This document shows positions 1 through 64,000 of a stretch of 64,000 nt of DNA, piece after piece. The stretch spans positions 84,657-148,656 of the forward strand of contig JARBUD010000006.1 in NCBI GenBank assembly GCA_029239875.1. Reading direction: 5' to 3'. Made by a program: the position numbers and the translations under genes. Within the stretch, counting starts at the first letter, position 1; each line of letters starts with the position of its first letter. The DNA comes from Xanthobacteraceae bacterium (GTDB lineage: Bacteria; Pseudomonadota; Alphaproteobacteria; Rhizobiales; Xanthobacteraceae). The notes under the pieces are model-generated. The model did no database searches, was not told where the DNA came from, and saw only the letters and a list, made by a program, of their open reading frames with translations.

Positions 1-52
1 TCCGCCGCTTCCGCTTCCATCCCCGTCACCGCAGCCTGAAGGACCGCCCGGC

Positions 53-922
53 ATGCAGACGCGCTATTCATTCGGCGGCGACGAGCACATCTTTGTCGAG
101 GTCGACGAGGAGATGTCGCTGGAGGCCTTCTTCAAGAGCCTCTCCATGACCAACGCCGTGCGCGAGAGCGGCATCGCCGGCATCACCGAAATCTGCCCGG
201 CCAACGCCTCTTTCCAGATCAAGTTCGATCCGGACGTGATCGCGCCGCAGGACCTGATGGCCGAGCTGAAGGGCTTCGAGGCGGCGGCCGAGAAGGCGGA
301 CAAGACCATCGAGACCCGGATCATCGAGATCCCGGTGCTCTATGACGACCCATGGACGCGCGAGACGCTGATGCGCTTCCGCGAGCGCCATCAGGACCCC
401 AGCTCCACCGATCTCGAATATGCGGCGCGGGTGAACGATTATCCGGACGTCCAGAGCTTCGTCGCCGCCCACGCGGCCTCGCCCTGGTTCGTCTCCATGG
501 TCGGCTTCGTCGCTGGGCTACCCTTCACCTACCAGCTGGTGGAGCGCGCCAAGCAGATCGAGGTGCCGAAATATCTGCGCCCGCGCACCGACACGCCGCG
601 CCTCACGGTCGGCCATGGCGGCTGCTTCGGCTGCATCTATTCGGTGCGCGGCGCCGGCGGCTACCAGATGTTCGGCGTCACCCCCATGCCGATCTACGAT
701 CCCAGCGGAAAGATCAGCTATCTCAAGGAGCTGATGATCTTCCGTCCCGGCGACATCATCAAGTTCCGCTCGGTCGAGCGCGCCGAGTACGACGCCGACG
801 TCGCGGCGATCGACGAGGGGCGCTTCGAGCCGAAGATCGTGTCCGTGCCGTTCTCGCTCGATGCTTTCACCGCCGATCCCGCCGGCACCAACGCCAAGCT
901 CCTGGAGGCCCTCAATGGCTGA
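53..922 (+). CDS. pxpB: 5-oxoprolinase subunit B / allophanate hydrolase subunit 1 family (PxpB/KipI-like)
   Basis: 289 aa ORF; GGDEHIFVEVDEE..., ITEICPANASFQIKFDP, GGCFGCIYSVRGAGGYQMFG typical of the AHS1/CT_C_D family; followed by a KipA-like ORF. Confidence 0.8.
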   Translation: MQTRYSFGGDEHIFVEVDEEMSLEAFFKSLSMTNAVRESGIAGITEICPANASFQIKFDPDVIAPQDLMAELKGFEAAAEKADKTIETRIIEIPVLYDDPWTRETLMRFRERHQDPSSTDLEYAARVNDYPDVQSFVAAHAASPWFVSMVGFVAGLPFTYQLVERAKQIEVPKYLRPRTDTPRLTVGHGGCFGCIYSVRGAGGYQMFGVTPMPIYDPSGKISYLKELMIFRPGDIIKFRSVERAEYDADVAAIDEGRFEPKIVSVPFSLDAFTADPAGTNAKLLEALNG

Positions 923-1904
923 CCGCTCCTTCGAGGTCGTCAAGCCCGGCCTCGCCACCACCGTGCAGGACCTCGGCCGGCCGGGCTACTACCATCTCGG
1001 CCTGCCGCTCTCGGGCGCCATGGACCGCTTCGCGCTGATCGTCGCCAACCGGCTCGTCGGCAACGAGGATGGCGCGGCGGGGCTGGAGGCGGTGTTCCTC
1101 GGGCCGGAGCTGCGCTTTTCCTTGGACGCGCTGGTCGCGGTGACGGGCGCCGAATTGCCGCCGAAGCTCGATGGGATCGAGCAGCCGCTCTGGACCGCCT
1201 TCGCGGTCAAGGCCGGGCAGGTGCTGTCCTTCGCCTTCCTCAAGAGCGGCGCGCGCGCCTATATCGCCATCGCCGGCGGCATCGACGTGCCCGAGGTGCT
1301 CGGCTCGCGCTCGACCTATGCGCTGGGCGCGCTGGGCGGATTCGAGGGCCGTGCGCTGAAGGCGGGCGACGTCGTGCCGCTCGGCACGCCGTCGGGAGCC
1401 GGGTGCGAGGGCGCGACGCTGCCGCCGGAAGGCCGCCGCCCCGTGCAGGCGAACGGCGTCGAGATCCGCGTCGTGCCGGGTCTCTACTGGCACCGCATCA
1501 CGGAAGGCGCCCAGGCCGGCTTCTTCGAGGACACCTGGAAGGTGGCGCCGGAAGCCGATCGCATCGGCTACCGCTTCCGCGGCGGCAAGAAGCTCGACTT
1601 CGTGCCCCGCGAGCAGCCCTTCGGCGCCGGCTCCGACCCCTCCAACATTGTCGACAGCTGCTATCCCTATGGCTCGATCCAGGTGCCGGGCGGCACCGAG
1701 CCGATCGTGCTGCACCGCGACGCGGTGTCGGGCGGTGGTTATTTCATGATCGGCACGGTGATCTCGGCCGACATGGACCTGATCGGCCAGTTGCAGCCGC
1801 ACCAGCCCGTGCGCTTCACCGTCGTGACCATGGAGGAAGCGCTCCAGGCTCGGGCGGTGGAGAAAGCACGGGTGCAGGAGCTGGATCAGTCCATAGGCGG
1901 CTAA
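915..1904 (+). CDS. pxpC: Biotin-dependent carboxyltransferase family protein (PxpC/KipA-like, AHS2 domain)
   Basis: MADRSFEVVKPGLATTVQDLGRPGYYHLGLPLSGAMDRFA is the AHS2 N-terminal signature; start at 915 overlaps the stop of pxpB. Confidence 0.82.
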   Translation: MADRSFEVVKPGLATTVQDLGRPGYYHLGLPLSGAMDRFALIVANRLVGNEDGAAGLEAVFLGPELRFSLDALVAVTGAELPPKLDGIEQPLWTAFAVKAGQVLSFAFLKSGARAYIAIAGGIDVPEVLGSRSTYALGALGGFEGRALKAGDVVPLGTPSGAGCEGATLPPEGRRPVQANGVEIRVVPGLYWHRITEGAQAGFFEDTWKVAPEADRIGYRFRGGKKLDFVPREQPFGAGSDPSNIVDSCYPYGSIQVPGGTEPIVLHRDAVSGGGYFMIGTVISADMDLIGQLQPHQPVRFTVVTMEEALQARAVEKARVQELDQSIGG

Positions 1905-1928
1905 TGTTCCTGTTCGTCAGTTGACAGG

Positions 1929-1965
1929 GCCGGATGCGCGGCAGCCGAGCGGCCGCGCATCCGGC
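1929..1965. terminator. Hairpin between convergent genes (bidirectional terminator-like)
   Basis: gccggatgcgcggc...gccgcgcatccggc inverted repeat between convergent pxpC and dctM. Confidence 0.45.
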
Positions 1966-1970
1966 CGCCC

Positions 1971-3293
1971 TCATACCGGTCCCATGACATAGGTGGGCAG
2001 CCAGGTGGCGATGCCCGGAAAGATGCTCAGTATGACGATGCCGAGCAGCATAAGCAGCACATAGGGCAGCGATCCGCTCAGCACCTGCTGGGCCGGTACC
2101 TGCGGTGCAATGGCCTTCACTACGAACAGGTTGAGCCCCACCGGCGGGGTGATGAGGCCGATCTCCATGTTGATCGTCAGAATCACCGCGAACCAGTAGG
2201 GGTCGAAACCCGAGGAGATGATGATCGGGTAGAGTAGCGGCGCCGACATCACGATGATGGCGACCGGCGGCAGGAACATGCCGGCCACCAGCAGAAACAG
2301 GTTGATCAGCCCCATCAGCACCCAGCGGTTCACCTCCAAGCTGGCGATGGCCCCCGCGACGGTCTGGGTGATGAACAGCGAGGAGAGGGCGAAGGCAAAG
2401 AGCTCGGCCGACGCCATGATCATCATGATCATGACGCTTTCGCGCAGGATGGACGAGAATATCTCGAAGATCGGCTTCGGCTGGAACAGCCGGTACATCA
2501 CGATGACCACGCCGAGCGTGAGGAAGGCACCCGCGCCGGCCGCTTCCGAGGGCGTCGCGACGCCGCCATAGAGCACGTAGAGCGTGCCGAGGATGATGAT
2601 CAGGAACGGTGTGACCTTCGGCAGCGCCGCGAGCTTCTGGCCGACGGTGAAGCGGTTGCTGCGCGTGCCGAAATCGAAATTCTTCCGGCGGCAGTCATAG
2701 AGCGCCCAGGCCATGAACATCGCCGTGAGCATGAGGCCGGGCATCACGCCGGCCAGGAACAGGCGACCGATCGAGGTCTCCGTGGCGATGCCATAGACGA
2801 TCATCGTCACCGAGGGCGGGATGAGGATGCCGAGCGTCCCGCCGGCGCAGATCGAGCCAGTGGCGACTGAAGCCGGATATCCGCGCTTGAGCATCTCGGG
2901 AATGCCCATCTTGCCGATGGCGGCACAGGTCGCCGGGCTCGAGCCGGTCATGCCGGCAAAGATGGCGCAGGCGCCGAGATTGGAGATCACCAGCCCGCCG
3001 GGGACGCGGTTCAGCCAGCGGTCAAGCGCCTCGTAGAGGTCCCGCCCTGCCGGCGTGGCGGCTACCGCCGCGCCCATGAGCACGAACATGGGGATCGACA
3101 CATAGGCGAGGTTGGCGATACCGGCGAACATGGTCTCGGCCAGTACGTCGAACACGCCGATGCCGTTGGCCAGCAGCAGGCCGGCGATCGCCGTGAGGCC
3201 GAGGGCGAAGGCGATGGGCATGCCGGTGGCCAGCAGGACGAAGAGCAGGCCGATGACCAGCAGGCCAGAGGACGTGGGGGAGAGGCTCATCAC
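1971..3293 (-). CDS. dctM: TRAP transporter large permease (DctM)
   Basis: 440 aa, multi-TM; GMPIAFALGLTAIAGLL, GSSPATCAAIGKMGIPEM motifs. Confidence 0.88.
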   Translation of the reverse strand: MMSLSPTSSGLLVIGLLFVLLATGMPIAFALGLTAIAGLLLANGIGVFDVLAETMFAGIANLAYVSIPMFVLMGAAVAATPAGRDLYEALDRWLNRVPGGLVISNLGACAIFAGMTGSSPATCAAIGKMGIPEMLKRGYPASVATGSICAGGTLGILIPPSVTMIVYGIATETSIGRLFLAGVMPGLMLTAMFMAWALYDCRRKNFDFGTRSNRFTVGQKLAALPKVTPFLIIILGTLYVLYGGVATPSEAAGAGAFLTLGVVIVMYRLFQPKPIFEIFSSILRESVMIMMIMASAELFAFALSSLFITQTVAGAIASLEVNRWVLMGLINLFLLVAGMFLPPVAIIVMSAPLLYPIIISSGFDPYWFAVILTINMEIGLITPPVGLNLFVVKAIAPQVPAQQVLSGSLPYVLLMLLGIVILSIFPGIATWLPTYVMGPV

Positions 3294-3796
3294 GCGTGAC
3301 CTTCGGCTTCATACGGACCGCGGAGGCGGCGGATCAGTTCGGCGACGTATTGGAGCGACAGGAGCGCAAAGCTGATCGGCAGCGGCAGCAGCGGAATCCA
3401 CAGGGTGATGGCAGCCACCGTCGAGGTGCGCCATTCGTTCACATAGGCTTCGTGGAAGAAGATCGTGCTGGCGATCGTCATCAGCACAGCGAAGAGCAGG
3501 CCGAGAACGGCGCCGACCACCCCGAGAGCGCGCTGGGGGCCTGGGGGCAGCGCGAGCTCGATCACGTCCACCCCGACATGGCCGCGCGTCTTCAGCACAT
3601 AGGGCGCGCCAAGGAACATGGCGGCCGTGGCCGAGAAGACGACAAAATCCGTCTGCCAGATCGTCGGGGCGCGGAAGACGTAGCGCAGGAAGATCATCTC
3701 GCAGACCACCAGCATCGCCGCGATCAGCAGCAACCCGGCGATGAGAGCGGCGAGTTTGGAGACGAGATCGACCGCTCGCAGGAACAGGCTGATCAT
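3290..3796 (-). CDS. dctQ: TRAP transporter small permease (DctQ)
   Basis: MISLFLRAVDLVSKLAALIAGLLL...; 4 TM, RGHVGVDV motif; overlaps dctM. Confidence 0.82.
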   Translation of the reverse strand: MISLFLRAVDLVSKLAALIAGLLLIAAMLVVCEMIFLRYVFRAPTIWQTDFVVFSATAAMFLGAPYVLKTRGHVGVDVIELALPPGPQRALGVVGAVLGLLFAVLMTIASTIFFHEAYVNEWRTSTVAAITLWIPLLPLPISFALLSLQYVAELIRRLRGPYEAEGHA

Positions 3797-3933
3797 GGAG
3801 GGCTTCCGCTTGTCGAAGGGAGGGCTGCGCGGCGTTGGTGACGACGCCCCCGCAGCATCGCAGGTGCGCGCTGTCCTTTGCCGTGGGCGCGACGCTCCGT
3901 GACTCCCGGACGGAAGCCGCGGAGCGGAGGCGG

Positions 3934-4938
3934 TCACTGGACGGACAGGGCCTTCTTGATCAGCTCGTCGCCGCCCTTCACCTTCTCGGCGAAGTTCTTG
4001 TAGGAGCTTTCCTGCGCGACCTTGAGCCAGGCGTCGTAATCGGCAGCGGACATTTCCACCACCTCGACGTTGGCCTTCTTGTAGGCGTCGATCAGCTTCT
4101 GGTCGCCCTTGCGGACCTCTTTGGCGAACCAGTCCTGCGCCTTCTTGCCAGCGGCGAGGATGGCCTTCTGCTGCGCCTCGTTGAGCTTGTCGAAGGACTG
4201 CTTGGACATCAGCACTGGCTCGTACATGAACCACAGCGCGTTAGCGCCCGGCGCCGTGAGGCATTTCACCTGCTCATAGAGGCGGTAGGAGACGAAGCTC
4301 TCCGAGGAGGTGTTGGTGGCGTCGAGCACGCCCGTCTGCATGCCCGAATAGATCTCCGACGACGGCATGGAGGCGATGGAGGCGCCGGCTGCGGCCAGCA
4401 TCTGCTCGAAGGCCGGGCCGGCCGCGCGCGTGACCTGTCCCTTGATGCTGTCGGGGCCGGTGATGCAGCCCTTCTTGGAGGCGAAGGCACCGGAGAGCCA
4501 GGCATCGGCGATGACGATGGCGCCGTTCTTCTCGATGATCGCCTTGATGTCCTTCATGAAGGGAGAATCGTTGAGGCGCTCGGCGCGGTCGAAATTGCGC
4601 ACTAGGCCGGGCATCAGCGTGACGGAGAATTGCGGCACGCGGCCCGAGGCATAGTCGAGTGGGAACGAGGAGAGGTCGAGCTGGCCCTTGGTGAGGGCGC
4701 CCCACTGCTCGTTCGCCTTGAACAGCGACGAGCCGGGGAAGACCTGGATCTTGAGGCCGACATTCGCCGCCTCGGCATCGCGGGCGATCATCTGCACCAT
4801 CTCGTCGCGGGGATCGCCCTTGCCGCCCGGGAACTGATGCGAGGCGCGCAGCGTGACGTCCTGCGCGAAGGACGAACCGGCGAAGGCGAGTGCGCAGCCC
4901 AGGGTCAGGGCGCGCGCGATCCGTTGCGTACCGTTCAT
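3934..4938 (-). CDS. dctP: TRAP transporter substrate-binding protein (DctP)
   Basis: Signal peptide MNGTQRIARALTLGCALAFAGSSFAQ; DctP-type sequence; next to dctQM. Confidence 0.85.
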   Translation of the reverse strand: MNGTQRIARALTLGCALAFAGSSFAQDVTLRASHQFPGGKGDPRDEMVQMIARDAEAANVGLKIQVFPGSSLFKANEQWGALTKGQLDLSSFPLDYASGRVPQFSVTLMPGLVRNFDRAERLNDSPFMKDIKAIIEKNGAIVIADAWLSGAFASKKGCITGPDSIKGQVTRAAGPAFEQMLAAAGASIASMPSSEIYSGMQTGVLDATNTSSESFVSYRLYEQVKCLTAPGANALWFMYEPVLMSKQSFDKLNEAQQKAILAAGKKAQDWFAKEVRKGDQKLIDAYKKANVEVVEMSAADYDAWLKVAQESSYKNFAEKVKGGDELIKKALSVQ

Positions 4939-5046
4939 GCTTTCCTCCTCTTGCCCGCCTTCCGGCGGCTGTTGGCGTTTCCTCGGTGTCTTCTTGTCGG
5001 ACGGTTGATCCATCCGCCTTATGAATTGTCGTTTGCGGAGCTTACG

Positions 5047-6570
5047 CTAGGCACTCCGGCGATAGATGTCCTTGTAGCTGTCCCGCAGGATGTTCTTCTG
5101 CACCTTGCCCATGGTGTTGCGTGGCAGTTCCCTGACGAAGAACACCCGCTTGGGCTGCTTGAACTTCGCCAGCCGGCTCTCCAGTGCCCGAAGCACGACC
5201 TCTTCGGTCAGCTCGGCATCCTTCTCGGGGACCACGACAGCGGTGACGGCCTCGCCAAAATCGGGATGCGGCACGCCGATGACGGCGCTTTCCACCACGC
5301 CCTCTATGGCGTCGATCTCGCCTTCGATCTCCTTGGGATAGACGTTGAAGCCGCCGGTGATGACGAGGTCCTTGCCGCGCCCGACGATGTGCAGATAGCC
5401 GCGCGCGTCGATCTTGCCGAGGTCGCCGGTGATGAAGAAGCCGTCGTGGAACTCGCTGGCCGTCTTCTCCGGCATGCGCCAGTAGCCCTTGGTCACGTTC
5501 GGGCCCTTCACCTCCACCATGCCGATCTCGCCGGCGGCAAGCTCCGCGCTCGAGGCGGGATCGGTGATCCGCACGGTGACGCCGGGTAGGGGGAGGCCGA
5601 CCGTGCCTGCGATGCGCTCGCCCTCATAGGGGTTCGAGGTGTTCATGCAGGTTTCGGTCATGCCGTAGCGTTCGAGGATGGCGTGGCCCGTCCGCTCGTG
5701 GAACGTGCGGTGGGTCTCCGGCAGCAGCGGCGCGGAGCCGGAGACGAACAGGCGCATATGCGCGGTCGCCTCGCGCGTCAGCCCCGGCTGGTCGAGCAGC
5801 CGGGTGTAGAAGGTGGGCACGCCCATCAGGCAGGTCGCGCGATCCATCAGCGCGATCGCCTCGCGCGGGTCGAATTTGGCGCGGAAGAACATCGACGCCC
5901 CGCTCAGCAGGACGATGTTCACTGCGACGAACAGGCCATGGGTGTGGAACAGCGGCAGCGCGTGGATCAGCACGTCCTCTCCGGTGAAGCGCCAGCATTC
6001 CTTCAGTGCCAGGGCATTCGAGAGCAAGTTGCCGTGGCTCAGCATGGCGCCCTTGGCGCGGCCGGTGGTGCCGGAGGTGTAGAGGATGGCAGCGAGGTCA
6101 TCCGGTCCGCGCGCCACGTCATCGAAGGTGGGCGGGAAGTCGGCCGCTGCGAGGGTGAGGGAGCCGGTACCGTCGGCGCCGAGCGTCTCGACGCAGGGCA
6201 CGCCGACCTCGCCGGCCAGGGCGCGGGCTTCGGCCTCGATCTCGGGTCGGCAGACGAATAGCGCCGGTTCTGCATCGCCGAGGAAATAGCGCACCTCGTT
6301 CAGCGTGTAGGCCGTGTTGAGCGGGAGATAGACCGCGCCCCCGCGAACGCAGGCGAGATATAGGGCGAGGCACGGCCAGGACTTCTCGGCCTGCACCGCC
6401 ACGCGATCGCCGGGCTTCACGCCGCGCGCGACGAGAAGGCCGGCGAGCCGGGCCGAGAGCGCCAGAAGCTCGCCATAGGTCGCGCTCGTGCCGTCCGCCA
6501 GCATGGCCACCGGCTTGTCGGGCCACGGGACTGCGGAGCGGATGGCGTCGAACAGGTGGTTCTCGGACAT
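5047..6570 (-). CDS. matB: Malonyl-CoA synthetase (acyl-CoA synthetase family)
   Basis: AMP-binding motif LAAILYTSGTTGRAKGAMLSHGNL; paired with malonyl-CoA decarboxylase. Confidence 0.88.
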   Translation of the reverse strand: MSENHLFDAIRSAVPWPDKPVAMLADGTSATYGELLALSARLAGLLVARGVKPGDRVAVQAEKSWPCLALYLACVRGGAVYLPLNTAYTLNEVRYFLGDAEPALFVCRPEIEAEARALAGEVGVPCVETLGADGTGSLTLAAADFPPTFDDVARGPDDLAAILYTSGTTGRAKGAMLSHGNLLSNALALKECWRFTGEDVLIHALPLFHTHGLFVAVNIVLLSGASMFFRAKFDPREAIALMDRATCLMGVPTFYTRLLDQPGLTREATAHMRLFVSGSAPLLPETHRTFHERTGHAILERYGMTETCMNTSNPYEGERIAGTVGLPLPGVTVRITDPASSAELAAGEIGMVEVKGPNVTKGYWRMPEKTASEFHDGFFITGDLGKIDARGYLHIVGRGKDLVITGGFNVYPKEIEGEIDAIEGVVESAVIGVPHPDFGEAVTAVVVPEKDAELTEEVVLRALESRLAKFKQPKRVFFVRELPRNTMGKVQKNILRDSYKDIYRRSA

Positions 6571-6578
6571 GACGGCTT

Positions 6579-7946
6579 TCAGGGGACGGGAACAAGGGCA
6601 TTGGAGGCGGTATCGACCTTGACCAGCTTGCGCACGCTGGCGCTTGCGACGATCTCGCCCTTTCCGGCAAAGGCTTCGTGGTTCTTCTCGATGTCGGCCG
6701 GAACATACCGATAGTTCACCATCAGCCCGGCGGCCTGGGTGATGCCCTTCGCCGACAGGTCGCCCATCGGGTTGACGCGTTCCAGCCGCGCGCCGTTGCC
6801 CAGATGGAAGCGGGCCACCGGATCGACCGGTCCGCCTTTAGACGTGCGGGCGACGAGCAGATAATAGCCGCCGAGGGGAGCGAGGACGCCCGTAAGCTCC
6901 TCGCGCAGTTCAGGCTTCTCCGCCCAGTCCGGGGCATCGAGCTTCTCCAGCGCTTTGCGGTCGGCGGTGGTAAGCACGGCGCTGCTCTCTGCCCGGCGCT
7001 CGGCATCCAGCCATTTGCGAAAGCCGGGCACGGGCGACAGCGTGACGAAGGTCGAGAGGGAGGGAAGCTCGCGCGAGATCTCCTCAAGCACCTGCTTGAT
7101 CAGGAAGTTGCCGAAGGAGACGCCGGCGAGGCCTTTCTGGCAGTTGGAGATGGAATAGAAGACGGCGGTGGTCGCTTCCCGCGGCTGCAGGACCTTGCGG
7201 GTCGGATCGAGGATCGGCCGGATCGCACCGGGTGTCTCCTTCATCAGGGCGACCTCGACGAAGATCAGTGGCTCGTCGACCAGCGCGGGATGGAAGAAGG
7301 CGTAGCAGCGCCGATCCGGTGAATCGATGCGCGAGCGCAGATCGTCCCAGTCGCGGATGGCGTGGACGGCCTCGTAGCGGATGATCTTTTCCAGGACATT
7401 GGCTGGCGTCGACCAGTCGATGCGCTTCAGCACCAGAAAACCCCGGTTGAACCACGACGAGAACAGGTGCGCGAAATCGCGGTCGACCTCGGCGAAGTCG
7501 CGCCGGCGCGCCATGGCGTCCATGAGCTGCTCGCGCATGCGCACAAGCGAGAGCGTACCACCCGGTGCGAGATTGAAGCGGCGGAAGAGCTCCTGCCGGC
7601 GCGGCTCGCTCGCCCGGTGCAGGTCGGGTGCGGCGGCCGGCCCGTTGCGCCCGTAGGCGTCGAGCGCGCTTGCAAGCCGGCGTGGATCGGGGCCGAACTT
7701 CTCGGCGAGCACCTCGAAGAAGGCGATGCTCTCGCCGATCTTCATATGCGCGTAGCGGTCGAGGATGTCCGCCGCGAGGGCGACGCCGGAAGCTTCGCCG
7801 CGGCCGGAAAGGAGCGTCTCGCAGCGCTCGGCGAGCGTTTCCACCCGCGTCGCCCCGCTCACCCGCTGCGAGCGGTCGAGCAGGGTGCGGCCGCGCTCCG
7901 CGATGGAGGTCAGAAGGTCCGCTACGAAGGAGGCGTTCGATCCCAT
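6579..7946 (-). CDS. matA: Malonyl-CoA decarboxylase
   Basis: AVFYSISNCQKGLAGVSFGNFLIKQV and FVTLSPVPGFRKWL are MCD signatures. Confidence 0.9.
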   Translation of the reverse strand: MGSNASFVADLLTSIAERGRTLLDRSQRVSGATRVETLAERCETLLSGRGEASGVALAADILDRYAHMKIGESIAFFEVLAEKFGPDPRRLASALDAYGRNGPAAAPDLHRASEPRRQELFRRFNLAPGGTLSLVRMREQLMDAMARRRDFAEVDRDFAHLFSSWFNRGFLVLKRIDWSTPANVLEKIIRYEAVHAIRDWDDLRSRIDSPDRRCYAFFHPALVDEPLIFVEVALMKETPGAIRPILDPTRKVLQPREATTAVFYSISNCQKGLAGVSFGNFLIKQVLEEISRELPSLSTFVTLSPVPGFRKWLDAERRAESSAVLTTADRKALEKLDAPDWAEKPELREELTGVLAPLGGYYLLVARTSKGGPVDPVARFHLGNGARLERVNPMGDLSAKGITQAAGLMVNYRYVPADIEKNHEAFAGKGEIVASASVRKLVKVDTASNALVPVP

Positions 7947-8063
7947 GGCTGTTCCAGCGTTCGATGTTCGCTAACGACCCGCCGGGAGGGACGGGTGCCT
8001 GGAATGCACGAGGACTGCGATTTCGGTATCGAGTGAAGGCGAATCTGCATCTAAAGTCAATCA

Positions 8064-8077
8064 TCAAGTATACAAGA
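8064..8077. promoter_or_regulatory. Candidate MatR operator
   Basis: TCAAGTATACAAGA (reverse complement TCTTGTATACTTGA) in the matA/GntR divergent intergenic region; resembles the TCTTGTA/TAC-type MatR site recalled from rhizobia. Confidence 0.55.
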
Positions 8078-8105
8078 TGTCTCCTCTTGCATTGCGGCAT
8101 GGAAG

Positions 8106-8798
8106 GTGGCTTCCTGCGGACGGAGGTATGCCGTGCGTGGTGAACAGACCCCGAGGCTTCGCGAAGCTCTCGAAGAGGATATCGTTTCAGGCCGGCTGCG
8201 CCCGGGACAGAGGCTCGACGAGGCCGGCCTCGCCAAGCGTTTCGGCGTGTCCCGCACGCCAATCCGGGAGGCGCTGATCCAGCTCTCCGCCTCCGGCCTC
8301 GTCGATATGCGTCCCCGGCGAGGTGCCTATGTCGCGCTGCTCGGTCCGCGCGAACTCGTCGAATCCTTCGAGCTCATGGCGGAGATCGAGGCCTCCTGCG
8401 CGCGCCTCGCGGCCCAGCGGCTCGGAGCGGCGGATCGCGCCGCGATCAACGAGGCGCATGCGGCGTGCTGCGAGGCCGTGACGGCAGGCGACGACGATGC
8501 CTACTATCCCGCCAATGCCCGCTTCCATGCGGCGATCTATGCGGCGACGGGAAACCGCGTCCTGCGGGCCGAGGCGATACGGCTGCAGACCGCGCTACAG
8601 CCCTATCGGCGCCTTCAACTCAAGGTGCCGCGGCGCATCGCGGCGTCGCTCGCCGAGCACGAGGCCATTCTGCAGGCCCTGCTGGAAGGGGACGGCGTCA
8701 CTGCGGCGGAGCGGATTCGCGCCCATGTGCTGGTGCAGGGCGAGCGGTTCATGTCGCTGCTCGCCGCCCTGCAGCAGGAGACCGAAACGACCGATTGA
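8106..8798 (+). CDS. matR: GntR/FadR-family regulator, probably malonate-responsive (MatR-like); start may be GTG 8133
   Basis: wHTH FGVSRTPIREALIQLSASGLVDMRPRRGAYV plus FCD domain; divergent from matAB. Confidence 0.7.
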   Translation: MASCGRRYAVRGEQTPRLREALEEDIVSGRLRPGQRLDEAGLAKRFGVSRTPIREALIQLSASGLVDMRPRRGAYVALLGPRELVESFELMAEIEASCARLAAQRLGAADRAAINEAHAACCEAVTAGDDDAYYPANARFHAAIYAATGNRVLRAEAIRLQTALQPYRRLQLKVPRRIAASLAEHEAILQALLEGDGVTAAERIRAHVLVQGERFMSLLAALQQETETTD

Positions 8799-8825
8799 TC
8801 TCGCGGCGCTCTTAGGCGCGGCGCG

Positions 8826-9608
8826 TCACCCCAGATACGCGCCGCCGTTCACGTGCAGGGTCTGTCCGGTGATGTAGCGGGCGGCCGGGCCGCTGAGGAA
8901 GCGGACCATGGCGGCGACCTCGTCCGGCGTGCCGCGCCGCCCGAGCAGGTTGGCGGTCGAGGCGTGGTGATGGGGACGGTGGCCATCCCCACGTACGGTG
9001 TCGATCAATCCCGGCGAGACGAGGTTCACCGTCACGCCGCGCTCCGCCATCTCATGCGCGAGCGCCCGGGTGAGACCGTCCAAACCCGCCTTGGCCGCGA
9101 CGACATGCGCCCGGTTGCGGGCGCCGATATGGGCGGTGAGGCCGCCGATATTGACGATCGTTCCTTCGCCGGAACGCGAGAGCGGCTCCAGCGCCGCCTT
9201 GGCGAGCAGGAAGGGCGCGTCGAGCGCGAGCGTCATCACCTCGCGCCAGCGTGCGTAGGTCAGATCGTCGAGCGGCGCCTCGCTGCGTATGGCGGCGTTG
9301 TTCACCAGGATGTCGAGGCGCCCGAAGGTGTTGAGGCTCGCTTCGACGATGGCCGTCACCTCATCCGGCTGCGTGACGTCGCCCAGCATGCCGAGCGCCC
9401 GGCCGCCGGCCGCCTCGATCGTGGCCACTACGGCGTCCACCGCCTCGCGGTCGTGGCGTCCCACCACGACAACGGCCGCTCCGCCCTGCGCGAGCGTAAG
9501 CGCGATGGCCCGGCCGATGTTGCGCGACGCCCCGGTGACGAGCGCGACGCGCCCCGCCAGTTCCTGGCCTGCGAAGGCGAATGCCTGTGGAACGAGCGTG
9601 TCCATCAC
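8826..9608 (-). CDS. SDR family oxidoreductase
   Basis: VALVTGASRNIGRAIAL, NNAAIRSEAPL, GQTLHVNGGAYLG. Confidence 0.85.
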   Translation of the reverse strand: MMDTLVPQAFAFAGQELAGRVALVTGASRNIGRAIALTLAQGGAAVVVVGRHDREAVDAVVATIEAAGGRALGMLGDVTQPDEVTAIVEASLNTFGRLDILVNNAAIRSEAPLDDLTYARWREVMTLALDAPFLLAKAALEPLSRSGEGTIVNIGGLTAHIGARNRAHVVAAKAGLDGLTRALAHEMAERGVTVNLVSPGLIDTVRGDGHRPHHHASTANLLGRRGTPDEVAAMVRFLSGPAARYITGQTLHVNGGAYLG

Positions 9609-10987
9609 ATGCCCTGCCGGGCAGCGGTCAGATCAACGTCGCCGCCTCGGGCGAGGGCGGCGAGCGCGTTTCGCAGAGCTCTGACGCTGTCGTCGCCCAT
9701 GCCGCCAAACTGCAGATTGGCCTCGAACTTTGCCGCCAGTTCCGCGTCGGGGAGGGGCTCGTGCGCGCCGCCGCGCATATAAGGTTGGCGCAAGGTGACC
9801 ACGCGGCCGTCGGCCAGCGTTGCTTCGAGGTGGCCGGTGAAGTTGCGTGGATACTCATCCGTCGGGTCCATCTCGTAGGAGATTTTCGCCGCCAGCGCCT
9901 GCACGGCCTGATCCTGCGAGCGCGCGTCGGTGAACTGCCCGAGACCGGCGGCGCGGTCGATGAAGGCGACCGCCATGCAATAGGGCGTGGAGAACTTGCC
10001 GGCATAGCCGTTCGGAGGGCGATGCTTCGAGGCGAGCGGTTCCCACAGGCGGTGAACCGTCCCCTCTCCCACCTTGCAGCGGATGGACACGATGTCTTCC
10101 GCACGCACGCCCCCGGCGGCCAGCCTCAGCGCACAGTCGACGAAGGGTTGGGTCATGGTTCCGCACGCATAGGGCTTGAAGGCCAGGCCCTCGATCACCC
10201 AGCGCGTGCCGAGACCCTCCGTCAGTTGATCGAAGTCCGGCACCTTCGAAGGGGCGAACGCCTTGAACATGCCGTGCGTGCCTTCGAACACGGTGAGGGG
10301 TCCGGCGAAGCCGGCGCGCGCGAGATGCACGGCGCGCAGCCCCGCCTGAGCTGCCGCGCCGGCATGGAGGCGCTTCGTCGAGGAACCGTCGGCGAGGTAC
10401 TCGATGATGCCCGACGCCAGGCTGCCGGCGATGCCGAGCGCACGCGCCGTCGTCGCCGCGTCGAGGCCGAGCACGGCGGCGACGGTGACGGTGGCCGCCG
10501 GCGCACCGAAGATCGCCGTCGGGTGGAACCCCGCCTTGTGGGTCGCCTGTGGGGCGACGAGGCTGAGGCGGCACATCAGCTCGGCGCCGATCGCGATGCC
10601 GCGCATCACCGCTGTGCCGTCCACACCATGCTGTTCCGCGGCGGCGAGCGCCGCCGGCACCACCACGGCACCGGGATGCACGGGGCCGCCCTCGAACGTA
10701 TCGTCGAAGTCCTCGCCATGCGCGGCGGTGCCGTTCACCAGCGCGGCGTCGTACATGCCGAGCCGGCGCGCATGGCCGAGCGCGGTGCATCGCCCGTCAT
10801 CGACTGCGCTTGCCAGGCACGCCCTGACGTAGTCGGTCTCGCGCGCGGCGACGATCAGGCCGGCAATGTCGATCAGCAGGTTTCGGCAGACGGCGCCGGC
10901 CGCGGCGTTCGGCTGGGCATGCGCGGCGAAGCTGCCGATCTCCAGCGCCAGGGGGGGCGCCGAGAGGGTCGTGCTGTGCTGGTTCAT
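9605..10987 (-). CDS. MmgE/PrpD family protein
   Basis: 460 aa from MNQHSTTLSAPP; HGEDFDDTFEGGPVHPGAVVVPAALA typical of PrpD superfamily. Confidence 0.85.
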   Translation of the reverse strand: MNQHSTTLSAPPLALEIGSFAAHAQPNAAAGAVCRNLLIDIAGLIVAARETDYVRACLASAVDDGRCTALGHARRLGMYDAALVNGTAAHGEDFDDTFEGGPVHPGAVVVPAALAAAEQHGVDGTAVMRGIAIGAELMCRLSLVAPQATHKAGFHPTAIFGAPAATVTVAAVLGLDAATTARALGIAGSLASGIIEYLADGSSTKRLHAGAAAQAGLRAVHLARAGFAGPLTVFEGTHGMFKAFAPSKVPDFDQLTEGLGTRWVIEGLAFKPYACGTMTQPFVDCALRLAAGGVRAEDIVSIRCKVGEGTVHRLWEPLASKHRPPNGYAGKFSTPYCMAVAFIDRAAGLGQFTDARSQDQAVQALAAKISYEMDPTDEYPRNFTGHLEATLADGRVVTLRQPYMRGGAHEPLPDAELAAKFEANLQFGGMGDDSVRALRNALAALARGGDVDLTAARQGM

Positions 10988-12504
10988 CCGTGCGCTTCCT
11001 GAAGTTTGGCCTTCTCGGCCTTTTCGAGCCTGGCCTTGCGGGCATCGCGCACCTCGCGCGTCAGCGAGTAGACGACGAAGCAGGTCGAGGCGAGCAGCAG
11101 CCCGACGCAGATGGGATCCTGCAGGAACACCATCATGTCGCCCCCCGACAGGACGAGGGACCGACGGTAGCTCGATTCCACCATGTGGCCGAGGACGACG
11201 CCGAGGATCATCGGCAGGAAGGGGAAGCCGAACATCCGCATGAGATAGCCGACCAGACCCAGCGCAAGCGCGATGCCGAGGTCGAAGGTGGCGTTGTTCA
11301 GCGTGTAGATCCCCGAGAGGATGAGGGCGAAGATGAACCCGGCGCGGTAGGGACGCGGCCGGTTCACCAGCCACACCGCGGCCGGCAGCAGCAGCATGCC
11401 GACGCCGACCTGCGCGATGATCGCCACGAAGGAGCCGACATAGAGGCTGTCGATGACCTGCGGGTTCTGCTCGAACAGGCGCGGGCCGGGCAGCAGGCCG
11501 TGCATCAGCAGGCCGCCGAGCAGCACCGCGGTCGAATTGGAACTGGGAATGCCGAAGCTCAGCAGCGGGATCAGCGCGGTGCTCGCCACCGTGTTGTTCG
11601 CGGTTTCCGGCGCCGCGACGCCTTCCTCCGAGCCCTTGCCGAATTTTTCCGGTGTCTTCGACCACCGGCGGGCCTCGTTGTAGGACATGAAGGCGGCGAT
11701 GGAGCCGCCGCCGCCGGGCGTCAGGCCCTCGAACAGGCCGAGTATGCAACCGATGGTCTGGGACCGCCTCAGCCTGTTCATCATGGCGAGGCTGGGCAGC
11801 CGCACTCGCACGGATTCCTTGAGCTCGGTCACGTTGGTCGAACCGGACTGACTCATCAGTTCGGTCATGGCGAACAGACCGACCATGACGAGCACCGGCT
11901 CGACCCCATTGAGAAGATCCGGCACGTCGAAGGTGAAGCGGGTGACGCCGGAGATGGGGTCGGTACCGACGGTTGCGATCATCAGGCCGATCACCGCGGC
12001 GGCCAGTCCCTTCAACAACGAGCCGCCGGTCATCGAGGCGATGACGCTGAGCCCGAGGATGCCGAGGCCGAAATAGGAGGGCGGGGTGAAGGCCAGCGCC
12101 AGCCAGGAGAGCGGCTCGGTGAGCAGCACCAGCATGGCAAGGCCGAACAGGCTGCCGACCACGCCGGACATCAGCGAAATGCCTAGCGCCTCGCCGGCGC
12201 GGCCCTGCCGGTTCAGCTCATAGCCGTCGATCACGGTCGCCGCGGACGAGTTGGTGCCGGGCGTGCGGATCAGGATCGCCGGGATTGAGCCGCCATATTC
12301 GGCGCCGATGTAGACGCAGGCGAGCAGCGCGATCGCCATCGCCGGGTCCATCGTGTAGGTGAAGGGCAGCACCAGCGCCATGGTGATGGACGCGGAGATG
12401 CCCGGCAGCGCGCCGCCGAGGATGCCCCAGACGAGGCCCATGATGGCGACGGGGATGAGCGGTGTGCCAGTGAGCAGATGGACGATATCCCAGAACATTG
12501 TCAT
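10984..12504 (-). CDS. tctA: Tripartite tricarboxylate transporter permease (TctA)
   Basis: GGALPGISASITMALVLPFTYTMDP, YGGSIPAILIRTPGTNSSAATVIDGYE. Confidence 0.9.
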   Translation of the reverse strand: MTMFWDIVHLLTGTPLIPVAIMGLVWGILGGALPGISASITMALVLPFTYTMDPAMAIALLACVYIGAEYGGSIPAILIRTPGTNSSAATVIDGYELNRQGRAGEALGISLMSGVVGSLFGLAMLVLLTEPLSWLALAFTPPSYFGLGILGLSVIASMTGGSLLKGLAAAVIGLMIATVGTDPISGVTRFTFDVPDLLNGVEPVLVMVGLFAMTELMSQSGSTNVTELKESVRVRLPSLAMMNRLRRSQTIGCILGLFEGLTPGGGGSIAAFMSYNEARRWSKTPEKFGKGSEEGVAAPETANNTVASTALIPLLSFGIPSSNSTAVLLGGLLMHGLLPGPRLFEQNPQVIDSLYVGSFVAIIAQVGVGMLLLPAAVWLVNRPRPYRAGFIFALILSGIYTLNNATFDLGIALALGLVGYLMRMFGFPFLPMILGVVLGHMVESSYRRSLVLSGGDMMVFLQDPICVGLLLASTCFVVYSLTREVRDARKARLEKAEKAKLQEAHG

Positions 12505-12977
12505 CAGAGCAGCCCCTCGAACAGGGTGCCCACGGGCTGGTTGACGCCCAGTAGCTTCACGAAGATCGCCCAGTACAGCACCGCCCCGCCGATCGCGGCG
12601 GCTGGAATGGTCCAGCGGCGCGGCGCGCCTTCGTAGAACGCGACCGCGCCGATGAGCAGGGCGACGCTCACCAGATAGCCGACATAGGGAAGGATCAGCA
12701 CATAGACCACGCCGAGGGCGAGGAAGCCCAGCGCGCGCGGCAGCCTCACGTCGGTCTCCTGCTCGTCCCGGCCATCGGTGGCCGCCGTGCGCCCCGTTCT
12801 CAGCGAGCGCAGGAAGAGCGCTACACCGATGAGCGCCAGCACGACCGCCAGCGCATGCGGCAGGCCGATCGCGCCCACCTCATCTTCGAGCGTGCTGTTC
12901 GCTATGGAGCCGGTCGCGAAATAGTAGCCACCGGCGAGCGCGAGCAATACGAGGCCGCTCCAACCGTCCTTGTTCAT
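12504..12977 (-). CDS. tctB: Tripartite tricarboxylate transporter TctB family protein
   Basis: 157 aa, 4 TM, between tctA and tctC. Confidence 0.8.
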   Translation of the reverse strand: MNKDGWSGLVLLALAGGYYFATGSIANSTLEDEVGAIGLPHALAVVLALIGVALFLRSLRTGRTAATDGRDEQETDVRLPRALGFLALGVVYVLILPYVGYLVSVALLIGAVAFYEGAPRRWTIPAAAIGGAVLYWAIFVKLLGVNQPVGTLFEGLL

Positions 12978-13075
12978 GTCAGACCCTTCCCGAAGTCGCG
13001 CGCAACTGGCTCATGCCTGCGTGGCGCGAGTAGTGGGGCGGCGTGTCGTTCGCCGCCCGCCGAGGTTGCCGGGCG

Positions 13076-14059
13076 CTACTTGATCGCGCCCGTTTCCTTC
13101 AGGAACGCTTCCGTGTTCTGGGCAAAGTTGTTCACGAAAGCCGCATAGTCCTTGTGCGGGACAAACTGCGCCACCAGAACTTCTTCCGTGTACCGCTTCT
13201 TGTAGTCGGGATCCTGAAGCACCTTCTGGATCGCCTCGTCCCAAACCTTGGTCACGTCGTCGGGAAGACCCTTCGGACCGGCCAGCCCGCGGAACTTGAT
13301 GAGCTGGACATCGTAGCCGGACTCCTTGACGGTCGGCACGTCGGGCTTCTGCGGCAGCCGTTCCGGATTGAAGGTCGCGAGCACGCGCACCTTGCCGGCG
13401 TCGAGCTGCGAGCGGATCTCCTGGAACTCGCCGATGCCGATGTCGAGCGTGCCGTTGAGCACGTTCAGCATCATGTCGCCACCACCCTCATGGGTGACGA
13501 TGGCCGGATTGACGCCGGCGGCACGCTTGAGCTGCTCGGCCGCTTGGCGCTCCAGCGAGGCCGGGTTCGCGGCACCCCACTTCCCGCGCTCGGTCTTCGC
13601 CTTGTCGATGACGTCCTGAAGCGTCTTGTAGGGACTGTCGGCACGGGTGAAGACCACCTCGCTATCGGCGAAGATGTTCGCCAACGGCTCCAGGTCTTTG
13701 TAGGTCTTGGGCGGCTTGCTGAGCAGCGAAGTATACACATAGGTCGGCGTGGTCGCGTAGAACACGCTGCCATCCGGCGGTGAGCCCGCGACGCGCGCGA
13801 CGGCCTTGGCGCCGCTGCCGCCCTGTACGTTCTCGACCACGAAGGTCGCGTTGATGTACTTGCCGAGATATTTCGACAGCTCGCGCACGAAGACATCCGA
13901 CCCGCCGCCGGGGCTCGAATGGGTGATCAGCGTCACCACCTTCTGCGGATAGGGCGCCGGATCGGCCGTAGCCGTGTCGGAGAAGAGGCCGCCACCCGCG
14001 AGGGCAGCGGCCAACACCAGCGCCGTACCGGCGCGTGTCAGGCTCGCATTGAAGTCCAT
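13076..14059 (-). CDS. tctC: Tripartite tricarboxylate transporter substrate-binding protein (TctC/Bug family)
   Basis: Signal peptide; YPQKVVTLITHSSPGGGSDVFVRELSKYLGK. Confidence 0.87.
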   Translation of the reverse strand: MDFNASLTRAGTALVLAAALAGGGLFSDTATADPAPYPQKVVTLITHSSPGGGSDVFVRELSKYLGKYINATFVVENVQGGSGAKAVARVAGSPPDGSVFYATTPTYVYTSLLSKPPKTYKDLEPLANIFADSEVVFTRADSPYKTLQDVIDKAKTERGKWGAANPASLERQAAEQLKRAAGVNPAIVTHEGGGDMMLNVLNGTLDIGIGEFQEIRSQLDAGKVRVLATFNPERLPQKPDVPTVKESGYDVQLIKFRGLAGPKGLPDDVTKVWDEAIQKVLQDPDYKKRYTEEVLVAQFVPHKDYAAFVNNFAQNTEAFLKETGAIK

Positions 14060-14116
14060 TTTCGTTCCTCCCAGAAAGGCGGCACCTCTTCGGGTGCTCG
14101 CCGGTTCGCTTGTCGT

Positions 14117-15562
14117 CTATCCCGCCACCGTCTCCAGTTGGTCGACTTCCGCCGCCGACAGCAGGTTCATCAGCCGCGCGATGTCGGCGCCGGTATCGAG
14201 GCTGCGGGCGAGGGCGAGAACCTCCCTCTGCGCACGCTCGTCCAGCACGCCTTCCGCGCACATGTGGAACTTGCCGTCGAGGTCGGCGTCGCTGATGGGG
14301 TTCAGAGGACCGCCGCGGTAGCGCTCGTCGGCCCACTGCACGAGGGTGCGCCCGTCCTTGGTATCCACCTCGATGCGCGAGCGGATGAGGTCGTAGCCGA
14401 GCGCGTCGATTGCCGGATCACCGATCACGTCGGTGCGCGCCTGAAGGTCCTGCATCGCCACACCGGCGACGAAAGCATCCTCGAACTCGTGGTGACTGGC
14501 GCGGCGGCGCAGCACGATCATCGCGAGCAGCGCCGGCATGGAGAACTTCGCCTGAAGGTGGTTGCGGGCAATGGGGTAGCGGATCGGCTCGATGATGTTC
14601 TTGCCGGCGAAGAAGCGGATGCGGGCGACCTCGTCTGGCTTCAGGTCATGGTCGAGCACCAGCTTGAGCATGGCGTCCATCGACTGGTGCGTGAGGATGC
14701 CGGACGGATAGGGCTTGATCGACACGCCGGGGCTGACGATGGTCAGCGGCGCACCGAAGCCCTGCGCCGCCTTGGCCGGATCGAAGCCTTCGCCCATCAC
14801 CGAGAAGAAACCCCAGGGGCCGTCGAGCGCGGTCGGATCGGCATCGAAGCCGCGTGCGGCCAGCAGCGCGGCCGTGACCCCGTTCTCGCTGGCGCGGCCG
14901 ACGTGCAGCGGCTTCGTCATGGTGCCGAAATTGACCCGAATGCCGGCCGCGAGGCTCGCGGCGATGCCCAGGGCATGGGCGAGGCGCGAGCCGGTCAGCC
15001 CGAGAAGTTTCGCCGCCGCGACGCAGGCGCCGAAGGTGCCGACCGTGCCGCTCGAATGATGCCCCCGCCGATAGTGGCGCGGCAGCATCCATTCGGAGAT
15101 CTTGCACTCCACTTCGAAACCGAGCTGGAAGGCCAGCATGATCTCGCGCCCGTCGCGCTGCTCCAGCATATCGGCGACCAGGAGTGCGGCGGTCAGCGGC
15201 GGAACGGTCGGATGCGTCAGCAGGCCATAGACATGTGCGGGATCGTGCGAGACCTGCGTGTCGTCCCAGTCATGCGCGTGACCGGCCGTGCCCCAGACGC
15301 GGGCGGCGAGGGGAGCGGGAACGCGCCGCTTGCCGGCGACCGGCAGCGGCGCATCGGCACGTCCGCCCTGATCGAGCGCGTCCTCGATCAGGATACGCAC
15401 GGAAGGCTCCCGGCTGCCGGCGAGATAAAGGCCCAGGGCATCCACGATGCAGCGCCGACCGATGTCCAAGGCCTCGGCCGGAAGGTCGTCATAGGTCGTC
15501 GTCTCGAGGAACCGAAGCGTCGCGCTGGTGATGCCGGTCTCGGCAGCATTCATGAAATCCAC
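14117..15562 (-). CDS. MmgE/PrpD family protein
   Basis: 481 aa; AGHAHDWDDTQVSHDPAHVYGLLTHPTVP; paralogous to 30846..32273. Confidence 0.85.
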   Translation of the reverse strand: MDFMNAAETGITSATLRFLETTTYDDLPAEALDIGRRCIVDALGLYLAGSREPSVRILIEDALDQGGRADAPLPVAGKRRVPAPLAARVWGTAGHAHDWDDTQVSHDPAHVYGLLTHPTVPPLTAALLVADMLEQRDGREIMLAFQLGFEVECKISEWMLPRHYRRGHHSSGTVGTFGACVAAAKLLGLTGSRLAHALGIAASLAAGIRVNFGTMTKPLHVGRASENGVTAALLAARGFDADPTALDGPWGFFSVMGEGFDPAKAAQGFGAPLTIVSPGVSIKPYPSGILTHQSMDAMLKLVLDHDLKPDEVARIRFFAGKNIIEPIRYPIARNHLQAKFSMPALLAMIVLRRRASHHEFEDAFVAGVAMQDLQARTDVIGDPAIDALGYDLIRSRIEVDTKDGRTLVQWADERYRGGPLNPISDADLDGKFHMCAEGVLDERAQREVLALARSLDTGADIARLMNLLSAAEVDQLETVAG

Positions 15563-15573
15563 TCCTGAAGAAG

Positions 15574-16242
15574 CTAGGCGAGATTGGAACCGGCGAGCAG
15601 GCGCTGCTTGGCCGACATGACATGAGCCATGTGCGCCGCCTGTGCGCGGTCGGGGTCGTGAGCCGCGATGGCTTCCACCATCTCGTGGTGCTCGTGATTG
15701 GACTCCTGCATCGAGCGCCCCACCATGAGGTTGCGGGCGCGATAGAGCTGGAGTTGCTTGATGAGCGAGAGGTACTGGCTCGCCAGGATCGGATTGGCCG
15801 CGTGGGCGACGATGAATTCGTGCAGCGCGAAGTTCTCCGCCAGGTAGCGCTCCGTCTCACCCGCCGCGATCGCCTCGTCCATCGCGGTGACGAAGCCGCG
15901 CAAAGTGGCGACCTCGTCGTCGGTGGCGCGGATCGCCAGCAGGCGGCCGGCGAGGGCGAAGAGAAAGGCCCGCACCTCATAGATCTGCGCGGCCTGATCC
16001 GCCGTCAGCCGGCGCACGAACACGCCGCGGTTGGGGATCTGTTCGATCAGGCCGCTCGCCTCGAGCGAACGCAGCGCCTCCCGGATCGGCCCGCGGCTGG
16101 TGCCGAAACGGAGAGTGAGCTCCTTCTCGTTGATCCGGTCGCCCGGCGCGTACTCGCCCCCGAGGATGACCCGCTGGATTTCCTCCTCGATGAGCATGGG
16201 CAGGGAGCGGGACTTCAGCAGTTCGATCGCGGGCGTGGGCAT
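15574..16242 (-). CDS. GntR/FadR-family transcriptional regulator
   Basis: FGTSRGPIREALRSLEASGLIEQIPNRGVFVRRL; FCD domain. Confidence 0.88.
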   Translation of the reverse strand: MPTPAIELLKSRSLPMLIEEEIQRVILGGEYAPGDRINEKELTLRFGTSRGPIREALRSLEASGLIEQIPNRGVFVRRLTADQAAQIYEVRAFLFALAGRLLAIRATDDEVATLRGFVTAMDEAIAAGETERYLAENFALHEFIVAHAANPILASQYLSLIKQLQLYRARNLMVGRSMQESNHEHHEMVEAIAAHDPDRAQAAHMAHVMSAKQRLLAGSNLA

Positions 16243-16288
16243 GCGCTCCTCCGTCGTCGAAGGCGATCCAATGCCGGTTTTGTCAGCG

Positions 16289-16313
16289 TGTCAATTGTCG
16301 ATTGTAGGACAAT
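16289..16313. promoter_or_regulatory. GntR operator-like site A
   Basis: TGTCAATTGTCGATTGTAGGACAAT immediately upstream of GntR 15574..16242. Confidence 0.5.
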
Positions 16314-16474
16314 TGGCACTACCCGCGTGAAATGTGAGGGCATACATCGAGCGGCTCCTTTCGGCGCCGCGGTTTTCAGGTCGCCGTCGTGTGGTTTGTT
16401 CCGCGCCGGCGAACGCGAGATGGCGACTTCTGCCATATTCAATGGCGTTCGGGGTCAGCCGACTCACTCGCTAG

Positions 16475-16493
16475 ATTGTTGACAGTTGTCAGT
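16475..16493. promoter_or_regulatory. GntR operator-like site B
   Basis: ATTGTTGACAGTTGTCAGT upstream of hydrolase 16534; contains the shared 12-mer TGTTGACAGTTG. Confidence 0.6.
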
Positions 16494-16533
16494 TATGCGA
16501 TAGACCAGAGTTGCCTGGAATGGAGGAAGCACC

Positions 16534-17463
16534 ATGGCCGTAGTGGAAGCCGTACCGGAGCTCGTGCCGTCGACAAGATTGATGGAGGGCTTCTCCTTCC
16601 GGCGCATCAAGACGCGGGGCGCTGAGATCAATGTCGCTACGGCGGGGGAGGGGCCGCCTCTGCTTCTGATCCACGGCAACCCGCTCACGCTCGTGAGCTG
16701 GCACAAGATCGCGCCCTCGCTTGCCCGGGACTTTTCCGTCGTGGCGATCGACATGCGCGGCTATGGCGACAGCTCGAAGCCCTATGGCGGCGAGGACCAC
16801 TCGGGCTATTCGTTCCGCTCGATCGGCGAAGACGCCTTCGACGTGATGGATGCCCTCGGCCACAAGACCTTCGCGGTTGCCGGCCATGACCGCGGCGCGC
16901 GCGTCGGGTTTCGCATGTGCCTGGACCAGCCCGAGCGCATCACCCACTACGCGGCGCTCGACATCGTGCCGACCCACCACGTGCTGAACAACATCACGGT
17001 GGGATGGGCGCGCGAAAGCTACCACTGGTTCTTCATGGCGCAGAAAGCTCCTTTCCCGGAGAAGCTGCTGGGCGCCGATCTCGACTACTACATGCGCTAC
17101 AAGCTCAATAAGAAGGGCGTCGGTCTCGACATCTTCACGCCAGAGGCGATGGAAGAGTATATACGCTGCGCCACGCCCGAGCAGATCCACGCGGTCTGCG
17201 AGGACTACCGCGCCACCGTCACCGTCGACCTCGACATGGACACGGCGGACTACGGCAAGCGGCGCATCACCTGCCCGACCCTGGTGATCTGGGGTGACAA
17301 CAGCCATTGCGGTCGCCACTTCAAGCCCGTCGAGGCATGGGCGGAATGGGCCGACGACCTGGTCGGCTTCTCCGTGCCGACCGGCCACTATCCCGCCGAG
17401 CATCGGCCGGACCTCGTCTACGCCGCCTTCTACCGCTTCTTCCGCGGCGAGCCGGTGGCATGA
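16534..17463 (+). CDS. Alpha/beta hydrolase, fluoroacetate (haloacetate) dehalogenase-like
   Basis: GHDRGAR nucleophile/Arg motif, YHWFFMAQ His-Trp, CEDYRA Tyr, terminal GHYPAE His, all as in RPA1163-type fluoroacetate dehalogenases. Confidence 0.75.
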   Translation: MAVVEAVPELVPSTRLMEGFSFRRIKTRGAEINVATAGEGPPLLLIHGNPLTLVSWHKIAPSLARDFSVVAIDMRGYGDSSKPYGGEDHSGYSFRSIGEDAFDVMDALGHKTFAVAGHDRGARVGFRMCLDQPERITHYAALDIVPTHHVLNNITVGWARESYHWFFMAQKAPFPEKLLGADLDYYMRYKLNKKGVGLDIFTPEAMEEYIRCATPEQIHAVCEDYRATVTVDLDMDTADYGKRRITCPTLVIWGDNSHCGRHFKPVEAWAEWADDLVGFSVPTGHYPAEHRPDLVYAAFYRFFRGEPVA

Positions 17464-19070
17464 CCTTCGCGCGCGTGACGGCGGAGACGGCCAAGAGCCG
17501 TCTCCATGCCGGAGACGAGGTGGCCTTCCTCGACGTTCGCGAGGCGGCTGCCTTCGGCGACGGGCATGCGCTCTTCGCGATCCCCTGTCCCTATAGTCGG
17601 CTGGAACTGTCGGCGATTTCGCTGGTTCCGCGCCCCGACTGTCCGGTTCTTCTCATCGACGACGGCGACGGCGTGGCGGAGAAAACGGCACGGCGGCTCG
17701 CCACCTGTGGCTACACCGATGTCGCGGTCGTCGAGGGTGGCATGCCGGCCTGGACAGCGGCCGGCTTCGGCGTCTTCGCGGGCGTCAACGTGCCCAGCAA
17801 GACGCTCGGCGAACTGCTCGAGCATGAGCACCATCCGAAAATGATCGACGCTGCGACGCTGGCCCTCTGGCAGGAGGAGGGCAGGCCGCATGCCTTCTTC
17901 GATGCGCGCCCGCCGGGCGAGTTCGCCAAGATGCGCATTGCCGGCGCCCGCTGCGTGCCGAATGGCGAACTCGCACATCGCCTCGCCGCGGCGGTTCCCG
18001 ACGAGAAGACGCCCATCGTCATCACCTGCGCTGGCCGCACGCGCGGAATCGTCGGCGCGCTGAGCCTGCGCGCGCTCGGCGTGCGCAACCCGCTCTATGC
18101 GCTCGAAAATGGAACGCAGGGCTGGGCGCTGGCAGGATTGCCGCTCGATCGCGGCACGCAGGCCGATCCGATGCCGACATTGGATGATGAGGCCGCCTCC
18201 GTCAGCCGCCGGCGCGCAAGCCGGCTCGCCGCTGCCGCCCGGCTGCCCCGCGCCACGGTCGCGCAAGCGGAGGCATGGCTTGCGGAGGCAAACCGGACGA
18301 CCTTCCTGTTCGACCTGCGCAGCGCGACCGAACGGTCGGTCCGTCCGGTGCCGGGCGCCGTTCCCGTGCTCACAGGTCAGCTCGTGCAGGCGACCGACCA
18401 GTATGTCGGCGTCCGCCATGCGCGGCTGATCCTGATGGACGACACCGGGCTTCGGGCCGGGCTCGCTGGCCTCTTCCTGCGCGCGCTGGGCTTCGAGGTT
18501 CATGTGCTGGCGCTGGACGATCATCGGGGCGCCGGCATTCCAGTCGTGCCGCCTTTGTCGCTGATGCCGCCAGCGTCGCCGCCGGAGATCGGGGGCCGTG
18601 CGGCCTGGGCGGCGACGCTTCAAGGAGTTCCTCTTCTCGATCTGCGTTCCTCTTCGGAATGGGAGGAGCGGCGCCTGAGCTGTGCGCGACGGGCCATGCG
18701 AACGGATCTGCCGGGCGTGCTGCCTGCCGGCGTCAGCCGCGTGCTCCTGCAGGGTGAGGCCGGCGTCGTGGCGGCGGCCAGTGTCGACCTCGCGGAGGCA
18801 GGCATTGCTACGCAATGGCTGTCGGACGATTTCGACGCCTGCGCGGCGGCGGGCTGGCCGGTAGAGACGACGCGCCGCCCGTTGGACCGCCATCTCGCTC
18901 GTGATCGGGTGTGGTTCGTGCACGACCGGCACGACGGCAATGCCGAGGCGTCCCGCCGCTATCTCTCCTGGGAAATGGGGCTCATCGCGCAGCTCGATGC
19001 CGAGGAGCGCTCGGCTTTCGGCACCATACCCATCGACGAGCTCGCCCGCGCGCCGCTGTCGACATCCTAA
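17460..19070 (+). CDS. Multi-domain rhodanese-like protein
   Basis: Tandem rhodanese repeats (FLDVREAAAF, FFDARPPGEF, LFDLRSATER, LLDLRSSSEWEER); candidate active-site loop ITCAGRTRG in repeat 2; ATGA overlap with upstream gene. Confidence 0.8.
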   Translation: MTFARVTAETAKSRLHAGDEVAFLDVREAAAFGDGHALFAIPCPYSRLELSAISLVPRPDCPVLLIDDGDGVAEKTARRLATCGYTDVAVVEGGMPAWTAAGFGVFAGVNVPSKTLGELLEHEHHPKMIDAATLALWQEEGRPHAFFDARPPGEFAKMRIAGARCVPNGELAHRLAAAVPDEKTPIVITCAGRTRGIVGALSLRALGVRNPLYALENGTQGWALAGLPLDRGTQADPMPTLDDEAASVSRRRASRLAAAARLPRATVAQAEAWLAEANRTTFLFDLRSATERSVRPVPGAVPVLTGQLVQATDQYVGVRHARLILMDDTGLRAGLAGLFLRALGFEVHVLALDDHRGAGIPVVPPLSLMPPASPPEIGGRAAWAATLQGVPLLDLRSSSEWEERRLSCARRAMRTDLPGVLPAGVSRVLLQGEAGVVAAASVDLAEAGIATQWLSDDFDACAAAGWPVETTRRPLDRHLARDRVWFVHDRHDGNAEASRRYLSWEMGLIAQLDAEERSAFGTIPIDELARAPLSTS

Positions 19071-19122
19071 GGCCCTGCCGCGAGTGGCCGAGGGCTTTTT
19101 CTGGAAGTCAGGCTTTCCTGAC

Positions 19123-19152
19123 AAAAAGAGGGGGCGGACCTGTATCCGCCCC
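19123..19152 (-). terminator. Rho-independent terminator of the tct operon (minus strand)
   Basis: ggggcgga-cctgta-tccgcccc hairpin followed on the minus strand by a CTCTTTTT tract. Confidence 0.7.
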
Positions 19153-19186
19153 TTCTGACATTCGCCGTGATCGAGTGGCTGATGGA

Positions 19187-20761
19187 TCAGGTCTTCGTCG
19201 CATGGCTGCCGGCACGGCCGGCGGCATCTTCCTGCTGCAGGCGCAGCATGGCGGCTTCCTCTTCCGCCTCAGCCCGGTTCTGCTTGCGCTTGCCCCATGC
19301 GGTCATACCCAGCGACAGCAGCATCACACCGATGATGGCGAGCGCGCCCGGCCGCTCGAAAATGTAGAGCGGGTTCCCGCCGCTGAGCTGATAGGAACGC
19401 AGGAACTCGGTCTCCAGCATGCGTCCGAGCAGGATGCCGACTACCACGGCCGCGACCGGGTACTGGTAGCGCTGCAAGGCGAAGCCCAGCAGGGCGAAGA
19501 CGAACAGCGTGATCGGTCCCGCCGTCTCGCCGGTCACCGCATAGGTGCCGAGCGTGGCGATGACCAGGATCGCCGGCAGGACATAGCGCGTGCGCACCTT
19601 CACGATGTTGCTGGCGACGTAGATGAACCCGATGCCGACCGCCAGCAGCACGATGGCCTGGACGATGTTGTTGAGGATGATGGCGTAGACCATCGGCTTC
19701 TGGGTTTCGATGAAGCTCGGGCCCGGCACGATGTTGTGCATCATGAAGGCCGCGATCAGGATCGCCGTGGCGCCGCCGCCGGGAATGCCCAGCGCCAGCA
19801 TGGTCGCCATCGAGCCGCCCTCGGCGCTTGCTACGGCGGATTCCGCCGCCACCACGCCCTTCGGATTGCCCTTGCCGAAGGTCGCGCTGTCCTTGGCGGT
19901 CCGCTTGGTCTCGGCATAGGCGATGAGGTTGCCGATGGACGAGCCGACGCCCGGCACCGCGCCGATGACGATGCCGATGATCGACCCGCGCAGCAGTACG
20001 CCGGGAAACTTCAGCGTGCCCCAGCAGCCCTTCAATATCCGGCGCACGCTCACCTCGCGCGAGCCCTCGGCCTCGATGATGTAGTCGCGGCCGGCAAGGC
20101 TGAGCAGCTGGCCGGCGGCAAGCAGGCCGATCATCGCCGGGATAGGCGAGATCCCGTCGAGCAGGACCGGTATGCCCATGGTGCCCCGGGTGAAGCCGGC
20201 GGTGTTCATGCCGATCGTGCCGAGCAATATGCCGAAGGCGGCAGCGAGCAGGCCGCGGCTGATATAGGTCGATCCGAGCGAGCCGAGCAGCAGCATGCCC
20301 CAGAGGGCCACGGCGAACATCTCCACCGGCCCGATCCGCAGCACGATGTCGGCGAGCGGCTCGACGACGAGGAGCAGCAGCAGATAGCCGCCGATGCCGC
20401 AGATGGTGGAGGCGAAGAGCGCGTAGCCCAGCGCCTCGTTATGCTCCCCCTTCTTCGACATGGCGTAGCCGTCGAAGGTCGTCGCGAAGGACGATGGCGA
20501 TCCGGGAATGTTCATCAGGATCGCCGGTACCGAGCCGCCGAAGCCTGCCCCGGTGTATACCGAGGTCAGGAAGACGATCGCCGAGAAGAAGTCCATGTAC
20601 AGCGACATCGGCAGCACGATCGCCATGGCCATGGTGATCGAGATGCCCGGTATGGCGCTGAACACGAGCCCGACGATCAGACCGGGAACGATCCATCCCC
20701 AAGACCCGACCGAGGAGAACATGATGCCGAGGGCATCCTGGAAGGCCGAAATATCGATCAT
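19187..20761 (-). CDS. tctA: Tripartite tricarboxylate transporter permease (TctA), second copy
   Basis: GLVFSAIPGISITMAMAIVLPMSLYMD, GFGGSVPAILMNIPGSPSSFATTFDGY. Confidence 0.9.
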   Translation of the reverse strand: MIDISAFQDALGIMFSSVGSWGWIVPGLIVGLVFSAIPGISITMAMAIVLPMSLYMDFFSAIVFLTSVYTGAGFGGSVPAILMNIPGSPSSFATTFDGYAMSKKGEHNEALGYALFASTICGIGGYLLLLLVVEPLADIVLRIGPVEMFAVALWGMLLLGSLGSTYISRGLLAAAFGILLGTIGMNTAGFTRGTMGIPVLLDGISPIPAMIGLLAAGQLLSLAGRDYIIEAEGSREVSVRRILKGCWGTLKFPGVLLRGSIIGIVIGAVPGVGSSIGNLIAYAETKRTAKDSATFGKGNPKGVVAAESAVASAEGGSMATMLALGIPGGGATAILIAAFMMHNIVPGPSFIETQKPMVYAIILNNIVQAIVLLAVGIGFIYVASNIVKVRTRYVLPAILVIATLGTYAVTGETAGPITLFVFALLGFALQRYQYPVAAVVVGILLGRMLETEFLRSYQLSGGNPLYIFERPGALAIIGVMLLSLGMTAWGKRKQNRAEAEEEAAMLRLQQEDAAGRAGSHATKT

Positions 20762-20770
20762 GTCGGGGCC

Positions 20771-21274
20771 TCACAGAATGGTGGTGTGCATGGGGAAGGG
20801 GATCAGCGCCCGGAAGCCGTAGACACCGACAAGCGTCACCGCGAGCGAGAAGCCAATGAGATGCAGCGGGCGGCGCTCTCCGCAGACGGCCATCGCCGCG
20901 GCGGTGAACAGGAAGATGCCGATGTCGAAGCCGATGACGTCGAGCAGGAAGACCAGCAGCCCGAGCGCGGCGCCAAGGCTCGCCATTCGGATGATGTCGG
21001 AGCGCTCGGAGGGAATCGTCGGCGCGAGAGGGTCCTGTTCCTTCGGGGACTTGGCGGTCTCCTTGTCGACCCGATGAAAGCACTGCGGGATGATGAAGAG
21101 GTACATGGCCAGGGCGAAAAGCGCGACCGGCTGCACCAGAAGCAGGTTGTTGACGCTCAGGGACACGCTGCGGGCATCCAGCAGATACCAGAACACAGCT
21201 GCGGCGATGAGCGTGATGAGGGCGAGATGCCCATAGTCGATGGTGTATCTGTGCTGACCGATACGCATCGTCAT
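20771..21274 (-). CDS. tctB: Tripartite tricarboxylate transporter TctB family protein, second copy
   Basis: 167 aa, TM protein between tctA and tctC. Confidence 0.78.
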   Translation of the reverse strand: MTMRIGQHRYTIDYGHLALITLIAAAVFWYLLDARSVSLSVNNLLLVQPVALFALAMYLFIIPQCFHRVDKETAKSPKEQDPLAPTIPSERSDIIRMASLGAALGLLVFLLDVIGFDIGIFLFTAAAMAVCGERRPLHLIGFSLAVTLVGVYGFRALIPFPMHTTIL

Positions 21275-21334
21275 CTCCGTTCGTGAAGGTGGAGGGCGAG
21301 CGCGCGACCGCGACCGCCCTCCTGGCGATGCGAG

Positions 21335-22330
21335 CTACTTCAGCAGGTCGACGTATTTCGCCATCTTGGCGGCGTTGTCGCGATAGGCCTTGTCGGACGC
21401 CTCGGGGCCGAACCAGGTCGTGGCCAGCTCCTGCTTCTGGAGTGCCTCGATCGCCTGCGGGTTCTTGCTCGCCCGTTCGACGGCACCGGCGAGGAACTTG
21501 TAGATCTCGGGCTGCTCGTTCTTCAGCTTCGTCGTGACCGCCCAGCCGCGCTGCGAGCCCTCGACGAAGTCACTCTTGACGCCGCTCGCCGCCAGCAGGG
21601 GCGCGTCGGGATACCAATCGACCTTCTCGGCCGCGAAGATGGCGAGCGGGCGAACCTTGGTCTTGAGAGGCAGGAAGCCTTCGCCGCCGACGAAGCCGAC
21701 GTCGACCTGCGCGCCCGCGGTGGCATTGCGGGCCGGCCCGCCGCCGTCATAGGTGACGATGCGCAGCTTGGTCGGGTCGATCTCGGACGCCTGCATGGCA
21801 AGCACCATGTTGGCATAGTCCGCCGAAGCCGGCTGCACGCCGATGCTGAGGCTGGAGGGATCCTTCTTCAGCTTCTCGATGACTTCGGCGAAGGTCTTGA
21901 TCTCGCTGCCCGCCGAGGTCGCCGCAAGCGTGTAGTCGCGCGAGGGCAGATTCAGCATCGCGAAGTCTTCGACCTTGTAGGGCGCGCCTTGCAGGAGCAC
22001 GGTGAGCGGAATGTACGGGGCGGCCGAGGTGCACATGATGCTGTAGCCGTCGGCCGGCTGGTTGAGGGCGTAGGAATTCCCGAGCTGGGTGCCGGCGCCG
22101 GGCTTGTTCACGATCACCAGCGGCTGGCCCAGCTCCTTTTCGAGATAGGGCGCGAAGGCGCGGGACAGCCGGTCATTGTAGCCGCCGGTGGCGAACGGCA
22201 CGATGACATTGATCGGGCGCGACGGATAGTTGGCCGCCTGCAGGATCGACGGCATCGCGACGAGCCCGCCCGTAACTGCCAGGCCGCCGGCAGCGATCCT
22301 GAATGTGTCTCTACGTGTGAAATTGGTCAT
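21335..22330 (-). CDS. tctC: Tripartite tricarboxylate transporter substrate-binding protein (TctC/Bug), second copy
   Basis: Tat-like leader MTNFTRRDTFRIAAGGLAV; YPSRPINVIVPFATGGYNDRLSRAFAPYLEKELGQP. Confidence 0.87.
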   Translation of the reverse strand: MTNFTRRDTFRIAAGGLAVTGGLVAMPSILQAANYPSRPINVIVPFATGGYNDRLSRAFAPYLEKELGQPLVIVNKPGAGTQLGNSYALNQPADGYSIMCTSAAPYIPLTVLLQGAPYKVEDFAMLNLPSRDYTLAATSAGSEIKTFAEVIEKLKKDPSSLSIGVQPASADYANMVLAMQASEIDPTKLRIVTYDGGGPARNATAGAQVDVGFVGGEGFLPLKTKVRPLAIFAAEKVDWYPDAPLLAASGVKSDFVEGSQRGWAVTTKLKNEQPEIYKFLAGAVERASKNPQAIEALQKQELATTWFGPEASDKAYRDNAAKMAKYVDLLK

Positions 22331-22423
22331 GGTTTCCTCCCGCCGTTCCATCTGAGTTTGAGTGGCCGGCGACGATGCGCTGGTCGGCCTAGTGGATTGA
22401 GCGCAGCCAGACTGTTCTTGATG

Positions 22424-22442
22424 TCGTCAACTGTCAACAGAT
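22424..22442. promoter_or_regulatory. GntR operator-like site C
   Basis: TCGTCAACTGTCAACAGAT upstream of tctC 22330; reverse complement contains TGTTGACAGTTG. Confidence 0.6.
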
Positions 22443-22587
22443 TTGGGGTCGCCGCGGAAGCCACTAGGTGTTGTTTCGGTAATCGGCTTCTCTGAATTTA
22501 TATGAGGAAGCCTGAATTTTATCCGGTAGAATCTAGATTTTCTATGCTGCATTCCGCGTCCCGGCCGGCGACAGATGCGATCGCATG

Positions 22588-22606
22588 GTGTTGACAGTTG
22601 TCAATC
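22588..22606. promoter_or_regulatory. GntR operator-like site D
   Basis: GTGTTGACAGTTGTCAATC upstream of the AbrB-family operon. Confidence 0.6.
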
Positions 22607-22753
22607 TGAATGGCTGTATCACCCCAAGGCATCCGCCGGCGTTCAATCGCTGCGAGACGGGTGCCAGGGAGGTTTGATGTTCACCTGCGGCTCGGGCAGT
22701 GAGTCCCTACCTTCGCACCGTTTCCGGACGCCCGGATTTCCGCGCCGAAAGCT

Positions 22754-23869
22754 GTGTGCCTGATGGACGACGTGGCGCAGAAGCCAATCGGCGCGCGCGT
22801 GGAGCGTCCGTCGCCAGGCAAGCGGTGGCTGTGCGTCGGCCTTACCTATGCTGTCGCGGTAGCAGCAGGATACGTCGCTGCGTGGCTGCATGTGCCGCTG
22901 CCCTGGATGTTGGGACCGCTCTTCGTTTGTGGCGCCCTCATGGTCCTGGGCGTGCCGCTCCAGGCGGCACCGCACATGCGCGAGATCGGCCAGGTGATCG
23001 TCGGCCTTGCCATCGGCATGCGCTTCACGCCGGCTCTCCTGCTGGTTTCCCTGGAACTGCTCCCGGCCATGCTGGGGGCGACGTGCTACATCATCGCCGC
23101 GACGTTCGTGGGCGCGCTGATCATGCGTCCCATCGCCCGGATCGATCCCACAACGGCCTTCTTCGCTACGGCCGCGGGTGGCATGGCCGACATGGCGGTC
23201 GTGGCCGCGGCGCGCGGGGGCGATACGACCGCCGTTTCCATCGTGCATGCGCTGCGGGTCACCACCGTGGTCAGTCTGGTTCCGTTCCTCGTCTTTGCCT
23301 TCGGCGAGCAGGGCACGATCAATTCGGCCGATGCGGGCGCCGCAAGCGATCTGCCGACGCTGCTTCTCGGGCTCGCCGTCGCTTATCTCGGCGCGCATCT
23401 GCTGCGTCCCACGGTCATCCCCAATCCATGGCTGCTCGGTTCCCTCCTGCCGAGCGCGGCGCTCGGCGCTTCGGGCCTGCTGAGTGTCGTCGTGCCGGGC
23501 GTGATGATCATCGCCGCACAGGTCATGATCGGCGTCTGGCTCGCCATGCGTTTCCGGCGCGACCTGTTCGTTCGGCTGCCGCGCGTGGCCTTCGGCGGTT
23601 TGGTGGTGGCACTGCTGCTAGTCGCCGCGGCGGGGCTCGGGGCAGAAATCCTGTCCGTAGCGACGGGGCTCCCGATAACCACGAGCTTTCTGGCGCTTGC
23701 GCCGGCGGCCATCACGGAGATGGTGCTGACCGCCAAGGCCATGCACGCCGACGCCGAGCTGGTGACCGCCTTTCACATCGTCCGCATCGCGGTGATCGCC
23801 TCGACCATACTCCTGGTCTTCCGGATCTACCGCTACGTGCTGAGGGGGTACTATGGATCTCGGACTTGA
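22754..23869 (+). CDS. AbrB family membrane protein (PF05145-like; putative ammonia monooxygenase regulator/transporter)
   Basis: 371 aa, many TM; VPLPWMLGPLFVCGALMVLG, GQVIVGLAIGMRFTP, ATAAGGMADMAVVAAARGGD. Confidence 0.82.
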   Translation: MCLMDDVAQKPIGARVERPSPGKRWLCVGLTYAVAVAAGYVAAWLHVPLPWMLGPLFVCGALMVLGVPLQAAPHMREIGQVIVGLAIGMRFTPALLLVSLELLPAMLGATCYIIAATFVGALIMRPIARIDPTTAFFATAAGGMADMAVVAAARGGDTTAVSIVHALRVTTVVSLVPFLVFAFGEQGTINSADAGAASDLPTLLLGLAVAYLGAHLLRPTVIPNPWLLGSLLPSAALGASGLLSVVVPGVMIIAAQVMIGVWLAMRFRRDLFVRLPRVAFGGLVVALLLVAAAGLGAEILSVATGLPITTSFLALAPAAITEMVLTAKAMHADAELVTAFHIVRIAVIASTILLVFRIYRYVLRGYYGSRT

Positions 23870-24647
23870 GGGCCGCCGCGCCCTCGTGATCGGCGGCAGC
23901 TACGGCATCGGCGAGGCGACGGCGGAGATCTTCCTTCGCGAGGGCGCCGAGGTCGTCATCGCCTCGCGCAGCCGCGCCAATCTCGAGGCGGCTCGTGACC
24001 GGCTCGAAGCGGCGACGGGCCGGACGCCGGCCATCGCCGTGGCCGATCTCGTCGCCGAGCCAAACGCCGCCGCGACGCTGCTCGCCCATGTCGACGAACT
24101 CTGGGGGGCGCTCGACATCCTGGTCAGTGCGGTCGGCGGAAGCGTCCGCGCCGATTTCGACACGCTGTCGGATGAGGACTGGCTCGCCAGCTACCAGTTC
24201 AACGTGCTCTCCACGGTCCGCGCCGTGCGAGCCAGCCTGCCCTTGCTGGAGCAGGGCAGGGCGCCGGCCATCGTCACGCTCGGGGCGGCGGCCGCGAAGA
24301 TGCCCTACGCGCATCAGGTGATGACCAACGTGCACAAGGCGGGACTTCTCGGCCTGGTCAAGACGCTGGCGCTGGAGTTCGCCCCCAAGGACATCCGCAT
24401 CAACAGCGTCGGCCCGGGCCGAACCAGGACCCCGCTCTGGATATCGCGGGCAAGCCGCATGGCGGCCGAGCGGTCCGTGCCCATCGAGGAGATCTTCGAG
24501 GAGTTCTCGGAGGAGATCCCCCTGCGGCGCTTCGCCGAAGCGTCCGAAATTGCGGTGATGGTCGCTTGGCTGGCCAGCCCGCTCGCGAGCTACGTCACCG
24601 GCCAGGTCATCAATGTCGACGGCGGCATTGCCCGCGGATTGCTGTGA
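23853..24647 (+). CDS. SDR family oxidoreductase
   Basis: ALVIGGSYGIGEATAEIFLREGAEVVIASR; GQVINVDGGIARG. Confidence 0.87.
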   Translation: MDLGLEGRRALVIGGSYGIGEATAEIFLREGAEVVIASRSRANLEAARDRLEAATGRTPAIAVADLVAEPNAAATLLAHVDELWGALDILVSAVGGSVRADFDTLSDEDWLASYQFNVLSTVRAVRASLPLLEQGRAPAIVTLGAAAAKMPYAHQVMTNVHKAGLLGLVKTLALEFAPKDIRINSVGPGRTRTPLWISRASRMAAERSVPIEEIFEEFSEEIPLRRFAEASEIAVMVAWLASPLASYVTGQVINVDGGIARGLL

Positions 24648-24658
24648 AGGAGAACGAC

Positions 24659-25762
24659 GTGCCCGACCGGAACAACGCCACCCTTCGGATTGGCGTCCTT
24701 GAAGGAGATGACATCGGTCATGAGATCGTGCCCGCCGCTCAGCGCGTAGCCGCCGCCGCGGCTTCGGCAGCGGGGCTCTCCATCGACTGGCGCCCGGTTC
24801 CCATCGGCCGGCGTGCACTTGATGAACTCGGTCATACCATGCCGCCGGGAACGCTGGAGACTCTCGGCACGCTCGACGGCTTCATCCTCGGTCCCATCGG
24901 CCATCAGGCCTATCCGAAGGTACCGGCGGCGATCAATCCGCACCCCATCCTGCGCAAGCACTTCGACCTCTTCGCCAATGTGCGCCCGACGCGCTCCTAT
25001 CCCGGGCTCGGGTGCCTTTATGACGACATCGACCTCGTCATCATCCGGGAGAACAACGAAGGCTTTCAGCCGGACCGAAACGTCGTCGCCGGTTCCGGCG
25101 AGTTTCGCCCCACGCACGACACGACCATCTCCGTGCGGGTCATTACCCGCGAGGGCAGTCGCAAGGTCGCGCGCGCGGCGCTGGAAATCGCGCGCTCCCG
25201 CGGGAAGCGTCTCACGGTCGTCCACAAGGACACCGTGTTCAAGCTCGGTTGCGGGATGTTCGTTGAGGAATGCCACGCCGCCGGCGCAGAGTTTCCGGAC
25301 GTCGCCATCGACGAGGTCATCGTTGACACCTTCGCCATGAAGCTGGTCCGCGAACCCCAGCGGTTCGACACCGTCGTCACCACTAATATGTTCGGCGACA
25401 TTCTCACCGATGAAGCGGCGGGTCTGGTGGGTGGCCTCGGCATGGCGCCGGGGCTGTGCATCGGGCGGGGCGACATCGCCATGGCACAGGCGACGCACGG
25501 CTCGGCGCCGGACATCGCTGGCAAGGGCGTCGCCAATCCCTACGCCATGATCGAATCTACCCGGATGCTAGTCGAATGGCTCGGCCGCAAGCGCGGCATC
25601 GCGGTCGCCGAACGCGCCACGGCCCTCATGAAGGCCGCCATCGAGGCGGCCCTGGCCGACCCCGCCACCCGCACGCCAGACATTCGGGGCACCGGCACAC
25701 AGGCCGACATGGTCGGCGGAATACTTTCAGCAATGGAGAGGCTCAGTCATGCGGCAGCATAG
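24659..25762 (+). CDS. Isocitrate/isopropylmalate dehydrogenase family protein (GTG start)
   Basis: IGVLEGDDIGHEIVPAAQRV, VIIRENNEGFQPDRN, TNMFGDILTDEAAGLVGGLGMAPG. Confidence 0.85.
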   Translation: MPDRNNATLRIGVLEGDDIGHEIVPAAQRVAAAAASAAGLSIDWRPVPIGRRALDELGHTMPPGTLETLGTLDGFILGPIGHQAYPKVPAAINPHPILRKHFDLFANVRPTRSYPGLGCLYDDIDLVIIRENNEGFQPDRNVVAGSGEFRPTHDTTISVRVITREGSRKVARAALEIARSRGKRLTVVHKDTVFKLGCGMFVEECHAAGAEFPDVAIDEVIVDTFAMKLVREPQRFDTVVTTNMFGDILTDEAAGLVGGLGMAPGLCIGRGDIAMAQATHGSAPDIAGKGVANPYAMIESTRMLVEWLGRKRGIAVAERATALMKAAIEAALADPATRTPDIRGTGTQADMVGGILSAMERLSHAAA

Positions 25763-26855
25763 GATCGCCGTGATACCCGGGGATGGCATCGGCTCGGATG
25801 TCATTCAAGCCGGACGCCGCGTGCTGGACGCGCTCGCGGATGCCGACGGTGGCTTCGCTTTCGAATTCGAGAGCTTCGACTGGGGCTCGGATCGGTATCG
25901 CCGCGTCGGCAGGATGATGCCGGAGGACGGCGTCGAGACGCTTCGAAGCTTCGACGCCATCTATTTCGGCGCTGTCGGGGACCCGCAGATCCCGGACCAC
26001 ATCACGCTGTGGGAGTTGCGCCTCGCCATCTGCCAGGGCCTGGACCAATACGCCAATGTCCGCCCCTCGCGGCTACTGCCCAACATTGCCGGTCCCCTCC
26101 GGCCCGAACTCGGCCGCGAGATCGATTGGGTGATCGTGCGTGAGAACAGCGAGGGCGAGTACGCCGGCGCCGGCGGTCGGGCCCATCGCGGACTGCCGAT
26201 CGAGGTGGGCATCGACGTCTCGGTGTTCACGCGCGCCGGCGTGGAGCGGATCGCGCGCTTCGCCTGCGAGCTCGCCATGTCGCGGCCGCGGCGCAAGCTG
26301 ACCATCGTCACCAAATCCAACGCGCAGCGCCATGGCATGGTGTTGTGGGACGAGATCTGCCGCTCGGTCGTGAAGGATTTTCCCCGGCTCGACGTCGACT
26401 GGATGCTGGTCGACGCCATGACCATGCGCATGGTGTTGCGGCCGGGCACCGTCGACACCGTGCTTGCCACCAACCTGCATGCCGACGTGTTGTCGGACCT
26501 CGCCTCCGCACTCAGCGGTAGCCTTGGCATCGGCGCCACCGGCAATCTTACGCCCGACCGCAGCGCGCCCTCGATGTTCGAGCCGATCCACGGCTCGGGC
26601 TTCGATCTGATCGGCAAGGGAATAGCCAATCCCATCGGCGCCTTCTGGACGGCTGTCCTGATGCTTGAGCATCTCGGCGAAGTGGACGCCGCCGCCCGAC
26701 TCATGGCGGCCATCGAGCAGGTGACTGCCGAGGGGGTAGCTCTGACCCCCGATCTCGGCGGGACGGCCCGCACCGATGACGTCACAGCGGCCGTCATCGG
26801 CATCATCAAACGACAAAATGACGCAGAACTCCCCCTGCAGCGCAGCAACGCGTAG
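25749..26855 (+). CDS. Tartrate/malate dehydrogenase-type decarboxylating dehydrogenase (TtuC/DmlA-like)
   Basis: IAVIPGDGIGSDVIQAGRRVL, VIVRENSEGEYAGAGGR, TNLHADVLSDLASALSGSLGIG. Confidence 0.82.
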   Translation: MRQHRIAVIPGDGIGSDVIQAGRRVLDALADADGGFAFEFESFDWGSDRYRRVGRMMPEDGVETLRSFDAIYFGAVGDPQIPDHITLWELRLAICQGLDQYANVRPSRLLPNIAGPLRPELGREIDWVIVRENSEGEYAGAGGRAHRGLPIEVGIDVSVFTRAGVERIARFACELAMSRPRRKLTIVTKSNAQRHGMVLWDEICRSVVKDFPRLDVDWMLVDAMTMRMVLRPGTVDTVLATNLHADVLSDLASALSGSLGIGATGNLTPDRSAPSMFEPIHGSGFDLIGKGIANPIGAFWTAVLMLEHLGEVDAAARLMAAIEQVTAEGVALTPDLGGTARTDDVTAAVIGIIKRQNDAELPLQRSNA

Positions 26856-26879
26856 AAAGTGCGAGCCCTTCCCGTTTAA

Positions 26880-26895
26880 ATTGTCTACAATTGAC
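26880..26895. promoter_or_regulatory. GntR operator-like site E
   Basis: ATTGTCTACAATTGAC just upstream of GntR 26898..27599. Confidence 0.5.
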
Positions 26896-26897
26896 GA

Positions 26898-27599
26898 ATG
26901 GATGTGAAGAACGAACCGAGTCACCTCAACGACCTGTCCGTGGTGAAGAGCGTATCGCTCACGAGCGCGCTCGAGAAGGAGCTCGAGCGTCTCATCCTCA
27001 CTGGCGAGCTGGAACCGGGCGAGCGGATCAACGAGATCCATCTCTCCAACCGTTTCGGCACGAGCCGCGGCCCCATCCGCGAGGCCACGCGGAGCCTCGA
27101 GGCGAAGGGTCTGGTGGAGGTCGTGCGAAACCGCGGCGTGTTCGTGCGCCGGCTGTCGGTACAGGATGCGATCGAAATCTATGATGTGCGCGCTGCTCTG
27201 TTCGGCCAGGCGGGCCGCCTGCTGGCCGAGCGCATGAACGATGAGCTGCTCGCTGAACTGACTAGGCTCGTCGACGAGATGGATGTCGTGGCTGAGCGCG
27301 GCAGCTTCGACGACTATTACCCGCTCAACCTCGCCTTTCACAATTTCATCGTCACCTCGGCGGGCAACCGCACCTTGACCGCAGAGTACCACCGTTTCGT
27401 CAACAAGCTGCACCTCTTCCGGGCCCGTGCGCTTGTCCAGGGTGGGGGGCTCGCGGTGTCGAACCGCGAGCACCGCGCCATGCTCGAGGCGCTTGCCTCA
27501 GGGGATGGGGACCGAGCCCAGATGACGCACTGGCGCCACGTGGCACTCGCCAAGCGCCGCGTCATCGCCGCCGTCGACGGCGCGTCGCGCATCGACTGA
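26898..27599 (+). CDS. GntR/FadR-family transcriptional regulator
   Basis: FGTSRGPIREATRSLEAKGLVEVVRNRGVFVRRLSVQDAIEIYDVRAALFGQAGRLLA; close paralog of 15574..16242. Confidence 0.88.
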   Translation: MDVKNEPSHLNDLSVVKSVSLTSALEKELERLILTGELEPGERINEIHLSNRFGTSRGPIREATRSLEAKGLVEVVRNRGVFVRRLSVQDAIEIYDVRAALFGQAGRLLAERMNDELLAELTRLVDEMDVVAERGSFDDYYPLNLAFHNFIVTSAGNRTLTAEYHRFVNKLHLFRARALVQGGGLAVSNREHRAMLEALASGDGDRAQMTHWRHVALAKRRVIAAVDGASRID

Positions 27600-27667
27600 G
27601 CGACTTTAGGGATTTTAGCCGGCGAATATTCTCCGTGACTTCCGCACAGTCGGGCGGCCACGGCGGC

Positions 27668-28693
27668 TTACGCCGCCGCGCGCGCCTCGATCTGCCGCGA
27701 GGCCACGCGCGCCGCAAGGCGGATGGCGGCCTCGAAGGCGCCGATATCGGCAACGCCCTTCCCCACGATGTCGAATGCCGTCCCGTGCGCCGGCGTGGTG
27801 AAGACGATCTCCAGCCCGGCCGTGATCGTCACGCCCTTGTTGAAGCCCTTGAGCTTGGTCGCGATCTGCCCCTGGTCGTGATACATCGCCAGAACGCTGT
27901 CATAGGCGCCGTTGAAGGCTTTCAGGTAGACGGTGTCGGCCGGCCACGGACCGTCGCAGACGATGCCTTCCCGTGCCATGGCCTCGACCGCCGGACGGAT
28001 GATGTCGATCTCTTCGGTGCCGAACAGCCCACCCTCGCCGCCATGGGGGTTGAGAGCGGCGACGGCGATGCGCGGCCGCTCGATGCCGGCCTTGCGCATG
28101 GTCTCGTCGGCAAGTCGCAGGGCGCGGCAGACGGAATCGAACGACACCTGATCCAGGGCGGTGCGCAGCGACACATGCGAGGTGACGCGCGTCATCCACT
28201 GGCCTTCCAGCACGTTCATCTCGCTGAAGGGGCCGGTATGTCCCAGCAGGTGGGCGAACATCTTGTGCTCGTCCGGGAAGTGCCAGCCGCCCTTGAACAT
28301 GGCCTGCTTGTTGAGCGGCGCAAAACACACGCCGTCGATCTCGCCGGCCTTGGCGAAGTCGATCGTCCGCGCCAGCGTCTCGCCCGTCAGCCTGCCGGAT
28401 TCGGCATCGGGGACGCCGAGCGGAAGGGCGGCGGGATCGACATTGCTCAGGTCGACCAGCGCGATCTCCGGCGCGTCCCAGTCCACGGCGGCAGGGGAGG
28501 GGTAGCGGCGATAGCGCAGTGAAACGCCGGCTTGCCTGGCGCCGAGTTCCAGCACACGGGCATCGCCGATGACGACGATCCGCGCCACATCGCGCCCGCG
28601 CCCTTCATGAAGGATGCGCGCGGTCTGCTCCGGTCCGATGCCGGTGCAATCGCCGGGGACGAGGGCGAGAACGGGAAGTTCGACGCGGGTCAT
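27668..28693 (-). CDS. PdxA family protein (4-hydroxythreonine-4-phosphate dehydrogenase-like; possibly PdxA2)
   Basis: VLALVPGDCTGIGPEQTARIL, YHDQGQIATKLKGFNKGVTITAGLEIVFTTPAHGTAFDIVGKG. Confidence 0.85.
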   Translation of the reverse strand: MTRVELPVLALVPGDCTGIGPEQTARILHEGRGRDVARIVVIGDARVLELGARQAGVSLRYRRYPSPAAVDWDAPEIALVDLSNVDPAALPLGVPDAESGRLTGETLARTIDFAKAGEIDGVCFAPLNKQAMFKGGWHFPDEHKMFAHLLGHTGPFSEMNVLEGQWMTRVTSHVSLRTALDQVSFDSVCRALRLADETMRKAGIERPRIAVAALNPHGGEGGLFGTEEIDIIRPAVEAMAREGIVCDGPWPADTVYLKAFNGAYDSVLAMYHDQGQIATKLKGFNKGVTITAGLEIVFTTPAHGTAFDIVGKGVADIGAFEAAIRLAARVASRQIEARAAA

Positions 28694-28697
28694 GTTG

Positions 28698-29459
28698 CTA
28701 CCTATCTGGAAATTTCGGCGTTCGGGGATCCAATGGGCTGAGGCGCGCGGGCATGGCAGCATCGTCTTCCAGCGTGCGCAGGAAGCGGGCCTTGCCGGCG
28801 AGAATGTGCCGCTCGAGCAGACGCGCGGCCGTCGTACCGTCGCTCTGGCGCAGCGCTTCGACAATGGCCTTGTGTTCGTCGTTGGAGCTTCGCATCGAGC
28901 CAGGCAGAACCAATCCCCGCCTGCGGAACAGGTGCAGCTCGGCCTCGAGCAAGGGGTAGAGTTCGATGAGCTTGGCGTTGTCCGAGGCCATCACCACCTG
29001 GCGGTGAAACTCGTTGTTCAGCGTGTAGAAGGCGGCGATATCAGCCGTTTCGATGGCGGCATCCATCCGCCCGATCAGTTCGTCCATCAACCTCAGCTGG
29101 GAGGTGGCGATGATCGAGGCCGCCAGCCGGCCGGCGGTGCCGAACAGGCCGGCGCGGATGTCGTAGAGGTCGAGCGCCTCTTTGGTGTTTATCTCGCGAA
29201 CGAAGAACCCCCGGTTCAGTTCGCTGCGTAGCAACCCGATCTGCTCCAGCGCCCGACAGGCCTCGCGTACCGGGCCGCGGCTGATGCCGAGCTTGAGCGC
29301 AAGCGCGCTCTCATTGATCCGCACACCGCCGGTCAGTTCGCCCGTGCCGATCAGGCGCTCGATCTCCCGTTGAATCAGTGGCACGTGCGACGTCGTGCGA
29401 GGTGTCCGGCCGGAAGTGGGTGAGGGTGCGCGATCCATGTGCGCATCTCGCCCGCTCAT
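28698..29459 (-). CDS. GntR/FadR-family transcriptional regulator
   Basis: LGISRGPVREACRALEQIGLLRSELNRGFFVREINTKEALDLYDIRAGLFGTAGRLAA. Confidence 0.88.
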   Translation of the reverse strand: MSGRDAHMDRAPSPTSGRTPRTTSHVPLIQREIERLIGTGELTGGVRINESALALKLGISRGPVREACRALEQIGLLRSELNRGFFVREINTKEALDLYDIRAGLFGTAGRLAASIIATSQLRLMDELIGRMDAAIETADIAAFYTLNNEFHRQVVMASDNAKLIELYPLLEAELHLFRRRGLVLPGSMRSSNDEHKAIVEALRQSDGTTAARLLERHILAGKARFLRTLEDDAAMPARLSPLDPRTPKFPDR

Positions 29460-29460
29460 G

Positions 29461-29481
29461 TGTCAATTGTCAACAATTATC
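29461..29481. promoter_or_regulatory. GntR operator-like site F
   Basis: TGTCAATTGTCAACAATTATC, directly upstream of GntR 28698..29459. Confidence 0.6.
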
Positions 29482-29643
29482 CGTGCGGATCGATGATTGA
29501 GCAAGTCTAGCTTGATTGCGCCTTTACCTAGCGACATGGTGCAAAGACGGGCATAAGTCATTGTAATATCGATATATCTGGCGTGGGTAATCCTATGTTT
29601 GAGATCCTGCCGTCGACCATCAGTTTGGAAAACTGCGACCATT

Positions 29644-29660
29644 ATTGTTGACAGTTGACG
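29644..29660. promoter_or_regulatory. GntR operator-like site G
   Basis: ATTGTTGACAGTTGACG upstream of 29731; reverse complement CGTCAACTGTCAACAAT matches site F at 15 of 17 positions. Confidence 0.6.
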
Positions 29661-29730
29661 GTGCAATGCGCACTCTCCCCACGCCATTTTCTGCCCTGTC
29701 CTCGCTACCGTCCGACACCCAGGAGTTCTC

Positions 29731-30816
29731 ATGACAGCCTATTCGATAGCGGTTATTCCCGGCGACGGGATCGGCAACGAGGTGGTGCCGGAAGCGCAGC
29801 GCGTGCTGGAGGCGGCGGCTCGAAAGGGAGGCTTCTCCTTCGACTGGACGCATTACGACTGGAGCTGCGAGCGCTTCGCCAAGACCGGATCCATGATGCC
29901 GGCGGACGGCCTGGAGCAGATCCGGACCAAGGACGCCATCTTCCTCGGCGCCGTAGGCTTTCCCGGTGTCCCGGATCACATCTCGCTCTGGGGCTTGTTG
30001 ATCCCCATCCGCCGCGGCTTCCATCAATATGTGAACCTGCGTCCCGTGAAGCTGCTGGCCGGCGTGGAGAGCCCGCTGAAGGGGCGGGGACCGGGCGACA
30101 TCGACTTCTACGTCGTGCGCGAGAACAACGAGGGTGAATACTCCTCGATCGGCGGCCGGCTGTATGAAGGCGGCGCCGACGAACTGGTCATGCAGCAGTC
30201 GATCTTCACCCGCCGCGGCTGCGACCGGGTGATGCGCTACGCCTTCGAGCTGGCCAAGGGGCGCAAGAAGCACGTCACCTCGGCGACCAAATCGAACGGC
30301 ATCAGCCACACCATGCCCTACTGGGACGAGCGCTTCGCGGCGATCTCCAAGGAATATCCCGGCTTCACGACCGACCAGTTCCACATCGACATCCTCACCG
30401 CGCATTTCGTCCGCAACCCGGACTGGTTCGACGTGGTGGTCGCGTCGAACCTCTTCGGCGACATCCTTTCCGATCTGGGCCCGGCGATCGTCGGCTCCAT
30501 CGGCATCGCCCCCGGCGGCAACATCAATCCGGAGAAGGAATATCCGTCCATGTTCGAGCCGGTTCACGGCTCGGCACCGGATATCGCCGGTAAGGGCATC
30601 GCTAATCCCATCGGCCAGATCTGGTCGGGGGCGATGATGCTGCGTCATCTCGGCGAGGAGGCTGCGGCGCGGGCGGTGGAGGATGCGATCGAGCAGGTGC
30701 TAGCCCGTCGCGACAGCCTCACGCGCGATCTCGGCGGCAAGGCCGGCACCCGCGAGTTGACGGATGCGATCATCGGGGCGCTGGACGCCACGGCCCTTCG
30801 CCAGCCGGCCGCCTGA
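29731..30816 (+). CDS. Tartrate dehydrogenase / TtuC-like decarboxylating dehydrogenase
   Basis: IAVIPGDGIGNEVVPEAQRVL, FYVVRENNEGEYSSIGGRLYEG, SNLFGDILSDLGPAIVGSIGIAPGGNINPEKEYPSMFEPVHGSAPDIAGKGIANP. Confidence 0.87.
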   Translation: MTAYSIAVIPGDGIGNEVVPEAQRVLEAAARKGGFSFDWTHYDWSCERFAKTGSMMPADGLEQIRTKDAIFLGAVGFPGVPDHISLWGLLIPIRRGFHQYVNLRPVKLLAGVESPLKGRGPGDIDFYVVRENNEGEYSSIGGRLYEGGADELVMQQSIFTRRGCDRVMRYAFELAKGRKKHVTSATKSNGISHTMPYWDERFAAISKEYPGFTTDQFHIDILTAHFVRNPDWFDVVVASNLFGDILSDLGPAIVGSIGIAPGGNINPEKEYPSMFEPVHGSAPDIAGKGIANPIGQIWSGAMMLRHLGEEAAARAVEDAIEQVLARRDSLTRDLGGKAGTRELTDAIIGALDATALRQPAA

Positions 30817-30845
30817 CACACAAGGAAGAGAGAAGGAAACGCGCC

Positions 30846-32273
30846 ATGACGCTGCATCAGACCAACCCTGCCCACGCCCAGCCGATCGTCGAAGGGCTCA
30901 CGCGCCAGGTGGCGGAATTCGTCGTCGACACCAAGCTCTCCGACCTGCCCGCCGAGGTGGTCGAGCTCGGCAAGAAGTCCATTCTCGACGGCATAGGTCT
31001 GGCGCTGTCGGGTTCGGTCGCCAAGAGCGGCGAGCATATCCGCGACTATCTCACTGGGCTTGGCATCAAGGAGGGGCCGGCAACCGTGATCGGCACTTCG
31101 CTGAAAGTGCCGCCGCGCTTCGCTGCATTCGCCAACGGCGTCGGTATCCACGCCGATGACTACGACGACACCCAGCTGGCCGTCGCGCAGGATCGGGTCT
31201 ACGGGCTGCTCACGCATCCGACCGCGCCGGCCCTGCCGGCGGCGCTCGCCGTGGCCGAAGCCGGCCGGCGTTCGGGTGCGGACATGATGCTGGCCTATCA
31301 CCTCGGCGTCGAGGTCGAGTGCAAGATCGCCGAGGCGATCAACCCGCGCCATTACCAACATGGTTTCCACGCGACGGCGACCTGCGGCACTTATGCCGCC
31401 GCTGCCGCCGCGTCGAAGCTCAAGGGGCTCGACGTCGAGCAGGTGGTGCGCGCCTTCGGCTGCGCCGGCAGCCAGTCCGCCGGCCTTCGCGAGAATTTCG
31501 GCACCATGATGAAACCCTTCCACGCCGGCCGCTCGTCCGAGAGCGGCGTCGTCGCCGCGGACTTCGCCAAGCTCGGTTGGACGACGACGGACAAGATCTT
31601 GGAAGCCCCGCGCGGCTTCTTCCAGGCAGCCGGCGGCGGCTTCGACGCAGGAGCGATCACCGGCAAGCTCGGCCACCCCTGGACGTTCGTCTTCCCGGGC
31701 GTGTCGATCAAGCCGCATCCCTCGGGGTCGCTGACCCATCCGGGCATGACCGAGCTGCTGAGGCTCATTCGCGAGCACGGTATCAAGGCCGCCGACGTGG
31801 AGCGGGTCGATGTCGGCACCAACCAGAACATGCCGAACGCGCTGATCCACCATCGCCCGAAGAACGAGCTTCAGGCCAAGTTCTCCATGGAGTTCTGCAT
31901 GGCGATACTGCTGCTCGACGGGCGCGGCGGCCTGCCCGAATTCACCGACGAGGTGGTGGAACGGCCCGACGTGAAGGCGATGATCGAGCGGGTGAACTTC
32001 CACGTCCACCCGGAGGCGGAAGCCGCCGGTTACGACAAGATGACCACGATCATCGACATCCACCTCAAGGATGGCCGCACCGTCTCGGGCCGGGCGGATT
32101 TCGGCAAGGGCAGCCCGGCCAATCCGATGAGCTATGACGAATGCGCCGACAAGTTCCGCGGCTGCGCGGAGTTCGCCAGGTGGGACAGGGCCAAGACGGA
32201 AGCCATCGTCGCGATGGTGCGGCGGCTGGAGGCGGTCGGCGACATCCGAGAACTGACCGGTCTCTGTGCGTGA
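30846..32273 (+). CDS. MmgE/PrpD family protein
   Basis: 475 aa; GIHADDYDDTQLAVAQDRVYGLLTHPTAPALPAALAV. Confidence 0.86.
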   Translation: MTLHQTNPAHAQPIVEGLTRQVAEFVVDTKLSDLPAEVVELGKKSILDGIGLALSGSVAKSGEHIRDYLTGLGIKEGPATVIGTSLKVPPRFAAFANGVGIHADDYDDTQLAVAQDRVYGLLTHPTAPALPAALAVAEAGRRSGADMMLAYHLGVEVECKIAEAINPRHYQHGFHATATCGTYAAAAAASKLKGLDVEQVVRAFGCAGSQSAGLRENFGTMMKPFHAGRSSESGVVAADFAKLGWTTTDKILEAPRGFFQAAGGGFDAGAITGKLGHPWTFVFPGVSIKPHPSGSLTHPGMTELLRLIREHGIKAADVERVDVGTNQNMPNALIHHRPKNELQAKFSMEFCMAILLLDGRGGLPEFTDEVVERPDVKAMIERVNFHVHPEAEAAGYDKMTTIIDIHLKDGRTVSGRADFGKGSPANPMSYDECADKFRGCAEFARWDRAKTEAIVAMVRRLEAVGDIRELTGLCA

Positions 32274-32280
32274 CGTCAGG

Positions 32281-32328
32281 GGCGCCTCGCTCGAACCATG
32301 CGCTCCGACTCGGAGAGAGCGAGGCGCC
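32281..32328 (+). terminator. Long hairpin downstream of the PrpD gene (terminator-like, no clear T tract)
   Basis: 12-bp perfect inverted repeat GGCGCCTCGCTC...GAGCGAGGCGCC with an inner CTCCGA/TCGGAG stem. Confidence 0.45.
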
Positions 32329-32443
32329 GTTCCGCAAGGCCTATTTGCGCTGCTGATCGGTGTCGCCGTGCCGAACGGCCGGTAGCCGATTCCATCTGAG
32401 CTCCTGCCGTAAGGACACCCGATTTGCGCCGTAGATGTTGCGC

Positions 32444-32599
32444 ATGAAGATGTCGGAACCTGTTGGAATCGGCGTCGGCGTGGCAATCGGAGTGGCGATT
32501 GGTGTCGCTCTCGACAACGTCACGGCCGGCATCGGCATAGGCATTGCCCTTGCAATAGCGATGGGACTCGCTTTCAGGAAGCCCACCGACCGCCGCTGA
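32444..32599 (+). CDS. Small glycine-rich hydrophobic (glycine-zipper-like) protein, 51 aa
   Basis: MKMSEPVGIGVGVAIGVAIGVALDNVTAGIGIGIALAIAMGLAFRKPTDRR*; absent from the supplied ORF track (below length cutoff). Confidence 0.6.
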   Translation: MKMSEPVGIGVGVAIGVAIGVALDNVTAGIGIGIALAIAMGLAFRKPTDRR

Positions 32600-32625
32600 T
32601 AAGCACTCTGCCGCGGCTCCGCCGA

Positions 32626-33507
32626 TCATTTCCGCAAGGGTGGCGGGGCGTGTCCGGTCCAGGCTTCGAACACCGCCGCGAAGACCTGTGCCATGCCTTG
32701 TGCGAGAAGGCCCCCGGTTGGAGCGAGGCAGCGCACGACGATGCCGCACCCACCGGGCAGGCCGCTCAGGCCGATCCGGCATCCCAGCCCGTCGAGCCGC
32801 TGCATGAGGGCGGAGGTATCCACATCGCAGCGCCGAGCGCCGAGGCCCACCACATTGCCCATCGCCCGATAGGGGCCGAGCGGAGACGCCGATCCGGCGA
32901 ATTGGGCGCCGCTGATCCCGCCGCGGTCCCACACGAGGATCCGCCCGCCCGGGTCGCGTACGCATAGTTCGGTGTGCAGCCGGCCGAAGGGCCGGCCGTG
33001 CTGTTCCGGGTCATGCGTGGTGAAACCGTCGGCGAGTATGACGCGCCCGCCGGATGCCAGCGTCACCTGCGTGCTCGCACGGAGATGGGCCTTGGGAAAC
33101 AGGATGAAGGGATCGTTGGTCAGGATGAGGAAGGCCTCGTCGCGCACACCTATGGCGGTCGACAGGCAGGCCTCGTTCCCCGGCGTGCGGTGGACGACAG
33201 TCGCCGCCTGGCTGGTGACATGGGCCTGCGCGCCGACGCCGACCTCGATGTCGAGCGCCAGCCGGTCGCCCGTGTACAGCCCGCCGGAACTCGATTGCAG
33301 ATAGAGCGTGGCGCATTCCGGCAGACGCGGGTCGAGCCGGAAGGGCCGGGTTATGTGGAACGGATAGGGGATGTGCTGGCGCGCGAGAACGGTGTGGCCA
33401 CCGCCCTTGACGAAACCAAGCTGCGCCTGCACGTCGCGCGCGCACGCGGTTCCCGGTGCGATAGGCCCAGCGTGCCTCAGGCCCGCCGCCTGTGGCGCAG
33501 CGTTCAT
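32626..33507 (-). CDS. ureD: Urease accessory protein UreD
   Basis: [40 protein letters not shown]; next to ureG. Confidence 0.87.
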
Positions 33508-34154
33508 CGGAACAGCACCGCTTTCAGCATCGCATCGGCGACCTCCGCCACACCCGCGCCTCGGCGGGCATCGGTCAGGAGCACCGGCCTCTGTCCTCGA
33601 ATCGCCCGGGCTTCCTCCATCATCCGGGGCAGGGCGACGCCGACATGGGACGCGAGATCCTCCTTGTTGATGACCAGAAGATCGCAGCGCAGCGTTCCCG
33701 GCCCCTTCTTGCGCGGAATATCGTCGCCGCCGGCCACATCGATGACGAAGATCCACCAGTCCACCAGATCGAGCGAGAAGGTGGAGGCGAGGTTGTCCCC
33801 GCCGGATTCGAACAGGATCAGCTCCACTCCGGGGAAGCGGGCCTCCAGTTCGTCCCCCGCCGCGATATTCAGCGTGGGGTCCTCGCGGATGACGGTGTGC
33901 GGGCAGGCACCGGCCTCGACCGCCGATACACGCTGGGGATCGATGAGCCCGGAGCGCCGCAGCCGTTCGGCATCCTCCCGGGTGACGAGGTCGTTCGTCA
34001 CCACCGCGAGGTCGACGCCGCGGGCGTGAAGCACCGGAATGAGGGCCTCGATCAGCGCGGTCTTGCCGGAGCCGACCGGCCCGCCGATGCCGACGCGCGC
34101 CGCGACGCGGCGGCCTTCCGCCTGTTCGGCGGTTCGATCGTCGAACAGGTTCAT
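33504..34154 (-). CDS. ureG: Urease accessory GTPase UreG
   Basis: [57 protein letters not shown]. Confidence 0.93.
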
Positions 34155-35863
34155 CGCAGCATGTACCTCTGGGCCAGAGGCAGCGTGTCGTAGGGCTCGC
34201 AGGTGGCGAGGGTTCCATCCACGAACACCTCGAAGGTCTGCGGATCGACGCGGATGTCGGGGCAGGCGGCGTTCAGCACCATGTCCCGCTTCGTCAACGA
34301 GCGGGTGCCGCTGGCCGGCAGCAGTGCCTTCGAGAGCCCGAGCGCATTGGCAAGCCCGTCTTCGATGGCGAGCGGATGGACGAAGCAGGCCGACAGGGAC
34401 GGCGCGGCGCGTCCGAACGCACCCCATTGCGGACGCATCAGCAGGGGCTCGCAGGTCATGAGCGAGGCGGCGGAATCGCCCATGGCTCCCCAGGCGATGA
34501 AGCCGCCCTTCACAACCAGTTCCGGCTTGATACCGAAGAAGCCGGGCCGCCAGATGACGATGTCCGCCATCTTGCCGTCCTCCAGCGAGCCGATATGCGC
34601 GGCAATGCCGAAGGTGCGGGCGGCGTTGATCGTGTACTTGGCGATGTAGCGCTTGATGCGGGCATTGTCGCCCATGCCCGGCGTGTCCTCCGGCAGCGGG
34701 CCGCGCTGGTCCTTCATCTTCGAGGCGAGCTGCCAGGTCCGGCAGATGACCTCATGGATCCGCCCCATGCCCTGGCTGTCGGAGCCAAGCATGGAGATCG
34801 CGCCGAGATCGTGCAGCACGTCTTCGGCGGCGATCGTCTGGGGACGGATGCGGCTCTCGGCGAAGGCGACGTCCTCGGGGATCGCCGGGTTGAGGTGGTG
34901 GCACACCATCGTCATGTCGAGGTGTTCGTCGAAGGTGTTGACCGTGTAGGGATTGGTCGGGTTGGTCGACGAGGGCAGGCAATTGGCTATGCCCGCCACG
35001 CGGATGATGTCCGGCGCGTGCCCGCCGCCGGCACCCTCGGTGTGGTACATGTGGATCGTGCGGCCACCGATGGCGGCGAGCGTGTCCTCCAGAAAGCCGC
35101 TCTCGTTCAGCGTGTCGGTATGGATCTGTACCTGGAAATCGAGCTCGTCGGCGACGCGCAGGCATGTGTCGATCGGCGCCGGCATCGAGCCCCAGTCCTC
35201 GTGCAGCTTCAGCCCCAGGCAGCCGGTCCGCATCTGCTCGACGAGCGAGGCGGGCTTGTGGCTGTTGCCCCGCCCGAGGAAGCCGAAATTGATCGGCCAG
35301 TGCTCCGACGCCTGCAGCATCTTGCCGGTGTTGAACGGGCCGCCGGAATCGATGCCGACCGTGATCGGGCCGAGCGAACCGCCGATCATCGTGGTGATGC
35401 CGCTGGAGATGGCGTGCTCGCACAGACCCGCACTATCGAAATGCACATGCACGTCGATGGCGCCGGCCGTGGCGATCAGCCCCTCGCAATCGCGCACGGT
35501 GGTCGCCTGCGAGACGATGAGGCGGGGATCGACCCCGTCCATGATCGCCGGATTGCCCGCCTTGCCGAGGCCGACGATCCTGCCGTTCCTGATGCCGAGG
35601 TCGCCCTTGACGATGCCGAGCACGGCGTCGATCACCACGACATTGCACAGCAGCATGTCGAGCGCGCCCTCCGCGGAGGTGACGCCCGCCGCCAACCCCG
35701 CCCCGTCGCGCAGCGTCTTGCCGCCGCCATGAAGGCATTCGTCGCCATAGACCGTATGGTCCTTCTCGACGACGGCGACCAGCGAGGTGTCTCCCAGCCG
35801 GACCCCGTCGCCAACCGTCGGCCCGTACATGTCGGCGTAGTCGCGGCGTCGCATCGTGGCCAT
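34151..35863 (-). CDS. ureC: Urease subunit alpha
   Basis: [49 protein letters not shown]; 570 aa. Confidence 0.95.
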
Positions 35864-35865
35864 GC

Positions 35866-36549
35866 TCAGGCTCCCTTGAATCCGCCCTCGCGGGCCCGGC
35901 GCAGCGCCAGGGCGGCGTCACCGTCGCCCTGGAAGAGATTGTTGAAACCGCTGACTTTCCGCTCGCCGCCGAAGGATACCAGGACCAGCGTCTTGCTCTG
36001 TCCGGGCTCGAAGCGCACCGCCGTGCCGGCGGGAATGTCGAGACGCTTGCCGTAGGCTTTCGCCCGATCGAACTCGAGCGCCTTGTTCACCTCGAAGAAG
36101 TGGAAATGCGAGCCGATCTGGATGGCACGGTCGCCGGTATTGACGGCCGTGACTTCGGTGCGCTCGCGCCCGGCATTGAGCTCGATCTCGCCGTCGAGCG
36201 GCAGCAGCTCGCCGGGCGCGAGCGGCTCGGCGGTGGCGCCTTCGAGCGGGCGGATCGGCTCATGGATCGTGACCAGCTTGGTGCCGTCCGGGAACATGCA
36301 TTCCACCTGAAGGATGGGGATCAGCGGCGCGATGCCGGGGAGGACGTCGTCGGTGCTCAGGATGCGCGAGCCCAGACTCATCATCTCCGACACGCTGCGG
36401 CCGTCCCGCGCACCCTCGAGGATTTCATCGGTGATCAGCGCCACCGCCTCGGGATGGTTGAGCTTCAATCCTCGCGCTCGACGCTTGCGGGCGAGTTCCG
36501 CCGCCGTGAAGATCGTCAGCCGTTCGAGTTCCGTCGGGGTGAGAAGCAT
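35866..36549 (-). CDS. ureAB: Urease subunit gamma/beta fusion (UreAB)
   Basis: [39 protein letters not shown] (gamma) continues in frame into [44 protein letters not shown] (beta). Confidence 0.92.
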
Positions 36550-36578
36550 CTGGGTCTTCCTGCGGGTTGAGAGGCCGA

Positions 36579-37262
36579 TCAGTTGGAGAAGAGCCGGACG
36601 TCCGAGGTGGCGTGGCGCATGGTGGCGATGTCGAGCATGGGCGTGAGGCTCTCGAAATGGTCGCAAGTGAGACCGTCTCCGCTCCCCGCCTCCTCCAGCA
36701 GCCGAGCCAGCAGCGGAAGGGTCGCGCCGAGGCAGCGCTGGGCTTCCACCGCGCCGATGAGACTGAGGCGGACTGCCGCGCTGGCCATGCCGGCGGCGAC
36801 GCCATAGGCGGAGGCGGCTAGCGCGGATCGTGCGTCGAGCCCGCAGGCCCGCCAGATGGCGCCCTGGACGACCGGCAGGTGCCCGAGCATATGCCGGCGC
36901 TCGACCTGCTTCTTCAGTTCCGCCGCGGTGCGGGTTCCGATGCGCGCATGGGCCGTCAGGAATGCCAGCCCGTTGCGGCGCGACCCCGTCCGCTGCGGGG
37001 CGGACAGGGTGGCGGTGTCGAGACGCCGGTCGATCTCGGCCAGACGAGCCTCGTCCTCTCCGGCGGCGAACGCCAGGGAGACGGCGATGCGATCCATCCC
37101 CATCCAGCGATGGGTCAGCGTCATGGCGAGCACGTCGGCGAGACCCACGCCGTCGAGGCGCTCGCCCAGCTCCGCCAGCCCTTCGATCCCGTTGGAAAAG
37201 GCGAAGCCGCCATTGGGAAAGGCGGAATCTGCCTGCCAGAGCGTTGCGAAAAGGCTCAGCAT
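36579..37262 (-). CDS. ureF: Urease accessory protein UreF
   Basis: [24 protein letters not shown]; 227 aa. Confidence 0.87.
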
Positions 37263-37723
37263 GGCGCCTCGTCGGCCTGGACGATGCGCGTTTCGATACG
37301 GATATCGAGGCCGAGTACGGCCAGCCGTGCGAGATAGGTCTCCTCCGGCCCTTCCAGCGCGACCTCGATGGCCGTGGCCGCGAAGCGCACGCGCCAGTGC
37401 AAGTTGCCGACCTGGTAGCCAAGCTCCAGTGCGGCGGCGAGGTCGAGCGGGGTGAGCCGGAGCCAGCGCTCGGCGTCGACCCTCACCACGATCGCCCGGT
37501 GCGCGTCGAGCAGCAGTATGGCGCCATCGGTCAACGGCTCGTCCCGCGGCAGCGCCACCGCCACCTCGGAACCTTGGCTGGTCAGCGCCCGGAACCGCCG
37601 CCGCGCCAGCTCGGCGGCCGGCAGCAGGAGCCACTCGACCGCGCCGCCGTGCTCCAGATGGTGCAACCGTTCCGCGAAGTCGTCATCCAGCCGATTTCCA
37701 AGCACACGATCGACAAGCAGCAT
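37256..37723 (-). CDS. ureE: Urease accessory protein UreE (no His-rich tail)
   Basis: [30 protein letters not shown]; overlaps ureF. Confidence 0.82.
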
Positions 37724-37753
37724 GAGTACCGTCCCGATGAAGAGGGCGCACCT

Positions 37754-38107
37754 CTAGGCGTGACTGGACCGATCCGGCCCATCGAGCGGGCCGGATCCGT
37801 GATGGGGCGCGTCCGGTTCGCCTGCGCGCTTGAACAGGAACAGGCAGCGTCCCGCTCCGTCGTCGGCGGCTGGCACCTGGAGCTGCTCGGTGAGGTAGCG
37901 AAACACGATCCGCGCCGCGGCAGGCGACAAGGTGGGCTTCCACAGCCAGATGTCGCTGTCCGCATCGACCGCGTGACGTGCAAACAGAGCCTGGGCCGCA
38001 TCGTCCGCGCAGCCGACGCGCCACTCGGCGGACTTTCCTCCGAATTCCTTGATGTAGCTCAGGAATTCGAACTTCACCTGCTGCGGGCTGAAAACCATCG
38101 GCGTCAC
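37754..38107 (-). CDS. Conserved-looking hypothetical protein in the DMFase-like/urease operon
   Basis: 117 aa ORF overlapping the Sel1 gene stop (38104); no family recognised. Confidence 0.6.
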   Translation of the reverse strand: MTPMVFSPQQVKFEFLSYIKEFGGKSAEWRVGCADDAAQALFARHAVDADSDIWLWKPTLSPAAARIVFRYLTEQLQVPAADDGAGRCLFLFKRAGEPDAPHHGSGPLDGPDRSSHA

Positions 38108-38802
38108 CCGGGCAACGGGTTGAGGCGCGCATGGCGGGAGGTCTCGGCGGTCTGGTTCCGCCAGCGTCCCACGGCCTGGCTGCCGGCCTGCTTCTCATCC
38201 GCTGACATCTGCGACACGACCGCCTCGAGCGCGGTCAGTGCGGCACCCACGCCGTGCTGCGCTGCAAGGGACAGCCATGTGAAGGCTTCGACGCGATCCT
38301 TCTCCACGCCGAGGCCGTTCGCATACATGAAGCCGAGGCGGGCCTGGGCCGGATAGTGACCCGTCTCGGCCGCCGCGCGATACCAGTGCGCCGCCGCGGC
38401 GTGGTCGGGCGACGATCCCTCGCCCTTCGACAAGAGGGTAGCCAGATTGTACTGGGCGAACGCGTCGCCACGCTCCGCCGCCCGTTCGAGCCAGCGAACA
38501 CCCGCAGCAACGTCGCGCGGTGTGCCGTGTCCCATGGCCAGCATGGCGCCGACATTGGTTTGGGCGAGGACGATGCCGGCTTCCGCGCCGTCGAGATAAA
38601 GCGCGAAGGCGCGTGCCAGGGAAGCTTCCGCGCCTTCCCCGTTGGCGTACATCGCGGCGAGCCATGTCTTGGCGTTCGGATCGCCTTCGCCGGCCAGTCG
38701 CGAGAAGCGCGTGAAGGCGTCGTCGTAGTCGCCGCGCGTGTAGGCCGCGATGGCGGCGCCGAGCGCCGTGGTATCCGCGATGGGGATCTCCAGCGACAGC
38801 AT
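38104..38802 (-). CDS. Sel1-repeat (tetratricopeptide-like) protein
   Basis: Repeats AKTWLAAMYANGEG, AQTNVGAMLAMGHG, AQYNLATLLSKGEG, AQARLGFMYANGLGVEKDRVEAFTWLSLAAQHG. Confidence 0.82.
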   Translation of the reverse strand: MLSLEIPIADTTALGAAIAAYTRGDYDDAFTRFSRLAGEGDPNAKTWLAAMYANGEGAEASLARAFALYLDGAEAGIVLAQTNVGAMLAMGHGTPRDVAAGVRWLERAAERGDAFAQYNLATLLSKGEGSSPDHAAAAHWYRAAAETGHYPAQARLGFMYANGLGVEKDRVEAFTWLSLAAQHGVGAALTALEAVVSQMSADEKQAGSQAVGRWRNQTAETSRHARLNPLPG

Positions 38803-38806
38803 GGCT

Positions 38807-39907
38807 TCAGCCTCTCGGATTCTGGTAGAGCGGCTGCGCAAAGTCGTCGCGCGGCATGCGCGCCACCCTCGCTGCGAGCGCGCTTTGCATCCACGCTCCC
38901 GGTGCGTCGTTCTGGATCGGCAGTGGAGTGCCGATCGTCTGCGGGCGATGCTGGGTGCCCCAGTAGGCACTCACCTCGTGCTCGGCCTCGCCGTGTTCGG
39001 CCCGCAGCCGGACCTCTTCGCGCCAGAACAGGCGGTCGCGGAGCGGATCGGTGCCATAGGTCGATAGCCGGCACAGCGTCTGGCCCATCGCGGTCGGCTG
39101 CAGGGTCACGATCGCGGTGCTGCGCTTGGTCGCGATAAGCACCAGGTTGGGGAATAGCCAGGCCACCCGCGCCGAAGTGCCGTCGGAGAGGGTAGTGTCG
39201 GCCAGCATCCAGAGATCGCTCTGCGTGTGCGCCTGTGCGCCGGCGGCGAGGGCCTGGCCCATGAGCTTCCAGTTCGCCGCGTATTCGAGCCACACCTCTC
39301 CAGACCAGGCGGGCTTGTGGTTGCCGAAGAACCCGCCCATGCGGCCGAGCAGCGCCAGTTCGTCGCCCGGCCAAGAGGGGGTAACGTCCAGATTGACGAA
39401 GATCAGCGGTCCCCAGCTCTGCACATGGGTGGTGAGCAGCCGTTCGGGGCGCAGGCCCAGATATTGGTGCATCGCGGGCGTGCCGTCGCCGAGCTCGCTC
39501 GCCGGAATGGCGCTCCGGTCACGGCTGTAGCCGCAGGACGTGAAGGAGCATTTGGTCTTCGCGCCGGTCTGGCATTGCAGCGGCACGGCGCGGCATCCGC
39601 CGTGCTGGGCCTTGTTGAAGCGCGCCACGATGCCGTTATCGGTACGCTGCACATGGATGCCGTGGGTGCCCACGGTGAAGGGGAGAAGGTCGCCCTTGCC
39701 CGCAATGGCCTCATGCGCGCCGATGCAGATCCAGTCGCGGGTCCAGACGGCCTCGTCCTCCAATTGGCTGAAGCGCAGCGAACGGAAGGCGACGGGCGGC
39801 AGCACCCGCGCTTCAGGCGCCAGCGCGTCCGCATAGAAGGCGGGGTCGGCGAGGTCGAGGCCCTCGTCCCGGTAGCCGAGATCGCGTCTGTGTGTCATGT
39901 CCGGCAT
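38807..39907 (-). CDS. Rieske-type ring-hydroxylating oxygenase alpha-subunit-like protein with degenerate metal ligands
   Basis: RHO-like order: WICIGAHEAI, FNKAQHGGCRAVPLQC...KCSFTSCGYSRD, LIFVNLD, YAANWKL; canonical CxH/CxxH and His-His-Asp sites not intact. Confidence 0.65.
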   Translation of the reverse strand: MPDMTHRRDLGYRDEGLDLADPAFYADALAPEARVLPPVAFRSLRFSQLEDEAVWTRDWICIGAHEAIAGKGDLLPFTVGTHGIHVQRTDNGIVARFNKAQHGGCRAVPLQCQTGAKTKCSFTSCGYSRDRSAIPASELGDGTPAMHQYLGLRPERLLTTHVQSWGPLIFVNLDVTPSWPGDELALLGRMGGFFGNHKPAWSGEVWLEYAANWKLMGQALAAGAQAHTQSDLWMLADTTLSDGTSARVAWLFPNLVLIATKRSTAIVTLQPTAMGQTLCRLSTYGTDPLRDRLFWREEVRLRAEHGEAEHEVSAYWGTQHRPQTIGTPLPIQNDAPGAWMQSALAARVARMPRDDFAQPLYQNPRG

Positions 39908-39968
39908 CCTGCGAGGGGAAGCCGGCGCCCGCGCATAGCCGCGCGCGCCGGATATCCGATCGGCAGCC

Positions 39969-42365
39969 TCAGGAGGCTGCGGCGAGCGCCGGCGACTCGT
40001 AGTCGGCGCGCCCGCGGTGCTTGACCGCCTCCGCCGGGGCCGGCGGCAGCGGCCCGTCCATCGAGAACCGGTCGAGCACGTTCTTCACCAGGGTCGAGAC
40101 GTTGTTCTTGCCTTCGTTCCACGGCAGGGAGCCGCAGAAGGCGATCGACGAGAAGGCGAAGCACGCACCGCCGTTCGGCGTCTCGTGGAAGGCGATGTCG
40201 CCGCGCACGCGCGGGTGGACGGTGCCGTCGAGGCCTTGCTGGTTGAAGCCGAAATCCTCCATCACCAGCAGGTAGGCTTCCGTGTGCCGGCCCGCCGAGG
40301 TCGCGACGGCAAGCGTGTGGGGCGGCGAGCCGAGCGTGACATCGACGATGTCGAGCTCGAGGCCGGCGCAGCCGCCGCCGACGAGGCCGAAATTGCCGAT
40401 CGGCTCGTCATAGGAGATGCCTTCGAAGGCCCACGCCACACGCGGATCAAGGCTGTCCGGCGTCCGGCTGTAATAGGTCGAGATGTCGAAGCCTTCGTTG
40501 GTCATGCCGACGCCGGCGACCGAATAGAGCGAGCGGCCGCGGTAGCGCCACATGCCGCCGAGCTCGCCCGTGCCTTGGTGGTAGTATTCGCCCGGGTCGG
40601 CGCGCCAAGTGCGGATGCCAGACTCGCAGCGCCGCATCTCGGTGACGACGCCCCGGCCGAGGTCGTCATAGGCGGGATGATAGGAGTGGACCCAGTACCA
40701 AGCGTCCGCGCCCATATACATCAGGCGTCCGCCGCGCTGCGTGTAGTTGTGCAGGGCGTCGAGCTGGGTGCCCGAATTGTGCTCGGGGTGCGAGCCGGTG
40801 ATGATGACGTTGTAGTTCTCCAGCCGGGCGAGACCGTCATAGGTGACGTCCTCGTCGGTGATCACGTCGTATTCGTACCCCATCGTCTCCAGCCAGTAGA
40901 TCAGATGCAGGTCGGCCGGGTATTGCCACGGCGCCTGGGCAAGGAAGTGGTCGTATTTCGGCCGGATCGACAGGATCGGACGCAGCCGCGACGACAGGCA
41001 GATGCCCGAGCCGTCGGTGTGGGTGTCGTAGATCGAGCCGCCATATTCCCGGTGTTCGGCAAGGAACATGTTCTGGTGCTGCATGATCGGCACGCGGTAG
41101 ACGAACAGCTCGGCCCCACCGGCGTTACAGGCCACGTGCTCGTTGGCATAGGCCATGTAGCTGATCGTCGGCACCATCACGGCGATCTTGGACTGCTCCT
41201 GACCGATCCGCGGCACGATCCAGAACGGGATGTAGTCCTCGTCGCCGTCCGAGGTCGTCAGCTTGAGCGCGTAGAAGCGGCTCTTGATCTCGGCCGGCAC
41301 CGTCCATTCGACATCCACACCCCAGCGGGCATTGTCGACGTCGTCGTCGTGGAAATGGATGGCACCATATTCCTTCTTGGCATGCTTCCAGTCGAAGTTC
41401 TCGCCGGCCCAGTTGTAGCCGGTGAGCGCCCGGGTCGGGCAGTTCACCAGCGTGGCGTCGAAGCGGTACGGGCCGTTGTCCTTGGCGACGATGGTGCTGA
41501 TGCCGTCCCAGAAGTCCCAGGCGGCGACGATGAGCGCGGAGAGCTCGCCGGTCGGGCCGGAATTGCGGCGCTCGGTGAGGCCGGGCTGCGCGCCGCCCTT
41601 CATCTGCTCGATCTCGAAGCGGCTCAGCGCCTTCTTGACGATGCGCGGGCTGTCGATCTTGCCGTTGTACTTGCCGGTGAACCAGACGCCGGCGGGAAGC
41701 GAGGAGGCGCCGAGCGGATCGTCGCTGATCTTCTCGACATAGGCGGCAAGTGCGACCGGCGCGGCGGTGTGGATGATCTTCGTCTTGATCGTGGCCTTCA
41801 CCGGCTCGATCACGGGGTCGAGCGCATAGACGATCAGCGGCTCATGATAGAGCACGGCCTCGCCAGTCGCCGCATCGAAGCTGGCGGCGACGAAGTGCCA
41901 GGCATGATCGCGGACCGGCACGCCGGTGGTGATCTTGTGCTCGTTGATGCGCAGCTCGACGAAGCCGTCTTCATTGATGAAGAGGCCATAGCCCTTGCCG
42001 TCCATCCACTTGGTGACGAGGCCCTGCGCGCCGTGCTTCCAATAGCGGGGATGCGTCTTCGGCGTGGTCGGCCAGATGTGGCACTGGAGCGTGAAGCTCT
42101 CGACATGAAGCTGCGGCGCATCCTCGACATATCCGTAGGATCCGCCATGGATGATCTGCTTGCGTCCCTTGTAGGTTCCGGCGCAATCCGCCGTGACGGG
42201 CTTCTCGATGAAGCCCGGTCCGCGAGGATTGGTGTCGCCATTGATCATCTGCACGACCTCGGCCTTGAACTCGGCCGGACCGTCGCAATTGACGTAGAAC
42301 TTGATCGTGTCGCCCGGATGGACGCCAAACTTGTCGGCGTAGCCTGTCAGCCGCATGGCGCACAT
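39969..42365 (-). CDS. N,N-dimethylformamidase large (beta) subunit-like protein
   Basis: GYADKFGVHPGDTIKFYV, INGDTNPRGPGF, YIPFWIVPR, SYMAYANEHV, SIYDTHTDGSGI, YPADLHLIYWLETMGYEYDVITDEDV, TGSHPEH, all as recalled for DMFase beta subunit. Confidence 0.8.
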   Translation of the reverse strand: MCAMRLTGYADKFGVHPGDTIKFYVNCDGPAEFKAEVVQMINGDTNPRGPGFIEKPVTADCAGTYKGRKQIIHGGSYGYVEDAPQLHVESFTLQCHIWPTTPKTHPRYWKHGAQGLVTKWMDGKGYGLFINEDGFVELRINEHKITTGVPVRDHAWHFVAASFDAATGEAVLYHEPLIVYALDPVIEPVKATIKTKIIHTAAPVALAAYVEKISDDPLGASSLPAGVWFTGKYNGKIDSPRIVKKALSRFEIEQMKGGAQPGLTERRNSGPTGELSALIVAAWDFWDGISTIVAKDNGPYRFDATLVNCPTRALTGYNWAGENFDWKHAKKEYGAIHFHDDDVDNARWGVDVEWTVPAEIKSRFYALKLTTSDGDEDYIPFWIVPRIGQEQSKIAVMVPTISYMAYANEHVACNAGGAELFVYRVPIMQHQNMFLAEHREYGGSIYDTHTDGSGICLSSRLRPILSIRPKYDHFLAQAPWQYPADLHLIYWLETMGYEYDVITDEDVTYDGLARLENYNVIITGSHPEHNSGTQLDALHNYTQRGGRLMYMGADAWYWVHSYHPAYDDLGRGVVTEMRRCESGIRTWRADPGEYYHQGTGELGGMWRYRGRSLYSVAGVGMTNEGFDISTYYSRTPDSLDPRVAWAFEGISYDEPIGNFGLVGGGCAGLELDIVDVTLGSPPHTLAVATSAGRHTEAYLLVMEDFGFNQQGLDGTVHPRVRGDIAFHETPNGGACFAFSSIAFCGSLPWNEGKNNVSTLVKNVLDRFSMDGPLPPAPAEAVKHRGRADYESPALAAAS

Positions 42366-42488
42366 GTCTCGATTCTCCCAAATGATGCGAGGTTCAGGCA
42401 CGCCGATCCCGTTCGCGGCCCGGGAGGGGCGCGCGTTCGGACGCTGTGCTGAGGCGAAGCTAGATGTGTCGGGCGGAGCGCCGGACGA

Positions 42489-42935
42489 TCAGGTAACGGG
42501 CCAGTTGTCGTCCCGATGCTTCCAGCCTTCCTGGAAGTGTTCGGGCATGCCGGCGGTCTCGGGCAGTTCGTCAAGACGCATCAGGAAGATGTCGTGCTGG
42601 ATTTCCTGCTCGCATGTATAGATCTTGTCGTTGACGAACTCCGGCGGGACCCCGCGGATGCCGGACAGGCGCCCGATGCGCCATTCGGCATCGACCTTGG
42701 TGCAGATCACGATCAGTTTGCCCTTCGGGGATTCCCCGCGCATGCGCAGCAGCACGCGGCGCAGGTCCGGATGCTCATGAACGCCGCCGGTGACCACGGT
42801 GGTGTCGCCGGGCGTGGCGCATTTGAGCACGGAGAAGCCGGCGACCCCCTTCATGGAATCGACGCACTCGCGGTGCTCCTGGATCATGGCCTCGCGCTCG
42901 GGCGTGCCCTTCTTCGGGATCGGTATCATCGCCAT
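42489..42935 (-). CDS. Divergent DMFase small-subunit-like protein
   Basis: 148 aa; HEHPDLRRVLLRMRG...EWRIGRLSGIRGVPPE...EIQHDIFLMRLDELPE resembles the DMFase small-subunit core; directly upstream of the large-subunit gene. Confidence 0.6.
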   Translation of the reverse strand: MAMIPIPKKGTPEREAMIQEHRECVDSMKGVAGFSVLKCATPGDTTVVTGGVHEHPDLRRVLLRMRGESPKGKLIVICTKVDAEWRIGRLSGIRGVPPEFVNDKIYTCEQEIQHDIFLMRLDELPETAGMPEHFQEGWKHRDDNWPVT

Positions 42936-43110
42936 TGTTCTCCGCTGTGATCGAAGAAATTCTGCCGACCGTCATGTGTATTCATGACGATCCATCTCGG
43001 TGGCCAGAATAAGAGGGGATCAGACCCGACGACCCCCTGTTTAGAAACTTACTTAATCTAGACATTTCGTCAAGGCGATACGTCGCCCTGTCGATTTATA
43101 TTTCTATCGT

Positions 43111-43815
43111 CTAGATAGTCATGTGCCGTTCGATCAGTTCATCGGTCATTTCCGACATCGGCCCGCGCGCGACGACCCGGCCGTTATCGACCATCAGAAA
43201 GGCGTTGCCGAGCTTGCGGGCGACCTTGATGTGCTGCTCGGTCACGATTAGGCTGATGCCGAGCTCGCGGTTGAGCATCATCAGAATCTCACCGATCTCG
43301 TGGACGATGTTCGGCTGGATGCCCTCGGTCGGTTCGTCGAGCAGCAGGATCTGCGGATTGACCGCGAGCGCGCGGGCGATGGCGAGCTGCTGCTTCTGTC
43401 CGCCCGACAGGAGGCCGGCGCGGCGATCGAGGTTTTCCTTGAGATAGGGGAAGATCCGCAGACAGATCTCCGGGATCTCGCCGGCCTTGTCGGCACGTGC
43501 GAAGGTACCGAGCAGGATGTTCTCCCGCACCGTGAAGTTGGAGAGGATGCCGCGCCCTTGCGGCACATAGCCCAGCCCATATTTGGCGCGCACATAGGTG
43601 GGCTGTCCGCTCAGCTCGACGCCGTTGATGCGGATGGCGCCGACCGAGCGGTCGGTCAGCCCCATGATGGTGCGCATCAGTGTCGTCTTGCCGACGCCGT
43701 TCCGGCCGAGCACGCACAGGCACTGACCCTTCTCCATCTCGAAGGAGAAATCCTTCAGGATGCGGGTCCCGCCATAGTAGGACGTGACGTTGTCGAAGCT
43801 GAGCAATGCGCTCAT
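43111..43815 (-). CDS. urtE: Urea/short-chain amide ABC transporter ATP-binding protein (UrtE-like)
   Basis: LGRNGVGKTTLMRTIMGL, LSGGQKQQLAIARALAVNPQILLLDEPTEGIQPNIV. Confidence 0.9.
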   Translation of the reverse strand: MSALLSFDNVTSYYGGTRILKDFSFEMEKGQCLCVLGRNGVGKTTLMRTIMGLTDRSVGAIRINGVELSGQPTYVRAKYGLGYVPQGRGILSNFTVRENILLGTFARADKAGEIPEICLRIFPYLKENLDRRAGLLSGGQKQQLAIARALAVNPQILLLDEPTEGIQPNIVHEIGEILMMLNRELGISLIVTEQHIKVARKLGNAFLMVDNGRVVARGPMSEMTDELIERHMTI

Positions 43816-44570
43816 ACGGCCTCCTGCTCACCGAGATAGACGTCCCGAACCCGCCGGTCGGCTTCGATCTCCTGGATCGAGCCCTGCGCGAGCAGCGATC
43901 CCATGTGCATGACCACGACGACGTCCGCGATATTGCGGACGAAGCCCATGTCGTGCTCGACCACCAGCAGCGTCGCGGATTTGCGCAGTTCCTTGAAGAT
44001 CCGCGTGGCCTTCTCGATCTCGCCTTCGGTCATGCCGGCGATCGGCTCGTCCATCAGCAGCAGCCGCGGCTCCTGCATCAGCACCATGCCGATCTCCAGC
44101 CATTGGGTCTCGCCATGGGAGAGGATGCCGGCGCGCTCCTTCAGCCGGTCGGTGAGGCCGGCGAGGGTCGCGACTTCGTCGAGCTTCTGCTTCAGTCCCT
44201 CCTTGCGGAACTTGAACAGGTTGCGGAACGGATTGGTCTGGCGGCTGTAGGCCACCTCGAGGTTCTGCTCCACGGTCATGTCGCGCAGCACGGCCGGCAC
44301 CTGGAACTTGCGGCCGATGCCGGCGCGGGCAATCAGATGCTCGTGCTTGGCGGTGATGTCGTCATTGGCGAACAGGATGGTGCCGGAGGTCGGCTTGATG
44401 CGCCCGGTGATGAGATCCATCGTCGTGGTCTTGCCGGCGCCGTTCGGCCCGACCAGGCAGCATATGGTGCCCTCGACGACTTCCATGCTGAAGTCGTTGA
44501 TGACCTTCGTGGCGTCGAAGCTCTTCGACAGATTGCGTATTTCGAGAAGACCGGACATGAGGTCCCTCAC
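43812..44570 (-). CDS. urtD: Urea/short-chain amide ABC transporter ATP-binding protein (UrtD-like)
   Basis: VGPNGAGKTTTMDLITGR, LSHGETQWLEIGMVLMQEPRLLLMDEPIAGMTEGE. Confidence 0.9.
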   Translation of the reverse strand: MRDLMSGLLEIRNLSKSFDATKVINDFSMEVVEGTICCLVGPNGAGKTTTMDLITGRIKPTSGTILFANDDITAKHEHLIARAGIGRKFQVPAVLRDMTVEQNLEVAYSRQTNPFRNLFKFRKEGLKQKLDEVATLAGLTDRLKERAGILSHGETQWLEIGMVLMQEPRLLLMDEPIAGMTEGEIEKATRIFKELRKSATLLVVEHDMGFVRNIADVVVVMHMGSLLAQGSIQEIEADRRVRDVYLGEQEAV

Positions 44571-45667
44571 TCGGCCGGCATGGGCCTGCCGCCGTCAGGC
44601 GCAGGCGAGGAGGTCGGGCGGCGCCGTTCGAACAGGCCCAGCCCCGCCTCGACGAGGCTGGCGAGGCCGTTCGGCAGGAAGCGCACGACGACGATGAAGA
44701 AGCCGCCGAGGATCAGCAGCCAGGTCGCGAGGAAAGTGTCGCCGAGATAGCTCTGCGCGCCCTGGATGATGAAGGCCCCGAGGATGGAGCCGAGCAGCGA
44801 ATAGCGCCCGCCGATCGCCGCCCAGATCACCATGGAGAGGCTGAAGCTGACATCCAGCTGGGCCGGCGACACATACTGCACCAGCATGACCCAGCAGCAG
44901 CCCGCCAGCGCCGCGATCAGGCCGGAAATGGTGTAGATCACCGTCTCGTAGCCGGCGACGCTGTAGCCGAGGAAGCGCACGCGCTCGCTGTCGTCGCGGA
45001 TCGCCTGGGTGACGAGACCGAAGGAACTCTGAGTGATGAGCTTGGCCACGACCGTGGCGCCGGCCAGCAGGCAGAGCACGACCCAGTAGGCGGTCGGGCT
45101 GTAGGGATCGACCTCCACGCCGGCGAACTGGAAGGACGATGGGGGCGTCAGCCCGTTGACGCCGCCCGTATAGGGCTGCCGGTCGAGAATGATGGTGTAG
45201 AAGGCCGACAGCATGGCCAGCGTCATGATGGCGAAGAACGGGCCGGAGACGCGTGCGCGGAACATGATGCCGCCGAACGCGGCGCAGAACAGGGTCGGCA
45301 CCGCGACGGCCAGCAGCAGCCCGAGCGCCGCGCTCTGGAACGGCTGCCAGAACAGGGGCAGGTGATCGAGGCTGTTGTTCAGCATGAACGGCGGGATCGG
45401 ATTGGATTCCGTCTGGCTCTGCATCTGCATGGTCATCGCCATGCCGTAGGCGCCGAGGCCGAACGCGATGCCCTGGCCGAGGTTCAGGATGCCGCCGAAG
45501 CCCCAGCACAGGCTGATCGAAAGCGCCAGCATGCCGTAGACGCCATAGGTGGCGAGCTGGTTTAGCAGGAAGCTGTCGCTCACCGTCATCGGAATGATCG
45601 TCAGCGCCGCGAAGAACACGACATAGACGATCCATTGCGCGAGCTTGTTGTGATAGAGATTGCCCAT
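44567..45667 (-). CDS. urtC: Urea/short-chain amide ABC transporter permease (UrtC-like)
   Basis: 366 aa multi-TM; SLCWGFGGILNLGQGIAFGLGAYGMAM. Confidence 0.88.
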   Translation of the reverse strand: MGNLYHNKLAQWIVYVVFFAALTIIPMTVSDSFLLNQLATYGVYGMLALSISLCWGFGGILNLGQGIAFGLGAYGMAMTMQMQSQTESNPIPPFMLNNSLDHLPLFWQPFQSAALGLLLAVAVPTLFCAAFGGIMFRARVSGPFFAIMTLAMLSAFYTIILDRQPYTGGVNGLTPPSSFQFAGVEVDPYSPTAYWVVLCLLAGATVVAKLITQSSFGLVTQAIRDDSERVRFLGYSVAGYETVIYTISGLIAALAGCCWVMLVQYVSPAQLDVSFSLSMVIWAAIGGRYSLLGSILGAFIIQGAQSYLGDTFLATWLLILGGFFIVVVRFLPNGLASLVEAGLGLFERRRPTSSPAPDGGRPMPAE

Positions 45668-45712
45668 GGTCTCAGAACCGTCCTGACGGGGCGTTGCTGA
45701 CGAGGGCGACGC

Positions 45713-46588
45713 TCATCGCCGGGCTCCCGCCTGTGCGAACAGGCCTTGCGGGCGAAACCGCAGGAAGACCACGATCAGCACGAAGATGATGAAGCGGGCG
45801 AGCGTGTCGTTGGTGAAGAAGGCGAAGACCGACTGCAGCTCGCCGGTCACGCCGCTCGCCACCACGCTGCCCGCCAGCGAGCCGCCGCCGACGACCACCA
45901 TGAGGAACGCCTGCACGACATAGCTCGCCCCCATTGTGGGCAGCACGATCGCCAGCACGCCGAAGAGCGCCCCGGCAACGCCGGCCAGCCCGGCGCCGAG
46001 CGCGAAGGTCATCATGTAGATGCGGCTGGAATTGATGCCGAAGGACGCCGCCATCTCCTTGTCCTGCATGACCGCACGCACCTGGATGCCGAAGCGCGTC
46101 TTGTAGAACAGCAGCCACAGCGCCAGGACCAGCAATGCGGTGACCAGCAGAACGACGATGCGGAACACCGAGAGGGACACGGAGCCGAGCATCACGTTGC
46201 TCTGGAAGATTTCCGGAACCGCGAGATATTTCGGGTCGCTGCCGAAGATCAGACGGACGCCCTGCATCAGCACCAGCGAGACGCCATAGGTCGCCAGCAG
46301 CGTGTCGAGCGGGCGCTTGTAGAGATAGCGGATCAGGCCACGCTCCAGCGCCAACCCGACCAGGGCGACGATGACGAAGGAGACCGGCAGGCACAGGAGA
46401 TAGGGCACGCCGAGATAGAACTGCAGCATGTAGGAGCTATAGGCTCCGAGCATGATCAGTTCGCCATGCGCCATGTTGATGACGCCGGCCGTGCCGTAGA
46501 TGATCGTCAAGCCCAGCGCGGCGATCAGCCAGATGCTGGCAATGCTCACACCGAGGATGAGCGCATTCAGGAGCGAACCCAGATCCAT
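45713..46588 (-). CDS. urtB: Urea/short-chain amide ABC transporter permease (UrtB-like)
   Basis: 291 aa; IYGTAGVINMAHGELIMLGAYSSYML, LIRYLYKRPLDTLLATYGVSLVLMQ. Confidence 0.88.
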   Translation of the reverse strand: MDLGSLLNALILGVSIASIWLIAALGLTIIYGTAGVINMAHGELIMLGAYSSYMLQFYLGVPYLLCLPVSFVIVALVGLALERGLIRYLYKRPLDTLLATYGVSLVLMQGVRLIFGSDPKYLAVPEIFQSNVMLGSVSLSVFRIVVLLVTALLVLALWLLFYKTRFGIQVRAVMQDKEMAASFGINSSRIYMMTFALGAGLAGVAGALFGVLAIVLPTMGASYVVQAFLMVVVGGGSLAGSVVASGVTGELQSVFAFFTNDTLARFIIFVLIVVFLRFRPQGLFAQAGARR

Positions 46589-46700
46589 CGAAACCTGTCC
46601 CTCAAGCCCAAGACCGCCGGCCGCGCGACTGGTGCGGCGCGTCCATGCGTCGATCGCGAACGGCCCCGGCGGCGCGGATGCGCCCCCGGGGCTTCTCGCG

Positions 46701-48008
46701 TCAGATGACGCTCTTGCGAATCTTGCCGTCCGGGGCCTTCAGGCCGTCCGCCGTGCACACGCCGAGGTCCGGGTAGATCGAGTAGGGATCGGGCGCGACC
46801 TGCTCGGCGGCAGCCCTGACGACCTTGAACGTGCCGTCCGCCTGGCACTGGCCGATCTTGGGCTTGAGCCAGGTGTTGAAGTTGTCCTTGTCGATCCAGA
46901 CCTGCCCTTCGGGCGACACCGCGTCCTCGATGACCAGGCCACCCGAATGATCGCGGATGGCGCGCGGCGTCACGTTCTCGAAGCCGACCTCGGCGGCCGC
47001 CTTCTCGAAGCCGGCCTTGAACACATAGGCGGAGATGTAGGTCTCCTCCATGTTGTAGTGGGTCGTGCCGTTCTTGCCGTACTTGCTCGACAGGAAGCCC
47101 TCGACGAACTTGTGGTTGGTCGGGTTGTCTAGCGTCTGGAAGTAGGGCGCGGAAAGGAAGTGGCCGGCACCGAACTCCGCGCCCATCGCGCGGGTCTCGA
47201 TCTCGCCCGTGGTGAGCGAGGCGATCGGCATGTCGTCGACCTTGAAGCCTTCCTGCTTGAACTGCTTGTGGAAAGCGATATCCGAAGCACCCACCACGGT
47301 GGAGAAGATGAAATCGGGCTTCGCGTCGCGGATCTTGTTCAGCACCGGGCCGAATTCCGAGCTGCCGAGCGGGATGTATTCCTCGCCGAGAAGCTCGCCC
47401 CCCGCCTGCTCCAGCCAGATCTTCGCGTTCTTGTTCGACTCTTTCGGCCACACATAGTTCGAGCCGACAAAGAAGACCTTCTTGCCGAAGTTCCCGACCA
47501 TGAAGGGGATCAGGTCCTTGGAATGCTGGTTGGCGAGCGGGCCGGTGCAGATGGTATTCTGCGTGCATTCCGCGCCTTCGTAGCAGGTCGGATAATAGAG
47601 CAGGTGATTGCGCTGCATGACCGTCGGCAGGATCGCCTTGCGGCTCGCCGAGGTGTAGCAGCCGAAGAGCGCGATCACCTTGTCGCGCAGGATCAGCTCC
47701 TTGGCCTTCTCCGAGTAGACGGCGAAGTCCGACTTGGCGTCGACGATCACCGGCTCCACGGGCACGCCGGCCACGCCGCCCGCCTTATTGATCTCGTCGA
47801 TCGCGTACTGCATGACGAGGGTGGAGTCCTCCTCCGGAACAGCGAGCGATCCGGTGAGCGAGAACAGCAGGCCGACCTTGATCGGTTCACCCTTCTTCAG
47901 GGTTGCGCCCCATGCTTCGCCGGAGCTGGGCAGCCAGAGATGAGGCAGGGCCACGGCAGAGGAAGCGGCAAGCGTCGTCTTCAGAATATTACGGCGTGTG
48001 ATGTTCAT
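46701..48008 (-). CDS. urtA: Urea/short-chain amide ABC transporter substrate-binding protein (UrtA/FmdD-like)
   Basis: Tat-like leader MNITRRNILKTTLAASS; IKVGLLFSLTGSLAVPEEDSTLVMQYAIDEINKAGGVAGVPVEPV, FGCYTSASRKAILP. Confidence 0.88.
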   Translation of the reverse strand: MNITRRNILKTTLAASSAVALPHLWLPSSGEAWGATLKKGEPIKVGLLFSLTGSLAVPEEDSTLVMQYAIDEINKAGGVAGVPVEPVIVDAKSDFAVYSEKAKELILRDKVIALFGCYTSASRKAILPTVMQRNHLLYYPTCYEGAECTQNTICTGPLANQHSKDLIPFMVGNFGKKVFFVGSNYVWPKESNKNAKIWLEQAGGELLGEEYIPLGSSEFGPVLNKIRDAKPDFIFSTVVGASDIAFHKQFKQEGFKVDDMPIASLTTGEIETRAMGAEFGAGHFLSAPYFQTLDNPTNHKFVEGFLSSKYGKNGTTHYNMEETYISAYVFKAGFEKAAAEVGFENVTPRAIRDHSGGLVIEDAVSPEGQVWIDKDNFNTWLKPKIGQCQADGTFKVVRAAAEQVAPDPYSIYPDLGVCTADGLKAPDGKIRKSVI

Positions 48009-48531
48009 ATCTACGACCCCTCGGGCATCGAGTGTCGAGTCGATGCCTCAGCTGTGCGCCTGGAAGTTTTGAATTTTGACTAGATTGATTGTCTAGATGC
48101 TATGTCGCTAGTTGAGACGCCGTCAACGATTTTCGCCGCAGTTATCAAATTTTCTTTCGAGGATTAAAAACTGCCCGCATTCGAAGCAAACGCGCGGTCA
48201 ATGACTGTGCAGAAAGCCTTGATTGCAGGCGAATTTGCAGGGGTCTGGCCCGATTGTGGCGTCAGGTGCATTTCCGCAGGCTGGACTCGCCCGGCGCGGC
48301 ACATCGACCACGGTATCTGCGGCGATGGACACGCCTGATCTAGAAATCTCGTCGAGGTACGCGAAATTGATGAGACCGCGCGGCGTCATTCCGCTAGAGT
48401 ATTTTTTCACGCCCCCTTTTAAAGATGGCGCAATCGTGACAGAAGGGAATATGCAGGTACGCTGAAACAGCTGACGCTCGATCGCGTCGGGAGGCGTCGA
48501 TCACCGTCGGAAGCAGCGATCGCGTGGCCAT

Positions 48532-49254
48532 ATGAAGATCCTTATTGCCGATGACCATTGGGTCGTCCGTCAGTCGCTGAAGCAGGTCATGCGTCGCCTG
48601 CGTCAGACGCTCGAAACCTTTGAGGCGGAGACGTTCGACGAGGCGGCGGCGCTTCTGGTGGAGCATCCGGACATAGATCTGATGCTCATCGATCTGGTGA
48701 TGCCCGGCTTCGATGCCTTCGACGGCCTCCACAAGCTGCGGACGAATTTCCCGGACGTGCCGGTGGTGGTGGTTTCCGTCCACGAGGACGTGGACCATGT
48801 CCTGCGTTCGCTGGAGCACGGCGTCATCGGCTATGTGCCGAAATCGGCCGGCGGGTCCGAGATCGAGCGTGCGCTGGAGCGGGTGCTGGCCGGCGAGGTG
48901 AGCTTCCCGCGGCGGATCATCGAGCGCTCGGCGGGAGGCAGCAATCCGAAGCTGGCTGCTGAGCCTGCGGGAACACCAGCGGCCCCAGTCCCCCCGCCCG
49001 CCCCGGTGGCTCCATCCACGCCAGCGGCGGACGATGTGCGCGACGAGCTCGATCTGCTGACGCCGCGCGAGCGCGACGTGCTCGGCCTGCTGGGCCGCGG
49101 CTATTCCGTGAAGCGGATCGCCGAGGAATTCGAGCTCAGCAGCCAGACGGTGCGCGTGCATCTCGGCAACGCCATGCGCAAGCTAAACATCCGCGACCGC
49201 TCCGCTGCCATGCACTATGCCATCGGCCGCTTCGGCACGAAGGAGAGCGCCTGA
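48532..49254 (+). CDS. NarL/LuxR-family response regulator
   Basis: MKILIADDHWVVRQSLKQ receiver; LTPRERDVLGLLGRGYSVKRIAEEFELSSQTVRVHLGNAMRKL HTH. Confidence 0.9.
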   Translation: MKILIADDHWVVRQSLKQVMRRLRQTLETFEAETFDEAAALLVEHPDIDLMLIDLVMPGFDAFDGLHKLRTNFPDVPVVVVSVHEDVDHVLRSLEHGVIGYVPKSAGGSEIERALERVLAGEVSFPRRIIERSAGGSNPKLAAEPAGTPAAPVPPPAPVAPSTPAADDVRDELDLLTPRERDVLGLLGRGYSVKRIAEEFELSSQTVRVHLGNAMRKLNIRDRSAAMHYAIGRFGTKESA

Positions 49255-49255
49255 G

Positions 49256-50827
49256 GTGAAGGATGCGCCCGTATCTGCTGATCCGGAGCGCTTGGGCGAG
49301 ATTTTCGCCGGATTGGACGCCGCGCCGCTCGGCATACTCATCTGGTCCGATGAGCGGCGGTTGCTCTACGTCAACGATCACTTCAGGCGCAGCTGCGATT
49401 TCCCGGTAACCGTCGACATGAGCTTCGAGGCGTTCATCGCCACGATGGCCCATTGGCCCGAATGCGTCCTGCCGATCGACCCGGATACATGGCAGCGCGA
49501 TCAGATTGCCAATTTCGGATCGGAGAGCAGCCAAGACTACCTCTTCGCGACGGGTCTCGTGCTCAACGTCACGCAGACGCCGACGGCATCTGGCGGCATG
49601 ACGATGTCCTTCGCGGATGTCACCGCCATCAAGAACAATGAGCGCGCTCTCCAGCTCGCCAAGGAGACGGCCGAGGCCACGGACGAGGCTAAGTCCCGTT
49701 TCCTCCGGGCGGCGAACCACGATCTCCGCCAGCCGCTCGCCTCCCTCAAGATCTTGATCTACAACTGCATTCGCGAGGAGGATCCCGAGCACCGCTCCGA
49801 TATGCTGCATGCGATGGGGATCGCCACCTCCATCATGGAGGATCTGCTCGGCGCCCTTCTTCAGATCGGGCAGCTCGACGCCGGCCGTGTCCAGCCGCGC
49901 ATCACCTCGTTCCAGCTGTCGCAATTGTTCGAGCGGCTCGACGTCCAGTTCCGTCATCAGGCCCGCGAGAAGGGGCTGCGCCTCTCTTTCGTCTCACCGC
50001 ATGGGACGATTGCGACCGACCGGGCACTGCTGGAACGCATCCTGAGCAATTTCGTCGCCAATGCCATCCGCTTCACCGAGGTCGGCGGCATCGTCGTCGG
50101 CTGTCGGCGGGAAGCCAATGGCCTGCGCATCGAGGTGGTGGATACGGGCCGCGGCATCCGGCCGGAAGACCGCGAGCGCGTGTTCGACGAGTTCTTCCGG
50201 TCCGAGGAGCAGCGGGCGCAGAAGAGCGGCCTCGGGCTCGGCCTCAATATCGTCAAGCGACTGGCGGGCCTGCTGGAATTGCCCATCCGCCTGCGCTCGG
50301 AGATCGGCCGCGGCTCGATCTTCTCCGTCACGGTGCCCCTTGGAAACATATGGCACAGCGAGGCGAACGAGATCGAGATCAGCGAGACCGTCGCCGGCGA
50401 GTTCGTCGGCACGCCGATTGTTCTCGTCGAGGACGATGACATCCTGCGCCAGACGATGACGCAGCTGCTCCAGCGCTGGGGCATCGAGGTGCATGCGGCT
50501 GCGGAGGAGGCCGAGGCTATCCGGCTGATCGAGAGCGGCGTGTCACCCCGCCTGATCGTGGCCGACTACAACCTCAAGACCCAGACGGGGGTCGACGTGG
50601 TCGAGAGGCTGAGAAAGGCGATCGGCGCCGAGGTGCCGGCGATGATCGTCACCGCCGACGCCGAGCCGCGGGTGATCGAGAGCATCCGCGCCGCGGGGCT
50701 GCCGGTGCTGGTCAAGCCGGTCAGTCCCCCGCGGCTGCGCGTCCTGATGCACAATCTGCTGTTCGAGCCTTCGTTGGCCGCCGTCGCCGAACCGACCGCC
50801 GCCGAATCCAGGAGAAACGCCCCGTGA
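49256..50827 (+). CDS. Soluble PAS-type hybrid histidine kinase (HisKA, HATPase, receiver)
   Basis: AANHDLRQPLASLK H-box, NFVANAIRF N-box, DTGRGIRPEDRERVFDEFFR, GLGLGLNIVKRL, C-terminal receiver IVLVEDDDILRQT...VADYNL; no TM segments seen. Confidence 0.88.
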   Translation: MKDAPVSADPERLGEIFAGLDAAPLGILIWSDERRLLYVNDHFRRSCDFPVTVDMSFEAFIATMAHWPECVLPIDPDTWQRDQIANFGSESSQDYLFATGLVLNVTQTPTASGGMTMSFADVTAIKNNERALQLAKETAEATDEAKSRFLRAANHDLRQPLASLKILIYNCIREEDPEHRSDMLHAMGIATSIMEDLLGALLQIGQLDAGRVQPRITSFQLSQLFERLDVQFRHQAREKGLRLSFVSPHGTIATDRALLERILSNFVANAIRFTEVGGIVVGCRREANGLRIEVVDTGRGIRPEDRERVFDEFFRSEEQRAQKSGLGLGLNIVKRLAGLLELPIRLRSEIGRGSIFSVTVPLGNIWHSEANEIEISETVAGEFVGTPIVLVEDDDILRQTMTQLLQRWGIEVHAAAEEAEAIRLIESGVSPRLIVADYNLKTQTGVDVVERLRKAIGAEVPAMIVTADAEPRVIESIRAAGLPVLVKPVSPPRLRVLMHNLLFEPSLAAVAEPTAAESRRNAP

Positions 50828-52098
50828 CCAACAACATGGAGCCGGTGCCCATCGGCAGCATGGTGCCGCTGACCGGCCCGTCGGCGGCGGATGGCGCGGA
50901 GTTTCGCAAGGGGATGATCCTCGCCGTCGAGGAACTCAATGCCCGTGGCGGCCTGCTCGGGCGCCCGATCCAGCCGATCTTTGCAGACACCTGCCGCCAG
51001 ACGGCGGAGGAGGTCGTCACCGCCGCTCGATGGCTGATCGAGAAGCACAAGGTCCACGCGATCGTCAACGGCTACAATATCGGGCCGCAGAACTCCGAAT
51101 ATGAGCCGATCGCCGACGCCGGGATCATCTATGTGCATGCGAATACGCTTCTACAGCACCACGATACGGTGATGAGCGATCCCGATCGCTATTTCGGCTG
51201 CTTCATGGCGGATCCGGCCGACTACTGGTATGGGCCAGGATTCATCAAGTTCATTTCCTGGCTACGCGATTCCGGCCAGTGGACGCCGCAATCCAACCGG
51301 ATCGCCATCATCTCGGGGTCGAAGCCCTATAGCATCGTCATCGCCAACGCGATGGCGAAGGCAGCGGCCGATTACGGCTGGCAGGTGGCGTTCGGGCCGA
51401 AGATCGTTCAAACGCCGACGCATCACTGGCGGGACGTGCTCGAAGAGGTGCGCTCCACCAATCCGGCCGTGCTCGCGAACACGCATTTCTACGCGGTGGA
51501 CCTTGCCCACTTCCAGCGGCAGTTCCGGGCTAACCCCATGGACTGCATCGTCTATCTGCAATACGGCGCGATGCACCGCACCTTCAACGACATCGCCCAG
51601 GAAGCGAGCGACGGCGTCATCGTCTCCTCGGTCATCGGGTTGCTGCGCGACGAAATGGGCAAGCGATTCGAGGCACGCTACAATGCGCGCTTCGGCGAAG
51701 GTTCCACGGCGACCATCGGCTGCCAGTCCTACAGCAACATGCACCACTATGCGGTGGCGGCGGCCATGGCGGGTGGCTCGGGGCCGCCCGGCGATTTCGA
51801 GCAGAACCGCAAGGTCGCCTTCGCCCTGAAGGGCATGATCTACCACAGCGTGCACGGAACGATCCGCTACCATCCGGACTGGCAGGCGGTCGTGCCCTAT
51901 CCGGTGGTCACCCACGATCCCTCGCTCGGGATGCCGCACATCTTCTACCAGATCCAGGACTTCCGTAAGCCGCTCTCGATGATCGCGCCGGAGCCCTACA
52001 ACACCGAGCGATTCATCTCCCCGCCCTGGATGAGCGGCCGCGCCGCTGCCGCAAGGCAGGTGGCGACACGCAACCCGCGCGGTCTCGTCGGCCTTTGA
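50824..52098 (+). CDS. Leaderless periplasmic-binding-protein-like sensor (UrtA/AmiC family), GTG start
   Basis: PIGSMVPLTGPSAADGAEFRKGMILAVEELNARGGLLGRPIQP is type-1 PBP fold; no signal peptide; 4-bp overlap with kinase. Confidence 0.82.
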   Translation: MTNNMEPVPIGSMVPLTGPSAADGAEFRKGMILAVEELNARGGLLGRPIQPIFADTCRQTAEEVVTAARWLIEKHKVHAIVNGYNIGPQNSEYEPIADAGIIYVHANTLLQHHDTVMSDPDRYFGCFMADPADYWYGPGFIKFISWLRDSGQWTPQSNRIAIISGSKPYSIVIANAMAKAAADYGWQVAFGPKIVQTPTHHWRDVLEEVRSTNPAVLANTHFYAVDLAHFQRQFRANPMDCIVYLQYGAMHRTFNDIAQEASDGVIVSSVIGLLRDEMGKRFEARYNARFGEGSTATIGCQSYSNMHHYAVAAAMAGGSGPPGDFEQNRKVAFALKGMIYHSVHGTIRYHPDWQAVVPYPVVTHDPSLGMPHIFYQIQDFRKPLSMIAPEPYNTERFISPPWMSGRAAAARQVATRNPRGLVGL

Positions 52099-52224
52099 CG
52101 TGAAGCCCAGGCCGCGGCGCTCCGGGCAAAGCGTGCCGCGTCGCACCGGCCGGCGCATGCGTCCTGACGCCCGAGCGGCTGGAGGCTCCGCTTGAGTCCG
52201 TGGTCGACCGGTTTTGCACGGAAG

Positions 52225-52299
52225 TGGCGCGCCCTAGGGGAGTCGAACCCCTCTCTCCACCGTGAAAGGGTGGCGTCCTAACCGATAGACGAAGGGCGC
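52225..52299 (-). tRNA. tRNA-Glu(TTC)
   Basis: Cloverleaf on minus strand gcgcccttcgtctatcggttaggacgccaccctTTCacggtgg...ggttcgactcccctagggcgcgcca; CCA encoded. Confidence 0.93.
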
Positions 52300-52459
52300 G
52301 CAGGCGCGGCTCTTATAGGTGCGACGGCCCCGGCGCACAAGCCGTCGCAGACATCGCCGTCCACAGCCTTGGCGGAGGCTGCCGGCCGTGCCTTGCCGGC
52401 TGTCCGGCAGGGCACACGTGGAGGTCAGGCTGGCGGGATCCGATCCGTGGGACCCTGCC

Positions 52460-52882
52460 TCACCACTTGCCGGTGTTCGGCATCGATGCCCACGGCTCCT
52501 GCGGCTCGAGCGCGCCGCCTTTCTGCAGCAACTCGATGGAGATGTTGTCCGGCGAGCGCACGAAGGCCATGCGTCCGTCGCGCGGCGGGCGGTTGATGGT
52601 GACGCCGCCGGCCTGCAGCTTCGCGCAGGTCGCGTAGATATCGTCGACCTCGAAGGCGAGATGGCCGAAATTGCGGCCTTCGCCATAGGCTTCCGGGTCC
52701 CAGTTGAAGGTCAACTCGATCTCCGCGACGCGCTCCTGGCCGGGCGCCGCCAGGAAGACCAGCGTGTAGCGGCCCTTCGAATCTTCCCGGCGACGCAGCT
52801 CCGCCAGGCCTAGCTTGTTGCAGTAGAAGTCGAGCGAGGCGTCGATGTCGGTGACGCGGACCATGGTGTGAAGATATTTCAT
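52460..52882 (-). CDS. gloA: Lactoylglutathione lyase (glyoxalase I)
   Basis: [51 protein letters not shown] family. Confidence 0.92.
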
Positions 52883-52938
52883 GGCTACCTTGCGAGGCTC
52901 AGGCGGCGCAACCGCCGGTGGGACGAGTGGCGCACATT

Positions 52939-53913
52939 ATGGCGACGGGCGATGACATCAAGGCGGCATGCGCGGATCTCGCCGGCATTCTCAGGGACAT
53001 GCTCCGGGGCGTGGCCTTCACCGGCGCCGGCATTTCCACCGAATGCGGCATCCCCGATTTCCGCTCGCCGGGCGGGCTGTGGACGCGCAACCGGCCGATC
53101 GACTTCGAGAGCTTCCGGTCCAGCCGGCAGATGCGTGACGAGGCTTGGCGCCGGCGATTCGAGATGGAGGCGGCATTCGGCGGTGCGCAGCCGGGACGCG
53201 GTCACAAGGCGCTGGCGCGGCTGCTGGCGGAGGGGCGGCTCGCCGGCATCGTGACGCAGAACATCGACGGGCTGCACCAGGCTTCCGGCGTGCCGGACAC
53301 ACATCTCGTCGAACTGCACGGCAACAGCACTTACGCCACCTGCCTCGACTGCGGCACGCGCTACGAACTCGGCTGGGTGCGCGGGCGCTTCGAGGCGAGC
53401 GGCGGCGCGGCGCCGGATTGTCCGGATTGCGACGGCCCGATCAAGACCGCGACTATCTCCTTCGGCCAACCCATGCCGGGCGAGGCGATGGCCCGCGCGG
53501 GCGCGCTCACCGCCGCCTGCGACGTGTTCCTCGCCATCGGTTCCTCGCTGGTGGTCTGGCCGGCGGCGGGCTTTCCCGTGCAGGCCAAGCGCGGCGGCGC
53601 CCGGCTCGTCATCATCAATCGCGAGCCGACCGAGCTCGACGACATGGCGGATCTCGTCATCCACGCCGATATCGGCGACGTGTTCGAAGCCGTAGGACAG
53701 CCTGAGGCCGCCGCCGAAATCGCGCGCGAATCAATTTGGGTGTTTTCGTGGCGGCGACGGGTGCTATGCTTTGAAATCAGAATCAAGCGGCTCTGCTGGC
53801 TGAGCGGGGCGAAGCGTTCGCGGAGGTACGCAGCCGATGGTGTCGGACGGTTCTCTGCCGCGGTCCGGATTGGCCTCGCACAGCTCGCTGGATCAGGACG
53901 TCGACGTTCCTGA
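52939..53913 (+). CDS. Sir2-family NAD-dependent deacetylase
   Basis: GVAFTGAGISTECGIPDFRSPGGLW, VTQNIDGLHQASGV, CLDCGTRY..CPDCDG; unusual C-terminal extension. Confidence 0.88.
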   Translation: MATGDDIKAACADLAGILRDMLRGVAFTGAGISTECGIPDFRSPGGLWTRNRPIDFESFRSSRQMRDEAWRRRFEMEAAFGGAQPGRGHKALARLLAEGRLAGIVTQNIDGLHQASGVPDTHLVELHGNSTYATCLDCGTRYELGWVRGRFEASGGAAPDCPDCDGPIKTATISFGQPMPGEAMARAGALTAACDVFLAIGSSLVVWPAAGFPVQAKRGGARLVIINREPTELDDMADLVIHADIGDVFEAVGQPEAAAEIARESIWVFSWRRRVLCFEIRIKRLCWLSGAKRSRRYAADGVGRFSAAVRIGLAQLAGSGRRRS

Positions 53914-54436
53914 GGGGACGGAAGGCGTCGTCCAGATCGCCGGCACCATCAAATGGTTCGACGTCTCCAAGGGCTATGGCTTCGTGGTGCCGGACGGCGG
54001 CGGCAGCGACGTGCTGCTGCATGTGACCTGCCTGCGCCGCGGCGGCTTCAACACCGCGCAGGAAGGCGCGCGCATCGTCTGCGAGGCGGTGGCGCGCGAG
54101 CGCGGCTTCCAGGCGCTGCGGGTGCTGTCCATGGACGCGTCGACCGCGCTGCACCACTCGCAGCTGCCGCAGGCGCGCACCCATGTGAGCGTGCAGCCGG
54201 TCGGCGGCTTCGAGCGCGCCTGGGTCAAGTGGTTCAACCGGCTGCGTGGCTTCGGCTTCCTGTCGCGCGGGGAGGGGACGGAGGACATCTTCGTCCATAT
54301 GGAGACGCTGCGCCGGCACGGCTTGACGGAGCTGCGGCCCGGCCAGATGGTGCTGGTGCGCTTCGGCCCCGGTCCCAAGGGGCTGATGGCCGCCGAAGTG
54401 CGCCCGGACGGCGCCTCGACGCCCTCCTCTCACTAG
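53837..54436 (+). CDS. Tandem cold-shock-domain protein
   Basis: AGTIKWFDVSKGYGFVVPDGGGSDVLLHVTCL and AWVKWFNRLRGFGFLSRGEGTEDIFVHMETL. Confidence 0.88.
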   Translation: MVSDGSLPRSGLASHSSLDQDVDVPEGTEGVVQIAGTIKWFDVSKGYGFVVPDGGGSDVLLHVTCLRRGGFNTAQEGARIVCEAVARERGFQALRVLSMDASTALHHSQLPQARTHVSVQPVGGFERAWVKWFNRLRGFGFLSRGEGTEDIFVHMETLRRHGLTELRPGQMVLVRFGPGPKGLMAAEVRPDGASTPSSH

Positions 54437-54458
54437 GGAAGCGCCTTAGCGCGCCGCG

Positions 54459-54953
54459 TTGCCCATGCGTATCGTTCACCTCCAGGCCCGCTCGCATGCC
54501 GGCGCGGCCCGGATGCTGGCCGCCGCCTTCGTGCTGGCCTTCCTGTTCACCGCTCTCTCGGCGCAGGCGGCCAATTTCGAGAAGCTGACCATCGACACCA
54601 AGGCCGGTCCGGTCGCCGTCAACATCGAGCTGGCGGTGACGCCGGCCGAGCGCGCCAAGGGCCTGATGTACCGCACGCAGCTGGCGCCGGATGCCGGCAT
54701 GCTGTTCGACTTCGAGGTCGACCAGCCAGTCTATATGTGGATGAAGAACACCTACATCCCGCTCGACATGCTGTTCATCCGCGCCGACGGGCGGGTCGCG
54801 AGCATCGCCACCGATACTCCGCCACTGTCGACCGAGACAATCTCGTCCGGCGGCCCGGTGCGCGCGGTACTGGAGCTGCCGGCCGGCACGGTGCGGGCGA
54901 AGGGCATTGCGGTCGGCGACCGCGTGCGGCACCGGCTGTTCGCGGGCGGTTAG
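54459..54953 (+). CDS. DUF192 family protein
   Basis: TPAERAKGLMYRTQLAPDAGMLFDFEVDQPVYMWMKNTYIPLDMLFI. Confidence 0.9.
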   Translation: MPMRIVHLQARSHAGAARMLAAAFVLAFLFTALSAQAANFEKLTIDTKAGPVAVNIELAVTPAERAKGLMYRTQLAPDAGMLFDFEVDQPVYMWMKNTYIPLDMLFIRADGRVASIATDTPPLSTETISSGGPVRAVLELPAGTVRAKGIAVGDRVRHRLFAGG

Positions 54954-54956
54954 GCC

Positions 54957-55922
54957 TTACAGCCGGGGATTGGCCCAGCCTTGCAGGCCGTCGACCACCA
55001 AGACGGGCGCGGCTCCCTCGGGAAGCCGATAGATCGCCGGCCGCTCGATCTCCAATATCCATCCGGCGCCGGTCAGCGTGTCCATCAAGGCGCCCTCGAT
55101 CGCGCGCGAATGCGTGCCGATGACCATGCGCCGCACCAACCTGTTCAGGTCCGGCAGGCTTTCCCGCACGAGCGCCGCTTCCCCGCCCTGTATGTCGATG
55201 TGCAGCAGATCGACCGGTGTCGATCCGGCAAGCGTCGAGAACGGGATCATGTCCAGCACATGATGGCTGCCGCGCGCCTTGGCGATCGCGACCTCGGCCG
55301 CCCCCGCGTCGAACACGGGCTGTGCGCCCCAGTCCGTTCCCGATGTGCCGGCGTTGGGGAACAGCGCCTTGCCGACACGGGGGGCGGCTATTCCATGGCT
55401 TATCCTGTATTCGGAGCTGGAAAAGCCGTTTGCCCCGAGCGCTTCATGCGCGAATTGGACGTGTCCGCTGTCGCCTTCGACGCCGATGAGCTCGACCTGG
55501 AGGCCTAGCCTTCTGGCGGCGACGCCGGTGCAGTTCAGCCAGCAGGCCCAGCCGCAGCCGAGCTCTATTGCCCGGAAGGTGGAGCGAGCGAAGTCGACGG
55601 TCCGCAACGCCGCCGCCCATTCAGCCAGATCGGCATGCCAGTTCGCCGGCAGCGGCAGCGGCTCGACCTCTCCCGCCCTCCCGTCCAGAATCCCGGGAAA
55701 GAACTTGGGATCGATCCGCACGCCGAGGAAATTGGTCAGATAACGGGGATGCGGCGTGAGATCGGCGGCGGCGTGACGTTCGACAGTCTCTCTGGGATCA
55801 AAAATGGCCGAACAATTGGCAAACAGAGCGCCATAGTCTTGCTGCCACATACTTTGCTCCCAGCCGCATTCCTCGCATCCATACTTGCCCCGAAGTGCCG
55901 GTGCAACAGGCGGTGTCGTCAC
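54957..55922 (-). CDS. FkbM-like methyltransferase family protein
   Basis: IELGCGWACWLNCTGVAARRLGL, VDLLHIDIQGGEAALV. Confidence 0.65.
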   Translation of the reverse strand: MTTPPVAPALRGKYGCEECGWEQSMWQQDYGALFANCSAIFDPRETVERHAAADLTPHPRYLTNFLGVRIDPKFFPGILDGRAGEVEPLPLPANWHADLAEWAAALRTVDFARSTFRAIELGCGWACWLNCTGVAARRLGLQVELIGVEGDSGHVQFAHEALGANGFSSSEYRISHGIAAPRVGKALFPNAGTSGTDWGAQPVFDAGAAEVAIAKARGSHHVLDMIPFSTLAGSTPVDLLHIDIQGGEAALVRESLPDLNRLVRRMVIGTHSRAIEGALMDTLTGAGWILEIERPAIYRLPEGAAPVLVVDGLQGWANPRL

Positions 55923-55947
55923 CCAGCAGCTCTTCCCCGTCGAGCCC

Positions 55948-57003
55948 TTACTGCTCCACCAGCTCGACGCGGCGGTTCTTCGCCTGTCCGTCCTCGGTGC
56001 GGTTGCTCGCCACCGGCGCCAGCGGGCCGAGGCCGCGCGAGGCGAGGCGCTTGGCGTCGATGCCCTGCTTGGCGAGCGCCTTGGCCACCGCGTCGGCGCG
56101 CTTGTTGGAGAGGGTGACGTTGTAGTCCAGCGTGCCCTTGTTGTCGGTATGGCCGGTCACATAGACCTTGAGCCCGGGATTGGCCTTGAGGAACTTCACC
56201 ATCTCGGCGAGCTGCGGCTCGGATTCCGGCTTGATGTCGGCTTTGTCGAAGTCGAACTGGATGCCGTAGAACAGCGCCCTTCCGTCGGTCGCGATCTTCC
56301 CATTGATCTGCTCGGCGCTGATCACCTCCATGCGCCGGTCCATCGCCTTCGGCTCGACGATCTCGCACAGCACCGCGACGTGGTCGGACAGCGCGCGCGA
56401 GGCGTCGCCGAAGCCGCCGCCCTGGTTCACCGCGGCATAGACGGAGGCATAGCTGTCGCCGTCCGGTCCCGCCTTCTTCATGAGCGTGTAGCGCACGTCG
56501 ACGACCGCATCGAAGACGGCGTCGATCATCATGCGCCGCACCTGTTCGTAGTTGGCGCCGATCACCTTGGCGCTAGGATTGTCCCAGCGATATTTGAGCA
56601 CGCGAAAGCTCTCGCCGCATTCCTCACCCGAACACTGGAAGACCGGTTCGAATCCCTTGGCGGTCAGCGCCTCGATGAAATTAGTCGCCACTTCCAGCGA
56701 GGATCGGCCGACCGGGGCGACGTAGATGGTGCGCGTGACCTTGCCCTGGACCTTCACCACTGACTTGAATTTCTTCGTGTCGGAGTAGGTGGCGCCTTCC
56801 GCCGGGCCGCTCGGCAGCGTGATCTCGTCGAAGGCCTTGGTCGTCTGGGACAGAAGGACCGAGTCCTTGTACCGTCCGGTCAGCGGGTTGTCGGCGGCTC
56901 CCGCCGCGTCCTTTTTCAGGACTCCCTCGAACGTCTCCTGCGCATGGGCGGGCGCGCACGCCAGAATGCCCATCATGATGGCCACCAACCCAAGCTTATG
57001 CAT
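55948..57003 (-). CDS. OmpA family outer-membrane protein
   Basis: Signal peptide; FDFDKADIKPESEPQLAEMVKFLKANPGLKVYVTGHTDNKGTLDYNVTLSNKRADAVAKAL. Confidence 0.88.
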   Translation of the reverse strand: MHKLGLVAIMMGILACAPAHAQETFEGVLKKDAAGAADNPLTGRYKDSVLLSQTTKAFDEITLPSGPAEGATYSDTKKFKSVVKVQGKVTRTIYVAPVGRSSLEVATNFIEALTAKGFEPVFQCSGEECGESFRVLKYRWDNPSAKVIGANYEQVRRMMIDAVFDAVVDVRYTLMKKAGPDGDSYASVYAAVNQGGGFGDASRALSDHVAVLCEIVEPKAMDRRMEVISAEQINGKIATDGRALFYGIQFDFDKADIKPESEPQLAEMVKFLKANPGLKVYVTGHTDNKGTLDYNVTLSNKRADAVAKALAKQGIDAKRLASRGLGPLAPVASNRTEDGQAKNRRVELVEQ

Positions 57004-57111
57004 CGCATTGCCCCCACAAGTTGCGATGAACGCATCTTCTAGCCGATGGAAGCGTTGCGGTCACTGGATTCGTGGTGTCGGGGCCGGGATCCAGCGAGTC
57101 AGCCATGTGAA

Positions 57112-57188
57112 TGGTCGGGGCAGCAGGATTCGAACCTGCGACCTGAAGTACCCAAAACTTCCGCGCTACCGGGCTGCGCTATACCCCG
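57112..57188 (-). tRNA. tRNA-Pro(TGG)
   Basis: cggggtatagcgcagcccggtagcgcggaagttTGGgtacttcaggtcgcaggttcgaatcctgctgccccgacca on minus strand. Confidence 0.93.
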
Positions 57189-57466
57189 ATCCATCGAAAC
57201 CGTTGAGAACAAACGGTTTACCGAAACCTGAACACAGGCGGTCGGCGATCTGGAATGGCACAGAGCGGTCGAGCATGGCAAGGGGCGGCATCGAAACTTC
57301 GGGCAAGGGCGTCGCGAACCTTGTTCCAATACCGATCAGCCGGCCGTCTCGCATGGTCCCGCGAACCGCCGCCCGCTTGCCAGAAACGCCCCCTCGTCAT
57401 AAGCAGATCGTGACCGGGGAATAGCCTGCGATCCCGAGCGGCGCGAGGGGAAGGGAGCGAGTTGAA

Positions 57467-57772
57467 ATGGTGGCACGCATCTACAAGCCGACGCGCAACG
57501 CCATGCAGTCCGGCACGGCCAAGACCAAGCTCTGGGTGCTCGACTACGAGCCCGAGCAGCCGCGCCAGGTCGAGCCGCTGATGGGCTACACCAGCTCCGG
57601 CGACATGAAGAGCCAGCTCCGCCTGCGCTTCGACAGCAAGGAAGAGGCGATCGCCTATGCCGAGCGCCACGGCATCGCCTATCAGGTGCAGGAGCCGCAG
57701 GAGGCGACGCGGCGCAAGATCGCCTATGCGGACAATTTCAGCTTCCGCCGCATCGGCCAGTGGACCCACTGA
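57467..57772 (+). CDS. ETC complex I subunit (NDUFS4-like NADH dehydrogenase Fe-S protein 4)
   Basis: MVARIYKPTRNAMQSGTAKTKLWVLDYEPEQPRQVEPLMGYTSSGDMKSQLRLRFDSKEEAIAYAERHG. Confidence 0.88.
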   Translation: MVARIYKPTRNAMQSGTAKTKLWVLDYEPEQPRQVEPLMGYTSSGDMKSQLRLRFDSKEEAIAYAERHGIAYQVQEPQEATRRKIAYADNFSFRRIGQWTH

Positions 57773-57797
57773 CGGGCGCCGGCGGCGCCACGAGACC

Positions 57798-57874
57798 GGC
57801 CGCGTAGCTCAGCTGGATAGAGCAGCCGCCTTCTAAGCGGCAGGTCGCTGGTTCGAGCCCAGCCGCGGTCGCCA
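57798..57874 (+). tRNA. tRNA-Arg(TCT)
   Basis: ggccgcgtagctcagctggatagagcagccgccttCTaagcggcaggtcgctggttcgagcccagccgcggtcgcca; CCA encoded. Confidence 0.93.
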
Positions 57875-58128
57875 GCTAACCCTTTGATCTGTATAGCATA
57901 AGGGGAGGGGGCGGCGGTCGGGATCGGAGAACAGAATGGGCACATTCGCGGCCCTTTTCTGCATTTCGTGACAGAAAGTCCCGAGTTTTTCCCGAGCCAC
58001 GGGACGCCGAATCATCGGGGCGCCGCGTTCAAGGCGCTACCGCGCGCGCCCGCTGGCCGCCACCTTGACTCTCCCAATGGATGTTCTCATTCTGTTCGCG
58101 GGCGAGGGGCTCGTGATGGAAGCGGACG

Positions 58129-58341
58129 ATGAGCATCGATCTCGATCAATTTTCCCTGCCTTGGACGGTTGAGTTGACTGCGGATGAGGATGGAAACTCG
58201 CTCTTTGGCGTCGTCGACGCCGATGAGGGCTTTGTGTGCTATTCCCACAGCGACAAGATCGCGCAGGCCATCGTGGCGAATGCGGCGCTGATCAGGGCCA
58301 CCGCTGGCTACCCTTCGCCGGGGATGGCCGGCGAAGACTAA
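58129..58341 (+). CDS. Small phage-type hypothetical protein
   Basis: 70 aa ORF directly before SRAP gene. Confidence 0.5.
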   Translation: MSIDLDQFSLPWTVELTADEDGNSLFGVVDADEGFVCYSHSDKIAQAIVANAALIRATAGYPSPGMAGED

Positions 58342-58347
58342 AGCGCG

Positions 58348-59031
58348 ATGTGCAACCTCTACAGCCACACCAGCAATGTCGAGGCGATCCGCGATCTCGT
58401 TGGTTCGCTGCGCAACCTCGCCGGCAATCTGGCGCCGCAGACCGGGATATTCCCGGACTATCCGGCGCCGATCGTTCGCACTGGCGCGGACGGTGAGCGC
58501 GAGCTCACCATGGCGCGCTGGGGCATGCCGTCGCCGCCGCAGTTCGGTGACGCGCCCGTGACGAACATCCGCAACGTCGCCTCGCCGCACTGGCGGCGAT
58601 GGACCGGGCCGGCGAGCCGCTGCCTGGTGCCGTTCACCAGCTTCAGCGAATACGCGCCGGAGCCGAACCCGGTCACGAAGCGCAAGGATGTCGTCTGGTT
58701 CGCCCTGTCAGAGGAGAGGCCGCTCGCCTTTTTCGCCGGCATCTGGACGCAGTGGAGCGGCGTGCGCGGCACAAAGGCCAACCCGGTCGTCGGCCTGCAC
58801 GACCTCTATGGCTTCCTCACCTGCGAGCCGAACGCGGTGGTGAGGCCGATCCACCCGAAGGCCATGCCCGTCATCCTCACGACGGCCGAGGAGCGCGAGG
58901 GGTGGATGCGCGCGCCCTGGAGCGAGGCCTGCGCGCTGCAGCGACCACTGCCGGATGACGGGCTGACGATCGTGTCACGTGGCGCGGCGAAGGAAGATCC
59001 CGCGACAGAAGCGGAGCCCACGCTCCTCTAG
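58348..59031 (+). CDS. SOS response-associated peptidase (SRAP/YedK/HMCES family)
   Basis: [17 protein letters not shown] with Cys2; [37 protein letters not shown]. Confidence 0.88.
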
Positions 59032-59216
59032 GTGACCGATCTTTGGATAGACCGGCCTTAGCAATGGCGCGCGATGTCTGGTTCGACCAACCTTGTTTGA
59101 CGCCTGCCGGGCCTCGCTGAGCCCGACTGCATTCCATCCGCGTCGGGGCCGTTATTTGACAGGATGAGGTACTATGGGGTGAATTAGTCGGCGACGCACG
59201 CGGATCGGCACTACCC

Positions 59217-59606
59217 ATGCCCGTTCACATACATGTTTCGGATGAGACTATTATTGGTTTCACCGAACCTGCTCAAAGGCGGCTGCAAGAAGCCGGAGAT
59301 GCTTATGTCTCCTCCGTAATTGAAGAGGCATATCGCATCGAAGCTGGACAGAATACCTCCGGTGGGCAGGCCGAGATTACGCAGAGTATGGTTGATGATG
59401 CCGTTGTGGTCAGGCGTCACCGAGTTCCTAATCGACAGGGTGAGCGAACTAGCAAACTATTGAAAATCGGTTCAAGCGTTCTGAGTCTTCTCTCAGGCTG
59501 GATGTTTAGCCTCGATACATTTAGCACCCCTTGGTTGGCTATTCTTTTTTCATTTGTCGCCGCCCTAGCGTTTTTGACGCTAAGTCTCTCGATATTGCGG
59601 GAATAG
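59217..59606 (+). CDS. Hypothetical membrane protein with N-terminal histone-fold-like segment
   Basis: AQRRLQEAGDAYVSSVIEEAYRIEAG...AEITQSMVDDAVVVRRHR resembles histone-fold helix 2/3; C-terminal TM hairpin LLSGWMFSLDTFSTPWLAILFSFVAALAFLTLSLSI. Confidence 0.55.
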   Translation: MPVHIHVSDETIIGFTEPAQRRLQEAGDAYVSSVIEEAYRIEAGQNTSGGQAEITQSMVDDAVVVRRHRVPNRQGERTSKLLKIGSSVLSLLSGWMFSLDTFSTPWLAILFSFVAALAFLTLSLSILRE

Positions 59607-59608
59607 TT

Positions 59609-60208
59609 ATGATCGACAATGACCCGCGCCGTACCAAGGATAGCTACGGATACTTGCTTTGGACGTATCGTAGACGCGCCGGCCGTGTTGATTCGCTCTT
59701 GCGCATATATGCAGCGTTTGGCGTACTTGTGTCGGTTACAAGTACAGCTGCCTTGTTTCTAACTATTGTAAATATTGATCTGTCCTTCGCGCAGATGGCC
59801 CTCGTTTCTACCGCTGGCGTCGGTGCGGCGCTGGCGACACTTTCAGCAACTTTGTTGGTATTTCGGCGAGAGCTTCTTAATCGCAGCCGCGATATGGAGC
59901 GAGAGGATGCAGCATACCGGTTGATGATTGCATGGCATGAATTTGAGAGTGCCGCTAGAAACGCTCTAGCGACAGACGATGGGGAGCCCGAGACGACTCG
60001 TTCTGTCCGTTCGCTAATAGGCCATCTAATTACAGAAAATATTATCGATGCATTCGAGGCGGATACGCTTCAACTAGCTTTAACAGTGAGAAACCGAACG
60101 CTCCATTTTAACGAGGTGGAGGACGTCGGAGAGGTCGAATCATTGGTTATGTTCCTTAACTCGCTGGCCTCTCGTATCAGTGTCCACTCTTCGCACCGCG
60201 AGCGTTGA
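59609..60208 (+). CDS. Two-TM protein with C-terminal HEPN-like domain
   Basis: N-terminal TM pair; C-terminal helical region with RNRTLH (RNxxxH/Rx4H) in ALTVRNRTLHFNEVEDVGEVESLVMFLNSLASRI. Confidence 0.55.
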   Translation: MIDNDPRRTKDSYGYLLWTYRRRAGRVDSLLRIYAAFGVLVSVTSTAALFLTIVNIDLSFAQMALVSTAGVGAALATLSATLLVFRRELLNRSRDMEREDAAYRLMIAWHEFESAARNALATDDGEPETTRSVRSLIGHLITENIIDAFEADTLQLALTVRNRTLHFNEVEDVGEVESLVMFLNSLASRISVHSSHRER

Positions 60209-60333
60209 GGTGACGAGCAGGTTTGTCTCACTTTTAAGTCCCCGAGCACGGCGTTGCGGGTTCAGGCAGTGCGCCCCGAGGCCGCGTTCGTTGTCGATCA
60301 GGCTGCCGATGGTGTTGAGGGTAGTCATAAGCC

Positions 60334-60633
60334 TCACTCCGCCGCATCCGACTTGATCACACGCAGCGCGACCGGCGGTATGTCCGGCGGAGGGCCGCCG
60401 CCTTCGAGATCGGGGAAGAAGGCGCCGCACCGAGCCGCGTATTTCTGAGGCTTGGCGTGCTCGCTGCCGCGGCGAGGGAGCGGGCAGCTCCAAGCGACGT
60501 TGTTCAGCACCGTCAGCATCGAGGTGTCCGCGCCGTACTTCTCCGCCAGGCGCGCCAGCCGCATTTGGCCGCGGCGACGGCACAAGGTGCAGCCGAAGCG
60601 CACGATCACATAAGGATACTCGACGAGGAGCAC
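60334..60633 (-). CDS. Phage-type hypothetical protein with Cys pair (GTG start)
   Basis: VEYPYVIVRFGCTLCRRRGQMRLARLAEKYGADTSMLTVLNNVAWSCP. Confidence 0.55.
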   Translation of the reverse strand: MLLVEYPYVIVRFGCTLCRRRGQMRLARLAEKYGADTSMLTVLNNVAWSCPLPRRGSEHAKPQKYAARCGAFFPDLEGGGPPPDIPPVALRVIKSDAAE

Positions 60634-60637
60634 AGCA

Positions 60638-60880
60638 TCACTTGCCGTTGACGGCGTCCATGGTGGCGAAGGGTAGCCGGCGCGTGTAGCCGGCGGAGAT
60701 CTTCGTGCCCATGTGAACCTGCCCGGCGAGCAGCGCCCGCACGGTCTCCCGCAGATCGCCGCCGCAGGCCTCAACGGCCTGATCGACCGCCGCTTCTGGT
60801 ATCTCAACTGGTGCCGTCGAAACGGCCTTCACACCGATCTTCATGGCTTCCTCCTCGCTCAATCGCGGTATGGATTCCAT
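60638..60880 (-). CDS. Phage-type hypothetical protein
   Basis: MESIPRLSEEEAMKIGVKAVSTAPVEIPEAAVDQAVEACGGDLRETVRALLAGQ; may start at inner ATG 60844. Confidence 0.5.
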   Translation of the reverse strand: MESIPRLSEEEAMKIGVKAVSTAPVEIPEAAVDQAVEACGGDLRETVRALLAGQVHMGTKISAGYTRRLPFATMDAVNGK

Positions 60881-60914
60881 GAGAACGAAATGGGAACAAG
60901 AGGGGCCGTGACGA

Positions 60915-61232
60915 TTACCGCCGGCGCCTCTTTTTCCCATAGCGCCAAGGCTCGGCGATATGGCCGGGCAGCAGCTTCTCTGGCTCCGCCGGCGGATCGG
61001 CGTAGATGTCGGCCTCCTTGGCGGCCGTCACCATCGCCGCCCGAAACACGGCCGTCGATCCCTTGCCCGTAAGGACGTTCAGCGCGGACGCCCGCGCCGC
61101 TCGGTGCAATTTGGTCCCGGCGTAGCTCGCCGGCCACCTCTCCAGCAGGAACCGAGCCGCGCTCTCGACGTCGCTAAGCGCGCGCAGGGTCGAAGCGCTC
61201 TCCCACACATGAACCGGCTGCATCGGTATCAT
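60915..61232 (-). CDS. DUF982-like protein
   Basis: PVHVWESASTLRALSDVESAARFLLERWPAS...HRAARASALNVLTGKGS. Confidence 0.65.
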   Translation of the reverse strand: MIPMQPVHVWESASTLRALSDVESAARFLLERWPASYAGTKLHRAARASALNVLTGKGSTAVFRAAMVTAAKEADIYADPPAEPEKLLPGHIAEPWRYGKKRRRR

Positions 61233-61323
61233 GCCGACTCAACGCGTCGTCACTCGACAAGTTCGCTCTTTTCATGGCCTATAGCGGAGGTACGATAATA
61301 GCGAGCCGAAGGGAGAGAACGTA

Positions 61324-61848
61324 ATGTTAAGCAATGGGGAACGCCTAATCATATTTATGCTGACGGAACTTTATAAGCGCCTCGAAGTGGATGGCGACGT
61401 AGATGCTGAAAAGATCGCCTCCTGCATCTCACACGATGCCGAGTGGGCCCTACCGGTCCTGTATCCGACACTCCTTAAACATGAACCGTTGCCAGATCAC
61501 GTCAGGGAGACGTCAGATATACTAGATATGTATAGAATTATTCGTGCTAGCCTGCGAGATATGCAGCCCGCAGAGCGCCAGAAACTGTTGGATGAGCTAG
61601 GTCATGATGCGGACGATCTAGAATTTAGCGGTTTTGACGGCAACAATGACGCCCACTACGGTTGCTTGAGCGACTGGATGAACATCCTCGACCGCTATCA
61701 AGAGCTTCAAGAACTGCCGCACAATAGTCACTCATCTGCATCGCTGCCGCGTTACCGTTCAATGGTCCGCAGGTTCAACGAACGATGGGACGCCGTCAGA
61801 ACTCGGCACCTGGCGAGTGACGATCTCAAATACATAGTCACGGGATAG
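61324..61848 (+). CDS. YfbU family protein
   Basis: LSNGERLIIFMLTELYK, TSDILDMYRIIRASLRDM, EFSGFDGNNDAHYGCLSDWMNILDRYQELQ, LPRYRSMVRRFNERWDAVRTRHLASDDLKYIV. Confidence 0.75.
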   Translation: MLSNGERLIIFMLTELYKRLEVDGDVDAEKIASCISHDAEWALPVLYPTLLKHEPLPDHVRETSDILDMYRIIRASLRDMQPAERQKLLDELGHDADDLEFSGFDGNNDAHYGCLSDWMNILDRYQELQELPHNSHSSASLPRYRSMVRRFNERWDAVRTRHLASDDLKYIVTG

Positions 61849-61850
61849 AA

Positions 61851-61883
61851 AAAGGGCCCCGCCCTCCCGAAGGAGAGCGGGGC
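61851..61883 (-). terminator. Rho-independent terminator for leftward phage genes
   Basis: ggccccgccctccc-gaa-ggagagcggggcc hairpin, followed on the minus strand by CTTTTTC. Confidence 0.6.
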
Positions 61884-61976
61884 CAGTCATGTTGATGCCG
61901 ACGTGCGGGCCGGGGAGGCCCACGCCGCCGATGCCGGGAAAAGTCCCGGCGGCTACCCGTGCAACCCGCACGAATC

Positions 61977-62819
61977 CTAGGTGAAGAGAGCAGTCTGGCG
62001 GGCCTGCCGCGCCGTTGCCGCGTCGCTGATCAGCAGTTCCGCCGCTTCGGTGCTGCTCTTGCGGCCGATCGTGTAGCGCAGCCGCAGATCCTCCATAGGG
62101 AAGGCAGCGAACAGCCGGCGGACCTCCGGCGTGTCGTTGATCGACAGCAGGAAGGCGCCTTTCAGCGTCGCCAGCTGCGCCGCGAGCCGAGCGAACTCCG
62201 CGCGCGGGAAGACCCCCGCGCCATAGTCGTCCTCGCTGCCGTAATAGGGCGGGTCGAGATAGAACAGCACGCCCGGCCGGTCGTAGCGGTGGAGGAAGTC
62301 GCTATAGGGCAGGTTCTCGATCACGACGCCGGCAAGGCGCTCCGCCAGCGACGCGAGGAGCGGCGCGAGCTTGCGCCGGTCGACGGCGGCCGATTCCAAA
62401 GGCGACACGCCGAAGCTCCGGCCGGCCACCTTGCCGCCAAAAGCCGCCCTCTGCAGATAGAGGAAGCGCGCCGCGCGTTCGATATCCGTCAGCGTCGCCG
62501 GGTCGGTGGCCTGCAACCGCGCGAAGGTGTCGCGCGACGTGACGTTGAAGCGGAAGCTCTCCTCGAGCGCACCGGCATGCCGCTGCACCACCCGGAAGAG
62601 GTTCACCACCTCGCCCGAGACATCGTTGATGATCTCGACGGGCGGCCGGCTGGTGCGGCGAAGGAAGATGCCGCCCATGCCGATAAAGGGCTCGGCATAG
62701 GTCCGATGCCGGATCTCGCCGATTCGCTGCACGATCGCCGGCGCCAGGCGCAGCTTGCCACCGATATAGGCGGCAATCGGCCGCGTGGGTTCCACGCGGC
62801 GCAGTTCGTCAGTCTCCAT
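61977..62819 (-). CDS. D12-class DNA adenine methylase (Dam-like)
   Basis: YIGGKLRLAPAIVQRI, AEPFIGMGGIFLRR, FYLDPPYYGSEDDYG. Confidence 0.88.
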   Translation of the reverse strand: METDELRRVEPTRPIAAYIGGKLRLAPAIVQRIGEIRHRTYAEPFIGMGGIFLRRTSRPPVEIINDVSGEVVNLFRVVQRHAGALEESFRFNVTSRDTFARLQATDPATLTDIERAARFLYLQRAAFGGKVAGRSFGVSPLESAAVDRRKLAPLLASLAERLAGVVIENLPYSDFLHRYDRPGVLFYLDPPYYGSEDDYGAGVFPRAEFARLAAQLATLKGAFLLSINDTPEVRRLFAAFPMEDLRLRYTIGRKSSTEAAELLISDAATARQARQTALFT

Positions 62820-62964
62820 GATTTGGTAATCCGCGATGAGGCAGGCTCCACGCGCGCGCCGGCAGCGTCCGGTGGGTAGCCTTATCGCTAGCAGGGCTTC
62901 GCGGGTTATCTGCCAAGACTGGCCCGCGGCGGAGGGGCGTTAGTGCGCCCCGATGCCCCACCGG

Positions 62965-63201
62965 TCACGCCGGCGGGGAATGGGATGGAAGTCGCAAACG
63001 GTGGCGGCGCGCCTCCCAGCACGCGGCGATGAGCGTCGCCGCAAAGCGCTCGACCTCCTCGATCTGGCCGTGCGTATGATGGTGGCGCTCGCCGACGAGC
63101 AGCATGCCCGTCGGCAGGTCGAGGACGGCCCGCGCACCGTCGGTTGAGGGGAGCAGCACCGCGCCGAGTTGCGCCAAGCGGGCCGCCTCTACTTCACTCA
63201 T
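62965..63201 (-). CDS. Phage-type hypothetical protein
   Basis: 78 aa ORF overlapping stop of 63198..63539. Confidence 0.5.
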   Translation of the reverse strand: MSEVEAARLAQLGAVLLPSTDGARAVLDLPTGMLLVGERHHHTHGQIEEVERFAATLIAACWEARRHRLRLPSHSPPA

Positions 63202-63539
63202 CCGCCGATCCGCAGCCAATGGCGTACGGCATTCACCGCCGTGTCGCTGGCATAGGCCAGCATGGCACCGAAGGAGATACCGCCTAGCGCCAGAAGGCCG
63301 GCGAAGCCCAGCCCGATGGTCTTCATCCGCTTCCACTCTTCCGTCTGCGGCTTGATCTCCTGGCTCAGCGTCCGCTCGATCGCCTCGAAACGTGCTTCGC
63401 TCTGGTCGCGATGCTGGGCGGACACCTGCACGTCGACGTGGACGGCGACCTTCAGCTCGCCAAGCTCGTCGGCGATATGGTCCTGCCGACGCAGGACGTC
63501 GCGCAGCAGCCCGATGACCTGATCATTGCTATCGGACAT
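63198..63539 (-). CDS. Phage membrane protein (holin-like or DUF1515-like)
   Basis: 113 aa coiled region plus one TM (TIGLGFAGLLALGGISFGAMLAYA); in lysis-type cluster. Confidence 0.5.
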   Translation of the reverse strand: MSDSNDQVIGLLRDVLRRQDHIADELGELKVAVHVDVQVSAQHRDQSEARFEAIERTLSQEIKPQTEEWKRMKTIGLGFAGLLALGGISFGAMLAYASDTAVNAVRHWLRIGG

Positions 63540-63880
63540 CAGGGCCGCCCTTCATGGACAGCCGAGATCGTCACATCGAAGCCTTCCGCGACATCGTCAT
63601 AGAAGGCCGCGCAGCGAGCCACGCGCTTGTCCTCGGCGTCGGCGACGGTCTCCCAGCGCTTCTGCACCCATCGCCATTTCTCGCCTTCCTTGGGCACGAC
63701 GCGGCCCATGGGCTCGCGACACTCGGCCGGCAGGTCGGGAAGATCGATGCCGGCGGCGATGCGGCCCGTCGTGCCGGCCGCGACCGTCAGGCGTCGCTCA
63801 GTGGTCGCGCAGCCACTGCAGATCAGGGCCATCAACGCGAGCACCGTCAGCCCCGCTGTCCTGCGCGACCATGTCGTCAT
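63539..63880 (-). CDS. Rz1-like outer-membrane spanin lipoprotein (o-spanin)
   Basis: MTTWSRRTAGLTVLALMALICSGCATTERR lipoprotein-type leader; starts inside the 3' end of an Rz-like ORF in another frame. Confidence 0.65.
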   Translation of the reverse strand: MTTWSRRTAGLTVLALMALICSGCATTERRLTVAAGTTGRIAAGIDLPDLPAECREPMGRVVPKEGEKWRWVQKRWETVADAEDKRVARCAAFYDDVAEGFDVTISAVHEGRP

Positions 63881-64000
63881 ATTGAGCTTGGGCACGGGCA
63901 GCCTCCTGCTTGGCGGTTTCGGCACGGGCGAGCGCAGCGCGCAGCGCTTCGTCGGAAGCGGCGCGCTGGCGGGTGAGTTCGGCGAGTTGCGCCTGAAGGG
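63798..64000 (-). CDS. Rz-like inner-membrane spanin (i-spanin), 3' part only
   Basis: Minus-strand reading LQAQLAELTRQRAASDEALRAALARAETAKQEAARAQAQYDDMVAQDSGADGARVDGPDLQWLRDH*; truncated by window end. Confidence 0.6.
   Translation of the reverse strand, partial: LQAQLAELTRQRAASDEALRAALARAETAKQEAARAQAQYDDMVAQDSGADGARVDGPDLQWLRDH

Follow-up and report, generated by a model that had tools for sequence, protein, structure and literature searches.

A rare pair of adjacent genes encoding a histone-like membrane protein and a membrane protein with a predicted HEPN ribonuclease domain seems to form a hitherto undescribed toxin or anti-phage module

Two small adjacent genes of a Xanthobacteraceae bacterium, which we call A and B, were singled out in an initial annotation of the DNA sequence as a candidate membrane module of defence or toxicity. 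In order to establish what the two proteins are and what they might do together, we analyzed the window, the whole 64,000-nucleotide stretch of DNA in which the genes lie, and compared the pair with relatives from other genomes. The annotation had described two neighbouring open reading frames on the same strand, AT-richer than their surroundings. Both frames were found on the plus strand, in immediate succession (Table 1), and the three peptides quoted from them, AQRRLQEAGDAYVSSVIEEAYRIEAG, AEITQSMVDDAVVVRRHR and RNRTLH, were all present in the translations. The GC content was 0.491 for A and 0.513 for B against 0.65-0.69 for the surroundings, and GC3 was 0.46 and 0.51, compared with a GC of 0.69 and a GC3 of 0.88 for the upstream SRAP (SOS response-associated peptidase) gene and of 0.68 and 0.87 for the downstream methyltransferase gene. 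Neither A nor B of the window had a significant match in Pfam, NCBIfam, PADLOC, PHROG or PDB sequences, and the pair seems to constitute a toxin or anti-phage module that has not been described before.

Table 1. Coordinates of the features of the A-B locus and of the type-2 loci (window positions unless stated otherwise).
Feature	Position	Strand	Description	Basis
Gene A	59217..59606	+	129 aa; ATG 59217, stop TAG 59604-59606	ORF and translation
Gene B	59609..60208	+	199 aa; ATG 59609, end 60208	ORF
A-B junction	59604..59611	+	TAG, 2-nt gap, then ATG of B	Sequence
RNRTLH, predicted HEPN catalytic motif	60089..60106	+	B residues 161-166	8/8 conservation and model
A domain	residues 17-69 of A		Histone alpha2-loop-alpha3-like	AlphaFold2 model, Foldseek, hhalign
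attL	57826..57877	+	52 bp, 3' half of tRNA-Arg and just beyond; exact repeat at G000:C5:37803-37854
Type-2 pair, L010	L010 1480-2324		Two histone-like+2TM proteins, no HEPN
Type-2 pair, L019	L019 1046-1911	-	Two histone-like+2TM proteins, no HEPN

The pair had been assigned to a prophage-like region, and the 52-bp att repeat together with the phage genes near its second copy confirmed this assignment. The other prophage end (attR) was located on a second contig of this genome, immediately behind an integrase gene, and that contig also carries genes for a terminase, a portal, a head protease/capsid, a tape measure, a tail fibre J and a CI-like repressor. Most of the prophage lies on the second contig, the window stopping at the end of its own contig. 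The element is a tailed-phage prophage in tRNA-Arg, and its length would probably be ∼44 kb if the two contigs abut. Gene A starts 1.3 kb from attL, inside the prophage and among cargo-type genes. A second AT-rich cargo gene of this prophage (window 61324-61848, GC 0.51) encodes a YfbU-domain protein (phrog_6084).

We then searched for relatives of the pair. Among 398 genomes of the order, the search with B returned the window genome, three further genomes that carry the pair and a fourth hit (L005, see below), and an independent search of the same order with an A profile gave strong matches in the same four genomes and in one locus of a second type (type 2). A search of plasmids with A yielded relatives in Sinorhizobium (L006), Lactococcus (L007) and Rhodococcus (L008). 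In all three, a B-like gene directly follows A. A genome scan showed that an Opitutaceae MAG (Verrucomicrobiota; L012) also carries the pair. The pair set therefore comprised eight diverged A-B loci (the window, three further genomes of its order, L006, L007, L008 and L012) in four phyla: Pseudomonadota, Bacillota, Actinomycetota and Verrucomicrobiota. The pair is rare and scattered, being present in ∼1% of the genomes of the order and, within each of the three families surveyed, in a single species. Viral-contig collections, phage records and further plasmid searches gave no additional relative, though the window copy sits in a prophage. L005 (E value of 8e-5 to B) was rejected as a member of the pair, as it has no transmembrane (TM) hairpin and no A gene; it is a separate protein (L005 1237-1941) whose C-terminus (RNLIAH) is possibly HEPN-like. 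L011, L015 and L020 were left out, being chance hits to other proteins or reading frames, and L021-L022 were left out as equally marginal.

The annotation had treated A and B as one module, and the two genes did occur together in all eight loci, always in the order A then B and always abutting or overlapping. AAGGAG at the 3' end of some A genes can serve as a ribosome-binding site for B. Pairwise identity among the eight loci was 18-46% for A and 16-31% for B, and the distance matrices of the two proteins were correlated (r of 0.81; 16 of 5000 permutations as high), a value on which two distant pairs weigh heavily. As A and B recur together in eight diverged loci, their association is more than chance. 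The type-2 loci, L010 and L019, come from two Alphaproteobacteria and combine A with a histone-like protein that has two TM segments (2TM) and no HEPN domain.

The reading of B as an N-terminal TM pair followed by a C-terminal helical domain with RNRTLH was borne out: hydrophobic TM segments were found at about residues 36-54 and 60-78, and the HEPN domain follows this hairpin. The hallmarks of HEPN domains are an Rx4-6H motif, usually with N, D or H after the R, its placement at the end of helix 3, and a second conserved acidic residue, typically within Ex3[KR] (PMC3710099). B has an Rx4H motif with N, an acidic Ex3[KR] and a four-helix domain in which the motif stands at the end of helix 3. 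In the AlphaFold2 model, which is of moderate confidence (pLDDT of 77.9, pTM of 0.56), R161-H166 lies near the end of helix 148-167, with helix 173-198 after it. The R and H, whose conservation had been made a condition of the HEPN claim, are invariant together with the N in all eight B homologs across four phyla. The invariant columns include W109, E113, L158, R161, N162 and H166, the glutamate being that of Ex3[KR], which by our reading of the alignment is present in 6/8 homologs. Foldseek searches with the B model were led by HepT/HEPN toxins, with individually weak E values of 0.2-0.4, and Pfam HEPN_RiboL-PSP weakly matched five of the eight members (best E value of 9.6e-6, below the gathering score). 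Window B itself had no HEPN match in Pfam; HepT-like and DUF4145 matches also appeared among the homologs. The HEPN fold proposed for B thus held up, and the C-terminal domain is, on sequence and model, a probable RNA-cutting HEPN domain.

HEPN RNases are the active agents of many defence and toxin systems in bacteria. The surroundings of the homologs fit a toxin or abortive-infection role. Besides the window copy, the Hansschlegelia copy (L029) lies in a prophage setting, among phage-type genes, and three copies are on plasmids (L006, L007 and L008). On the Sinorhizobium plasmid, the pair is flanked by Septu-like PDC-M01A/B and a caspase-like protein (L006 584-3187 (-) and 6980-9685 (-)). This was the only locus with clear defence neighbours, and several chromosomal copies had no recognised ones. 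The reading that we prefer, and to which we give an even chance, is that A and B form a membrane complex that acts as a two-gene toxin or abortive-infection module and travels as mobile cargo.

The best structural match of B, HepT of the HEPN/MNT systems (for example, PDB 7ae2, 6m6u and 7bxo), is likewise a HEPN protein with an Rx4H-type motif encoded in a two-gene module. However, HepT is soluble and has a nucleotidyltransferase as its partner, whereas A and B are both membrane hairpins and the place of the MNT nucleotidyltransferase is taken by A, a 2TM histone-like protein. This comparison bears on the possibility that the pair is an addiction module resembling type II toxin-antitoxin systems, in which B would be a constitutive HEPN RNase toxin and A its membrane-anchored antitoxin, the module would stabilise the prophage or plasmid, and defence would be incidental. 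Such a module would agree with two small genes that abut or overlap, with the HEPN toxin fold of B and with copies on plasmids and a prophage. We nevertheless consider it somewhat unlikely, since both partners are membrane proteins, unlike those of HEPN/MNT systems, since A has no feature of a nucleotidyltransferase or of a DNA-binding autoregulator, and since both proteins of the type-2 loci are histone-like TM proteins and neither has HEPN.

The toxin or abortive-infection complex that we favor assigns a specific role to A, which had been proposed to combine a histone fold with a TM hairpin. The hairpin (about residues 74-96 and 105-128) was confirmed by two hydrophobic segments (about residues 81-99 and 109-127) and by the AlphaFold2 model, which is of moderate confidence (pLDDT of 75.7, pTM of 0.42). 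The histone claim stood for alpha2-loop-alpha3 but not for alpha1. The model has an alpha2 helix of 29 residues (17-45), a loop and an alpha3 helix of 14 residues (56-69) ahead of the hairpin, and histone alpha1 is cut down to about three residues (9-11), so that A lacks the complete alpha1-L1-alpha2-L2-alpha3 fold. A blind Foldseek search of the PDB with this model returned histone folds throughout the top 50 matches listed, among them H3, CENP-A, NF-YB, TAF and H2A.Z chains, with alignments mostly of ∼52 residues at 1.3-1.7 Å. A comparison of the model with viral structures gave no convincing match.

Could this likeness be coincidental, the soluble part of A being a generic helix-loop-helix? 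This explanation, which is compatible with any functional reading, draws on the match being confined to alpha2-alpha3 and on the weak Foldseek E values (0.5-1.6) against a PDB that is rich in histone chains. We consider it unlikely, because B, which is equally helical, retrieved no histones in its own top 50 matches and because profile comparison also pointed to histones. With hhalign, the A profile scored 20.8 against four archaeal histones, compared with 9.4 (sd of 1.8) for column-shuffled profiles, none of 150 reaching the score, and 11.3 for the reversed profile, although the hhalign probability was only 19%. The alignment was in the expected register, that of histone L1-alpha2. Cleaned alignments were used for these comparisons, as gappy ones inflated the shuffle scores too. 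On the basis of the model, the A domain is best described as an alpha1-less derivative of the histone fold.

A 2024 study of prokaryotic histones (Nat Commun, PMC11390915) describes the alpha1 face as the DNA-binding face of the histone dimer. As alpha1 is missing from A, the domain is unlikely to bind DNA, and one would expect it to have retained pairing. The soluble part of A contains 6 K/R and 11 D/E in the window, and it is acidic or neutral in 9/10 A proteins. A role of A in DNA packaging was rejected, given the absence of alpha1 and the mostly acidic domain, and we read the histone-like domain as a dimerisation device.

Some B proteins carry a domain that window B does not have. In Lactococcus (L007) and Rhodococcus (L008), B opens with an additional N-terminal domain, and the second gene of L010 and L019 encodes a domain of this kind and a TM hairpin. 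The profile of these N-terminal domains matched A with an hhalign score of 24.6 (null of 8.9, sd of 1.7; 0/150), which suits a shared dimerisation domain. A and B are thus in part paralogs with a common histone-like pairing domain and hairpin. Judging from sequence, the HEPN domain is an addition to one of two partly paralogous proteins, and in window B the pairing domain was either lost or never present. The A-like N-terminal domain of some B proteins would be a case of this domain being reused as a pairing device away from DNA. Tentatively, and with less confidence than we have in the toxin or abortive-infection reading, we propose an undescribed class of bacterial immune or toxin complexes at the membrane, where histone folds lacking alpha1 dimerise membrane hairpins and the effector is a plug-in: a HEPN RNase in type 1 and none that we recognise in type 2, where the membrane is perhaps the target. 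If this is true, histone folds have been recruited to bacterial immunity without any role in DNA.

The anatomy of the A-B pair, that is, its genes, hairpins and histone-like and HEPN domains, is well supported, and it suggests how the complex might work. In both proteins, K/R residues are concentrated outside the hairpin and are few in its loop, which predicts that both ends of A and B are cytoplasmic. The two proteins would thus sit in the inner membrane as hairpins, their globular parts facing the cytoplasm, and be joined in one membrane-bound complex via histone-type handshakes and TM helices. Through its alpha1-less alpha2-alpha3 handshake, A may pair with a second copy of A or, where the B homolog possesses a histone-like domain, with that domain. 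B would supply the predicted HEPN endoribonuclease, and dimerisation of HEPN is probably required for its RNxxxH site to act. A might keep B inactive, a silencing role that we assign to the first gene by analogy, or it might gather B subunits upon a disturbance of the membrane or envelope, for example, the entry of phage DNA. The freed or dimerised HEPN domain would then cleave RNA of the cell or of the phage at the membrane, halting growth or phage production.

Parts of this arrangement have precedents. Bacterial histone folds are a current topic, with several categories, membrane ones included, of undefined function. The study cited above has a "Transmembrane" category of prokaryotic histones which, like A, join a histone fold to TM segments and are said to lack the DNA-binding residues; its main text gives this category no HEPN partner and no function, and relative to the description there, A differs in having no alpha1 and in its gene being always paired (PMC11390915). 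Through the A-B pair, histone-like membrane proteins would gain a concrete partner and a likely function. No paper in the open-access literature searched combined the terms histone-fold, transmembrane and anti-phage. For the HEPN side, Anantharaman and colleagues (2013) described bacterial membrane HEPN proteins, proposed to cut RNA on stimulus, in three groups: a single WP-signature TM with a DUF4145-like HEPN, a single TM with an Abi2/SWT1 HEPN, and an N-terminal HEPN-2TM-Zn ribbon (PMC3710099). These proteins resemble B in having HEPN on the cytoplasmic membrane face, whereas B has a 2TM hairpin before HEPN and is always accompanied by a second gene. Ire1 is a membrane sensor with a cytoplasmic HEPN-related RNase (KEN domain) activated by oligomerisation. 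The likeness of B to the KEN proteins Ire1 and RNase L is by description, and those are single polypeptides with a kinase domain.

Csx28 of type VI-B CRISPR, which is linked to a HEPN-like motif, is likewise a small membrane protein in antiviral defence, but it works with Cas13b and has no histone-like partner. It forms an octameric pore (PMC12669027), and by extension the histone-like domains could assemble the hairpins into an oligomeric pore that is itself the effector, HEPN being regulatory or RNA-binding, as may hold for Csx28-type pores. The lack of HEPN in L010 and L019 implies that the TM-histone part can stand alone, and Pfam returned SLATT_4 (E value of 0.044) and 8xMP (E value of 0.11), both under the Pfam cut-offs and the latter in one homolog. 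We regard a pore effector as decidedly unlikely, since every HEPN-bearing B keeps RNxxxH with its N and the acidic residue, which argues for catalysis. That the pair is a superinfection-exclusion or envelope-stress membrane pair of the prophage, independent of RNA cleavage, is very improbable: it adjoins attL with other cargo in the window prophage, but most copies are on plasmids or on chromosomes outside obvious prophages, and the HEPN active-site motif is invariant. With the toxin or abortive-infection complex as the preferred reading, a compact two-gene module with a clear predicted catalytic motif joins the candidate defence systems.

Finally, the SRAP gene upstream of the pair in the window (58348-59031) has a counterpart at L010, where an SRAP-like gene (2391-3182 (-)) adjoins the type-2 pair. 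The two loci perhaps share a prophage cargo site.
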